From [Chlorobium] sp. 445 (GTDB lineage Bacteria; Bacteroidota; Chlorobiia; Chlorobiales; Thermochlorobacteraceae): 50,387 nt of DNA. The position numbers were made by a program, and so were the translations under genes. Below, in pieces: positions 1-50,387 of this stretch (the stretch's first letter is position 1; each line of letters opens with the position of its first letter). The notes beneath the pieces are model-generated. The model worked only from the letters and a program-made list of their open reading frames with translations, searched no databases and was not told where the DNA came from. The stretch lies in contig NSLH01000018.1 in assembly GCA_002763895.1 (NCBI GenBank), positions 1-50,387 on the forward strand, given 5' to 3'.

Positions 1-3
1 AAA

Positions 4-558
4 ATGGCAAGCATTAAAGCACTTGCAAGCAAGTTTCCCGCCATCAAAGGCGCAATGTTAGGGTTTGGTCTTACACTGGGCTTTGTTTTTGGCTCTGCAG
101 CAGTACCACCTCCCGGCGATAGAGTCGGTTTCGTTGAAGTTGAAAAAGTTCTCGCTGAAATGCCTGAGGCAAAATCTATTCGCGAAAAGCTCGAAAAAGA
201 GCAGCAGCAAGCCATGAAAGAACTTGAGAAAAAGCAGAAAGATCTCAAGGACGCCTTCGATGACTATGAGCGCAAGAAAACCTTGATGAAGCCCGATGAG
301 CAAAAGAAGAAAGAAGAAGAGCTTCAAGCACAGCTAGCACAGTATCGCCAACTTGAGCAAGCTAAAAGCAATGCACTCCAGCAAAAGCAAGCTGAACTGC
401 TTAAGCCGCTAGAGGAAAAAATTGCCAAGACCATAGAAAAAATCGCGCAGCAGCAGGGCTATTCACTTGTCATCAGCAAAGGTGGCATTGCTAACATGGT
501 ACTCTACGGCGATAAGAGCGTCAATTTGACTTACAAAGTCATTGATGCCATCAAGTAA
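4..558 (+). CDS. skp: Skp/OmpH-family periplasmic chaperone
   Basis: A 184-residue protein with an uncleaved-looking or weak N-terminal export segment (hydrophobic stretch around residues 15-33, ending AAVPPPG) followed by the OmpH signature GFVEVEKVLAEMPEAKSIRE. A long Lys/Glu/Gln-rich coiled coil spans about residues 55-135, and a C-terminal beta segment has YSLVISKGGIANM and LTYKVIDAIK. This is the usual Skp plan: trimeric periplasmic chaperones whose helical arms hold unfolded outer-membrane proteins. The size matches the family. The gene begins at the window edge with ATG at base 4, so upstream control and an upstream neighbour (often bamA) are not visible. A strong hairpin follows directly, so transcription probably ends here before lptC. 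Confidence 0.92.
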   Translation: MASIKALASKFPAIKGAMLGFGLTLGFVFGSAAVPPPGDRVGFVEVEKVLAEMPEAKSIREKLEKEQQQAMKELEKKQKDLKDAFDDYERKKTLMKPDEQKKKEEELQAQLAQYRQLEQAKSNALQQKQAELLKPLEEKIAKTIEKIAQQQGYSLVISKGGIANMVLYGDKSVNLTYKVIDAIK

Positions 559-574
559 AGACAAGACAATAAGG

Positions 575-598
575 GACGCGCAGCTGCGCGTCTTTTTT
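575..598 (+). terminator. Rho-independent terminator after skp
   Basis: A perfect inverted repeat GACGCGC-AGCT-GCGCGTC (seven base pairs, four-base loop, five of the seven pairs G-C) lies 16 bases after the skp stop and is followed at once by six T residues. This is the classic intrinsic terminator layout for the plus strand. Confidence 0.9.
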
Positions 599-644
599 GT
601 TTCTGTTGAATACTCCTTGAAAGTTTTGCCTTCAGGCTAAGGTT

Positions 645-1211
645 ATGCTGCGCCTCCTAAGTTTTGTACTGCTTTCTATGCTTGCTTTTCTTGCGCTTTC
701 TGCATGTAGCAGCAAGACTATGCCAGCACGACAAAGTTTGCTTATCATCAACCAAGATTTTCCTGTTCAGGAGACTTGGGAAGCACGCGTCATCTTCACA
801 GATTCGGGTAAGATAAAAGCCACGATTTATGCTCCTCATGTCGCCCAATATGCAAGGGGCGGTAACACGACAGAAAAACACTTGGATGGCGCCATAGAAG
901 TACATTTTTACAACTCAAAAGGCGAACACAGTTCTCGCCTTAATGCTCGGCGTGGCATCATTTATCCGAACAATGATATTGAAGTATTTGACCGCGTGGT
1001 CATGGTCTCGGACGACTGCACAACCGTGCGCACGGAATACGCCAAATGGACGAGCAAAGATCAAAAAATTCGCTCTGACAAGTTTGTAACAATTCGTCGA
1101 CCAACAGAAACACTTAGCGGATACGGATTTGAGAGCGATCAGCACTTCAAAAACTACCGCATTTTCAAAGCGACTGCTGTGATGAAGGTGCGTCAAGCAC
1201 ACGAAGAGTAA
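645..1211 (+). CDS. lptC: LptC-family LPS export lipoprotein
   Basis: 188 residues. The N-terminus is a lipoprotein signal ending in the lipobox LSAC (Cys about residue 21), then SSKTMPARQ. The body carries the LptC/DUF1239 beta-jellyroll pattern: ETWEARVIFTDSGKIKATIYA, then HLDGAIEVHFYNSKGEHSSR, LNARRGIIYPNNDIEVFDRV and a closing SDKFVTIRRPTETLSGYGF. LptC proteins form part of the periplasmic bridge moving lipopolysaccharide from the inner membrane LptBFG complex to LptA. In Bacteroidota/Chlorobiota the protein is commonly a lipoprotein rather than membrane-anchored, as here. It lies 86 bases after skp and just before ddl, an envelope-biogenesis neighbourhood. Confidence 0.88.
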   Translation: MLRLLSFVLLSMLAFLALSACSSKTMPARQSLLIINQDFPVQETWEARVIFTDSGKIKATIYAPHVAQYARGGNTTEKHLDGAIEVHFYNSKGEHSSRLNARRGIIYPNNDIEVFDRVVMVSDDCTTVRTEYAKWTSKDQKIRSDKFVTIRRPTETLSGYGFESDQHFKNYRIFKATAVMKVRQAHEE

Positions 1212-1246
1212 GCACATTCGTGCGGTCGTTTAAACTTTCAAAAGCC

Positions 1247-2341
1247 ATGAAAAACGCCTTGCCCTTATTTTTGGGGGCCGCTCTGGGGAGCATGAAATCT
1301 CCATTATCTCTGCACGGTCCATTGCTCAAGCCATCCTGCGCACGCGCTATGAAGTTATACCAATCTACATCACCAAAGAGGGGAAGTGGCTCTCACGTGC
1401 GCTGTCTCAAAACGTGCTCTTGCTTGATTATGAACAGCTCATAAAAAATCCAGTTGAACTGCGTGCCGCTGAAGCCTCTTTGAAGGAGGTTGCCGCACGA
1501 CATTCGTTCAAGTTTGATTTTAGCACGTTCGATGTCGTGTTTCCCGTCTTGCACGGCACCTTTGGAGAAGATGGCACGATTCAAGGCTTACTTGAAATGC
1601 ACGGTGTTCCCTACGTCGGCTGCGGTGTTCTTGCCAGCGCCCTTACGATGGATAAAGCCTTTGCTAAGATGTGCTTTAAAGCTGCAGGATTACATGTTAC
1701 CAAACACTTAACTGTTTTTCGCGATGCGCTGCCTGCACATCGGCGCGACATTCTTCTCGAGGCTGAAAAGAAATTAGGCTATCCGATGTTTATCAAGCCC
1801 GCTCGCTCTGGCTCATCGGTTGGCATCTCAAAAGTCAAACATCGGCGGGCATTTCAGCAGGCACTTGAACTTGCCGCTCAATACGACCAGAAGATTCTCA
1901 TTGAGCAGGGCATCGAGGCGCGTGAACTTGAAGTTGCCGTCTTAGGCAATAGAGAACTTACAGTCTCCGTTGTGGGTGAGATTGTACCTATCAATGAATT
2001 TTACGACTACGAAGCCAAGTATGTCAAGTCAGGTTCAAAACTTTTTTATTCCTGCTGATGTACCAAAAGCCCTTGCCAAAAAAATTCAACGGGCTGCACA
2101 GATTGCCTATCGCGCAACGGGCTGCGAAGGCATGGCACGTGCCGATTTCTTCCTAGAGCGGCACACGAATCGACTCTATGTCAATGAACTGAACTCTATA
2201 CCCGGCTTTACTTCAATTAGTATGTATCCGAAACTGTTTGCGGCATCTGGACTGGCTTATCCTGATCTGATTGAGCGCCTGATTGAGCTCGCATTTGAAC
2301 GCTACGAAGAGCAACAGAAAAATAAAATCGCTTTTCTCTAA
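1247..2341 (+). CDS. ddl: D-alanine-D-alanine ligase, interrupted by two compensating frameshifts
   Basis: Cytoplasmic ATP-grasp enzyme that joins two D-alanines for peptidoglycan. Three segments in two frames together give one full-length protein of about 364 residues. The N-terminal segment starts at ATG 1247 (MKNALPLF). After the T5 run 1268-1272 the next frame continues GGRSGEHEISIISARSIAQA. The central part includes VVFPVLHGTFGEDGTIQGLL, GVPYVGCGVLASALTMDKAF and MFIKPARSGSSVGISKV. After the T6 run 2042-2047 the first frame resumes with FIPADVPKAL and NELNSIPGFTSISMYPKL. One extra T in the first run and one fewer in the second restores 365 codons including the stop. All ATP-grasp and substrate-loop motifs are present, so indel errors are more likely than decay. 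A paralogue lies at 27807. Confidence 0.85.
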
Positions 2342-2417
2342 AACTTTGCACTTAGCCAGTATGGCCACGGCTTGAAGAGTGAATCTGTTTTTTGAAACCG
2401 TGCTTCTACATCTTCCT

Positions 2418-3521
2418 TCATTTTTTCATATCGCTCACTACACTGACGGGCAAAAGTTTAGCTTTTTCTCCTTCGCACCATTCAGCTAAGGGCAGAATGT
2501 AGCGCTTGCTGCGCGTGATAGGCTTCGGCTTTTTCTGTACGGTGTCTTTGGTCAGATGTACATAGGTCAGGGCGTATTCTGTGCTGAGCAAATTGACTTG
2601 ATTGAGCGAATCTTTTTCAAGCGTCAGATAGACCACAATCCCCATCGGGCGCGGCAGCGGTCGCTGACCTGAAAGAAAATTTCCCATTGAATAGATGATG
2701 AAACACTCATGAGATGCCCCATCTCGCACAATCTGCAAGCGTTCTGTTGGTTGCACCACATGCGGGTGCGCGCCCAAGATGTAATCTACGCCTGCTTCAA
2801 ATAGCCAGCGTGCCATTTTGCGCTGATTGTCGCGCGGTTCTAACTCGTATTCGTATCCCCAATGCAAAGACAGCAAGATTTTGTCGGGTCGCATGCTATC
2901 GGGCAACGCTCGCAGCCATGCGATGTCCTCTTTGATATGCGTTGTATCGTAGAGGTTAAGCCGCGTGCGATGCACTTGCGGCACACTGTCATTAGAGAAT
3001 TGTGTATAAGCTAACCATCCTAGTTTGATGCCGTTAATGTTGAAGATTTTGGGCTTTGCACGGCTGCTATCGCTGCGGCTTGTACCTGTATGCATGATGC
3101 CCAAACTATCGAGCACGTCGAGCGTGCGTGTGATGCCAATCGTGGCACGGTCGTAAGAATGATTATTGGCTGTGGTCAGGAAATTGAAGCCAGCACGTTT
3201 GGCGGCAAGCGAGTATTCATCGGGCGTATTGAAGCGCGGGTAACCTGTGAAAACTTGTGCTTTGCCAGCATGCACGGTCTCAAGATTGCCCGTTACAATA
3301 TCTGCGCCTGAAAACAGCGGGGTAATGAACGCATAGCACGAATCAAACGAATAGAGACTATCGCGCCAGGCTTCTTTGATTTGTGATTCATGGCACATCA
3401 GGTCGCCGACAGCGGCAATCCTCACGCGTGTCTGTGCAACTGAATGTGGGGCGAGACCTGGCACGATGAAAAATAGCCACAATATCGTCGATACTGCTAA
3501 AAATGTGGACTTGAGTTGCAT
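2418..3521 (-). CDS. CapA-family exported metallophosphoesterase-like protein
   Basis: About 367 residues from the internal ATG at 3521, chosen because it opens a clean signal peptide (MQLKSTFLAV to SVAQ); a longer start at 3551 adds ten residues. The CapA/PgsA fold (bacterial capsule synthesis protein, PF09587) is shown by AAVGDLMCHESQI, DIVTGNLETVHAG, FNFLTTANNHSYDRATIG, ILLSLHWGYEYELEP and YILGAHPHVVQPTERL, which carry the metal-binding Asp, Asn and His residues. Family members are linked to poly-gamma-glutamate or other capsule metabolism, but no capBC partners lie nearby, so the substrate is unknown. It converges on ddl across 76 bases and ends the long minus-strand block. Confidence 0.85.
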   Translation of the reverse strand: MQLKSTFLAVSTILWLFFIVPGLAPHSVAQTRVRIAAVGDLMCHESQIKEAWRDSLYSFDSCYAFITPLFSGADIVTGNLETVHAGKAQVFTGYPRFNTPDEYSLAAKRAGFNFLTTANNHSYDRATIGITRTLDVLDSLGIMHTGTSRSDSSRAKPKIFNINGIKLGWLAYTQFSNDSVPQVHRTRLNLYDTTHIKEDIAWLRALPDSMRPDKILLSLHWGYEYELEPRDNQRKMARWLFEAGVDYILGAHPHVVQPTERLQIVRDGASHECFIIYSMGNFLSGQRPLPRPMGIVVYLTLEKDSLNQVNLLSTEYALTYVHLTKDTVQKKPKPITRSKRYILPLAEWCEGEKAKLLPVSVVSDMKK

Positions 3522-3581
3522 GGACACGCGTTTTGAAGTGTTGCTAAACACTTGGGCTTTTATGTTTTATCGCTGTTGAAC

Positions 3582-4454
3582 TTAATCTTTCAAGCGAAAT
3601 TCACCGAAGACAGGATAGTGATCGGAGAACTTAAACTCTTTGACGACCTCATAGCGCTCGACTTCCCAGTGATGCGAAAAAAGAATGTAGTCGAGTGTAC
3701 GGTTTGGCAAACCTGTCGGATAAGTGTAGAAGTCTGCACTATCTTCGTGTTTGATCAGATGCAAGCCTGCATCGGCTAAAATTTCAAAGGTGCGATCATT
3801 TTTGTAACTATTGACGTCGTTATCGCCTGCAGGAAAGCCTGTTTGTCTGCAGCCGGGCGGCACCGTATTGAAATCGCCCATAAAGAGGATGGGCATATGA
3901 CGATGTTTTTTGACCTCGGCGGCGATACTGCGCGCTTGATCTTGCCTATCGTTCGGATTAAATGGATGCAGGTGTGTATTGCCAATCCAAATGACTTGAC
4001 CATTGAAGACAAACGGCGCCAGCGTAAATCCACATGCTGCAAGGAATGCCACTCGCCCCGGCAAGAGATAATTGATTTGTGTCTGCCCAATTTTCTGAAG
4101 TTGAGAGAGCAGCAAATTTTCGTAACGAAATGCGGCAAAGCCCACGCCATGCGCAATCACGGAGCGATAGCCTGCAATTAAGCGATAGTGATCGCGCTGA
4201 CGGTATTTTCGAAAGAGCCTATCGCCCAAGCCAAGCACACCGTTAAAGACTTCTTGCAGTCCAACCACATCGTATTTTTCTCGATGTTGATTTAGCCATT
4301 CAGCAATATAGTAAGTGTAGGCACGTGTATCGTGCAAGAGCTCGATACGCTCGGCTTCATCGAGCGAGGCTTGCGCTAGTAGGTAGGACAGTTTTGGTCC
4401 CCTACCGCGATGGGTGTTAATGGTAATGCAACGAATCGTTTGGCGCTCGCTCAT
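3582..4454 (-). CDS. Endonuclease/exonuclease/phosphatase (EEP) family protein
   Basis: 290 residues with no signal peptide, so probably cytoplasmic. The EEP catalytic series is complete: INTHRG near the N-terminus, LQEV at 66-69, NTHLHP at 159-164, GDFN at 193-196, LDYIL from 254 and SDHYPV from 277. These residues bind the divalent metal and attack a phosphodiester or phosphomonoester. The family ranges from DNases to sphingomyelinases and inositol phosphatases. The LDYIL and SDHYPV spacing resembles the exported-phosphatase/sphingomyelinase side rather than ExoIII/APE1, but the substrate cannot be assigned. It lies 60 bases upstream of the capA-like gene in the same direction. Confidence 0.87.
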   Translation of the reverse strand: MSERQTIRCITINTHRGRGPKLSYLLAQASLDEAERIELLHDTRAYTYYIAEWLNQHREKYDVVGLQEVFNGVLGLGDRLFRKYRQRDHYRLIAGYRSVIAHGVGFAAFRYENLLLSQLQKIGQTQINYLLPGRVAFLAACGFTLAPFVFNGQVIWIGNTHLHPFNPNDRQDQARSIAAEVKKHRHMPILFMGDFNTVPPGCRQTGFPAGDNDVNSYKNDRTFEILADAGLHLIKHEDSADFYTYPTGLPNRTLDYILFSHHWEVERYEVVKEFKFSDHYPVFGEFRLKD

Positions 4455-4622
4455 ATAGCAGCGTGCAAGACTTTGCGCATGAATGATAGTGCTCAGACTT
4501 GGGCGAATATACGCACTTACGTTGGGCGTATCGCACCTAACGATACAAATGGCGTGTTAAATTTTTGTTACCTACTGCCCTCTGCATTGCACTGTTTTGC
4601 TCAACCGTCTTGCACCGGGCAA

Positions 4623-4997
4623 CTATTGTATGATTGGGGCTTTGAAGTCCAAGCCATGCATTGCCGCAATTTTGGAGACAATTTCTTCAATAGCTGCAAC
4701 GCGGTCAACACTATCGGCTTTGAGTTTCGTGTAGTTGTCGAGGTATGCACGTCGGCGTTCTTCTTCGAACTCGGCGAGGCATGCTTCATACTCTGCAATA
4801 GCCTCATCAATGCTCTTGTTGGAAGGCTTTTTGAATTTTGGGCGGTCGCGATCCCAGACCTTATCGCCTTCTTTAGCGACCATCTGCGCATAGCGCAGCG
4901 TAATGTCAAAGAGCTCGTTAATTTGAGTACGCAGTTCTTGCCAATCTTGCGCACTAACAATAGCAGCAGTCGAGTTTGCAGGCGTTTGCATAGTCAC
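4623..4997 (-). CDS. Small conserved-looking acidic protein, function unknown
   Basis: 124 residues, soluble, without signal peptide or membrane segment. The sequence is charged and probably mostly helical: DWQELRTQINELFDITLRYA, then an acidic stretch AIAEYEACLAEFEEERRRAY and a C-terminal helix AIEEIVSKIAAMHGLDF. I do not recognise a family. An overlapping 119-residue reading on the same strand in another frame (4601-4960) is Ser/Leu/Lys-rich and less protein-like, so this frame was chosen. It has its own spacing, 98 bases from the GHL10 gene upstream and 168 bases from the EEP gene downstream, so it may be a single-gene unit. Confidence 0.6.
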   Translation of the reverse strand: MTMQTPANSTAAIVSAQDWQELRTQINELFDITLRYAQMVAKEGDKVWDRDRPKFKKPSNKSIDEAIAEYEACLAEFEEERRRAYLDNYTKLKADSVDRVAAIEEIVSKIAAMHGLDFKAPIIQ

Positions 4998-5095
4998 TAG
5001 TTCGTTAGATTTTGTTTTGATTTCAAGTTACGAAAGATACAGCAGTGAGCGTTACACAAATATTAAAAATTTGCCGTACCCACAAAGCAATTTTT

Positions 5096-6583
5096 TTACC
5101 TTACCATCAGCATCGCTGGTCTGCTTTCGTTGTGCAAACGGTCAAACGCTGTAACGGCATACTTTCCTGTTTGAGTGATATGCCAGAGCGTATCACGCAG
5201 CACAGCCACAATGCGGTGCGGGTTATTCAAATTTACTTTTTCTTTTTCTCCAAAGTGGTAAATGGCAAAGTAAGTTGCGCTCTCACCATCGCGTGCAGGC
5301 TGCGGCACCTGCCACACCAGCACCGTGCTACTATCGCTCTTTATGGCACGCAAATTTCTTGGTGGATTTGGCGGCATGGCATCTTTCCAGCGCATCGGCG
5401 GCACAAAAGCTGGCAAGCGATAAAAGTCCTGTTTCAGACTATCTGCAATCCCCAGCGGATTTTTTAGCAGCGCGTTTGCACTGAAATAGATGCTTCCCTT
5501 CACAATCTGATTTTGCCGATTTAAGCGCAACTGGTTAGGCAGCTCAGACGGATTTTTCCACAGTGAATCGCGCCCAATACGATATGCCCCCTGCCCAATG
5601 TAAAGATGTTTGCCAAATGTATTGCGACTCCACCACGCTAACATAACATCATACGGCACTTTCTTGAAAGCCTTTGCAAAGTAGAGTTGCGGCGCTACAT
5701 AGTCAATCCAGCCTTTTTGGAGCCACTTACGCACATCGGCGTAAAGATAGTCGTACGTTGGCTGCCCTGCTTCAGTCTCAGAGCCTCGTTTGTCATCTTT
5801 GCGATTGCGCCATACTGCAAATGGACTAATGCCAAACTTGACTTTGGGTTTGAGCGTGCGAAGTGTCTTATGCACACTTTCAATGAGTACATTGACATTG
5901 TGCCGCCGCCAGTCATTGATTGATGTAAAACCATTTGCATAAGTGCGAAATGTTGCCGTATCAGCCTCAAAGGGCACATTTGCAATGTGATAGGGATAAA
6001 AGTAATCATCGAAGTGCACAGCATCAAGGTCGTAGCGTTGGACAAGGTCTGCGATGACTTCGACGATGTAATTGCGCACTTCTGGCACACCCGGGTTAAA
6101 GTATTTCTTTTTGCCATATTGAAAAAACCATTCTGGCTTTTGCTGCGTGATATGCTCAGGAACAATGCTTGACGAATCTGTGTCAAACACTGCTCGGTAT
6201 GGATTAAGCCAAGCGTGAAATTCCATGTTGCGTTTGTGTGCCGCTTCAATCATGAAAGCCAGCGGGTCGTAGTACGGCTCTGGCGCCTTACCCTGCACAC
6301 CTGTGAGCCACTCCGACCACGGTTCTTTCGGACTCGGATAAAAGGCATCTGCAGCGGGGCGCACTTGCACAATCACAGCATTCATCCCAAGTGCCTTCAG
6401 CGAATCTAACATCGCTTGAAATTCTATTTGTTGCAAATCTGCCGGCAAGCCTTTGCGTGAGGGAAAATCAATGTTTGCTACGGTGGCAATCCACGCCGCA
6501 CGCAATTCATACTTTGGCGACTGCAATTGGGCAAAGGCTTGCACTGACAGCGCAAGCCATGCGCATGTAAAAATCACTTTCAT
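5096..6583 (-). CDS. Glycosidase-like GHL10 family (YngK/DUF187) secreted protein
   Basis: About 495 residues from ATG 6583 (MKVIFTCAWLALSVQAFAQ is a clear signal peptide; the 17 residues before it are unlikely to be used). The GHL10 TIM-barrel pattern follows: YELRAAWIATVANIDFPSR, LGMNAVIVQVRPAADAFY, EPYYDPLAFMIEAAHKRNME, FHAWLNPYRAVF, NPGVPEVRNYIVEVIADLV, DAVHFDDYFYPY and WIDYVAPQLYF. A C-terminal fibronectin-III-like module begins PPRNLRAIKSDSSTVLVW. Family members are extracytoplasmic and some act on peptidoglycan-derived or other glycans, with the two Asp residues of HFDDYFYPY as catalytic candidates. It lies 60 bases after mobA in the same direction. The biological substrate cannot be read from sequence. 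Confidence 0.87.
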   Translation of the reverse strand: MKVIFTCAWLALSVQAFAQLQSPKYELRAAWIATVANIDFPSRKGLPADLQQIEFQAMLDSLKALGMNAVIVQVRPAADAFYPSPKEPWSEWLTGVQGKAPEPYYDPLAFMIEAAHKRNMEFHAWLNPYRAVFDTDSSSIVPEHITQQKPEWFFQYGKKKYFNPGVPEVRNYIVEVIADLVQRYDLDAVHFDDYFYPYHIANVPFEADTATFRTYANGFTSINDWRRHNVNVLIESVHKTLRTLKPKVKFGISPFAVWRNRKDDKRGSETEAGQPTYDYLYADVRKWLQKGWIDYVAPQLYFAKAFKKVPYDVMLAWWSRNTFGKHLYIGQGAYRIGRDSLWKNPSELPNQLRLNRQNQIVKGSIYFSANALLKNPLGIADSLKQDFYRLPAFVPPMRWKDAMPPNPPRNLRAIKSDSSTVLVWQVPQPARDGESATYFAIYHFGEKEKVNLNNPHRIVAVLRDTLWHITQTGKYAVTAFDRLHNESRPAMLMVR

Positions 6584-6643
6584 TACATGCTTTTTTGCTT
6601 GCAAGCTCTTCATGGCGTGAAGTTTACTTTGCACTCTGCCTCT

Positions 6644-7222
6644 TTAGCGATTAGCCAACGCTGCAAGGGCTTGCTCATATTCTTGAGGCGTGTTGATGTT
6701 TGCCACAGTTTCGCGCTTTTGTGGCATAAGGAGTTTGCAATCTGTGCTAAGCAAAAATTTGCGCGGACAGTTTTTGCCTTGTCTCACCGCTGCAAGCAAG
6801 CCTTCTCGGCTTTTGGGCTCATAGATAGCAATCAAAGGTTCGGGGAGATGATTGTCAGGATTTTGGTACGCCGTTGCCATTTTGCTTGGGTCGCGCGCTG
6901 CAATTAGCGCTTGAAGAGCATCGCTGGAAAGAAACGGCAAATCACAAGCGACCACAAGCCATGCACAGTCAGGTTTGAAATGCAATGCAGTGAGAATGCC
7001 ACCCGTAGGTCCTAAGTCGTGAAAGGCATCAACGAGCGGCTGAAGTTCAGGCTCAAGTGTCTGCACTTGTTCAGCGCGACACGACACAAACACCTCTTGA
7101 CAAAACTCCGAGAGCAAACGCGCTGCAAAGACACGCTGCGAGACCCCGTGATAAGTCAGTGCGCCTTTATCGCGCCCCATCCTCTTGCTTTTACCACCTG
7201 CTAAAACTAATCCGTAGAGCAT
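6644..7222 (-). CDS. mobA: Molybdenum cofactor guanylyltransferase MobA
   Basis: 192 residues from ATG 7222, which puts the nucleotide-binding motif LAGGKSKRMGRDKGAL right at the N-terminus, as is usual; a start at 7243 adds only seven residues. Other family marks are GPTGGILTAL, VVACDLPFLSSDALQAL, ATAYQNPDNHLPEPLIAIY and the C-terminal NINTPQEYEQAL. MobA transfers GMP from GTP to molybdopterin-molybdenum; the related MocA uses CTP. The neighbour moaC is immediately upstream on the same strand (49-base gap), making a Moco pair. The molybdenum hydroxylase at 22920-25561 belongs to a group that usually needs the cytosine form, so this enzyme could be MobA- or MocA-like; I cannot separate them with certainty. 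Confidence 0.88.
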   Translation of the reverse strand: MLYGLVLAGGKSKRMGRDKGALTYHGVSQRVFAARLLSEFCQEVFVSCRAEQVQTLEPELQPLVDAFHDLGPTGGILTALHFKPDCAWLVVACDLPFLSSDALQALIAARDPSKMATAYQNPDNHLPEPLIAIYEPKSREGLLAAVRQGKNCPRKFLLSTDCKLLMPQKRETVANINTPQEYEQALAALANR

Positions 7223-7271
7223 GATGACGATGCTAAAATTCATTTAGGAGTTGCTCATCAAAGCTACTTTC

Positions 7272-7754
7272 TCACTCTGATTTGAAATCGGACTTACCGC
7301 CCCGTTTTTCCAACAATTTAACTTCTTTAATGATAATACGGTGCGATAGCGCTTTGCACATATCGTAAATCGTTAGTGCCGCAAGTGTTGCGCCAGTCAA
7401 GGCTTCCATTTCGACGCCAGTCTTGCCGTAGAGTTCTGCGGTGCACTCGACTTTGACTTCACTTTTGGAAATTGGTGCAATCGTAATTTGGCAATTTTCC
7501 AAGCCCAGCGGGTGGCAAAGCGGAATGAGCTCACCGGTCTTTTTGGCAGCCATCACGCCTGCAATGATTGCCGTTTGAAACACAGCACCTTTTTTGGCAT
7601 GAATTTCTCCATTTTGCAAGCGTGCGAGAATCTCTTCGCCAAGTTCTACAATTGCTTGCGCTCTTGCCAGTCGATGCGTTATAGGCTTTTCACCAACATT
7701 GACCATTGTCGGATTGCCACTGCTATCGAGATGCGAAAATCTATCACTCGACAT
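7272..7754 (-). CDS. moaC: Cyclic pyranopterin monophosphate synthase MoaC
   Basis: 160 residues from ATG 7754 (MSSDRFSHLDSSGNPTMVNV), which matches the usual MoaC start; an open frame continues upstream to 7802. Diagnostic segments are MVNVGEKPITHRLARAQAIV, GAVFQTAIIAGVMAAKKTGE, LIPLCHPLGLENCQI, GKTGVEMEALTGATLAALTI, YDMCKALSH and the C-terminal GGKSDF loop. With MoaA it converts GTP to cyclic pyranopterin monophosphate, the first stage of molybdenum cofactor synthesis. moaA, moaE, moaD, mogA and moeA are not in the window, so the pathway is split across the genome. It probably shares a transcript with mobA. Confidence 0.95.
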   Translation of the reverse strand: MSSDRFSHLDSSGNPTMVNVGEKPITHRLARAQAIVELGEEILARLQNGEIHAKKGAVFQTAIIAGVMAAKKTGELIPLCHPLGLENCQITIAPISKSEVKVECTAELYGKTGVEMEALTGATLAALTIYDMCKALSHRIIIKEVKLLEKRGGKSDFKSE

Positions 7755-7818
7755 TGCGTACAGCGTTTGTTTTCTCAAACCTAACATACCTTGCGGATGC
7801 ATGCAAGGCTACAAGTTG

Positions 7819-8669
7819 TTATGGCGAACAATTCTCTTGCAAAAGCTCGAGTGCACGCAAGCGTCCATCGGGACCCACGTAGCGCGCTCTTACGGATTGA
7901 TAGCGCATCAAAATTTTCTCTGCTTCTCGATACAGTGCAGAGTCAATTGCGCTTGGCGTATGCCCTTTTGGAATTGCATAAACAAATCGCCCTTGTTTAG
8001 CTGAATAGGCAGGGATTTGAAAAAATCGCGCGGCACAAGTTTTTTTGTTGAATCTTGCTCACGTGCTGCTTCCACGAAAAACGTCACGGCGTATTCAGGA
8101 TAACCAAACAGATAACCGTATGCACGGTAGCGATCTAATTTTTCTTCGAACTCTGTTATCGCAAGCACAACTGCAAGATTCGACTCAGGCACAAAGCCCC
8201 ACTGTCCCCAGAACGCTTGGTCGCGCCGAATGATGTCGGCTAGCAAGCGTTTATCGACAGCCACGATTTCAAAAAATCGCTTGCCTTTGTCTGTGCGTCG
8301 AAAGGGAATGAGCAAGAGTTCGACACGCTCACTGCAAAGTGCATTGACGATGCGCTGATATTGTCGCAAGCGTTCAAGTTCGGGTACGTTTGGGTTCATT
8401 GCTTCGCGTAGCCCTGCTGGCAGCGAATCTGGACGAGCAAGCGCAAGACTAAATTGAGCTACTGTGCTAATTGGTTTGAGTGGCGCAAAAAGGGTGTAGA
8501 GCGCTTCATTGTCCAATCCAATAGCCAAGAGTGAATCAGCTAGTGCGCGCTCTTCGACTGTAAGCGTGGAGGCATCAAAGCATTTTGCACGCAGTGATGT
8601 TGGTGCATCTATGGTGCGGCAACTGGCTAACGCTGCTGCAATGCAAAAAATTATCACGAGGTGTTTCAT
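7819..8669 (-). CDS. Lipoprotein of unknown function (one frameshift)
   Basis: About 283 residues after repair. The start at ATG 8669 opens a lipoprotein signal, MKHLVIIFCIAAALASC, with lipobox ALASC. The body is helical and charged (LRQYQRIVNALCSERVELLL, FEEKLDRYRAYGYLFGYPEY). The first frame stops at 7908, but at the six-base A run 8020-8025 (T on the coding strand) one added T gives RDFFQIPAYSAKQGRFVYAI and then a coherent C-terminus, SALYREAEKILMRYQSVRAR, ending at 7819. The repaired length is a multiple of three. I do not recognise a domain. It lies 22 bases after the small membrane protein gene and may belong to the TonB/DUF4876/DUF6850 transcription unit. Confidence 0.7.
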
Positions 8670-8691
8670 TTTGGATGAGCGTTTTTGACTG

Positions 8692-9096
8692 TCAAGTTTC
8701 AGAGCTTGAAGTACGGCAGGCACGCAGCGCTGCAAGCACTAATTGGAGATTGAGTGCGGCAATCAGCGAGAGCAGCGCCACTTGATGCCACTCAATCGGG
8801 GATTCAAACAGATGTGCAATTGGGTGTGCGACATTGCTTACAAGAAAAAGTGCGCCCACGACAAGATTTACTCTCATCAGCCAGCGCGTATCTAAAAACG
8901 CATTCATTGCTGCCAAAGCCAGATGCGTTGAGAACACCAGCGTTAGTTGCCACAGCAGTATTGACAACTTCTCTGCAAATTCTGTCTTCGCTGCTGCAGC
9001 TTGATACGCCAGCGGAATGATACCCAACACGCTATGCGCCAAAAGCCCTAAAAGCATTGCTAGCCAAATCAGTGCCAGTTGAAATCGCGTCGCCAT
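8692..9096 (-). CDS. Small integral membrane protein with four predicted helices
   Basis: 134 residues from ATG 9096 (MATRFQLALIWLAMLLGLL). Hydrophobic segments lie at about residues 5-28, 42-62, 72-90 and 104-125, a four-helix inner-membrane plan. His and Asn residues occur in or beside the helices (FSTHLALAAMNAF, SNVAHPIAHLFESP). No family is recognised with confidence. It follows the DUF6850 barrel gene by 19 bases and precedes the unknown lipoprotein gene by 22 bases, which suggests co-expression with the TonB locus. A metal- or haem-related membrane partner is conceivable from that context only. Confidence 0.72.
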   Translation of the reverse strand: MATRFQLALIWLAMLLGLLAHSVLGIIPLAYQAAAAKTEFAEKLSILLWQLTLVFSTHLALAAMNAFLDTRWLMRVNLVVGALFLVSNVAHPIAHLFESPIEWHQVALLSLIAALNLQLVLAALRACRTSSSET

Positions 9097-9115
9097 TGTG
9101 TGCTTATGAGTTGTG

Positions 9116-10663
9116 TTAAAAAACAAGTTCTACACCTGCATTGACCTCATTTCGTCCGCCAAGGCGTGAGCCATCATCGAGCTGTGCTGGGCTTTGCAAT
9201 GTGCTGCCCTGCAAGACAAGACGCACTGTGGAATTATTCAGTGCAGCGACTGGTGTCTCAAGCGCCAGTTGTGCACCCAGCCAGAAGCGCGATGCGGCAT
9301 TGACCAGAAAGTCTGGACGCACCAAAATCGGTGTAAGTTCCAGCATGCGATTGGCTGTATAACTTGATGCAGGCACAATTGCTATGCCGCCTGAGACGCG
9401 TGCCATCAACCAGAGTTGTTCGCCAAGCCGCTGTGCAGAGCCCAGCACAAGATGTGCAGCAAGCAGTGTGCGTTGCCATTTGGTTTCAGCTAAGATGTCG
9501 CGCCGAAGGAGATCCGAGAGTGAAGTGTGGATTCCCACTGTGAGTGGCGCATAGAGCCGTGATGCACCTTGCCACCAATCCAGCAAGAGTGCTATCGCTT
9601 GCGTCTGGTCAATGGTATTGACGGCAAGGAAAATTGGGTCGGTGCCTCGTCCTTCAAGGCTTTGTGCGTGCAGTGCTCCTTCTACTCCGAAATCAAGTTG
9701 TGTATAGCGCGCCGCCAGTGTAGCAGAAAGCCTGCGTTCATCGTATCGCCCTGCAAAGCGAAATGCGGTGCGACGCAGTTCGGGCACAAAGGCTAAATCT
9801 TGCGTGCTATCTTGGCGTAAAAGAAAATTTCCAGCCAAAGACACTTGCCACTCGGCAAGCCTTACTTGTGCCTGTGCACCGATGCCGAAGCCTTCACCGA
9901 CCGTGCGCCGTTCTGCGGCGTTCAGCACCGTTGTGTTTGCCGTGCCCAGTCCACGCAAGTAAATGAGCTGTGGGAAGCTGATGTCAGCGGCACCAAATTC
10001 ACCCTCCTCAAAACGTGACAGATAGGTTGCCGTAAGACCTATACGCAGCGCCTTGCTCAAGTGAAATGCGACACTGGGCACAAGTCGAATGTTGCGTGAG
10101 CGAAAGAGCGGGCGCGTATCGTTTTGTCTTGCCCCTTGTGCCACGTCGTAATCAGCTAAAATGCCAGCACTGAGAAATCCGAGAAACTCGGGCGTACCCA
10201 GTGCTGCAGAAAGCAAGACAAGGTCTTTCTGCCAATTTCCGCCGACTGAATCAGCCCAGATAAACGGCGTACCTGCATAGGCATTGTGCACATTAGACCA
10301 GCGCACATCATTTTCAGTGCGGCGTTCATAGTGGAAACTTCCTCTTGTTGTCCACTCGCCAAAGCGTTGTGCGCCTTCGCTGAAAAAGTGCAAGGTTGTG
10401 CTCGAAAGTGGCGCTTGTGGTCGACGAAATCTCCCGCCATCTTGCCATAGTATCATGCCCGTTCGGCTCTGTTTCGGCAATGCTGTTGCGCAGAGTCCAG
10501 CTGCATTTTCACCCTCACGCCAGAGACTTGGCGCAAGAAAAGTTGGACTATTGAGCGAAAAGGGCGATGGTATATCCGATTGCACTTGTGCACTTGCCGC
10601 CATCGCCCCTGCCACGATTAGAAGGACAATTCCAAAAAGCTGATACACTACTCTCTCAGACAT
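9116..10663 (-). CDS. DUF6850-type outer-membrane beta-barrel protein
   Basis: 515 residues with a signal peptide (MSERVVYQLFGIVLLIVAGA to SAQ). The rest alternates amphipathic strands rich in aromatic residues, with long polar loops, and finishes in a strand ending in Phe (NEVNAGVELVF), typical of a porin-like barrel. Its place directly after a DUF4876 protein and a TonB receptor matches the three-gene set I know from Bacteroidota, where the third member is annotated DUF6850; that name is my best match from context and general features, not a database hit. Its start codon overlaps the stop of the DUF4876 gene (TAATG), so translation is coupled. Confidence 0.75.
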   Translation of the reverse strand: MSERVVYQLFGIVLLIVAGAMAASAQVQSDIPSPFSLNSPTFLAPSLWREGENAAGLCATALPKQSRTGMILWQDGGRFRRPQAPLSSTTLHFFSEGAQRFGEWTTRGSFHYERRTENDVRWSNVHNAYAGTPFIWADSVGGNWQKDLVLLSAALGTPEFLGFLSAGILADYDVAQGARQNDTRPLFRSRNIRLVPSVAFHLSKALRIGLTATYLSRFEEGEFGAADISFPQLIYLRGLGTANTTVLNAAERRTVGEGFGIGAQAQVRLAEWQVSLAGNFLLRQDSTQDLAFVPELRRTAFRFAGRYDERRLSATLAARYTQLDFGVEGALHAQSLEGRGTDPIFLAVNTIDQTQAIALLLDWWQGASRLYAPLTVGIHTSLSDLLRRDILAETKWQRTLLAAHLVLGSAQRLGEQLWLMARVSGGIAIVPASSYTANRMLELTPILVRPDFLVNAASRFWLGAQLALETPVAALNNSTVRLVLQGSTLQSPAQLDDGSRLGGRNEVNAGVELVF

Positions 10664-11902
10664 TATTGTGGCAATCGACGTGGTGTGGGTGGCGTGATAA
10701 TCTCAAAGTCATTGCCGCTGTTGTTTGTGTCTTGCAAGATGATGCGGTTTCCGACGCGCCGTGCCACTTTGCGCCGTCCACTCTTTGAACTATATGTATC
10801 GCCGGTAGCGACAAACCCTGCATCGAGTGCTGGTGGAATGCGCTTGAAACTTCCACTTTGTGCATTCTGCAAGGCTTCAAAGGCATCAATGATGCGTGAA
10901 TTTGGAATGCGAATGCGTGGCGCAAATGCTGGCGAAGCACCAGGCACTCTTACGCTATCGGCAAGCATGTTCGGATACGCTTTGAAAATCACAATGCCCG
11001 GACCAAAGACTGGCACAAGCCAATCAAACCCGCCTGTAAAATAGAGACGGACAAGATTGGGGACGGTCGGAGAATCCGCATCGCGGTTATCTGGACGCTC
11101 GTTGTAGGTTTCCCAGTCTGCATTCGATAAATCTACCGTCCGATTCTCTACGCCCGCAAATGCTGTATCGGCACGATGATTGATTCCATCTTGTGCAATA
11201 ATGATGCTCTGACCCGGCGCCAGTGGTCTTTGGCGACCTGTGCCCGGAATCATCCAAATGCTATTGACATAGACATTGTTCTGATCGCTTTGGAATTCTG
11301 TCGGACGCGTGCCCGGATTGATTTGTCCCGATGGACCATACACGTCGGCAATGCACAGGCTATCGACATAAATGGTGTCGGTAGAGTTATTGTAAATCTC
11401 GTGGAACTGGTCAGAGAAGTAATTGCCTCCGCTGCGTGTGCGCGCTCCTGTCCAGTAGCATTCCTTAATGACAAGGTTACCCACTGGTGAGCCGGTCAGA
11501 CGCAAAGTTACAACGGAATCTGCTGCACTGCGCAGAGAAAAGCCTGTTACCACCGCATTCAAGTTTTGCTCAACGGAAAATCCTGTCAGCGCCAGGGCTT
11601 CGGTTGCTGAGAGCGCACGAGTTGCACTGATTTCATACGTTCCGGGCAAGAGACGCAAGAGGCGCGCTTCGCCAGCAGCGTTAGCAGTCGCAGAGTCACG
11701 TGTACCGCTTTCAATGTTGCGCACGCGGACGATTGCACCTTGAGCTGCTGTCTGGGCATAGTTTGCTGGATAGAGCACGCGCACTGTGAGCGAAAAATGT
11801 CTGTGCTTCTGTAGGCGTACTTTGGCATGATGAGAATTGCATGGCAATTGCACCAACGCCGACAAGTAGCAACAGAACTTTTAGAGACTTCAAAACTTTC
11901 AT
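10663..11902 (-). CDS. DUF4876-family lipoprotein (one frameshift)
   Basis: About 412 residues after repair. It starts at ATG 11902 with a lipoprotein-like signal (MKVLKSLKVLLLLVGVGAIA, Cys in QFSSCQSTPTEAQ). At the A5 run 11793-11797 (coding T5) one fewer base joins TEAQT to FSLTVRVLYPANYAQTAAQG. Next come a carboxypeptidase-regulatory-like fold (GEARLLRLLPGTYEISATRA) and the DUF4876 core: LVIKECYWTGARTRSGGNYF, SDQFHEIYNNSTDTIYVDSL, CIADVYGPSG and IPGTGRQRPLAPGQSIIIAQ. The C-terminal part KRIPPALDAGFVATGDTYSS and the lamin-tail-like strands fit a surface-exposed partner of the TonB receptor. Ligand unknown. A large palindrome lies 44-77 bases upstream of the start. Confidence 0.8.
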
Positions 11903-11945
11903 TCTAACCTCCATTTTTGATGTTGAATAAATTGACTGCGAACGT

Positions 11946-11979
11946 TTGCAATAGATTTGCACATGCAAATCCATTGCAA
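11946..11979. promoter_or_regulatory. 34-base palindrome upstream of the DUF4876 gene, probable operator
   Basis: An inner perfect inverted repeat GATTTGCACATGCAAATC (11954-11971) is flanked by TTGCAAT on the left and ATTGCAA on the right, so each 16-base arm matches the other at 15 positions. It sits in the 100-base gap between the TonB receptor stop and the DUF4876 start. The TTGCAA half-sites are the same as those in the palindrome before the TonB gene (14749-14767). A dimeric regulator such as a Fur-family metal sensor is a reasonable guess; the regulator is not identified here. A hairpin role in the transcript is the alternative. Confidence 0.6.
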
Positions 11980-12002
11980 GTCGTGCGGTTTGAAAAGAAC
12001 AA

Positions 12003-14730
12003 TCATTGAAAGCTGTAAAAGACTTCGGCGCCGAAAAAGAGCGTTGGATTGCGCTGAGTGCTTTGTCCTGTCGCCGCACTAAAAAAGAGCGGCCTATCTG
12101 CCAGCGCATTATTGACAAAAAACGCAAAACGAATTCCTGACGGCAGTTCTTTGGTCAGCCGTACATTGAAGAGCCAAAGTATCGGTCTAGTGTTCTCTAA
12201 GCCGGGCTGTGGCGATTGTGGCGGCAAGTCTGCAATCAAGTTCAAGTTACCCCGTCGATCTACAAATCCAATCGGTTGATTGCCACGGTTAAATGGTCGA
12301 TCGCTTTCTATCCAAACCGTTTGCGCCAGCAGAGAAACCACCATGGAGAGTTCGGGAATGCGTGTGATGAAGCGCAGTGCGCTTGTCAGCAGTTGCGACT
12401 CACGTCCGCCACCGGATTGAAAGACTTCAATGCGGCTAGGCGGTGTTGTCCCAAAAATCACATCGGTGTTGAAGAAAAAAGCGTTATCAATCACGCGACT
12501 GCGCAGATATGCACCTGTTAGGTTGAGCGACGTGCGCAGCAGCGACCACTCTGGCAAATCTAGCGTCAGCTCAATACCTTCCGAGAAAATATCACGGCTA
12601 TTGACAGGTACATCGTAAGCGCCAATGAAGGTGTCAATCACTGCGACTTCAATCTCTGGCGGTCGACCAGCGGGCGTAGAGACGACTCGGAAGCGTGGAT
12701 AGGTGAGCACGGCTGGCAATCGATTGATGCCAAAGGCACCTGTTGTGTTTTCTCGAAATGCGACCACATTTGCCGTTACGCCACTTATTGACACATCTAC
12801 ACCAAGTTCAGTTTTTGTAGCACTGAAATATCGCGCATTGGGGTTCTTCGGCTCAATGACACGTGTTGTAATCATGACGAGCCGCTCTGCAGGATTCGGC
12901 GCAAAGTAATTGAAGCCAACGAGATCGAAGTATTTGCGATCGGGATACAGTTGCGAGAGTGTCGGCGACTTTACTGTTACACCGAAGCCACCGCGCAGCC
13001 AGATGCCATCAATGATTTCGACTGTGGCATTGAGGCGCGGTGAAATTGCTTCACCGAAGGTGCCACGAAAAAAGACCTTGCGGCTGAATGTTATCGAAGC
13101 GTGCGCCCAGTTGCACAAGTACACTCTTGCCTAAGATGTCTGCGGCGATGCGGTCTTCGATGTAGAAGCCCAACTGCGTCAGTGCAGGAATATCGCTAAA
13201 TGGACGTGGTCGCTCGCCTACAGAGTAATTTTGACGTGGTGGCGTAAAAATATCAAAGCTACGTCCTTCACCTCGATTTTGGTCGTAGCGCAGCTCAAAG
13301 CCTGAAAAAAATTGGTGCAAGAAGCCAAACAAGCTCGCTTTGTGCACAAACTCTAAACGTGAGTAGAGATTCAGGGGCAAACCTTGCACACTGGTGCGAT
13401 TGAGATATTCAATATCGCCGAAGATACCGGGCTTTGTGGTATCGCTTGTAGCATCAGAGAGCGGGAAGCGACCGTCAGCACGTGTGATGAGTTCCTGAAA
13501 GCGTCCAACTTGTTCTGTGTAGTTCAGACTTGCGGTCCATTCCAATTTGGTGCGTGCATCATCATCGAAGCGCAATACAGAAAAAAGACTTGTGCGTAAG
13601 CCACGATCTTGTGCAACGCGCGTGATTTGCTGCTGATCGCGCTCAAACTGCTGGCGTTCGTCAATTGTGGTGTAAAAATTAGTGCGCAGTGTGCTTGTCA
13701 GTCGCGCAGCATTATCCCATTGCTGCGACCAGGCAAGATTGGCAATAAGGCGAGAGAATGTCTCTTCAGTGCGGCGCAGATCATCTTGTGAGCGCGTAAA
13801 ATTGAGTTCTGCGGTCAGATTCGTTCGCTTCTCAAACAGCGCCCAGCCTGCACCGAGTGTGCTCTCAAAAGTTTGTGGATTGAGCCTAAGGCGCGCTTGA
13901 GGTTTGTAGGCAGAGGCGCGGGTTTGGACCAGAATTGCACCGACGGTCAAATCGCCGTGCCGCGCCGATGGAATGCCGCGTATGACTTCAATCGACTCAA
14001 TGTTATCAGCGGAAAATTGTCGCAAGTCTAAGCCACGTCCTTCTGCTGAAGCAAACGGTGGTAAGGTTCCCGGTGCAGAGTTCAAGATCGTCAGATTTGT
14101 TTGCAGGTTCGCATTGTTGGAGAGCGGCACACCATCGAGCACAATTGCAGTGCCTAAGGCATTGGCTCTATCGGCAGCAGAGGGATTAGCCGCACTGACA
14201 GACAGCGGCGCTTGGCGCAATAGACTTTGACGCACACCTGAGAGCGTGGGATTTTGTGCCAGTTGTCCCGGCAAAAGCTGCAAGACATCAGCGAGGCTTG
14301 AGGCTTGCACATGTTCAATCGCACTGCGCTCGATGCGCGACGTGGTTCCAAGTTCACCACCTTGTGCATTTTCGCGCGCAGTTACCACAACTTCAGCAGA
14401 TTTAAATGAGACATAGCGCAATGCTACGTTTAGCTTTGTCTCATCATCTTTGAGCTCAACAGTAACCAGTTCACGCACGATGCCAACGCGTTCGAAGACG
14501 ATATCGAGTTTAGTTTTGGGAAGATTGTCTAAGCGAAAGAAGCCTCGCGCATCAGTAAAGGTAAAAGCGCTTGTGCCAAGGGCACGCACCACGACATCTT
14601 GCAGGGGCTGGTCATCTTCAGCAGCACGCACGCTGCCGATGAGTGTCGCTCGCCGCTCCTGTCCTGCAGCTATGCAAGTCATTTGCAACAGAAGCGCAAG
14701 AACAAGCACGAGCTTAATGTTCAACTGCAT
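12003..14730 (-). CDS. TonB-dependent outer-membrane receptor (one frameshift)
   Basis: About 908 residues after repair, from ATG 14730 (signal MQLNIKLVLVLALLLQMTCI to AAGQ). A carboxypeptidase-regulatory-like domain comes first (ATLIGSVRAAEDDQPLQDVV, FTDARGFFRLDNLP), then the plug (SSLADVLQLLPGQLAQNPTL, GTAIVLDGVPLSNNANLQTN, IESIEVIRGIPSARHGDL) and a long barrel ending in Phe-Gln. The frame breaks at the A6 run 13068-13073 (coding T6). One fewer base gives NIQPQGLFRGTFGEAISPRL and continues through the barrel to 12003. It heads the unit with the DUF4876 and DUF6850 genes. The cargo is not evident; a TTGCAA palindrome just upstream hints at metal-type regulation. Confidence 0.9.
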
Positions 14731-14748
14731 TTTGATTTTTTCCTTTGC

Positions 14749-14767
14749 CTTGCAAATGATTTGCAAG
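14749..14767. promoter_or_regulatory. TTGCAA palindrome upstream of the TonB receptor gene
   Basis: CTTGCAAATGATTTGCAAG is a perfect inverted repeat: two eight-base arms around TGA. It lies 19 bases before the TonB start codon, next to an AAGGA ribosome-binding site at about 14736-14743, where a bound repressor would block transcription. The form (A/T-rich core, TTGCAA arms, about 19 bases) is like the operators of Fur-family metal regulators, and related half-sites recur at 11946-11979. Confidence 0.62.
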
Positions 14768-14976
14768 TAAAAATACAATGTTTTTTACAAATTGCCTTCA
14801 AAAGTAGAGCTCAAGTACAACATGCATAGAGTTCTTGCAGTGAAGCCTTGCACAGCAAGAAAAGTCGACTACGGTTATCCATCTCTCACGGGTTTTGAAG
14901 TTGCAGTACGTGCTCACAAAAAAATTAGCGTGCTGCTTGAAAGTTTTTTTACAAAGCCTGCAATAGCGTTATCTTT

Positions 14977-16541
14977 ATGGCGCCACCAGATCTTTCCAAC
15001 ATCAAACGCGTGTGCAGTATGTCCAAAACGCTTGCCTACAGTAACGATAGTCAGGTCATTGACTTTCTCAGCAGGGTTTCTCCATTTGAGCGTCTGACAA
15101 CCGATGAACTTCAAGCTGTCGCTAATCTACTTTGGCGTCAGCATTTTGCAGAGGGCGAAAAAGTGTTCTCGCAAGGTGACCACAGTTCAGAAGCGTATAT
15201 CATCGAGTCGGGTAAGCTCTCCTTTGAGAAGATGGGTCACATCATTCGTTTTTTGAAGCAGGCGAAGTATGTGGTCGCTCTGCCATGGTGAATGATATGC
15301 CAAGAAGTGGTTCTGCTTTTGCTGTTGAACCCACCACGGCCCTTGTAATAGATCGCCGAAAACTTGAGAATCCTGAGTGTCTCAATCCGCGCATATATGG
15401 CAAAATCTGCATGGAGTTTGCGCGCATGCTCACAAATCCGACCTCTGAGGAAGAAGCGATGTATCGCGAAATCGATGTTTTGCTTTTGCAAGATGGCGGT
15501 TGTGCACCGGGCTATAATCCTGTTACGGCTTTTATCACAGAGTATCTCGAGCAAGACAAGCGGCGTGTTTTTATCACGAAAGAAGGTTTCATCTCGTTGG
15601 TGAAAGCGCATACAGAAGACTATCGTCGACTGGTGTATAGCATTGGATTGTATCATCAATTGGAACGCATTCCCGGAGTGATTTTCTCGCCGCCCTTACG
15701 TGAAGCGCGTGGCGCAGATTTCCGCACCGAACGCTTCAGCGACTTTAAGAAGCCCGAAGTTCAGGCAAAAGCAGTAGAAGAGATTTTGCGGCGCAAGGTC
15801 AAAGTGCTGGTCGGCATTGGTGGCAATGGGACCTTTGCTGGTATGAATGCCTTGTCTCAAGCGCTGCCGAAGAGTGTGCAGACGTTCTTCGTTCCTGTTA
15901 CAATTGATAGCGATGTCTACGGCACAGAGTGTATTGGTCAGCATACTGGCGTGGAGGTTGGTTCAGAGAAAATTCGTTGCTACATGGCAGACGCCCGCAC
16001 GCACCATCGCTGTTACATCATTGAGATGATGGGCGCAGCTGGCGGCTATCATGCTTTGCATTCGTGTCTGGGTGCGGGTGCACACTTGGCGGTCTTGCCT
16101 CAGTCTAAGTTTGACATGAAAAAACTCGCTGAAGCGATTGGACCGCGAACTTCAACTGTCATTGTTGTCGCAGAAGGCTACAAAGCCGAAGAACGCAAAG
16201 CCAAAGGCATCAAACAAAATGCCGCAGAATACTTCCGTGATGAACTTCTGGCTGCAGGCTTGCAAACTAAACAGAAAATTGTCTGTGAAGCCTTCTCACG
16301 TGACATTCGCGGGGCTAAACCGAACAACATGGATCTGACGCTGGCGCAACGCATGGCACGCAAACTTGCAGAACTTATCCGCTCTGGTGAGACACGCATG
16401 ATGCCTGCTGTGCTTGCCGATAGAGAATATGCTATTAGCTTTGATGAAATTCGTACAGAAAATTCGGTCGACTCCGATTTGGCGCAACTGGCAAACCGTT
16501 TGGGTATTCACCATCATAATTCGGAGATGACAAAAGCCTGA
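14977..16541 (+). CDS. Cyclic-nucleotide-binding domain fused to a phosphofructokinase-like domain (one frameshift)
   Basis: About 521 residues after adding one T to the T6 run 15249-15254. Residues 25-150 form a CRP-type cNMP-binding domain (FLSRVSPFERLTTDELQAVA, GEKVFSQGDHSSEAYIIESG, then across the repair FFEAGEVCGRSAMVNDMPRS). In its phosphate cassette the usual ribose-binding Glu of GEL is replaced (GRSA), but Arg 110 is kept. Residues 165-510 have the PFK fold: DGGCAPGYNPVTAF, GIGGNGTFAGMNA, PVTIDSDVYGTECIGQHTG, MMGAAGGYHALHS, VVAEGYK. Compared with standard PFK, GGDGS is GGNGT, TIDND is TIDSD and MGRxxG is MGAAGG, so normal kinase activity is uncertain. ATG 14977 gives the longest frame; ATG 15019 is an alternative. 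Its TonB neighbour is divergent. Confidence 0.82.
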
Positions 16542-16678
16542 GCACATAAAGCCAAGCGCTAACCTATGTGCGCATGCGGCTTGATGCGCCCAAGCGATTT
16601 ACTTAACTTCTTTTTCTTGCAAGGCAAGAACAGCCAAAAGAACATTTAGCTTACTTTGAACGCTTAACTTTTTTGAGT

Positions 16679-19529
16679 ATGCCAACGAAAGCAAAATCCG
16701 CCGCAAAGAAAACTTCAGTTGCCAAAGCCACCCTGAGTGCAGTCACAAATGGACATGGCAAGAATGGTAAAATCGCTAAGTCTACGACAACCAAGGCAAG
16801 TCCAAAAGCCAGTCGCAAAAAATTCATCTACTTCTTCGGTGGTGGTAAAGCCGAAGGGGATGCCAACATGAAAAATTTGCTTGGTGGCAAAGGCGCTAAC
16901 TTAGCCGAAATGACGAACATCGGCTTACCTGTTCCACCCGGTTTTACCATTACAACCGAAGTTTGCACTTACTTCTACGACAATCAGCGCACCTATCCGA
17001 AAGGGCTTTTTGAAAAGGACATTCCTGAAGCGCTTGCCAAAATGGAAAAACTCTTGGGCAAAAAATTCGGAGATCCCAAAAATCCCCTGCTCGTCTCCGT
17101 CCGCTCTGGTGCAAGAGCTTCTATGCCCGGGATGATGGATACGATTCTCAACTTAGGCTTGAACGACCGCACCGTCGAAGGCCTTGCCAAACTCAGCGGC
17201 AATCCACGCTTTGCTTACGATTGCTATCGGCGCTTTGTACAAATGTACGGCGATGTGGTAATGGGCTTGAAACCGCAAGACAAAAAAGATATCGACCCCT
17301 TTGAGGCGATCATTGAGCAAAAAAAGTTAGAGCGTGGTGTCACGCAAGATGTTGAACTTAATGCTGATGATTTAAAAGACCTTGTTGCACAGTTCAAGCG
17401 CATCATTAAAGAGCGCACCGGGAAGGATTTTCCTGATGATCCTTTTGAGCAACTGCGTGGTGCTATTGGTGCCGTCTTCGAGAGCTGGAATAACGAGCGA
17501 GCGATTGTCTATCGCAAACTTAACAACATTCCTGCCTCGTGGGGTACAGCATGCAATGTGCAAGCAATGGTATTTGGTAATTTGGGTGAAAACTCTGGTA
17601 CAGGTGTTGCCTTCACGCGTGATGCAGCAACCGGCGAAAAATGTGTTCTATGGCGAGTACTTGATGAATGCGCAAGGCGAAGACGTCGTCGCTGGTATTC
17701 GCACGCCGCTCAAAATCGCGGAACTGCAAAAGCAAAGTCCTGAACTTTACGCACAACTCGAGAAAATCCGCCGAATCCTTGAAAAGCACTACAAGGACAT
17801 GATGGATATTGAGTTTACGATTGAGCAAGGCAAGCTTTACATGCTGCAATGTCGTGTTGGCAAGCGCACAGGATTTGCTGCTATTAAAATTGCTTTAGAC
17901 ATGAAAGATGAGCGGCTGATTTCTGAAAAAGAAGCGCTCCTGCGCATTGAACCTGAACAACTCAACCAACTCTTGCGTCCAATCTTTGACCCCAAACAAA
18001 AACGCGAGGCTATTGACAAAGGTCGCTTGATGGCACGCGGCTTGAACGCTGGACCTGGCGCTGCAACGGGACGAGTGTATTTCAATGCGGCCGATGCAGA
18101 AGCTGCTGCCAAGCGCGGCGAACGCGTGATTTTAGTGCGCATTGAAACCTCGCCAGAAGACATTCGTGGCATGGCTGCTGCTGAAGGCATTCTCACAGCG
18201 CGTGGCGGTATGACCTCTCACGCCGCACTGGTCGCCCGTCAAATGGGCAAGGTCTGTGTCGCTGGGTGTGATGCTCTGGAAATTAGCTACGAGCAGGCAC
18301 GCATGAAAGTTAAAGGCAAAGAATTTCTCATTAAAGAAGGTGATTACATCTCCATTGATGGCTCGACTGGCGAAGTCATTGAAGGTGAAGTGCAAACCAA
18401 ACCGTCAGAAGTCTTGCAAGTCTTGTTTAGTAAAACGCTCAAGCCCGAAGAGTCTGAAGTCTATCAGATGTATGAACGCTTGATGCAGTGGGCAGATAAG
18501 TATCGCAAATTGCGCATTCGTGCAAATGCCGATCAGCCCGACCAAGCGCAAAATGCCATCATCTTTGGGGCAGAAGGCATCGGACTTTGCCGCACAGAGC
18601 ATATGTTCTTTGGTAAAGACCGCATTGATAAAGTTCGTCAGATGATTCTGGCTAACTCGGCAGAAGAGCGCCGTGAAGCCCTTAAAGAAATTATACCCTA
18701 TCAGCGCGTCGATTTCTATGGCATTTTCAAAGTGATGAACGGTCATCCGGTTACTATCCGTCTCTTAGACCCGCCGCTGCATGAATTTTTGCCGCATACT
18801 GAAAAAGAACAGCGCGAACTTGCCGAAAAACTGCATAAGACCTACGAAGAAGTGCATCAGCGTGTAGAGTCGCTGCTGGAAATGAATCCTATGCTCGGCT
18901 TCAGGGGCTGCCGTTTGGGCATTATCTATCCTGAGATTACGGAAATGCAAGCGCGCGCCATTCTTGAAGCTGCATGCAATGCACATAAAGATGGCATCAA
19001 AGTCTTACCTGAAATTATGATTCCGCTTATCGGTCACGTCAGAGAATTAGAAATGCAAGCTAAGCTCATTCATGAGACAGCTGAAAAGGTGTTCGCCGAA
19101 AAGAACATTCGCATCGAATACCTTGTCGGTACAATGATTGAAGTCCCGCGTGCGGCTCTAACGGCTGGTGAAATCGCTAAAGTCGCTGACTTTTTCAGTT
19201 ACGGTACAAACGACCTTACACAAATGACCCTTGGTCTTAGCCGTGATGACGCTGGACGTTTCTTGCCTACTTACGTTGAAAAAGAAATCTATCTTCGTGA
19301 TCCCTTTGAGGCGATTGACCAAGTTGGTGTGGGGCGTTTGATGCAACTGGGTACGCAAGAGGGGCGCGCTGTGAAACCTAAGCTCAAAGTTGGCATTTGC
19401 GGCGAACATGGTGGTGAGCCAAGCTCGATTGAGTTTTGCCATCGATTGGGCTTTGATTATGTCTCCTGCAGCCCTTTCCGCATTCCAATTGCACGATTAG
19501 CGGCTGCCCGCGCCGCACTGAAAGGCTGA
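16679..19529 (+). CDS. ppdK: Pyruvate phosphate dikinase with Lys-rich N-terminal extension (one frameshift)
   Basis: About 949 residues after repair. PPDK interconverts pyruvate, ATP and Pi with PEP, AMP and PPi. Residues 1-47 are a Lys/Ala/Ser/Thr-rich tail absent from most PPDKs; the enzyme proper begins [20 protein letters not shown] at 48. Then come the ATP-grasp half ([30 protein letters not shown]), the phosphohistidine domain ([20 protein letters not shown]) and the PEP-binding barrel ([40 protein letters not shown]). The frame breaks at the A5 run 17637-17641: with one A fewer, [20 protein letters not shown] reads through. The ATG at 16679 is the only in-frame Met ahead of the core, which supports the extension being real. 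Confidence 0.93.
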
Positions 19530-19572
19530 GTCTGAAACCTATAGCAGCAAGCCGCAACGACATTCTGAAAAC

Positions 19573-19606
19573 AAAAAAGCCTCGTGGAGTTTCCCCGAGG
19601 CTTTTG
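19573..19606. terminator. Bidirectional terminator between ppdK and gltA
   Basis: A perfect ten-base-pair stem AAAAGCCTCG / CGAGGCTTTT encloses a ten-base loop in the gap between the two convergent genes. Each strand shows a G-C core followed by a T run, so the hairpin can stop transcription from either side. Confidence 0.87.
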
Positions 19607-19632
19607 CATTGTTGCCCTTCAAGTACCTCTTG

Positions 19633-20828
19633 TCACTCACGTTCTTCAATCGGGACATACTTCTTGTCCATCGGTCCGACATATTCAGCAGTTGGACGAA
19701 TCAAGCGATTATTAGCGTATTGCTCTAAGATATGCGCAACCCAACCCGCTGTGCGCGCCACAGCAAAAACCGGCGTAAAGAGATCGATCGAAATCCCCAT
19801 CAAGTGATAGACCGACGCCGAGTAGAAATCCACGTTGGGATAAAGTCCTTTCTCTTGCAAGACAATTGCCTCGATACGGCGGCACATTTCATACCATTTC
19901 AAGTTACCTGTGCGATAGCCTAATAGCTCCGACATCTTGCGCAAGTGTGTTGCACGCGGATCTTCGGTTTTATAGACGCGATGCCCGAAGCCCATAATTT
20001 TTTTCTTCTCGGAAAGGAGTTTTCTGACATATCCTTCAGCACGGCTTGGATCGCCAATGTCAATTAGCATGCGCATTACCTGCTCGTTTGCTCCACCATG
20101 CAACGGTCCTTTAAGGGCACCAATTGCACCTGCAATTGCCGAATACATATCTGACAGCGTTGCTGCAATCACACGCGCCGTGAAGGTTGAAGCATTGAGT
20201 TCATGATCTGCATGCAAAATCAGGCAGATGTCAAAGAGCCGCGTCATTTCAGAATCCGGCAGTTTACCTGTGAGCATATAGAGGAAATTGGCTGCAAACG
20301 GCAAACTGGGGTCGGGTTGAATTAAATCTTTTTCGTTGCGAATGCGCTCATCAAATGCGACAATCGTTGCCACCTGCGACATGAGTTTGAAAGCGCGTTC
20401 AAAGTGCGCTTCCGTTGTCATACGCTCATCGTTGTCATAGAGCGCAAGTTCGGAGACCGCTGTGCGCAAGGCTTCCATAGGCGGTGCAGAAGTAGGAATG
20501 GTATAAAGATGCGCCACCACTTCACGTGGCAAGCGACGATGCTGTACTAGGCGTTTATTGAACTCATTGAGCTCGCGTCGATTCGGCAATTTGCCATACC
20601 ACAACAAATAAATCACTTCCTCAAATGTCGCATCCCCATTGACTAAATCGTGAACATCATAGCCACGATACACCAGACGTCCTTTTTTGCCGTCAATGAA
20701 GCAAATCTCAGAAGTCGCCGCTACAATATCTTCAAGTCCTGCCTTCTGCGGGACAATTTTTGTGCGCCCTCTTCCACCTTGACATCTGAATTTTTGGCAG
20801 AGCTGCCGTTGGTGAGAATTTCTGGCAT
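19633..20828 (-). CDS. gltA: Citrate synthase (one frameshift near the N-terminus)
   Basis: About 398 residues. Condenses acetyl-CoA with oxaloacetate. The uninterrupted frame begins at MYRGYDVHDLVNGDATFEEV, but adding one base to the T5 run 20757-20761 (coding A5) joins it to a true N-terminus, MPEILTNGSSAKNSDVKVEE, starting at ATG 20828. It then runs through VPQKAGLEDIVAATSEICFI and DGKKGRLVYRGYDV. A strong AAGGAGAGG ribosome-binding site lies six bases before that ATG, which settles the start. Catalytic features are present: CLILHADHELNASTFTARV, GALKGPLHGGANEQVM, MGFGHRVYKTEDPRA and DFYSASVYHLMGI. It is the short, dimer-type (Gram-positive/archaeal-like) form. It implies an oxidative or bifunctional TCA route. 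Confidence 0.93.
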
Positions 20829-21037
20829 AGTTACCTCTCCTTTCTTCAATTTTGAAAAACTACATTGCGCCAAAGCGCCATGAAAACTTTTCGAATATAA
20901 GAAATCTTTTGAGCAATCGTCCCAATACATTGTGTTTATCTCTGCAGCGCCTAGCGGAGGGTTATGCTCTCTCTGCATCTGTAGCCTGTATTGCCTCGTC
21001 ACGCTTAGAGGCACATGGCTGCACTCTTCTGCACTTC

Positions 21038-21346
21038 TTAGCCCGAAATCGTCTCTGCCTGCCAGCGTGACATACCGCCCAGCATATTAAAGACTTTCTC
21101 AAAGCCAAGTTGTGCCAGTATTCCGCTTGCACTGACGCTTCGAATCCCATGTTCACATAGCACCACAATATCTTGTTTTGCATCAAGCTCTTCGTAGCGT
21201 TGGTAAAGTTCGTCTAACGGGATATTGATAGCGGTGGGAATGCGCCGCGCAAAAAATTCCCTTGGCGTGCGCACATCTAAGAGCGTAAGTTGAGGATTGT
21301 TACGCAGTTTTGCTGCAACCTCTTCGGGCGAGAGATGAATGACCAT
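21038..21346 (-). CDS. Single-domain rhodanese
   Basis: 102 residues, a free-standing rhodanese domain. MVIHLSPEEVAAKL starts it, LTLLDVRTPREFFARRIPTA is the conserved first half, and VVLCEHGIRSVSASGILAQL holds the active-site Cys in a six-residue loop (CEHGIR), a sulfurtransferase-type size. The C-terminal LGGMSRWQAE closes the fold. Such small rhodaneses carry persulfide sulfur between thiosulfate or other donors and acceptors. It is divergent from the acyltransferase gene (77 bases apart) and 209 bases upstream of gltA in the same direction, with no clear operon link. Confidence 0.92.
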   Translation of the reverse strand: MVIHLSPEEVAAKLRNNPQLTLLDVRTPREFFARRIPTAINIPLDELYQRYEELDAKQDIVVLCEHGIRSVSASGILAQLGFEKVFNMLGGMSRWQAETISG

Positions 21347-21423
21347 GGTTCAGATGAAATAATGTAGTGAGTGAATATGTAAATTTGCCGCTCTCTAAAC
21401 CATGAAGTTTGCACAAAAATTCA

Positions 21424-22191
21424 ATGCTGACAGTTCGTCGCAGCGCGCTTTACACGTTTTGGTTTCGCCATTATTCACGCGCGCAGTTTCGCAAATACTT
21501 CGATAAAGTCCGTACCTTCGGCACAGAATTGCTGCAACACATCGAGCTTGAGACCCCCATCATCTTTTTTTGCAATCATGCTTACTGGTGGGATGGGTTT
21601 TGGACACAACTTTGCACTGAAGCCTACTTCAAGCAAAATCTTTACATCATCATTGAATACAAGCAACTTGTGCGCTACCAATTCTTTACGCGGCTTGGTG
21701 CATTCTCCATCGTGCGAGAAAACCCGCGCGAAGCCATGCAGACCATCACCTATGCCGTCGAAAAACTCACAGAGCCTTCAGATAAGCAAAACGCTTTGTG
21801 GATTTTCCCGCAGGGCATCATCGAGCACGTTGACAAGCGACCGATTGTCTTTTTCAATGGGGCATCAAAAATTGTAGAGCGCGTCTTGGATAAACTACCA
21901 GCGATTTATGTTTGCTCTATGGTCTCACGCATTGATTACCTTGAAGAACAAAAACCTGAACTTTTTCTTTCCTTCAAACCGCCGACACGCATTGTCAGAG
22001 AAACCTTTGCTGGCACAAAATCACTGACCGCTGCGATGCAATCTGAAACCGAAGCTCATCTTGATGAACTCAAAGCACGCATTTTGGCACGCAATTTTAG
22101 CAACTCGAGAATTTTGGTCGAAGGGGCAATGTCCATCAATCGCCGTTGGGATAGATTTAGAGAGTGGCTTGGACTACAAAAAAGTAGCTGA
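21424..22191 (+). CDS. 1-acyl-glycerol-3-phosphate-type acyltransferase (PlsC family)
   Basis: About 255 residues from ATG 21424; a TTG at 21409 would add five residues. The LPLAT signature is clear: the catalytic HX4D block in FFCNHAYWWDGFWTQL, the acyl-acceptor block LGAFSIVRENPREAMQTI and the WIFPQGI block (equivalent to FPEGT). It is shorter than many PlsC proteins, ends in a basic amphipathic tail (NRRWDRFREWLGL) and lacks strong membrane helices, so it probably sits at the inner membrane surface. The acceptor is unknown: lysophosphatidate, a lipid A precursor or, in this group, a carotenoid glycoside are all possible. Confidence 0.86.
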   Translation: MLTVRRSALYTFWFRHYSRAQFRKYFDKVRTFGTELLQHIELETPIIFFCNHAYWWDGFWTQLCTEAYFKQNLYIIIEYKQLVRYQFFTRLGAFSIVRENPREAMQTITYAVEKLTEPSDKQNALWIFPQGIIEHVDKRPIVFFNGASKIVERVLDKLPAIYVCSMVSRIDYLEEQKPELFLSFKPPTRIVRETFAGTKSLTAAMQSETEAHLDELKARILARNFSNSRILVEGAMSINRRWDRFREWLGLQKSS

Positions 22192-22244
22192 TGCTTCCTG
22201 CATCAGCCAGCAATCAACTTCTCTCCAACCCAGCTACATTCGAG

Positions 22245-22658
22245 TTATCTACAGCCCCTTCGCATAGCATATCCTAGTTCTCTGAGTTCTTTGTACATGT
22301 AGCGATTTTCCTGACGCACCTTTTGTCGGTCAACACCTGCGGCGCAGCTGGCGATGTTGTATTTCATTTTAGCCTCACGCCATGCTTTTAGCGCTGCTTC
22401 AATTGCGTCTTTGTTATCAGCCTTGATAGCACTGTGCAGGTTTTGACGAGCTTGTTGCATCTCACGCTGTGCATCGTGCAGATTAGCTTTCGTACCATAC
22501 AGCTCACGCAGTTTTTCACGGCGCTCTTGTATTTGCTCTCGCAAGTCTTGCATTTCTTTAAGAATCTTCTCAGCGTCTTGTGCGCGTGCACCTTGCACCG
22601 CTGCACCAAACATCAAGGCTACCAAAACCAAAGAGAGAATTGTCGCTTTCATTGTCAT
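22245..22658 (-). CDS. Small exported coiled-coil protein
   Basis: 137 residues with a signal peptide (MTMKATILSLVLVALMFGAA to ARAQ) followed by a charged coiled coil: AEKILKEMQDLREQIQERRE and DAQREMQQARQNLHSAIKAD. Two Cys residues (IASCAAGVD and the penultimate Cys) may form a disulfide. The size and helix-rich make-up recall Spy/CpxP-like periplasmic proteins, but no LTxxQ motif is seen, so this is only a likeness. It converges on the acyltransferase gene across 53 bases. Confidence 0.65.
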   Translation of the reverse strand: MTMKATILSLVLVALMFGAAVQGARAQDAEKILKEMQDLREQIQERREKLRELYGTKANLHDAQREMQQARQNLHSAIKADNKDAIEAALKAWREAKMKYNIASCAAGVDRQKVRQENRYMYKELRELGYAMRRGCR

Positions 22659-22860
22659 ACAAGTTTAAGTTGAAGATGACGATGTTAATTGTTACTACTA
22701 CGGCTCACTTGTAAGACAAGCGTGCACAAAGGCAGGTTTAAACACCAGAGTTAGTCCAGCACTTTTTGCACTGCGCACACATGCGGCACTTCACATCAGA
22801 ATGTGCATAGCGCAACAGTTTATCTTTCTACCTATATTGCGTTAATTTGTATCTAGCTTT

Positions 22861-22890
22861 GTCTAACATCATTGCGTCTAACATCATTGC
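22861..22890. repeat. 15-base tandem duplication upstream of the hydroxylase genes
   Basis: GTCTAACATCATTGC occurs twice head-to-tail (22861-22875 and 22876-22890), 30-59 bases before the start of the 2Fe-2S subunit gene. It lies where a promoter would be, so copy number could change spacing. No further copies were seen. Confidence 0.8.
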
Positions 22891-22919
22891 ACGTTGCGCC
22901 TTGAACTAATCAAACCTGA

Positions 22920-23399
22920 ATGATGAAGTCTTTTACGCTAAGTATCAACCGTACCTCCTACACACTTACGCTGAATCCAGATATGCCACTGCTTTGGGTT
23001 CTGCGCGATGTTTTAGGCATGACTGGCACAAAGTTTGGCTGTGGCAAAGGCTACTGTGGGGCTTGCACGGTGCTTATTGATGGTGAGGCAGCAAAATCGT
23101 GCTCACGCCCTGTTTCAATGGTTGCAGGAAAATCTATTACCACGATTGAGGGACTCTCGCCTGATGGCACTCACGCTTTGCAGCAAGCCTGGATTTTGGA
23201 AGATGTGCCACAATGCGGCTATTGCCAACCTGGACAAATTATGGCTGCTGCAGGTCTCTTGAACGAAAAGAAAAATCCTACTGATGCCGATATTGATGAA
23301 GCCATGAGTGGCATATTATGTCGCTGTGGGGCTTATCAACGCATTCGTGCCGCAATTCATCGCGCTGCAAAATTGCAAGATCATGGAGGACTTAAATGA
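22920..23399 (+). CDS. 2Fe-2S small subunit of a molybdenum hydroxylase (IorA-like)
   Basis: 159 residues. Plant-ferredoxin-type cluster loop [19 protein letters not shown] with a fourth Cys in KSCSRP, and the second helical-domain cluster in [13 protein letters not shown] plus [10 protein letters not shown]. This is the standard xanthine-oxidase-family small subunit, closest in form to the alpha subunit of isoquinoline 1-oxidoreductase. It passes electrons from the Moco site in the large subunit to an acceptor, probably a membrane cytochrome or quinone. Its stop overlaps the start of the large-subunit gene by four bases (ATGA), so the two are coupled. No FAD subunit follows, as is usual for this two-subunit subgroup. 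Confidence 0.93.
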
Positions 23400-25561
23400 G
23401 CAAAGTTCATCAAACGCCTGATACGATCTCATTTGATACGTGCTCGAGTGTTTCTCGACGTGACTTTCTGAAAATTCTCTCTCTTGCTGGCACAGGCTTT
23501 GCACTTGGGTTTTACTTACAGTCTGACGACAAGCATCAACTCTTTGCATCACACTTACCTGCTGCTACATTTGAACCCAATGCATGGCTGCGCATTGAAA
23601 CTGATGGGAGTATTGTTGTTACACTTGGCAAAGTTGAAATGGGACAAGGTGTGCATACCGCTTTGCCCATGATTTTAGCTGAAGAACTCGATGCCGACTG
23701 GAAAAAAGTCCGTGCCGAGCAAGGTGATGCGCATGAAAAATACGGACGCATGGCGACGGGCGGCAGTGCCAGTGTGCGCACCAATTGGGAGATACTTCGC
23801 AAGGCAGGTGCCGCTGCACGCCAAATGCTGCTTTCAGCAGCCGCCAAAGCATGGGGTGTGCCTGAAAAAGAGTGCCGCACTGAAAATGGTTTTGTTTTGC
23901 ATGTCAGTGGCAAGCAGATGAGTTACGGTGAACTTGCACCGCTTGCGGCTAAGCTCCCTGTGCCACAACATCCACCTTTGAAAGATCCGCAGCATTTCAA
24001 ACTTATCGGCAAGCCTACACTGCGCCTCGATACCCTTGATAAGGTTACCGGTCGTGCCACATTTGGCATTGATGTAAGGGTGCCGAATATGTTCGTTGCT
24101 GTTGTGGAGCGGTGTCCTGTGTTTGGTGGCAGAGTAAAAAGTGTGGACGACAGAGCTGCAAGAAAATCAGCGGGCATCAAGCATGTGCTTCAAATTAAGT
24201 CGGGTGTGGCGGTCGTAGCTGATGGATATTGGAATGCCATGCAGGCACGAGAGAAACTTAAAATCAAGTGGGATGAAGGCGAGTTTGCAAAGCAAAGCAG
24301 CGAGCAAATCCGCAAGTTGCGTATCTTGCTTGCTCAAAGCAAAGGCGCGGTAGCAAAATCAATTGGCAATGCTGAAAGTGTGATTGCGCAAGCTCAAAAG
24401 AAATTGCTCAATGTGATCTATGAAGTTCCGTACTTAGCTCATGCACCAATGGAACCACCTGCCGCAGTTGCAAGTGTCGAGCCTGACAGGTGTGAAATCT
24501 GGGCACCCACGCAAGTGCCAGAGCGAGTGCAAAGTCTTGCTGCCGATATTACAGGCTTGCCAAAAGACAAAGTTATTGTGCATACTACCTTTTTAGGCGG
24601 CGGGTTTGGGCGCAAACTTTATCCTGATTATGTCAGCGACGCAATCGAGATTTCAAAAGCCATTAAGGCACCTGTGAAAGTCATCTGGTCGCGTGAAGAT
24701 GACATTCAGCACGATCTGTATCGTCCTTCTACTTACAATCTCTTCAGCGCGGCACTCGATGCGCAAGGCAACATCGCTGCTTGGACGCATAAAATTGTGG
24801 GAGATGCCTTGAATGCTTCGCACCCTAAAGACACCGTTGAGGGTGCCGCTGTTGAAGGTGCACAAAATGTGCCTTACCGAATTCCAAATTTTCATGTTGA
24901 ATGGGTGATGCATAATCCGGGTGTGCCGACTGGCGCATGGCGTTCTGTTGGCAGTTCACAAAATGCCTTTGTTACCGAGTGTTTTATCGATGAATTAGCA
25001 CATTTAGCTGGCAAAGATGCGTTTGAATTTCGGCGGGATTTGCTGACAAACAAGCGTCTTAAAGCTGCGCTGGAACTTGCCGCTGAAAAAGCAGGCTGGG
25101 GCACACCATTGCCCGCTGGCATTTATCGTGGCATCGCATGCCACGAGTCGTTCCGAAGTGACGTGGCAGAAGTTGCAGAAGTCTCCGTCGATAAACAAAC
25201 AGGTGAAGTAAAAGTACATCGTGTTGTAGTAGCGATTGACTGCGGCATTGTTGTCAATCCGCTCTCGGCTGCCGCGCAGATGGAAGGTGGCGTTATAGAT
25301 GGACTTTCATGTGTTTTCAAACGTGCCATTACCATTAAAGACGGACGTGTTGAGCAATCGAATTTTGGGGATTATGATTCGCTGCGTATCCATGAAGCGC
25401 CCAAAGTAGAAGTTTATTTTGTACCTAGCACTGAAGCACCAACTGGCACAGGTGAGCCCGGCTTGCCACCTGCTATTCCTGCAGTCTGCAACGCTATTTT
25501 TGCTGCCACTGGCAAGCGCATTCGCAAACTGCCGATTTCACCAGATGATCTAAAAGCCTAA
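23396..25561 (+). CDS. Molybdopterin-binding large subunit of an IorB-like hydroxylase
   Basis: 721 residues. The N-terminus carries a twin-arginine signal with [20 protein letters not shown], so the folded heterodimer is exported through Tat, the small subunit presumably riding along. The aldehyde-oxidase/xanthine-dehydrogenase Moco domains follow: [74 protein letters not shown] and the catalytic glutamate loop [20 protein letters not shown]. The organisation matches isoquinoline 1-oxidoreductase beta and periplasmic aldehyde oxidoreductases; the substrate (N-heterocycle or aldehyde) cannot be told. It needs Moco, linking it to moaC/mobA at 6644-7754. Confidence 0.92.
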
Positions 25562-25686
25562 CATTCTGCTTGGTTTGTAGTGTGTTTCCCAAAATCGAGG
25601 CGCAATTTTTTGTGCACGCTTTGCTGCACAACCCATATCGTTTTTGATAAGGTTTGCATTCTTTTAAGGCTTTCTAAACTGCAACG

Positions 25687-27366
25687 ATGCAAAACGAGAT
25701 TTGGCTTTTACTTCTCTTAGGATTTTGCCTCATACTCACACTTACAGGCATCTGGCTTTATCATCGTGCTCAAACCGCACTAAGAGAACACGAAAAGATA
25801 CAGTGGTGGCTACAGGAGCAAGTGGAGCGAACCGTACACAACGAACAATTGCTCTCACATTTACCCTTCTTTCTTGTTGTGCATACCGATACAGAGATTT
25901 GTTTTTGCAATGACGCAGCATTAGGCTTCTTCGGCAAAAGCAGTTTCTCGCAAGTTGTCGGTAAACCGCTTTCCTCGTTTGCAATTCCATCAGATCAACC
26001 TTTGTTAGATGAGTTTATCAAGTCTGCGCTCAAACAGACGCAAGAGACAACTTTGCCTAAAAAAATTTTCTGTTTCCAAACGCCGTCAGGCAGTGCTCGT
26101 TTGCAGTTACTTGTCAGCGTTGTCATGAGCAAGCAGCCAATACTTATCATTGCCGCTGACATTGTTAAGCCAGCCATCTCTTCTGCCGAGCAGAATAGTA
26201 TGCTCTACGAGCTTTGGGAGCCTCATCAAAAATTAGAAGCCGCATGTGCACTTGTCAGCGGTATTGCCTACGAGTTCAATCTTATCTTCAATGATTTAGA
26301 TCTGCTGATGCGCAACGCCAAAACGCACCTCAGTAACAGCGAGGCGCTTCAACAAGCACTTTTAGCTATTGAAACCAAAATTCAAAATGGACTTGCAACC
26401 GTAAAGTGGATTTCTAACCTTGTCAATGCAGCAGATGTGCCATTTTCCAAACTTTCGCTCTGGTCTATTGTTGAAAATGCACATTGCCTTTTGAGCTCCA
26501 CACTCTCAAGCTACTTTTCGCTCAAACTCACACACGACACGAAGTGCGATGAAATCTATGGCAGCGAAACTCTGCTTCAACAACTGATTCTTAATCTTAC
26601 TACCGCTGTTCAAGGTATTCTTCCGGCTTGCAACAAGGTTGCCCTTGAAGTCTGCGAACCGCTCTCTCTTCCAATATCCTCATTTTTTGGGCTGCAGAAC
26701 CCCTCACAGTATGTTGCGCTTATTATCGGTGATGCCGCCGGTTCATCAGGTGCTCCTGTCGTTATGATTGATCCAGCACAGTTTGCTAAAGAGCATGGTC
26801 AAAGTTTTGGACTGAGCTTGCTGATTGCACTCAACATCGTCAAGATGCACCATGGCTTTATGGGTGCGCAATATGAACCTCGACGCAGGCTTCGCTTCAT
26901 CATGCTTTTTCCGTTAGTAGACTTGACCAGCACAACGCTTGAAGTTAAGCAGACTTCAGTCTCTCTCTCACCTCCTTTCAGGCGACTTTCACCCGAGCAC
27001 CGCAACACAATTTTGATTGTCGATGATGAACAGTATTTGTGCGAGATTATGAGTCGCGCCCTCCATTCGGCGGGCTATACGCCGCTTACCTTCACCAACA
27101 GCCATGATGCCCTCAAGACCATCCTAACCATGCGTGATGAAATTGACCTTTGCATTTTTGATTTGACTTTACCTGAAATAAATGGCGAAGAGCTTTCTTA
27201 CTTTGTGCATAAAGAAATACCGAATCTGCCTATTATCATTGCTTCAGGCAGCATTGAACCTGCCTATCAGCATCGGTTGGAACGCAGTGGTGTTACCGCC
27301 TTTATTACGAAGCCGTTCTCGCTCAAAACTCTACTTCAGACAGTCGCATCAGCTATGGCAAATTGA
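25687..27366 (+). CDS. Degenerate hybrid histidine kinase with intact receiver domain
   Basis: 559 residues. One N-terminal membrane helix (about 5-25), a short coil, a PAS-like domain (about 50-160), a histidine-kinase-like region (180-410) and a receiver (440-559). In the dimerisation helix the usual AHDFN reads AYEFN, so the phospho-acceptor is Tyr 195. The N-box is LNLTTAVQG, with the second Asn replaced by Ala 307, and the G1 box is eroded (GDAAGSSGA). The receiver keeps Asp 446/447, acceptor Asp 492 in FDLTLPEING and Lys 542. It therefore probably cannot autophosphorylate but may receive phosphate from a partner kinase. It sits 125 bases after the hydroxylase genes. The output is unknown, as no DNA-binding domain follows. 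Confidence 0.85.
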   Translation: MQNEIWLLLLLGFCLILTLTGIWLYHRAQTALREHEKIQWWLQEQVERTVHNEQLLSHLPFFLVVHTDTEICFCNDAALGFFGKSSFSQVVGKPLSSFAIPSDQPLLDEFIKSALKQTQETTLPKKIFCFQTPSGSARLQLLVSVVMSKQPILIIAADIVKPAISSAEQNSMLYELWEPHQKLEAACALVSGIAYEFNLIFNDLDLLMRNAKTHLSNSEALQQALLAIETKIQNGLATVKWISNLVNAADVPFSKLSLWSIVENAHCLLSSTLSSYFSLKLTHDTKCDEIYGSETLLQQLILNLTTAVQGILPACNKVALEVCEPLSLPISSFFGLQNPSQYVALIIGDAAGSSGAPVVMIDPAQFAKEHGQSFGLSLLIALNIVKMHHGFMGAQYEPRRRLRFIMLFPLVDLTSTTLEVKQTSVSLSPPFRRLSPEHRNTILIVDDEQYLCEIMSRALHSAGYTPLTFTNSHDALKTILTMRDEIDLCIFDLTLPEINGEELSYFVHKEIPNLPIIIASGSIEPAYQHRLERSGVTAFITKPFSLKTLLQTVASAMAN

Positions 27367-27422
27367 TGCTACAAAGGCAAAAAAAGTTGTAAATTTGTAA
27401 ATATTTGTTACAAAAAATTTTT

Positions 27423-27804
27423 ATGTCTGATACCTCATCATCAGAAAAAGACACCTCTGCTCCGAGACGCTCCAAGTGGCTTTGGGGACTTTTGGGGCTT
27501 GCTTCCGTAGCAGCAATTAGCCTGGTTGTCTCACGGTCGGCGACCTCCAAATCTTCCAAAGTCTCTCGCCCGCTGAGCGATTTACAACTGATCAACCGCA
27601 TTGATGCTGCACTCTCACAGGCTGGCATTAGCGGCGTCGAAGTCTACCTGCGCCAGCAAAAAAGTCGTGCTTATTGCTTTGCCCGATTGCCGTGAAGAAC
27701 TTCAGCGTGCGGTCGATGTTGTGCAGCACATTGAGGGTGTTCAACTCATTGATGCACTCATTCGTGATACCACGATATTTTCTGATTCTGCGGCAAAGTC
27801 ATAA
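27423..27804 (+). CDS. Membrane-anchored BON-domain-like protein (one frameshift)
   Basis: About 126 residues after repair. Start ATG 27423, a Ser/Lys-rich cytoplasmic head, one membrane helix (WLWGLLGLASVAAISLVVSR) and then a BON-like module: LQLINRIDAALSQAGISGVE through VVLIALPDCREELQRAVDVV to IEGVQLIDALI. The reading frame breaks at the A6 run 27658-27663; removing one A joins VYLRQQK to VVLIALPDCREEL. The pieces are otherwise too short and lack starts, which favours a single gene. BON domains bind membranes or lipids. The stop lies two bases before the ATG of the ATP-grasp gene, so the two are probably co-translated. Confidence 0.7.
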
Positions 27805-27806
27805 TT

Positions 27807-28859
27807 ATGCGCGTCGCTCTACTCTATAATCAGAAACCCGACTCTCTTTCCGCCGCGAGTCGATACGCATGTGATGAATTTGCTGAGTGGGATAATGCTG
27901 AAACGATTGCGGCTGTCGCTGACGCCCTGCGCACCCATCCGCTTGTCTCAGACATTGTCTTGATTGACTGCCATCCCAATCGCATTCTTGCTGTTGTCGA
28001 GACCTTACAACACTCTAAGCCCGACATTTGCTTTAACATTGTCGAAGGTATTGGCTTACCGAGTCGTGAGGCACAGATTCCGGCACTGCTCGACCTGATG
28101 GGGATTCCCTACACAGGCTCCGACCCCCTGACACTTTGCCTTACACTCGATAAAGCCCGCACAAAAGAAATCTTGACCTATCACAACATTCCTACGCCAG
28201 CCTTTTGGCTCGTTTCTTCTTTCAGTGAGATTGCTACATTTGCAGCACGTGCTCACACCTATCCTCTCATCGTCAAGCCTCTGCATGAAGGCTCAAGCAA
28301 AGGCGTCTTCGAGCGCTCCGTTGTTACGACACCCGAAGAACTCTCTGCTCAACTGCATGAAGTGCTCACGGTCTATAAGCAACCTGCACTCGTTGAGGCA
28401 TTTCTTTCTGGACGAGAGTTCACCGTAGGCTTGCTTGGCAATGGCGAGTGCGTTGAGGTTTTACCCATCGTTGAAATCACCTTTGAGCATCTGCCCGCTA
28501 GCTCACGCAAGATTTATTCTTATGAAGCAAAGTGGCTATGGGACGACCCCAGTCATCCTGTCGATGTGTTTCGCTGTCCAGCACCCCTCACGCATGAACT
28601 TGCCGAGCAAATCTCTGCGCTTTGCAAACGCGCTTATGCTGCGCTGCGCTGCCGTGATTGGGCACGCATTGATGTTCGCCTCGATGCGCACGGTACCCCG
28701 CACATTATTGAAATCAATCCACTACCCGGTATCTTACCTAATCCTGATGAACACTCTTGCTTGCCAATGGCAGCGCGACAAGCTGGACTATCATACGCCC
28801 AACTCATTCAGCGCGTTTTGGATGAGGCGGTCAAACGCTGTGCGCCCCGTCAACTCTGA
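27807..28859 (+). CDS. ATP-grasp ligase related to D-Ala-D-Ala ligase
   Basis: 350 residues. Ddl-like architecture: PDICFNIVEGIGLPSREAQI, LDLMGIPYTGSDPLTLCLTL, then DKARTKEIL, the nucleotide block YPLIVKPLHEGSSKGVFERS, and the metal-binding end DVRLDAHGTPHIIEINPLPG. Compared with true Ddl the last loop reads EINPLPGILPN rather than NTMPGFT, so it may join other amino acids or D-Ala to another acceptor. A standard Ddl is encoded at 1247-2341, making this the second family member in the window. It is two bases downstream of the BON-like gene. Annotation as D-Ala-D-Ala ligase would be by homology only. Confidence 0.85.
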   Translation: MRVALLYNQKPDSLSAASRYACDEFAEWDNAETIAAVADALRTHPLVSDIVLIDCHPNRILAVVETLQHSKPDICFNIVEGIGLPSREAQIPALLDLMGIPYTGSDPLTLCLTLDKARTKEILTYHNIPTPAFWLVSSFSEIATFAARAHTYPLIVKPLHEGSSKGVFERSVVTTPEELSAQLHEVLTVYKQPALVEAFLSGREFTVGLLGNGECVEVLPIVEITFEHLPASSRKIYSYEAKWLWDDPSHPVDVFRCPAPLTHELAEQISALCKRAYAALRCRDWARIDVRLDAHGTPHIIEINPLPGILPNPDEHSCLPMAARQAGLSYAQLIQRVLDEAVKRCAPRQL

Positions 28860-29068
28860 AATTGCAAACTCCCGATTTTGTCGTAAATTTTTAGTTACAA
28901 TCTGAAATATGTGGGAAGTAGGACAGGAATACAGAGCAAAGTAAGCAGACAAGACGAATAATTTGAGCCGTTTATTGATACAATGTCTGAAACGCGCTGG
29001 CTCCTTTTTACTTCTGCAGTTTCAGGTAATTAGGGATACATTCAGCAAGGCAAAACGTTATCACATTT

Positions 29069-30394
29069 ATGACAGCACGTGAAATCGCCGTCAAGGTCTT
29101 GAAGGACGTTGAAACTGGCAAAGCTAAGTCCGATACCATTATCAATAATTATTTCAATCAGTCTTCGCTAGAGCGCCTTGACAAGGCGTTTGCTATGGAA
29201 ATGGTTTATGGTACCTTGCGTGAGCGCGCGAAGATCGATCACATCATTCAGCAGTTCTACAACCACGACTACCAAAAAATGGATGTCGACATTCGCAACA
29301 TTCTGCGAATCGGCGTCTATCAGCTTTTTTACCTTACGAAAGTGCCAAAGTGGGCTGCAGTTAATGAATCCGTCGAGCTTGCCAAGAAATTGAAAAATCA
29401 ATTTTTGGGGAACTTGGTCAACGGTGTGTTGCGCAACATTTCCAACAACATTGAAACAATTAATTTTAAGGTCAAAGGTGGGACATTTGCCGACCAAATT
29501 GCGCTGCAGTACTCACATCCCAAATGGCTCCTAGCGCGCTGGCTTACACGCTTTAGCCTGCAAGAAGCGCAAGATTTAATGAGCGCTAACAATACACCAC
29601 CGACAATCAGTTTTCGCATCAATCCTCTGAAGACCACGCTTGCCGAGGTTGAGCAGATGCTGAGCGAGAAGCAAGTGCACTACAAGAAATCTTTGCTTGA
29701 GAATTTTCTTATCCCTGAAAAGTTCTTCGACATGGAAGAACTTCTGAAAATGGGATATGCTTCGGTGCAAAGCGAAGCGCAAGCTATTGCATGCATGCTC
29801 TTAGGTGCTAAGCCGGGTGATCAAATTTTGGATATGTGTGCAGCTCCGGGTGGCAAGTCAACTTTCCTTGCTGAACAGATGCGCAACACGGGCAAAATTC
29901 TCGCCCTCGATCTCTATGGCAATAAACTGCAAGACATCTCTCGGCTGGCTACGACACTTGGCATTTCTATCATTGAAACTGCCAAACAGGATGCGCGTCT
30001 ATTCCAAACCGAAGAAAAATTCGATCGCGTCTTACTCGATGCGCCATGTTCAGGGACAGGCGTGCTCTCACGTCGTGCAGAACTTCGTTGGCGACTTTCT
30101 CCAAATGATATCACTACACTGGCAAAAACACAGCGCGAGCTGCTCAATAATGCGACGCGTCTTGTGAAAGATGAAGGCATTATTGTCTACTCGACTTGCT
30201 CGATTGAGCCAGAGGAAAATCAGCAACTTGTCAATGCCTTTCTCTATGACCGTCCCGATTGGATGATTCAAGACGCCAGAGAAGTGTTACCAACAGCACT
30301 GCATCACTTGGTTAATCCACAAGGTGCAGTGGAAATTCTTCCGCATATCCATCATCTAGATGGTGCGTATGCCGTGCGCTTTATACGCCGATAA
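29069..30394 (+). CDS. rsmB: 16S rRNA (cytosine-967-C5)-methyltransferase RsmB
   Basis: 441 residues. The N-terminal NusB-like RNA-binding domain (MTAREIAVKVLKDVETGKAK, DKAFAMEMVYGTLRERAKID, MDVDIRNILRIGVYQLFYL, AVNESVELAKKLKNQFLGNL) is followed by the Rossmann methyltransferase with the SAM loop LDMCAAPGGKSTFLAEQM, VLLDAPCSGTGVLSRRAEL and the catalytic Cys motif VYSTCSIEPEENQQL. Two active-site cysteines (PCSGTG and STCS) are those of m5C enzymes. It modifies C967 of 16S rRNA. The gene stands alone, with 209 bases before and 191 after, neither of which shows a recognisable feature. Confidence 0.95.
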   Translation: MTAREIAVKVLKDVETGKAKSDTIINNYFNQSSLERLDKAFAMEMVYGTLRERAKIDHIIQQFYNHDYQKMDVDIRNILRIGVYQLFYLTKVPKWAAVNESVELAKKLKNQFLGNLVNGVLRNISNNIETINFKVKGGTFADQIALQYSHPKWLLARWLTRFSLQEAQDLMSANNTPPTISFRINPLKTTLAEVEQMLSEKQVHYKKSLLENFLIPEKFFDMEELLKMGYASVQSEAQAIACMLLGAKPGDQILDMCAAPGGKSTFLAEQMRNTGKILALDLYGNKLQDISRLATTLGISIIETAKQDARLFQTEEKFDRVLLDAPCSGTGVLSRRAELRWRLSPNDITTLAKTQRELLNNATRLVKDEGIIVYSTCSIEPEENQQLVNAFLYDRPDWMIQDAREVLPTALHHLVNPQGAVEILPHIHHLDGAYAVRFIRR

Positions 30395-30585
30395 TCTTGT
30401 CAGACACTGCACTTTAGACAGCGAACGCTACAAACGGTTTTCTGTATACTCCATGTCGTTGTGTAAGGCGATGTATGCACGGTTTCATCGCTGTTACTGG
30501 TATTCCTCTTATCACACTGCAGTTTTCTCAACCGTAAGGTTTTGCGTAAATTTTTAGCCTAAATTGCATTTTTCTAAAAACCAAC

Positions 30586-32250
30586 TTGGTAACTAAACTG
30601 CAACGACGCTTGTCCCGACTAGCCACATTTTTTGTTGCTATTCTGCTTGTTTTTGCAACATTTTTCCCACGCTCGCTTCAGGCAGGCGGCGAGACCTTTC
30701 CTGCTGGGCACTGGGCATACGATATTATTGATCAGCTTATTGTGCGTGGCTATCTGACACGGCTTTACGACGTGGCACGTCCGTATGAACGCGTCGATGT
30801 AGCACGCGCAATTTTAGAGACTGATAAATTCACTATTGAAGACCGTGTAACGCTTTGGCTCTTCAACAAATTAGAGCAAGAACTGGACGATGAATTAGGC
30901 TGGCTGCGTGACGAGGTCTTTCCAAAAGCTGCGGTTCGCATCGCTGCACGTCCTGAATTGATTGTAGAGCGACGCGAAGGTCCCCGCCCTGACTTGCAAC
31001 TGCCGCCCGAAAATCAGAGCGGTATTGACCTGCGCCCTCGCTTTCGTGGACGCGGACGGCTTTCACTTTACTTCGATCGTGATTTCGTGATCTACAATGC
31101 CTCGATTGTGCAACAAGCTGGCGTCTTTGACCTCGTGCCTGCTCGCCCGTACGCTGGGGCAACTGCATACACCGAACAAGCATTTTTTGCCTACCACGGC
31201 GAGCTTTTTCGCGTCAAGCTCGGGCGCGATTACGTCAATTGGGGATATGGTCGCTATAGCCTCAGTCTTTCTAACACAGCAGGTCCGCTCGATCAGCTCA
31301 TGCTTCAACTTAATACGAAAACGCTACGCTTCACTTACATCATTGCGATGCTCGATAAGGTGGAGTATCGAGAAGAAGGGACACCCTCTGGTGCTATCCA
31401 AAGTTACGCTGAGCGCTATCTGACCGCTATTCGCTTCGATCTCAACCTCTTTTCTAGCAAACTGCGCTTGGGCTTATGGCAAGGCGTGCTTTATGGCGGA
31501 CGCAATCGCTCGCTGGACCTGCGCTACATCAATCCTTTTTCGGTCATTTACGGCGAGCAGTTCAACCAAAGAGAAGAAATCAACCCGATTGTTGGTGCAG
31601 ACTTGAGCATCTTCCCATTCAACGGGATTAACATCTATGGCAGTTTCGTTGTTGATGATTGGCAGTTCAATATCGTCGATCAAACTGCGCTTGAGCCAAA
31701 CTTATGGTCGGGTCAAATTGGTATTCGTGCAGCAAATGTGCTCTATCCGCTCGGCATCTATGGCACTGATGCCTTCATTGAAATTTCTCGAGCAATCAAC
31801 CGCACCTACCATCAACGTCAATTCAATCGCTACCAGCGCTGGATTTTCAATACCAATCCGCTTGCACACCCACTTGGTACAGATTTTGAGTCGCTGGAAC
31901 TTGGGCTTTCACACTGGGCATTCAAGCAGTTTCGTGTCTCGGCAAGCGTGCTCTTCGTTGGCAAAGGCGAGGGCAGTCTCTACGGTCCATTCACCGAACC
32001 ATGGCTCGATACTACACGATACAATCTTCAAACGGGCTACAGTGAACCTGCGCCCTTTGGCATTGTTGAGCGGCGCACCGCCCTGACCATTGGATTTTTC
32101 TATCAACCTTCTAATGCCTTCAATGCGGAGCTCAACCTCACACCTGTTTGGCGTTACAACGCAAATAACATCGAAGGTGCGCGTCTTAATGATTTTCAAA
32201 TCTTTTTACGTGTGCTATTTGAAATTCAACCAGTTTTGAGCCTATTCTGA
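30586..32250 (+). CDS. Wzi-like (capsule assembly) outer-membrane beta-barrel protein
   Basis: 554 residues. No ATG opens the frame; TTG 30586 (then VTKLQRRLSRLA) is the first plausible start and gives a signal peptide LATFFVAILLVFATFFPRSL to QAGG. The next 100 residues, starting FPAGHWAYDIIDQLIVRGYL, form a helical domain with an SLH-like look. Strands then follow, with the Wzi-family patterns LGRDYVNWGYGRYSLSLSN, TAIRFDLNLFSSKLRLGLWQ and LDLRYINPFSVIYGEQFNQR, and the chain ends in Phe. Wzi-family proteins hold capsule at the cell surface or work in exopolysaccharide assembly. It starts a tight cluster with 32254, bamD and nadD (gaps 3, 14 and 6 bases). Confidence 0.78.
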   Translation: MVTKLQRRLSRLATFFVAILLVFATFFPRSLQAGGETFPAGHWAYDIIDQLIVRGYLTRLYDVARPYERVDVARAILETDKFTIEDRVTLWLFNKLEQELDDELGWLRDEVFPKAAVRIAARPELIVERREGPRPDLQLPPENQSGIDLRPRFRGRGRLSLYFDRDFVIYNASIVQQAGVFDLVPARPYAGATAYTEQAFFAYHGELFRVKLGRDYVNWGYGRYSLSLSNTAGPLDQLMLQLNTKTLRFTYIIAMLDKVEYREEGTPSGAIQSYAERYLTAIRFDLNLFSSKLRLGLWQGVLYGGRNRSLDLRYINPFSVIYGEQFNQREEINPIVGADLSIFPFNGINIYGSFVVDDWQFNIVDQTALEPNLWSGQIGIRAANVLYPLGIYGTDAFIEISRAINRTYHQRQFNRYQRWIFNTNPLAHPLGTDFESLELGLSHWAFKQFRVSASVLFVGKGEGSLYGPFTEPWLDTTRYNLQTGYSEPAPFGIVERRTALTIGFFYQPSNAFNAELNLTPVWRYNANNIEGARLNDFQIFLRVLFEIQPVLSLF

Positions 32251-32253
32251 CCT

Positions 32254-32847
32254 ATGGTGCAACTCGTCTTAGCACTGCTCTTTGTCTGCCCCGTTTTCGA
32301 GATTTATGCGCAACCTAAACCCAAACTCACCAGTGCGGTTTTTGCCGACCTCTATGCTGAGCATCTTGTCCAAACCCTTTTGCAACGTGCTGTGCCCCAA
32401 ACTCTGCTCTTTACACCTGCGCCCGCTTACACTTTTCAAGGCTTGCTTGATGCTGCACTTCAAAGCCACCTGCTCGCTGCAGGCTTTACTCTCTACGAGC
32501 GCGAGACACTCGACTCCCAAGATTATGCCGTACTTGATGCACGTGCTGTAGAAGCGAATTTCTCCTACCAATTTTTGAATGATGCGCAAGTGCTGCGCAA
32601 ATTTGAACTCTACTTGGAGTGTAAGGCTGTTAGCGCGCAGCGGCAAACGTTGCTTGTGCATGCTCGCACAATTGCTTTTCAGGACACGGTGCACACATAT
32701 GAACTTGTCGAGAGCGAAGACAAACGCTTTACGGAGACATTCAAGCCTGAACTGCCCTCATTTTGGGAGCGTGTGGCAATGCCCGCAGCTATCGTGGGAG
32801 CAATTGGAATTATTGTATTTTTATTTTTTAGTGTCAGAAGCCGATAG
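32254..32847 (+). CDS. Exported protein with C-terminal membrane helix, function unknown
   Basis: 197 residues. An N-terminal signal (MVQLVLALLFVCPVFEIYAQ) and a C-terminal helix (AMPAAIVGAIGIIVFLFFSV followed by RSR) frame a soluble domain of about 150 residues with alternating strands (FTLYERETLDSQDYAVLDAR, EFELYLE-type pattern). The basic end after the last helix points to an inner-membrane tail anchor with the domain in the periplasm. No family is recognised. The gene begins three bases after the Wzi-like gene and ends 14 bases before bamD, so it belongs to that transcript and may act in envelope assembly. Confidence 0.75.
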   Translation: MVQLVLALLFVCPVFEIYAQPKPKLTSAVFADLYAEHLVQTLLQRAVPQTLLFTPAPAYTFQGLLDAALQSHLLAAGFTLYERETLDSQDYAVLDARAVEANFSYQFLNDAQVLRKFELYLECKAVSAQRQTLLVHARTIAFQDTVHTYELVESEDKRFTETFKPELPSFWERVAMPAAIVGAIGIIVFLFFSVRSR

Positions 32848-32861
32848 ATTTAATTGACGAT

Positions 32862-33773
32862 ATGCTTTCATCATTTCGCATAGCTTGCACCTTGTTTTGC
32901 TTGGGCTTAGCTCTTGCAGCTATAGGGTGTAGCACACAGCGCATCATATTTGACGAATCTCTCAAAGGTCGCTTCGAGTATGCAAAATCGCTCTATGAGC
33001 AGAAAGACTATTATGCCGCGCAGCTCGAGTTAAATAAACTTATCTATACCAGCCGTGCCACGGAATATGAAGATGATGTACAGTTTTACTTAGCACAAAG
33101 CTACTTCTTTTACGGTCAGTATCTTCTTGCTGCAGAAGCCTATCAGACACTTTTGCGCAATATTCCATCTTCGCCATATAGCCGAATTGCATCTTTCCAA
33201 ATTGCAATGTGCTATTACAAACTTTCTCCTGTGCATAGCTTAGACCAAGAGTATAGCCGCCGCGCAATTGCACAATTTCAAAGTTACATTGACACCTACC
33301 CTGTACCTGACTCGGCGCGTATCGCCCGTGAAATTCAAGATTTACGCCTATTAGCTGCAGATGCTCCTGATTCTGCGCGTCGTGCAACTTATGAAGCACT
33401 TATTGGACGCTTGCAAGCGCAACTCGGTGAGCTCGACACACTGCGGCTTGCCGAAGAAAAAATTATGGAGTGCCGCAATAAACTTGCTCTCAAAGCGCTT
33501 GATGCAGCCAAGCAGTATATTCAACTGCGTGCTTATCGCGCCGCCACACTCTACTTCGATGAAGTGCTCACGAGCTATCCCGATAGCCCTTACTACGAAG
33601 AAGCCCTGCTGGGCAAGATTGAAACGTTGATTGTGCGCGAGCGTTGGAGTGAAGCCGAAGATGAAATTGAACGATATGAGGAAAAATTTCCTGATAAAAA
33701 GTATAAAGTCGAAGGTGCAAAAGCATTTGTTAAAGAACAACTCCTGCAAAGCAATCAAACGACTATTAGGTAG
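32862..33773 (+). CDS. bamD: BamD-family outer-membrane assembly lipoprotein
   Basis: 303 residues. Lipoprotein signal ending in LAAIGCS, then TPR repeats: RFEYAKSLYEQKDYYAAQLE, DVQFYLAQSYFFYGQYLLAA, YQTLLRNIPSSPYSRIASF and LYFDEVLTSYPDSPYYEEAL. The pattern IAMCYYKLSPVHSLDQEYSR, then AIAQFQSYIDTYP, is the conserved BamD core. It docks on BamA and helps fold barrels. It is longer than the Escherichia coli protein because of a helical insertion around residues 150-190, common in Bacteroidota. Located in a cluster with a Wzi-like barrel. Confidence 0.9.
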   Translation: MLSSFRIACTLFCLGLALAAIGCSTQRIIFDESLKGRFEYAKSLYEQKDYYAAQLELNKLIYTSRATEYEDDVQFYLAQSYFFYGQYLLAAEAYQTLLRNIPSSPYSRIASFQIAMCYYKLSPVHSLDQEYSRRAIAQFQSYIDTYPVPDSARIAREIQDLRLLAADAPDSARRATYEALIGRLQAQLGELDTLRLAEEKIMECRNKLALKALDAAKQYIQLRAYRAATLYFDEVLTSYPDSPYYEEALLGKIETLIVRERWSEAEDEIERYEEKFPDKKYKVEGAKAFVKEQLLQSNQTTIR

Positions 33774-33779
33774 CTAGCC

Positions 33780-34391
33780 TTGTCATCTATCGTCTTGTTT
33801 GGTGGCACATTTGATCCGCCACACCTTGGTCATCTTGCACTTTGCACACTGACGCGAGAACTTCTCCAACCTGACAAAGTGATTTTGAGCGTCTCGCGCA
33901 ATCCGCTCAAATCTGGGACAACCGCCAGCGATCAACAACGCTTCGAGATGGTCTCACTCTTAGTAGAAGAGCTCAATGAAACCGGCAATTGCTTCATGGC
34001 TAGCGACTGGGAACTCAAGCAGAATGATCCTTCTTACACACTCGAGACCTTGCAATATCTTGCCATGCAATACCCAAACGCTAAGCTGCTTTTAGCTATT
34101 GGCGAAGACAATTACCGCATTTTTTCAAAATGGAAATCGCCCGATAAGATTCTGGATATGGCTGAACTTGTTGTCTTCTCACGTCAGCTGCAGCCTAATA
34201 CACCTTCACTTTTGCCTGAATTTCCAAATGCCAAACTGCATTTTATCAAATTAGATTTGCCGATTTCATCAACAGCGCTGCGTCTCGAGCTTGCTCAGCC
34301 TGAACGCCGTCAACTTACTTTTCGCAAAATGCCTTCGCTGATTGCACGCTATATTAGTGCGCATAACTTATATCTTAGCGTTGAAGCTTAG
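33780..34391 (+). CDS. nadD: Nicotinate-nucleotide adenylyltransferase NadD
   Basis: 203 residues. Nucleotidyltransferase HxGH motif in IVLFGGTFDPPHLGHLAL, then VILSVSRNPLKSGTTASDQQ, PSYTLETLQYLAMQYPNAKL, LLLAIGEDNYRIFSKWK and the C-terminal ISSTALR and YISAHNLY. It adenylates nicotinate mononucleotide in NAD synthesis. The start must be TTG 33780: the bamD stop TAG is in the same frame nine bases upstream and no ATG or GTG lies between. The six-base gap implies coupling to bamD. Confidence 0.93.
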   Translation: MSSIVLFGGTFDPPHLGHLALCTLTRELLQPDKVILSVSRNPLKSGTTASDQQRFEMVSLLVEELNETGNCFMASDWELKQNDPSYTLETLQYLAMQYPNAKLLLAIGEDNYRIFSKWKSPDKILDMAELVVFSRQLQPNTPSLLPEFPNAKLHFIKLDLPISSTALRLELAQPERRQLTFRKMPSLIARYISAHNLYLSVEA

Positions 34392-34456
34392 AGTGCTGTA
34401 ATACTTGCCTTGATATGCCGTGCAATTTTGCGTAGTTTGCTTCAAAACAATTTCAC

Positions 34457-35405
34457 ATGCCACGCTTTCATACGCTGCTGACAATCTTGCTCATTGCTTT
34501 CGCACCCTCTGCTCATGCTCAGACCACCACGTTTGAGTTTCTTCGACTCGATCGCAGTGCACGCATCGCTGCGCTTGGCGGCAATAGTGCTTCTCTTGCG
34601 CACGACATCAACAGTTTTTTCAAAATCCTGCCGTGCTGGATTCAACGACACACAAACAAGCCGCCTTTAGCTTTCAAAAACATTTGCTCGATATCAATTC
34701 AGGATTTCTTGCCTATGGACGCCAAATTGAAAACATTGGAGATTTTGGTGCAGGTATCACGTTTGTCAGTTATGGCAGTTTTGATGAAACTGATGAGATA
34801 GGCAACACCACAGGCACGTTTTCAGCAACTGATCTTGCATTGCATCTTGCTTACTCGCGCAAATTACAACGCTTCGGCTTTGGGTCTTTGCGCGCTGGCA
34901 TCGGCGTCAAGTTTATTTTCTCAGGCATTCAAAATTTTCGTTCCACCGCGCTGGCACTTGACGCAGGACTGCTGCTCTTGATTCCCTCGGAAGACCTGCA
35001 CATTGGGCTTGCGCTTATCACTCTTGGCACTCAACTTTCCACCTTTGATGGTGCATCGGAAGCACTTCCGCTCGATGTGCGCTTTAGTGTAAGCAAAAAC
35101 TTGAAGGCTTACCTTTGGAACTGACACTCGGCTTTATCCGCCTTGCTGACGCCAGTGAGTCGTTTCTTTCACGTTTTCGCAATTTTACGATTGGTGGGGA
35201 ATTTACGATTACCGATGCAGTCAAACTCCGCTTTGGCTATAGCAACTTGCAGCGTCAAGACCTCACACTTACAGGCACATTAGGACTTGCCGGGCTCTCG
35301 GCTGGCTTAGGCATTGCTATTGAGCGCTTCAAGTTCGATTATGCTTTTTCATCGCTGGGCGTACTCGGCGGCTTGCACCAACTTACACTCATCACCTTAC
35401 TTTGA
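34457..35405 (+). CDS. PorQ-like PorV/PorQ-family outer-membrane protein (two frameshifts)
   Basis: About 316 residues once two indels are repaired. The signal peptide is MPRFHTLLTILLIAFAPSAH to AQ, then the PorQ signature TTTFEFLRLDRSARIAALGG, NSASLAHDINSFF. At the T6 run 34615-34620 one more T gives FFQNPAVLDSTTHKQAAFSF. At the A5 run 35095-35099 one more A gives VSKKLEGLPLELTLGFIRLA. The rest alternates strands (FGAGITFVSYGSFDETDEIG, RLQRFGFGSLRAG-type) to the C-terminus. PorQ is an outer-membrane part of type IX secretion and its relatives in Bacteroidota. No other T9SS gene is in the window. It converges on uvrD with three bases between the stops. Confidence 0.78.
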
Positions 35406-35408
35406 AGA

Positions 35409-37507
35409 TTAGAACGGCACATCATCCTGTGCATTACTTTCTTGTGTTGAAGCCGACTTTTTCTTTTCGAGTTGGCGCGCTGGCGCACTCAGCGCACTGG
35501 GCGGTGTGTTTGCTTTCACTAACAGCAGTTTCTCATATACTTCTTCGGGCAAAGCTGCAAGAAAGCGTGAAGGATTACCGAAGTACTCCTCTTGGGCAAA
35601 TCCTGAGCATACAATCGGGTAGGAAATGTAAAGGTAGTCTTTTGCACGTGTAAGTGCTACATAGAGCAGGCGCAATTCCTCATCTAACTGTTCCGCACTG
35701 CCTACTGCATATCGCGATGGAAGAATGCCATCAAGCACATTGATAAGGAAAACAGCTGTCCACTCTAATCCTTTTGCAGAGTGAATTGTGGAGAGCACAA
35801 GCGGGGCTTCATCTTTCTGCACAGCTTTTGTCTCCATCGCGGAAAGGTCAATCGGGTCTAGGGCTAAATCAGCAAGCAATTCATCGAGCGATATATAATT
35901 GAGCAAAATCGCAAGAAAGTTCTCGAGGTCTTTTTGGCGTTTGGGGTAATCTTCAAAATAACATTGGCGCATGAGAGGTAAGTAGTACTGATAAATTTTC
36001 TCGGCTTTGTCTATGAGATTGCTCTGCCGAGTAGTCAGTGTTGCAAAAAGTTCAGCCAGTTGGCGCAGTGCTTCAAGATATTTTGGTGAGAGACTTGCTG
36101 TATCGACGCGGTAAGGATCGGGGGCGGTTTTTATCCACTCCGTAATGTCCTGTGCCGTCTTTGGTCCAATGCCGGGCAAGAGTTTCAAAATGCGATTCCA
36201 GCTTAGTACATCTTTGGGATTGTGCAACAGTTTGAGATAGGCTACAAAATCTTTGATGTGCGCCGCCTCGGTGATTTTCTGTCCGCCATACTTGACAAAA
36301 GGAATGTTGCGTCGGCGCAATTCAAGCTCAAGGTCAAACGAATCACGGCTATTGCGCATTAGTACAGCCATCTGATTGAGTGCAATACCTTCTTCGCGCA
36401 ATTCCAGAATGCGCTGCGCAATGAACTTAGACTGAAACATTTCGTTCGGGGCATGCACAATAGCAGGATAGTCGCCGTCAAGTTTGGTTGTGGTGTAGAG
36501 CCGCTTTGCAAATTTTTCTTTGGCTTGTGCTATGACAGCATTGGTCAGCTCAAGGATGCGCGATGTGCTGCGGTAATTTTCTTCGAGTTTGATAATGCGG
36601 CAGTTTGCAAATTGCTTTGGAAAATTAAGAATGTTGCGATAATCCGCACCACGAAAGGAATAAATTGATTGTGCGTCATCGCCGACAGCCATCACATTGC
36701 CATGTACTTCACAGAGCAGGCGCACCATTTCAGCTTGCACCTTGTTTGTGTCCTGATATTCATCGACCATGATATAGCGCAATGCACTGCTGATGCGGGC
36801 ACGCACATCGGGATACTCCATCAGCAGTTCTGCTGTCAAGGTCAAAAGGTCATCATAATCCACAAGCGCATTAGTGCGTTTGTACTCACGGTATGCGGCA
36901 GCTACTTTCTTAATATCTTCAGCCAGAGACAGAAAGTGCGGATAACTCTCTTCCAGAATCGCCTCAATGGAGAGATTTCGATTCGCTGCTGCACTAATGA
37001 TGCTTTGAAGGGTATTTTTTTGGGGAAGCGTTTTTGTGTCAGAGTTTTCTTGTGATAGCCTAATGCTGTGCGCACAATATCAATCACATCTTCAGCATCG
37101 CTTTGGTCGAGCACGGTAAAATTATCTGCCAATTTGATATGTGAGCCATATTGACGCAGGAGCTTATGTGCGTAAGCGTGAAAGGTGCCACCCAGAATTT
37201 GCGCACTCTGCACACCTGCTAATGCTGCCGCACGATTCATCATTTCTTCAGCGGCGCGGCGCGTGAAAGTCAGCAGCAAAATCGACTGCGCTGGCACACC
37301 TGCCTCAATCAGATAGGCGACACGATAGGTCAGCGTCTTAGTCTTGCCTGTACCTGCACCAGCAATCGCCAGCACTGCACCTTGCGTTGTACGTACTGCT
37401 TCTAACTGCGCTGCGTTCAAGTCTTTTTCATATCTTTCTAAGCGTACGCAAGAGGCAGGCTGCTCTGCAAACGAATCGTTTGATAAAATAAACTTGCGTG
37501 TTGGCAT
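35409..37507 (-). CDS. UvrD/PcrA-type DNA helicase (one frameshift)
   Basis: About 699 residues after repair, from ATG 37507 (MPTRKFILSNDSFAEQPASC); a start at 37543 adds twelve residues. SF1 motifs are complete: LNAAQLEAVRTTQGAVLAIA, Walker A GAGTGKTKTLTYR, VDEYQDTNKVQAEM, GDDAQSIYSFRGADYR, LEENYRSTSRILELTNAVI, STIHSAKGLEWTAVFLINVL and LRLLYVALTRAKDYLYISY. The frame breaks at the T7 run 37015-37021 (coding A7); one more A joins KRFPKK to NTLQSIISAAANRNLSIEAI. The enzyme unwinds DNA in repair or restart. It is divergent from the lipid kinase gene at 37608. Confidence 0.92.
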
Positions 37508-37607
37508 ATTCTCATCAGTTAAAATGCGAAAATACAGATTCACACATTAGTTTTGTGCAAAACTTTCAACCGTGTTACTTCTTCTTTCAACCTTGCATTG
37601 TCAATCT

Positions 37608-38624
37608 ATGCGCGAAAAATTCTTGTCAGAATTAGACTCTCCTCAATCTTTGCCCTCGCCTCACTCCAAACATAGCGCTGCCACTGCTCAGGCTACACGC
37701 CGTTACTGGTTTATTCTGAACCCTGCTGCCAATCGCGGTAAGGCAAAAGAGAAGGTGAAACCTTTGCAGCAAACGCTGAAAGCTAAGCAAGTCGATACTA
37801 CCATTCAACTGACGACACAGCCCAATGAGGCAACAGACTTTGCGCGCGCTGTTAAGTCTTCGGTTGATATTGTTGTCGCTTGCGGGGGCGACGGCACCTT
37901 CAATGAAACAGCGCAACCGCTTATTCATTCCGAAACTGTACTCGGCTGCATACCGATAGGCTCGGGCAATGACTTTTACAGCAATCTTTCAGGCAACACT
38001 GCACCGCGCAAAGTGCCGCTTGAAACTGCGGTTGAAAAAGTTTTGAATACTGCAACATGCATGATTGACACTGGCACCGTGCACTTTGAGCAGAACGGCT
38101 CAAGTGTTAAACGCGCTTTTTTGAATTCGCTTGGCATTGGCTTCACGGGCGAAATTGCGCGTATTGCCAAGCAAGTGCCGCATGTGCGTGGCGATCTGAT
38201 TTATCTTTATGCCTTGTGGGTTGTCGGTCGTACATATCGTGCCGTACCGATGACCATAGAACTGCATACGCCCAGCGGCGTAGAGACAATTACAGAAAGC
38301 GTCTTTGCTCTTATGATTGGCAATGGCAAACGCGAAGGGGGCAAGTTTTGGATTACGCCTGAAGCAGAAATGAACGACGGCTGGTTAGATATTTGTATCT
38401 TGAAAGAATTTCCAATATGGAAATTGCCTCGTTGGGTATTTGCATTTATGCGTGGTCGTCATATTCACACCTCACAAGTGATTTACACTAAAATCAGCAG
38501 AGCCATAATTCATCTCTCGCGCCCTGAGTCTATGCACTTAGATGGCGAAGTCTATGAACAAGTCAGTCAGTCTGTTCAAGTCAGCGTCGTACCGCAGTCG
38601 CTGCGTGTCGTTGCAGTCTCTTAG
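37608..38624 (+). CDS. Diacylglycerol kinase-family lipid kinase
   Basis: About 338 residues from ATG 37608 (MREKFLSELDSPQSLPSPHS); a GTG at 37572 adds 12. DAGK catalytic domain: YWFILNPAANRGKAKEKVKP, the nucleotide loop VVACGGDGTFNETAQPLIHS and IPIGSGNDFYSNLSGNT, then the C-terminal domain LNSLGIGFTGEIARIAKQVP, GNGKREGGKFWITPEAEMND, GWLDICILK and SMHLDGEVYE. Family members phosphorylate diacylglycerol, ceramide or undecaprenol-like lipids (YegS/DgkB type). It lies 27 bases before the GlmU-like gene, in the same direction. Confidence 0.9.
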   Translation: MREKFLSELDSPQSLPSPHSKHSAATAQATRRYWFILNPAANRGKAKEKVKPLQQTLKAKQVDTTIQLTTQPNEATDFARAVKSSVDIVVACGGDGTFNETAQPLIHSETVLGCIPIGSGNDFYSNLSGNTAPRKVPLETAVEKVLNTATCMIDTGTVHFEQNGSSVKRAFLNSLGIGFTGEIARIAKQVPHVRGDLIYLYALWVVGRTYRAVPMTIELHTPSGVETITESVFALMIGNGKREGGKFWITPEAEMNDGWLDICILKEFPIWKLPRWVFAFMRGRHIHTSQVIYTKISRAIIHLSRPESMHLDGEVYEQVSQSVQVSVVPQSLRVVAVS

Positions 38625-38651
38625 TTACTTCTTGAGTTTCATCGTACCGCT

Positions 38652-39878
38652 ATGCAAGTTATGCTTTTCGAGGATGATGCTGTCCTCAAATTCACGCCGC
38701 TACTTCATCTCAAACCGATTTACGAACTCACGCTGGGCATGCGCACCTTGCGTGAAAAGTTCGAAGTCGCACTGTCTTCTCTTCCACTCTCGCTGCACAT
38801 GCGTGCTGCACTTGCACCATACTGGCGTACAGTTTTGACAGACTATGCTATCAACACCTTTACCCAGAACGATGTGCTGTTTCTCAATGGGCGCGTGATT
38901 TGCGACAAACCCTTTGCGCAAAAGGTTCTAAGCGGTGCTTTTGAGTTTGGTAAAGCGTACTTCAATGGCGGACAGCTTATTGCTTTTCGCACAAATCCTC
39001 ACGAGCTTTTTGGTGATTCTCCACCTGAACTTATTGATGCTAAAATGATTGCCGAACGCTTTTCAAGCACGCAGGTTGATTGTCGCTACATTGCTTTTAT
39101 GTGGGATTTAGTACGCCTGCATCCAGAGGAATTTCGCCGTGAAGCGATGCAGTGCAAGGATTTTGGAAAAGTTGAAGGCACAGTGCATCCACGCGCTATT
39201 CTCGTCGATGAGTCGCGCATTTATGTGGGGCGTGGCGCGCAAGTTCGTGCAGGTGCAGTTTTAGATGCAACGGAAGGATACATTTATGTGGCTCCAAACG
39301 CTAAAATCTTCCCGAATGCAGTGCTCATGAATTATGTCATGATTGGTGAAAGTGCCACTGTCAAAATTGGCGCCAAGCTCTACGATTATGTCTATGTCGG
39401 TGCGTTTTCAAAAGTTGGCGGAGAAGTTGAAGGCAGTATCATAGAGCGCTATACAAATAAGCAACATGAAGGGTTTCTTGGGCACTCCTACATTTCCAGT
39501 TGGTGCAACTTGGGTGCTGATACCAACACCTCGGACCTCAAAAACAATTACAGCACCATTCGTATGAATGTTGGCGGCAAAGAGATTGATACGAAGATGC
39601 AATTTTTGGGTTTGATTATGGGTGAGCACTCAAAGTGTGGCATCAACACCATGTTCAATACGGGCACTGTGGTCGGCATGAGCTCGAACATTTTTGGTGC
39701 TGGGTTTCCACCCAAGACCATTGGTTCATTTCAATGGGGAGGCGCCGACGGCTTTGTTCGTTACGATTTAGATAAAGCGCTGGAAGTTGCACGCACTGTG
39801 ATGAAACGGCGCAATGTTACGCTTACACCTGACTATGAAACACTCTTTCGTGCTGCATACACAAAAGAATTCTGTTAG
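38652..39878 (+). CDS. Bacteroidota-type GlmU-family nucleotidyl/acetyltransferase
   Basis: 408 residues. The N-terminal part (VMLFEDDAVLKFTPLLHLKP, YELTLGMRTLREKFEVAL) matches the sugar-nucleotidyltransferase-like half of the alternative GlmU group (TIGR03991), and the C-terminal half is a left-handed beta-helix of hexapeptide repeats: ILVDESRIYVGRGAQVRAGA, APNAKIFPNAVLMNYVMIGE and CNLGADTNTSDLKNNYSTI with the acetyltransferase-type loop MGEHSKCGINTMFNTGTVVG. It probably makes UDP-GlcNAc from GlcN-1-P in one or two steps, in place of the classic GlmU. It converges on batA with 19 bases between. Confidence 0.85.
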   Translation: MQVMLFEDDAVLKFTPLLHLKPIYELTLGMRTLREKFEVALSSLPLSLHMRAALAPYWRTVLTDYAINTFTQNDVLFLNGRVICDKPFAQKVLSGAFEFGKAYFNGGQLIAFRTNPHELFGDSPPELIDAKMIAERFSSTQVDCRYIAFMWDLVRLHPEEFRREAMQCKDFGKVEGTVHPRAILVDESRIYVGRGAQVRAGAVLDATEGYIYVAPNAKIFPNAVLMNYVMIGESATVKIGAKLYDYVYVGAFSKVGGEVEGSIIERYTNKQHEGFLGHSYISSWCNLGADTNTSDLKNNYSTIRMNVGGKEIDTKMQFLGLIMGEHSKCGINTMFNTGTVVGMSSNIFGAGFPPKTIGSFQWGGADGFVRYDLDKALEVARTVMKRRNVTLTPDYETLFRAAYTKEFC

Positions 39879-39897
39879 CATGCGCTTTATCTTTCAA

Positions 39898-40926
39898 TTA
39901 TGGCACTTTGCGAAAGCGCGTGTGAGCCAGCAGCAGTTCAATTGCTAGAAAAATTAAGGCGGGTGCAAGAAATTGTGCAAACTCTTCTTTGTATTCTACA
40001 TAAGTTTCTACTTCGACTTTTGTTTTCTCGAGTGCATCAATTTCGTTGTAAATTTTCTTTAAGCTCTCGTAGTCTGTTGCGCGAAAGTATTTTCCACCCG
40101 TCAGTTCAGCAATGCGTGTGAGTGTTGCGTCATCGACATCGACCTTGACACGCATGTATCGTTTGCCGAAAAGTGGATCTTCAAAAGGATAGTTTGCGTA
40201 GCCTTGTGTGCCTGCACCTACCGTGTAAATCTTGATGCCTAAAGCTGCCGCAAGTTCTGCTGCTGTAATGGGCTCAATTTCTCCCGCGTTGTTTTGTCCA
40301 TCGGTGAGCAAAATAATCAGTTTGGTTTTAGCCTTAGAGTCACGCAACCGATTCGTTGCTGTCGCAATTGCCATACCGATTGCTGTGCCATCCTCGTCTA
40401 ACATTCCGGCTTTGAGTTTGGCAATGAACGACTTGAGCAGATTATAGTCGAGCGTCAGCGGACACTGCGTAAAACTTTGTCCAGCAAACACCACTAAGCC
40501 AATGCGATCGCTTATGCGATTGTTAATGAATTCAATAGCAACATCCTTAGCTGCTTCAATGCGATTTTTCGGCTCAAAGTCTTCGGCAAGCATGGAGCCT
40601 GAGAGATCAATGACTAAGATGATGTCAATTCCTTCGGCGTAGATGATTTGCTTTTGATTCTCTAGGCGCGGTCGCGCAAGTGCCACAATCAACAATGCCA
40701 GCGCCATTAAGCGCAGGAGCGTTAGGCTATGGCGAAAAGATTTGACTGAAAACATGCTTTTGTGTGCCTCTGCCACTTGACGCACATCTGAAAAAATCAG
40801 GGTCGCTACTTTTCCTGTTCTCTCTCGATGCCACTGCCAAAATGCAAGCAGCGGCAGAGTCAACAAAAGCCAAAACGCCTCTGGGTTTTGAAATGAAAAC
40901 TCTCTTTGAAAAAACATCTCAAACAT
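39898..40926 (-). CDS. batA: BatA-like membrane protein with von Willebrand factor A domain
   Basis: About 342 residues from ATG 40926 (MFEMFFQREFSFQNPEAFWL). Two N-terminal helices with the FSFQNPEAFWLLLTLPLLAF pattern and TLLRLMALALLIVALARPRL, then a vWA domain with the MIDAS motif VIDLSGSMLAEDF, LVVFAGQSFTQCPLTLDYNL, DGTAIGMAIATA and LLTDGQNNAGEI, and a C-terminal helix (LAPALIFLAIELLLAHTRF). The Bat (Bacteroides aerotolerance) family is linked to stress tolerance with MoxR chaperones. Its start overlaps the end of the BatD-like gene by eight bases. No BatB/BatC/BatE follows; the unit ends here. Confidence 0.9.
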   Translation of the reverse strand: MFEMFFQREFSFQNPEAFWLLLTLPLLAFWQWHRERTGKVATLIFSDVRQVAEAHKSMFSVKSFRHSLTLLRLMALALLIVALARPRLENQKQIIYAEGIDIILVIDLSGSMLAEDFEPKNRIEAAKDVAIEFINNRISDRIGLVVFAGQSFTQCPLTLDYNLLKSFIAKLKAGMLDEDGTAIGMAIATATNRLRDSKAKTKLIILLTDGQNNAGEIEPITAAELAAALGIKIYTVGAGTQGYANYPFEDPLFGKRYMRVKVDVDDATLTRIAELTGGKYFRATDYESLKKIYNEIDALEKTKVEVETYVEYKEEFAQFLAPALIFLAIELLLAHTRFRKVP

Positions 40927-41902
40927 GATTGCGCAGCGTTGGACGGTTTGATAAATCTGGGGTTTGGCTTGGTCGAGCAATCTCAATAATTTGAAATGCT
41001 ACACTTAAACTTTCTTTGGCTTCACTTACGGTCGGCTGAAACTTTGCAAATTTTACAAGATCGGCTTTCTCAAGCAGGCTCTTAACACGCTCAGCTTCTT
41101 CTTTCGGTCTCTTTGCTTGCAGTATCGCATCAATTTCTGATGTCGATTGCTCCATTGCTGGAAAGCCATAATGGCGCTCCAAAAATTCTCGTACTGCGTC
41201 GCTTATCGCACTGTAATAGATTTTGAAGTCGTTCTGAGAGTTTAGTGTGATCTCTTCAAGCCCTTTCAATTTTGCCAAGGCCACTTCGTACGGTGTCAGC
41301 GCTGGTGCTTGCACAGGTGCAGGCGCTCGAGTACGCCAATAGCGCACAAGGAAATAAATTCCTATTGCGAACGCAAGCAGCAGAGCGCCGCCTGTAAGAT
41401 ATACCCACAGCGGTATGGGCACACTGCGCACAGGTTTGATGTCTGCAATGTCTTTGCGCGCCGTATCTAATACAGATTTGACATACACGCTTTTCCTTTC
41501 TAACACGATGGAGTCTTGTTGCTGTGTTTCTTGATCAAGATACGCCACAGAAATTGCGGGCACGGTCTGCATGCCTGTATCGAAGACCGTGAGCGTGTAG
41601 CGGATTTTTTCGAGAATCAAATTTTCTCGTGCTTCTGCTGGCAGCATTTCTACTTGGCGAATTTCAAATGGAGAAAACACTGTGCTATCGGAGAGCTGCG
41701 GATAGTTCAGACGTATTGAGCTTTTCTTTAAGACATTGAGTGTGTAGAAAATGTTGTCGCCAATGGTGCAAGTGTCAGGCGCAATCGAGAGCGTTGTTAT
41801 CGGCTGCTGTGCATGGAGTGGTATGGCTATGGCAATGACACTCATTAGGCTAAGCACCAGTGCCGTTAGCGTTGCACTTTTGGTTTTATTGACGCAGTTC
41901 AC
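40919..41902 (-). CDS. BatD-like membrane protein
   Basis: About 327 residues. GTG 41902 was chosen because it opens a signal (NCVNKTKSATLTALVLSLMS to LHAQ) and overlaps the DUF58 stop by a few bases; a longer frame to 42028 would overlap that gene by 143 bases. The periplasmic N-terminal half has immunoglobulin-like strands (DTCTIGDNIFYTLNVLKKSS, EKIRYTLTVFDTGMQTVPAI), then a single helix (IPLWVYLTGGALLLAFAIGI), a Pro/Ala linker and a helical cytoplasmic end (SQNDFKIYYSAISDAVREFL, GFPAMEQSTSEIDA). This is the layout of DUF4381/BatD-type partners of vWA proteins in MoxR operons. Confidence 0.78.
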   Translation of the reverse strand: MNCVNKTKSATLTALVLSLMSVIAIAIPLHAQQPITTLSIAPDTCTIGDNIFYTLNVLKKSSIRLNYPQLSDSTVFSPFEIRQVEMLPAEARENLILEKIRYTLTVFDTGMQTVPAISVAYLDQETQQQDSIVLERKSVYVKSVLDTARKDIADIKPVRSVPIPLWVYLTGGALLLAFAIGIYFLVRYWRTRAPAPVQAPALTPYEVALAKLKGLEEITLNSQNDFKIYYSAISDAVREFLERHYGFPAMEQSTSEIDAILQAKRPKEEAERVKSLLEKADLVKFAKFQPTVSEAKESLSVAFQIIEIARPSQTPDLSNRPTLRNHV

Positions 41903-42770
41903 GCTGTCGGAAGAAGTTTGTGAGCGGTTTGATGTAGGACCTATCGGTTGAGACTTGCACCATATCGATTTGTAAGCGTTGTAATTGCGCTTTGCGATTA
42001 GCGTGTATCTGCAACATGCGACTCTCATAACTTTTTAGAAACGCTTCATCGAAGGTATCGACAAGATAACACTCGCCGGTTTCTGCATCTTCGAGTTCTA
42101 ACAGTCCGACCTGAGGCAGAGAAAATTCTCTTGGGTCAGTGATATGAATGACCACGAAATCGTGTTTTTTGTTAATGAGTTTCATTTTCTCGATATACTG
42201 CGAATCCATCAGGTCGCTGACGAGAAAGACAATTGCACGGCGCTTAAGTGCGCGTGTTGCAAAATCAAGTGCTGCGGCAATGTTCGTGGTTTTACCTTTG
42301 GGCTTGAAGAAGAAAATTTCGCGCAGGATTCGCAGCACGTGTGTTCTGCCTTTGCGCGGGGCGACAAACTTTTCGATACTATCGGTGAAGATAATCAAGC
42401 CCACTTTATCGTTGTTCTTGATTGCGCTGAAGGCAAATGTGGCACAAATTTCCGCAGCAAGGTCGCGCTTGGATTGATGGGCTGTGCTAAACATGCCTGA
42501 GCCCGACGCATCGAAGAGAATCATTAGCGTTTGCTCGCGCTCTTCTTCATAGACCTTGATAAAGACATCATCGCGCCGCGCCGAGACATTCCAATCGATT
42601 GCTCTGACATCATCGCCAAATTGATACTCGCGCACTTCCGCAAACTCCATCCCCTTGCCTTTGAAAGCTGAGTGATACTCACCGCTGAAGATGTTATTGA
42701 CAAGCCCGCGTGTACGAACTTCAAGCTCACGGACTTTTTTGAAAACTTCTTTCGGGAGTGTCTCTGGCAT
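41886..42770 (-). CDS. DUF58-domain vWA-like protein
   Basis: 294 residues, soluble. The DUF58 signature is EVRTRGLVNNIFSGEYHSAF, then FAEVREYQFGDDVRAIDWNV, SARRDDVFIKVYEEEREQTL, and the vWA-like core MILFDASGSGMFSTAHQSKR, VGLIIFTDSIEKFVAPRKGR and VFLVSDLMDSQYIEKMKL. Proteins of this type act with MoxR ATPases in an assembly or stress role. It starts two bases after the AP2-protein stop, with which it must be co-transcribed, and it overlaps the next gene downstream. Confidence 0.92.
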   Translation of the reverse strand: MPETLPKEVFKKVRELEVRTRGLVNNIFSGEYHSAFKGKGMEFAEVREYQFGDDVRAIDWNVSARRDDVFIKVYEEEREQTLMILFDASGSGMFSTAHQSKRDLAAEICATFAFSAIKNNDKVGLIIFTDSIEKFVAPRKGRTHVLRILREIFFFKPKGKTTNIAAALDFATRALKRRAIVFLVSDLMDSQYIEKMKLINKKHDFVVIHITDPREFSLPQVGLLELEDAETGECYLVDTFDEAFLKSYESRMLQIHANRKAQLQRLQIDMVQVSTDRSYIKPLTNFFRQRELRQ

Positions 42771-42772
42771 TC

Positions 42773-43408
42773 TTACCTCACTTTTTCTTTTTGTCTTTGC
42801 GCTTCTTTGCGTCTTTTTTTCTTCTTGCTTTTTGCTTTGCGTGTTTTTTTGTCGTCCTCGTTTTTGGCTATGATTACATCAGCAGGGGCATAGCGTGGCG
42901 CTGATTGTACACGCTCTACTTCAGGTTGTCGCCCCATGATTTTCGCCACCATGTTTTGGCGATACTCCACGGCTAAACGAAACGCTTCAGCTTCGCCATA
43001 CTTTGCAATGGAGAACGACTTTGTTTTCACCTTGTTCGGCTCCGGATTCCAACTTGCTGCGTAATAATGACGCGCTACGCCATTTTTGCCTTTGCTTGTG
43101 AGCCGATAGACCCCTACCACGCCCGTTGCCGTGTTGCGCGAACTGACGCTACGTGTTCTACGGCGCTGGCTTAGCGACTCAATGCCCAGCGTTTTGCCAA
43201 GTTGTTTGCGGTATTTGCGCGCAGCTTTGAGGGCTTTTTTTGCACCCCCATACACCCCATCGCTGAAGAGTTTGGTGTAGGTTGTGCCTTGATGGTGTAG
43301 TCGCATTAGCCAGCCGTGTGTATTGCGATGATCAACACGTGTAACTCCCGGCTCGGATTGAAGTTTTAAGAATTTTTCAGGCTGCTGTTTTTTTGCTTTT
43401 TTCGTCAC
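42773..43408 (-). CDS. Protein with two AP2-type DNA-binding domains
   Basis: 211 residues, basic. Residues 21-70 (GVTRVDHRNTHGWLMRLHHQ and YGGAKKALKAARKYRKQL) and 96-153 (GVVGVYRLTSKGKNGVARHY, KSFSIAKYGEAEAFRLAVEY) have the three-strand/helix look of AP2/ERF domains, known in plants, phage homing endonucleases and some bacterial proteins. The C-terminus (about 187-211) is a Lys/Arg-rich tail likely to bind nucleic acid. No nuclease motif is seen. It lies between moxR (24-base gap) and DUF58 (two-base gap) in one direction, so the operon encodes a probable DNA-binding protein. Confidence 0.75.
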   Translation of the reverse strand: MTKKAKKQQPEKFLKLQSEPGVTRVDHRNTHGWLMRLHHQGTTYTKLFSDGVYGGAKKALKAARKYRKQLGKTLGIESLSQRRRTRSVSSRNTATGVVGVYRLTSKGKNGVARHYYAASWNPEPNKVKTKSFSIAKYGEAEAFRLAVEYRQNMVAKIMGRQPEVERVQSAPRYAPADVIIAKNEDDKKTRKAKSKKKKRRKEAQRQKEKVR

Positions 43409-43432
43409 AGTAAAGGATGCAATTGTAGGTTG

Positions 43433-44431
43433 CTACGGCACAGGCACGGCGTTGAGCACTCGACGAATCACATCTTCAGGTTGCACTTCTTCCGCTTCAG
43501 CTTCATAGGTTAGAATGATTCGATGCCGCATAATGTCATAGGCGACGGTCTTGACATCTTCGGGAGTTGTATAACCACGCTGATTAAGAAAGGCATGTGC
43601 GCGCGCTGCAAGGTTGAGGTAAATCGTCGCACGCGGTGATGCGCCGTAGGCAATCAGCGCTTTGAGGTCTGCTAGCCCTACTTTTTCTGGCTCTCGAGTT
43701 GCAAACACAATATCTACAATGTACTGTTCTACTTTCGGGTCAATGTAGACTTCACCGACGACTTTTCTTGCGCGCAAAATCTCTTCTGGCGTTATGACTG
43801 GCTGAATCGGCTCGGGCGGCTCGGTGCGTGCCATGCGACGCATAATCTCTAATTCATCTTCGCGTGAAGGATAGCCCACTTTGAGTTTCATCATAAAGCG
43901 GTCAACTTGCGCTTCGGGCAAAGGGTATGTGCCTTCTTGCTCAACGGGGTTTTGTGTTGCCAGCACCAAAAATGGTGAATCGAGTTTGTAGGTTTCTTCG
44001 CCAATCGTTACCTGCTTTTCTTGCATGGCTTCTAGAAGTGCCGATTGCACTTTTGCAGGCGAACGGTTGATTTCATCGGCTAAAATCAGGTTCGCAAAAA
44101 TCGGTCCTTTCTTCGTATAGAACTTCATATCCTTTTGATTGTAGATCATCGTGCCAATGAGGTCTGCCGGTAGAAGATCGGGCGTAAACTGAATGCGTTG
44201 GAATTTCAAACTCAGTGCCTTTGCTAATGAACTGACTGTGAGTGTTTTGGCAAGTCCGGGCACACCCTCAAGCAAAATATGTCCATTGGTGAGCAGACCA
44301 ATTAGCAAGCGATTGATCACATAGTTTTGCCCAACGACAGCCTTAGAAATTTCAGCTCGCAGACGATTTACAAATTCAGATTCTTGCCTGATTTTAGCGT
44401 TGAGTTCTTCGATCGAAAGCGCTGTTGTCAT
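43433..44431 (-). CDS. MoxR-family AAA+ ATPase
   Basis: 332 residues. Walker A loop in LLEGVPGLAKTLTVSSLAKA, LLPADLIGTMIYNQKDMKF, Walker B LILADEINRSPAKVQSALLE, MQEKQVTIG, sensor-1 VLATQNPVEQEGTYPLPEA, and the lid with YGASPRATIYLNLAARAHAF and LNQRGYTTPEDVKTVAYDIM. MoxR ATPases act as chaperones that insert metals or assemble complexes, usually with vWA and DUF58 partners, here all present. It is the second gene of the unit, 37 bases after the small membrane protein gene. Confidence 0.95.
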   Translation of the reverse strand: MTTALSIEELNAKIRQESEFVNRLRAEISKAVVGQNYVINRLLIGLLTNGHILLEGVPGLAKTLTVSSLAKALSLKFQRIQFTPDLLPADLIGTMIYNQKDMKFYTKKGPIFANLILADEINRSPAKVQSALLEAMQEKQVTIGEETYKLDSPFLVLATQNPVEQEGTYPLPEAQVDRFMMKLKVGYPSREDELEIMRRMARTEPPEPIQPVITPEEILRARKVVGEVYIDPKVEQYIVDIVFATREPEKVGLADLKALIAYGASPRATIYLNLAARAHAFLNQRGYTTPEDVKTVAYDIMRHRIILTYEAEAEEVQPEDVIRRVLNAVPVP

Positions 44432-44468
44432 TTTTTCTGGATGAGTTGTTCAAAGTCGTGGTTTTTTC

Positions 44469-44747
44469 TCAAGATTTTTCTTGCTCCTCACTTTGCTTTT
44501 TCTTTGTATCCTCTTTTATCGTGTAGTTGTAGTATAGCCCCTCACCGCCAATGAAAGCGTAGAGGCAAATGACAACGCCAGCGATGGTGAGCAAGAACGA
44601 CAGCATCGGATGCACATGGTAAATCAAGTGAATTTGACCAATGCGTGGCAGAAAAAGAAAGACTAAACTTGCGCCAATCAGAAACAGAAACATTCGCGAA
44701 AAGCGCACCATTGAGTAGGTCTTCTTATCTTTGCGAGGCTTTTCCAT
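44469..44747 (-). CDS. Small two-helix membrane protein
   Basis: 92 residues: a basic cytoplasmic start (MEKPRKDKKTYSMVRFSRMF), two membrane helices (about 18-35 and 48-68, the second MLSFLLTIAGVVICLYAFIG) and a charged C-terminal tail (EDTKKKQSEEQEKS). No family is recognised. It heads the moxR unit and starts only 20 bases from the tsaD start on the other strand, so promoters overlap or lie inside the genes. Confidence 0.72.
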   Translation of the reverse strand: MEKPRKDKKTYSMVRFSRMFLFLIGASLVFLFLPRIGQIHLIYHVHPMLSFLLTIAGVVICLYAFIGGEGLYYNYTIKEDTKKKQSEEQEKS

Positions 44748-44767
44748 ACTGCTAAAATGTTTGTTTT

Positions 44768-45772
44768 ATGACCATTCTCGGACTTGAAACCAGTTGCGAT
44801 GAAACTTCCGCCGCTGTGCTCATCGATGGCAAAGTTGCTTCCAACATCATTAGTTCGCAACTTGCGCACCATGCCTTCGGTGGCGTTGTTCCCGAACTTG
44901 CGTCGCGAGAACATGAGCGGCTGATCATCACAGTTGTGCAGCAAGCCTTAGAAAAATCAAATATACAGAAGTCTCAGCTCGATTTCATAGCCGCAACGGC
45001 GGGACCAGGACTTATCGGCGCCTTGCTTGTCGGCTTGAATTTTGCGCAAGCCTTTGCCTTCGCGCTGCAAAAACCGTTTGTGCCCATCAATCACATTGAA
45101 GCACATATCTTTTCAACCTTCATTGAAGAGCCGTATCCATCGTTTCCCTTTCTCTCGCTCACAGTGTCGGGCGGACATACCCTGCTGGCAATCGTCCGTG
45201 AAGACTTAAGCTACACCATCATCGGACGCACCATCGACGATGCCGCCGGCGAAGCCTTCGACAAAACCGGCAAAATGCTCGGATTGCCTTATCCTGCTGG
45301 ACCCGAAATGGACAGACTTGCCAAACACGGCGACCCGAATTTTCACAAATTCCCGCAAGCCCTCACCAAAGGCTACGACGACAATTTCGATTTCAGTTTT
45401 TCAGGATTGAAAACATCAGTTCAAACGTATCTTGCAAATCAAACCGACAACTTTATTCAAACGCATCTTGCCGACATTTGTGCCTCGATTCAAGAAGCTA
45501 TTACATCCGTCTTGGTGTCAAAAACCATTCAAGCCGCGCAGAAATACGGCATAGAGACCATCAGCGTGGCGGGCGGCGTGAGTGCCAATTCTGAACTGCG
45601 CCGAAAATTCGAGCGCGCCTGTGCCGAAAAAGGACTTGCACTTCACATTCCAAAGCCGATTTATTCAACCGACAACGCCGCCATGATTGCCTCACTTGCA
45701 CATCTGAAACTTAAGCATGGCATTCAATTTACGCCTCACTACGCTACGCGCGCCTTCGCCACTTTGGCATGA
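44768..45772 (+). CDS. tsaD: tRNA N6-adenosine threonylcarbamoyltransferase TsaD
   Basis: 334 residues, the usual size. [20 protein letters not shown] starts it; the metal-binding [10 protein letters not shown] pair of His, the nucleotide loop [13 protein letters not shown], the substrate loop [35 protein letters not shown] and the C-terminal [15 protein letters not shown] and [10 protein letters not shown] are complete. With TsaB, TsaC and TsaE it forms t6A37 in tRNAs reading ANN codons, a nearly universal step. Divergent from the small membrane gene at 44747, with a 20-base gap. Confidence 0.97.
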
Positions 45773-45888
45773 TGAACTGGCTTGATTGCACACGTTGAAT
45801 TTTGTTAAGCCTTAACATATTTTACCTCACAATCGGTCTAAGTATATTCGTATTCCTACACAACTCTAAGGTAAATCACAATAAGCGT

Positions 45889-47889
45889 ATGAAACCCGTC
45901 ATCTTTGCGCTGTTTCTTGGTTTCACACCGCTTGCTCTATGTGCTCAGCAAGTTCCGCTGATTGAGCGCGAAATCTTTTTTGATAACCCGGAAATCGTCG
46001 GTGGTCAAATCTCCCCTGATGCGCGCTGGATGACTTTCCGAAAGGTCTACAAAGGTGTGATGAACATCTGGATTAAAGCCCTTAATGATCCGTTCGAAAA
46101 AGCGCGCCCCATCACGGCTGACACGCTCAGACCAATTGTTAATTACTTCTGGACTTGGGACAGCAAATCTGTGCTGTATTTGCAAGATAAAGGCGGTAAC
46201 GAAAATTATCATGTCTATGCCGTCAATCCTTTTGCTGCAAATGGTCCCGATGGTGTTCCGCCAGCGCGTAACCTCACTCCCTATGAAAACACTCGTGCCA
46301 ACATTATCCGACTCTCCAGAAAAAATCCTAACAAACTTTGGGTAGGTCTTAACGACCGCGATCCATCGTGGCACGATCTTTACGAACTGAATGTTACCAC
46401 TGGCGCCCGCAAACTCATTTACCAAAACACAGATCGCCTCACCGGCTTTATTTTTGACTGGGATGAAAACTTACGCTTTGTCTTGCGCAATAGCAGCGAT
46501 GGCTCAACTGAATTCCTGCGTGTCGATGCAAAGGGACTGACCAAAATCTATGAAGTTAGCTCGCTTGAATCTGCTTATATCGTGTCTTTTACAAAAGACA
46601 ACAAATTGCCTTACATGGTAACTAACAAAGGGCGTAACTTCACTGAACTGGTTCTGTTTGATCCTTCAACGGGTAAAGAGACACTCGTCGACAAAGACCC
46701 TTTAGGTCGCGTAGATTTTGGTTCAGCTTATTTTGATGATCTAAGTCGCAAGCTGATTTACACCAAATACGAGGATGCGCGGGAGCGGATTTATTTCCGC
46801 AACAAAGCTTGGGAGGAAGAGTACAATTTCCTGCGCTCGCAGTTTCCCGGCAAGGAATTCTCCTACACTTCAATGGATAAAAAGCAACGATTTGCTCTGG
46901 TCAATGTGTACAGCGATACTGATCCCGGAGCAGTTTATCTCTTCGATCGCAAGAAGCGCAAACTGACTTTTCAGTACCGCCCACGTCCAAAGCTCGATCC
47001 TGAACTGCTCTCACCGATGGTGCCAATCGCCTACAAGTCGTCTGATGGACTAGAGATTCCCGCCTACCTGACACTGCCGAAAGGACAAGAGCCTAAGAAT
47101 TTACCTCTGCTTGTTATTCCCCACGGTGGTCCTTGGGCGCGAGATCGATGGGGATACAACGCTAATGCACAATTCTGGTCTAACCGTGGCTATGCTGTGC
47201 TGCAGATGAATTTCCGAGGTTCCACGGGCTATGGTCAGCAATTTCTCAATGCTGGCAATCGTCAATGGGGCGACTTGATGCAAGATGACATTACTTGGGG
47301 CGTCAAGTATCTTGTCGCACAAGGCATTGTCGACTCTAACCGTGTCGGTATACTTGGCGGCTCATACGGTGGCTATGCTACACTGGCTGGTGTTACTTTC
47401 ACGCCAGATTTGTATAGAGCGGCAGTTGCCATCGTGGCTCCCTCTAACCTTAACACTTTACTGGCGTCTGTTCCACCTTACTGGGAAGCCGCCCGCAGAA
47501 GTTTTCACCTGCGTATTGGTGATCCTACCACACCTGAAGGCAGAGCGCAGTTAGAACGTCAGTCGCCGCTCAATCATGTTGAGAAAATTAAAACCCCGCT
47601 CATGATTGTGCATGGCGCCAATGATCCACGCGTCAAAAAGTCTGAAGCCGATCAAATTGTTGCTGCTATGCGCAAAAAGGGCATCTCTGTTGAGTATCTC
47701 TGTGCACCTGACGAAGGGCATGGCTTTTTGCATCCTGTCAACAACATGGCATATCTGGCTGCCGCTGAAAAATTCCTTGCCACACACCTCGGCGGACGCT
47801 ATCAGGACAGCATGTCTTCAGACGTGGCACAGCGCCTGCGCAAAATCACTGTGGATGTCAGGACAGTTCTTAAAGATGCTGCAGAGTGA
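45889..47889 (+). CDS. Exported S9-family prolyl oligopeptidase-like peptidase
   Basis: About 666 residues from ATG 45889 (MKPVIFALFLGFTPLALCAQ is a signal peptide). The N-terminal half is a beta-propeller (EIVGGQISPDARWMTFRKVY, NYFWTWDSKSVLYLQDKGGN), and the C-terminal half an alpha/beta hydrolase with the oxyanion stretch LLVIPHGGPWARDRWGYNAN, YAVLQMNFRGSTGYGQQFLN, nucleophile GILGGSYGGYATLAG, Asp in HGANDPRVKKSEADQIV and His in CAPDEGHGFLHPVNNM. The triad is complete. Such dipeptidyl/oligopeptidases cut peptides in the periplasm. Gene alone, with about 270 bases after it that hold no feature I recognise. Confidence 0.93.
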   Translation: MKPVIFALFLGFTPLALCAQQVPLIEREIFFDNPEIVGGQISPDARWMTFRKVYKGVMNIWIKALNDPFEKARPITADTLRPIVNYFWTWDSKSVLYLQDKGGNENYHVYAVNPFAANGPDGVPPARNLTPYENTRANIIRLSRKNPNKLWVGLNDRDPSWHDLYELNVTTGARKLIYQNTDRLTGFIFDWDENLRFVLRNSSDGSTEFLRVDAKGLTKIYEVSSLESAYIVSFTKDNKLPYMVTNKGRNFTELVLFDPSTGKETLVDKDPLGRVDFGSAYFDDLSRKLIYTKYEDARERIYFRNKAWEEEYNFLRSQFPGKEFSYTSMDKKQRFALVNVYSDTDPGAVYLFDRKKRKLTFQYRPRPKLDPELLSPMVPIAYKSSDGLEIPAYLTLPKGQEPKNLPLLVIPHGGPWARDRWGYNANAQFWSNRGYAVLQMNFRGSTGYGQQFLNAGNRQWGDLMQDDITWGVKYLVAQGIVDSNRVGILGGSYGGYATLAGVTFTPDLYRAAVAIVAPSNLNTLLASVPPYWEAARRSFHLRIGDPTTPEGRAQLERQSPLNHVEKIKTPLMIVHGANDPRVKKSEADQIVAAMRKKGISVEYLCAPDEGHGFLHPVNNMAYLAAAEKFLATHLGGRYQDSMSSDVAQRLRKITVDVRTVLKDAAE

Positions 47890-48159
47890 CACTGATTTTC
47901 GTGTAGAAATATGACTATAGCGCGAAGCATGTGATATACCATTAAGATTGTTTTCGTTATAGCGTGCATTATCGCGCCGCACCTGCATCTTTGACTCATG
48001 CAACTTTTGGATTTTTCTCATCTCGGTGCTAACTTAAAGAATTGAGTAGATTGTTTTTTTATTCAGAGCCTCGATTTCAAGAATCCAAACTGGTACGCGC
48101 TTTGATGTGAGCGTGATTCGTCTGCTACTGCTAACGCCCACCCTAAAGTTATCAGTGCC

Positions 48160-49318
48160 GTGAGTGAAGACTTCTACAAAAACCTGCCCGAAGCTCCTAA
48201 CTTCACCGAGGCGCTTCTGCCCAAATGGCTGCATCCTTTACCTGACGACTGGCTGGTCATTAAAAGCGATATGGTCGGCTCCACACGCAACATTCTCGAA
48301 GGGCGCTACAAGGAAGTCAACTCCTCAGCTGGGCTTCTGGTAATTGCCGCCGCCAACGCCCTCGGCAATATGAATTTCCCCTTCTTCTTTGGCGGTGATG
48401 GCGTCACACTAGCCATTCATCACTCCAAACACAGCCAAGTACGACCCATACTCGCTGGGGTCATCAAAGAAATCAAAGATATCTTCGGCTTTGATTATCG
48501 GCTTGCCATCTTTCCAGTTTGCGACATCTACAAAGCCGGTTTTGAGTTAAAATGCAGTGTCGTCCGCATCTCTGAAAAATACCGTCAAGCAGTTTTGGTC
48601 GGCTCTGGCGTCGACTGGATGGAGACTGAGCTTAAAACCCTCAATCGCCTTATCTGCTCGACCTTCGCACTGAGCCGATTGTTCAGCCCGATATGCGCGG
48701 CTTTTCTTGTCGCTGGCAAGATTTCCCTTCGCCACGCGAAGAAACTGTCGCCCTGATTGTGCGTCCACGACACGATTCCGCTCTGAACCAAGTCTTCCAA
48801 GTTCTCGATACCTGCATTCCCTCTAAAGCTGATGCACATCCGCTTCGACTTCACGGGCAAAAGATGAATTTTGACTCTAAGAACCTTCGCACAGAAGCTA
48901 TCACGATGTCGAACCAAAAACGTGGGTTTCGCTATCAGCTGTGGCTTTGGACCATCAAGGCACAGATGCTTATGCTTGCCGCTATTATCAAACTGGGCAT
49001 TCGCGTTACAGCTGGCAAAAAAAGCTTGATGAGATTCCCAAGGATAATTACTTCTCCAGCGATACCAGCAAAATCGAGCACAGCTTTTATGCGATTTTTG
49101 CGCTCACTCGCCAAGAGCGCGAATGCTTAGAGCAAAAACTGGAAGAGCTTCGCAAGCAAGGCTTGATTTTCTGGGGTATGCATGTCTCTAATCGCGCGAT
49201 GCTAACTTGCCTCATTCAGCTCGATATCGGTCAAGAGGTTCATTTTGTCGATGCCGCAGATGGCGGCTACGCTATGGCAAGTCGTCAGCTGAAACAACAG
49301 CTGATTGATGCAGATTAA
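48160..49318 (+). CDS. DUF3095-family protein (two frameshifts)
   Basis: About 386 residues after two one-base additions. Start GTG 48160 (SEDFYKNLPEAPNFTEALL). The DUF3095 look is strong: PLPDDWLVIKSDMVGSTRNI, GRYKEVNSSAGLLVIAAANA, FPFFFGGDGVTLAIHHSKHS. The frame breaks near the A4/C3 run 48634-48640 (after it SPYLLDLRTEPIVQPDMRGF, SCRWQDFPSPREETVALIVR) and again between 48881 and 48905 (after it YHDVEPKTWVSLSAVALDHQ, then KLDEIPKDNYFSSD). The C-terminus HFVDAADGGYAMASRQL is conserved. The SDMVGST and FGGDG blocks are reminiscent of class III nucleotide cyclases, but the role of the family is unknown to me. Confidence 0.75.
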
Positions 49319-49393
49319 TTGCAACACTGAGTTTTTGAGGGCATTTTTGCAAAATGGCTTCGCCAAACGCAAACTGTTGCAAGGTGTAATTTG

Positions 49394-50387
49394 AATGAAC
49401 GTCACAACGCTTGGGCAAGTCTTTACGCCGCCTTTCATTGTAAGCCTGATGCTGTCGCTTCGGAAAAATTCGGGGCGTGTTCTGGAACCCTCGTGCGGCG
49501 ACGGTGCATTTTCAAGCGTCATTCCTGACTGCCTCGCCATTGAACTCGACGCCACAAAATCCCCACCACACGCACTTGTGATGGATTTCTTCGACTTGCC
49601 CACTTCCGAAAAGTTTGAGACGATTATCGGCAATCCACCTTATGTGCGCTTTCAAGACATCAATCCCGACACCAAACAGAAACTTTCGCTCACACGCTTT
49701 GACGGTCGCAGCAACCTCTACCTTTTCTTCATTGAAAAATGCGTTCAGCATCTTGCGCCACATGGCGAATTGATTTTTATCACCCCACGCGATTTTCTCA
49801 AAGCCACCTCCAGCCGCAAACTCAACGCTTGGCTCTTTGCGCAAGGTACGATTACACATTGGATTGAACTCGGCGACCAGCGCATTTTTCAGGGCTACAC
49901 GCCCAACTGCGCCATCTGGCGATTTGAATCACAGAACTTTTCACGAAAGACACACTTCACAGATGAACAAGGAGAAGAAACCTTGCGAACCTTTACCTGC
50001 GTTAATGGACAACTGCTCTTCCTCAAAGCCAACTACACTGTTCCATTCAGCGATGTTTTCTTCGTGAAAGTCGGTGCCGTCAGCGGCGATGACGAAGTTT
50101 TCACTCACGATGAATTCGGAAATCGCGATTTTGTTTGCTCTACCACCGCCAAAGATGGCAAAACTCGCCGCATGATTTTCAATATCAAACACCCATATCT
50201 CGAACCCTTTAAATCACGATTGCTTTCGCGCCGCATCAAAGCGTTTGATGACTCGAATTGGTGGACGTGGGGACGCGTGCATTATCAAAGTTCTGAAAAG
50301 CGTCTGTATGTGAATTGCAAGACGCGAAACCCGCGTCCGTTTTTTCTTCATGCGTGCAACGACTACGATGGCTCAGTGTTGGCTATC
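49394..50387 (+). CDS. N6-adenine DNA methyltransferase, 3' end outside the window
   Basis: At least 331 codons from ATG 49394 with no stop to the window edge, so the gene is partial. Motif X-like LGQVFTPPFIVSLMLSLRK comes first, then SAM motif I RVLEPSCGDGAFSSVIPD, an acidic loop (AIELDATK) and the catalytic motif IV IIGNPPYVRFQDI, which together mark a gamma-type (TaqI/Eco57I-like) N6-adenine methyltransferase. The later part RSNLYLFFIEKCVQHLAPHG, ELIFITPRDFLKATSS is the usual continuation, with the target-recognition region after it. It may be a stand-alone methylase or the modification half of a type II or IIG restriction system; whatever lies beyond 50387 would tell. Confidence 0.9.

Follow-up and report, generated by a model that had tools for sequence, protein, structure and literature searches.

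The window, a stretch of 50,387 nucleotides from [Chlorobium] sp. 445, carries a gene in which a cyclic-nucleotide-binding (cNMP) domain is fused to a phosphofructokinase (PFK)-like domain with altered catalytic residues, and some 50 distinct homologues share this fusion architecture. The N-terminal signalling module is a cNMP domain in some lineages and a response-regulator receiver in others. Phosphofructokinase is the textbook enzyme switched by metabolites binding to its own fold. These proteins may form a clade of their own within the PFK superfamily, one whose control has shifted from the effector site of the domain itself to the attached module; this is the explanation that we favor, at a confidence slightly short of even. 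The individual components are familiar; for the clade and its architecture, no earlier description seems to exist.

In the window the gene is spread over two reading frames of the forward strand. A first open reading frame (14977-15291, +) encodes the first half of the cNMP domain, and this broken piece alone matched PF00027 with an E-value of 2e-5 and 24.9 bits (cut-off 27.5). The second (15285-16541, +) encodes the C-terminal part of the cNMP domain, a linker and the whole PFK-like domain (PF00365, E 1e-48). Its frame is open upstream to 15228, and both frames overlap around a run of T at 15249-15254 (+), where the reading frame breaks. The earlier sequence-only reading had repaired this run and proposed one continuous protein. 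This is what the relatives show: the intact fusion of 496–507 residues was found in a single frame in 10 genomes of the window's order, and it is equally continuous in dozens of others. The CRP-type cNMP domain with its helical linker was placed at 15019-15476 (+), using the PF00027 match, the start of the relatives and an AF2 model, and the PFK-like domain at 15477-16379 (+), using the PF00365 profile and the fold match to solved PFKs. The gene start formerly assumed at 14977 had to be corrected, since all relatives begin at a Met aligned with 15019. The nearest named relative of the window's genome, Candidatus Thermochlorobacter aerophilum (L033), encodes an intact protein of 505 amino acids, the PFK part of which is 92% identical to that of the window. 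Both of its domains exceeded the Pfam cut-offs (PF00027, E 6.5e-15, 55.3 bits versus 27.5; PF00365, E 1.3e-50), and PF00365 scores for the PFK-like domain were 166–173 bits against a curated cut-off of 30.9. The genes on both sides of the fusion are broken in the window as well. Pyruvate phosphate dikinase (ppdK; PEP-utilizer and PPDK_N domains) is split into the overlapping frames 16673-17743 and 17382-19529 (+), and an outer-membrane-receptor-like gene into 13051-14778 and 12003-13124 (-). Since both are whole in L033 (946 amino acids and one frame of 908 amino acids, respectively), an error of sequencing or assembly is the likely cause of the break in the fusion gene, and the split ppdK points to several such frame errors on this contig.

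Next to the window's order, the joined architecture was searched for across genomes, as had been proposed, and the cNMP-PFK fusion was found to recur across several phyla. Scanning GTDB genomes with the family alignment yielded 45 loci. In the window's GTDB phylum the profile search identified 16 of 394 genomes at E < 1e-200, with ordinary PFKs following at E ~1e-32; with this clear gap the family is readily delimited from ordinary PFKs. Family members were also detected in 11 of 247 genomes sampled around the receiver-type locus L058, 4 of 149 sampled around a rumen genome, 9 of 40 Calditrichota genomes and 3 of 294 genomes around a planctomycete, one of these a divergent relative. The searches of 198 genomes of the Leptospiraceae phylum and of 291 Bdellovibrionota genomes gave no match beyond the respective query genome itself. 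By record title, members belong to Chlorobiota, Bacteroidota, Calditrichota, deltaproteobacterial metagenome-assembled genomes (MAGs) including Desulfobacterales, Leptospiraceae, Bdellovibrionales, Auribacterota, Planctomycetota, a PVC bacterium and rumen bacteria; the majority are MAGs. In the viral contigs searched no member was found, and in plasmids only ordinary PFKs, so that a plasmid- or phage-borne family was rejected. A PFK tree, likewise proposed before, placed the family on one fully supported branch (support 100), monophyletic with respect to 21 ordinary PFKs, which sit on a very long branch; that of the module-free relative L169 is 5.9 changes per site long. L169 (G1066, Planctomycetota sample) is a very divergent open reading frame of 417 amino acids with the motifs GGNGT, SADSD and MGN. 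It scores between the family and ordinary PFKs (E 1e-77) and is perhaps a second undescribed PFK-like clade.

In nearly all members about 150 residues precede the PFK-like domain. A PF00027 module was found in Chlorobiota, Bacteroidota, Calditrichota, Leptospiraceae, rumen and some other genomes. A PF00072 receiver takes its place in Desulfobacterales, other deltaproteobacterial MAGs, a bdellovibrio, an auribacterote and one planctomycete, and in L058 this receiver reached 106 bits. The class of the module changes once on the unrooted tree of the PFK domain. The PVC member L072 has no attached module. On the same strand, a gene for a PTS EIIA protein (PF00359; L072:3351-3800, +) ends 83 bases upstream of it and may supply regulatory input of a third kind. 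In the window itself, a separate open reading frame of 559 amino acids (25687-27366, +) ends in a C-terminal PF00072 receiver domain, its first 440 residues being without a Pfam match at E 1e-10. In a Calditrichaceae genome, a GGDEF-EAL gene (L046:4065-5891, +) lies directly upstream of the family member.

The signature residues of both modules were counted by motif pattern, and three receiver-type members, where the pattern missed or misplaced the motif, were read by eye. In the phosphate-binding cassette of the window, CGRSAMVNDMPRSGSA, an Arg codon (15276-15278, +) replaces that of the ribose-binding Glu, and the phosphate-binding Arg is retained. The loss of this Glu, already seen in the sequence-only reading, holds for the window, its genus and the nearest sister, and not for the family as a whole: 23 of the 31 cNMP-type members retain it in an ordinary FGExAL...PRxG cassette (FGEIALIDERPRTGTV and similar). 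Among the other 8, the window's genus and nearest sister have Arg or Lys, L086 has Asp, and the rumen group lacks the residue. Among the receiver-type members, the phospho-acceptor Asp is present in 13 of 19, while the other 6 carry His, Ser, Gly or Val instead. Where these residues are lost, the module cannot work in the textbook manner; that they were lost repeatedly while the domain stayed may point to another ligand, to constitutive signalling or to a structural role. Homologues of class III nucleotide cyclases were present in all 29 carrier genomes tested, with 6 in the window's own. As they occur in genomes of both module classes, their presence is not specific and makes cNMP signalling merely possible.

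The residues of the PFK-like domain were compared by aligning 49 members of the family with 12 ordinary PFKs, using the numbering of E. coli PfkA without Met1. In PfkA, Asp103 is an Mg ligand and Arg171 belongs to the F6P-binding motif MGRxxG. Arg21, Arg25, Arg54, Arg154 and Glu187 were taken as the residues of its allosteric effector site. The motifs reported before were all found in the window: GGNGT (15819-15833, +) with Asn at the position of Asp103 (15825-15827, +), TIDSD (15900-15914, +) with Thr125, the base Asp127 and Asp129 kept and Asn128 replaced by Ser, and MGAAGG (16029-16046, +) with Ala at the position of Arg171 (16035-16037, +). These alterations are conserved across phyla. Asp103 is replaced by Asn in 39 of the 49 homologues and kept in the remaining 10, and Arg171 by Ala in 46, else it is Arg; three members keep both. 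Fixed in 49/49 are Cys for Asp12, Val for Gly124, Ser for Asn128 and Arg for His249, and the same number retain Gly11, Arg72, Gly104, Gly108, Thr125, Asp127, Asp129, His160, Arg162, Met169, Gly170, Glu222 and Arg252, the alignment being less certain at a gap near 243-252. The effector residues are replaced in practically all 49, with position 54 again less certain in the alignment. The family has Ala or Gly at 21, mostly Glu, Tyr or Gln at 25 (Arg in 2), Met or Leu at 154 and His or Asp at 187. Ordinary PFKs keep the PfkA residue at 21, 25, 154 and 187 in at least 11 of 12 cases, which makes these four the informative effector sites. As the substitutions are common to the whole family, local decay was rejected as the cause of the altered residues. 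Mean identity was 63–71% for the PFK part versus 28–43% for the module. With dN at 0.06–0.14 where dS was saturated (~2), thus far below dS, and a well-conserved PFK part, the protein is under strong constraint.

The family stayed below the cut-off of all NCBIfam PFK models; TIGR02482, NF002872 and TIGR02483 gave 106–154 bits versus cut-offs of 253–430. Of the residues by which an ATP-dependent PFK is recognized, Thr125, Asp127, Asp129, Arg162, Glu222 and Arg252 were found in 49/49, and Asp103, Arg171 and the effector residues Arg21, Arg25, Arg154 and Glu187 were missing in the window and, at the frequencies given above, in the family. Asp127 is the general base of PFK (PMC12203962). PPi-dependent PFKs are marked by GGDD and PKTIDXD, the general form of the latter being P(G/K)TIDXD (PMC12203962). 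Both PPi motifs were absent from the 49 homologues, with Gly104 and Val124 in every one, and PPi-dependent PFK identity was rejected on this basis.

An AF2 model of the cNMP form showed the PFK fold, with S. aureus PFK (5xz7) as the best Foldseek match (E 1e-22, TM 0.87 by target length) and ~20–27% identity in structural alignments to solved ATP-PFKs. In the receiver-form model, the terminal helix of the receiver extends without a break (one helix, 114-143) directly into the first PFK strand. In that of the cNMP form, two helices (124-138 and 141-150) bridge the module and the PFK-like domain. From these models we infer that the linker helix may be the transmission element.

The window's genome (2.8 Mb, with the window as its contig C18) contains a second, ordinary PFK (C1:115098-116012, E 1.4e-102), so the fusion protein need not run glycolysis. 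An ordinary PFK was also found in 14 of 16 other carrier genomes tested, the two without being MAGs of unstated completeness. The position directly ahead of ppdK had been pointed out before. It is conserved in the window's genus only, and already in the next genus a prolyl-tRNA-synthetase-like gene lies 3' of the fusion gene. Among the carrier loci compared, no neighbour was common beyond related species and no gene neighbourhood is conserved across phyla; an operon with ppdK or any conserved partner was therefore rejected beyond the genus.

How could such a protein work? In the window's organism the controlling module would be the cyclic-nucleotide-binding domain, and in other phyla the receiver. 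The trigger would be the binding of cAMP or cGMP, or the phosphorylation of the receiver in the other class. It would shift the helix that joins the module to the first PFK strand, the shift would alter the packing of the two Rossmann domains, the oligomer or both, and this change would switch the sugar-phosphate site on or off. In this transfer of control, the simplest account to cover all observations, the internal effector site would have been lost and the module would have taken over, with lineages differing in the module used. Control of a PFK fold by an attached domain was regarded as unusual in the sequence-only reading, and it gains weight as the intrinsic effector residues are gone in the 49 homologues and a receiver can replace the cNMP domain. 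Judged by the kept catalytic base and phosphate-binding arginines, the domain most likely still uses ATP to phosphorylate fructose 6-phosphate or a similar sugar phosphate, probably at a low rate or with changed specificity, and is not a mere binder. Chemistry is favored by the invariance of Asp127, Asp129, Thr125, Arg72, Arg162, Glu222 and Arg252. The lost Asp103 and Arg171, by contrast, speak for weak turnover or none and, together with the change at His249, make normal PFK turnover doubtful. Overall, we consider it somewhat probable that the domain catalyzes a reaction of some kind, combining the transfer of control with the altered specificity discussed below, and place about one third of our confidence in a pure sensor. 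More tentatively, and with a confidence clearly below even, we propose that the PFK-like domain might be a dedicated output or sensor of cyclic-nucleotide and two-component signalling in many phyla, which reads or makes a sugar phosphate on command and is not glycolytic.

The most serious alternative is a non-catalytic sensor, which would bind a sugar phosphate (perhaps a nucleotide), integrate the cNMP or phospho-relay signal and act on a partner protein; we regard it as a minority possibility. It agrees with the replacement of Asp103, Arg171 and His249 beside invariant sugar-phosphate contacts (Arg162, Arg252, Glu222), and with at least five switches between Asn and Asp at position 103 on the tree, by which the Asp is not strictly needed. 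Nearly all carrier genomes have another PFK, and the C-terminal half of animal PFK, reading IGGFEAY, ATVSNN and MGGYCG in the profile alignment, provides a precedent for a regulatory PFK domain. However, that half has Ser and Asn in place of Asp127 and Asp129, which are invariant in our 49 homologues, and the ten members with Asp103, three of them also with Arg171, are hard to fit. The former proposal of a perhaps non-catalytic protein was supported only by half: Asp103 and Arg171 are mostly lost, but the base and most substrate residues are invariant.

Unlikely in our judgement is a PFK-family kinase with a new substrate other than fructose 6-phosphate, or a new phosphoryl donor, for which Cys12, Val124, Ser128, Arg249 and Ala171 would be specificity determinants and the modules mere regulators. 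The altered positions do sit in catalytic-site motifs and are nearly fixed over several phyla, and Gly104/Gly108 of the ATP-dependent kind are combined with Val in place of the Gly/Lys of P(G/K)TIDXD (PMC12203962). Nevertheless, no pathway neighbours name a substrate, and the loss of Asp103 is hard to account for by specificity alone. Two separate genes with a true stop, or a decaying pseudogene, joined by misreading, may be suggested by the frame break in the window and the degraded look of the active site, yet are very improbable and were rejected for the family, given intact open frames of ~500 amino acids with the same residues in many genomes of several phyla and a dN far below dS.

Should transfer of control be correct and the modules switch the domain, the fusion would link second-messenger or two-component signalling directly to the chemistry of sugar phosphates. 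The receiver-driven and cNMP-driven versions of one domain form a natural set for comparing allostery by fusion. A domain dedicated to signalling, as output or sensor, would give the PFK fold a third role, next to those of ATP- and PPi-dependent phosphofructokinases. Systematic mis-annotation is likely, as automatic annotation would tend to name these proteins 6-phosphofructokinase.

In the open-licence papers searched, neither a cNMP-PFK nor a REC-PFK protein was described, nor was a PFK-like output domain on response regulators or cNMP fusions. A 2025 review of the superfamily enumerates 13 InterPro families and, as known extra N-terminal domain, a single glyoxalase-like one in yeast; it names neither cyclic nucleotides nor response regulators and mentions neither fusion (PMC12203962). 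With bacterial ATP-PFKs (E. coli PfkA, S. aureus 5xz7, G. stearothermophilus 3pfk/4pfk) the family has in common the fold, Gly104/Gly108, Thr125, Asp127, Asp129, Arg72, Arg162, Glu222 and Arg252. Unlike them, it has Asn103, Ala171, Cys12, Val124, Ser128 and Arg249, lacks the effector-site residues and carries an N-terminal signalling module. PPi-PFKs (TIGR02477, NF041103; Borrelia 2f48 kind) likewise combine the PFK fold with the lack of a classical effector site, but the family is without GGDD, has Val instead of the Lys of PKTIDXD and adds the module. The regulatory C-terminal half of eukaryotic PFK-1 has also lost the equivalent of Arg171 (MGG there, MGA here). There, however, Asp127/Asp129 read Ser/Asn and the half stands in tandem with a catalytic one, whereas our family keeps both Asp in a single PFK domain. 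The yeast PFK with its N-terminal glyoxalase-I-like domain (PMC12203962) resembles the family in having an extra N-terminal domain, which is, however, unrelated and non-signalling and belongs to a eukaryotic tandem PFK. With response regulators bearing enzymatic outputs and with CRP-type cNMP fusions, finally, the family has a common plan, a REC or cNMP module followed by a helical linker and an output domain.
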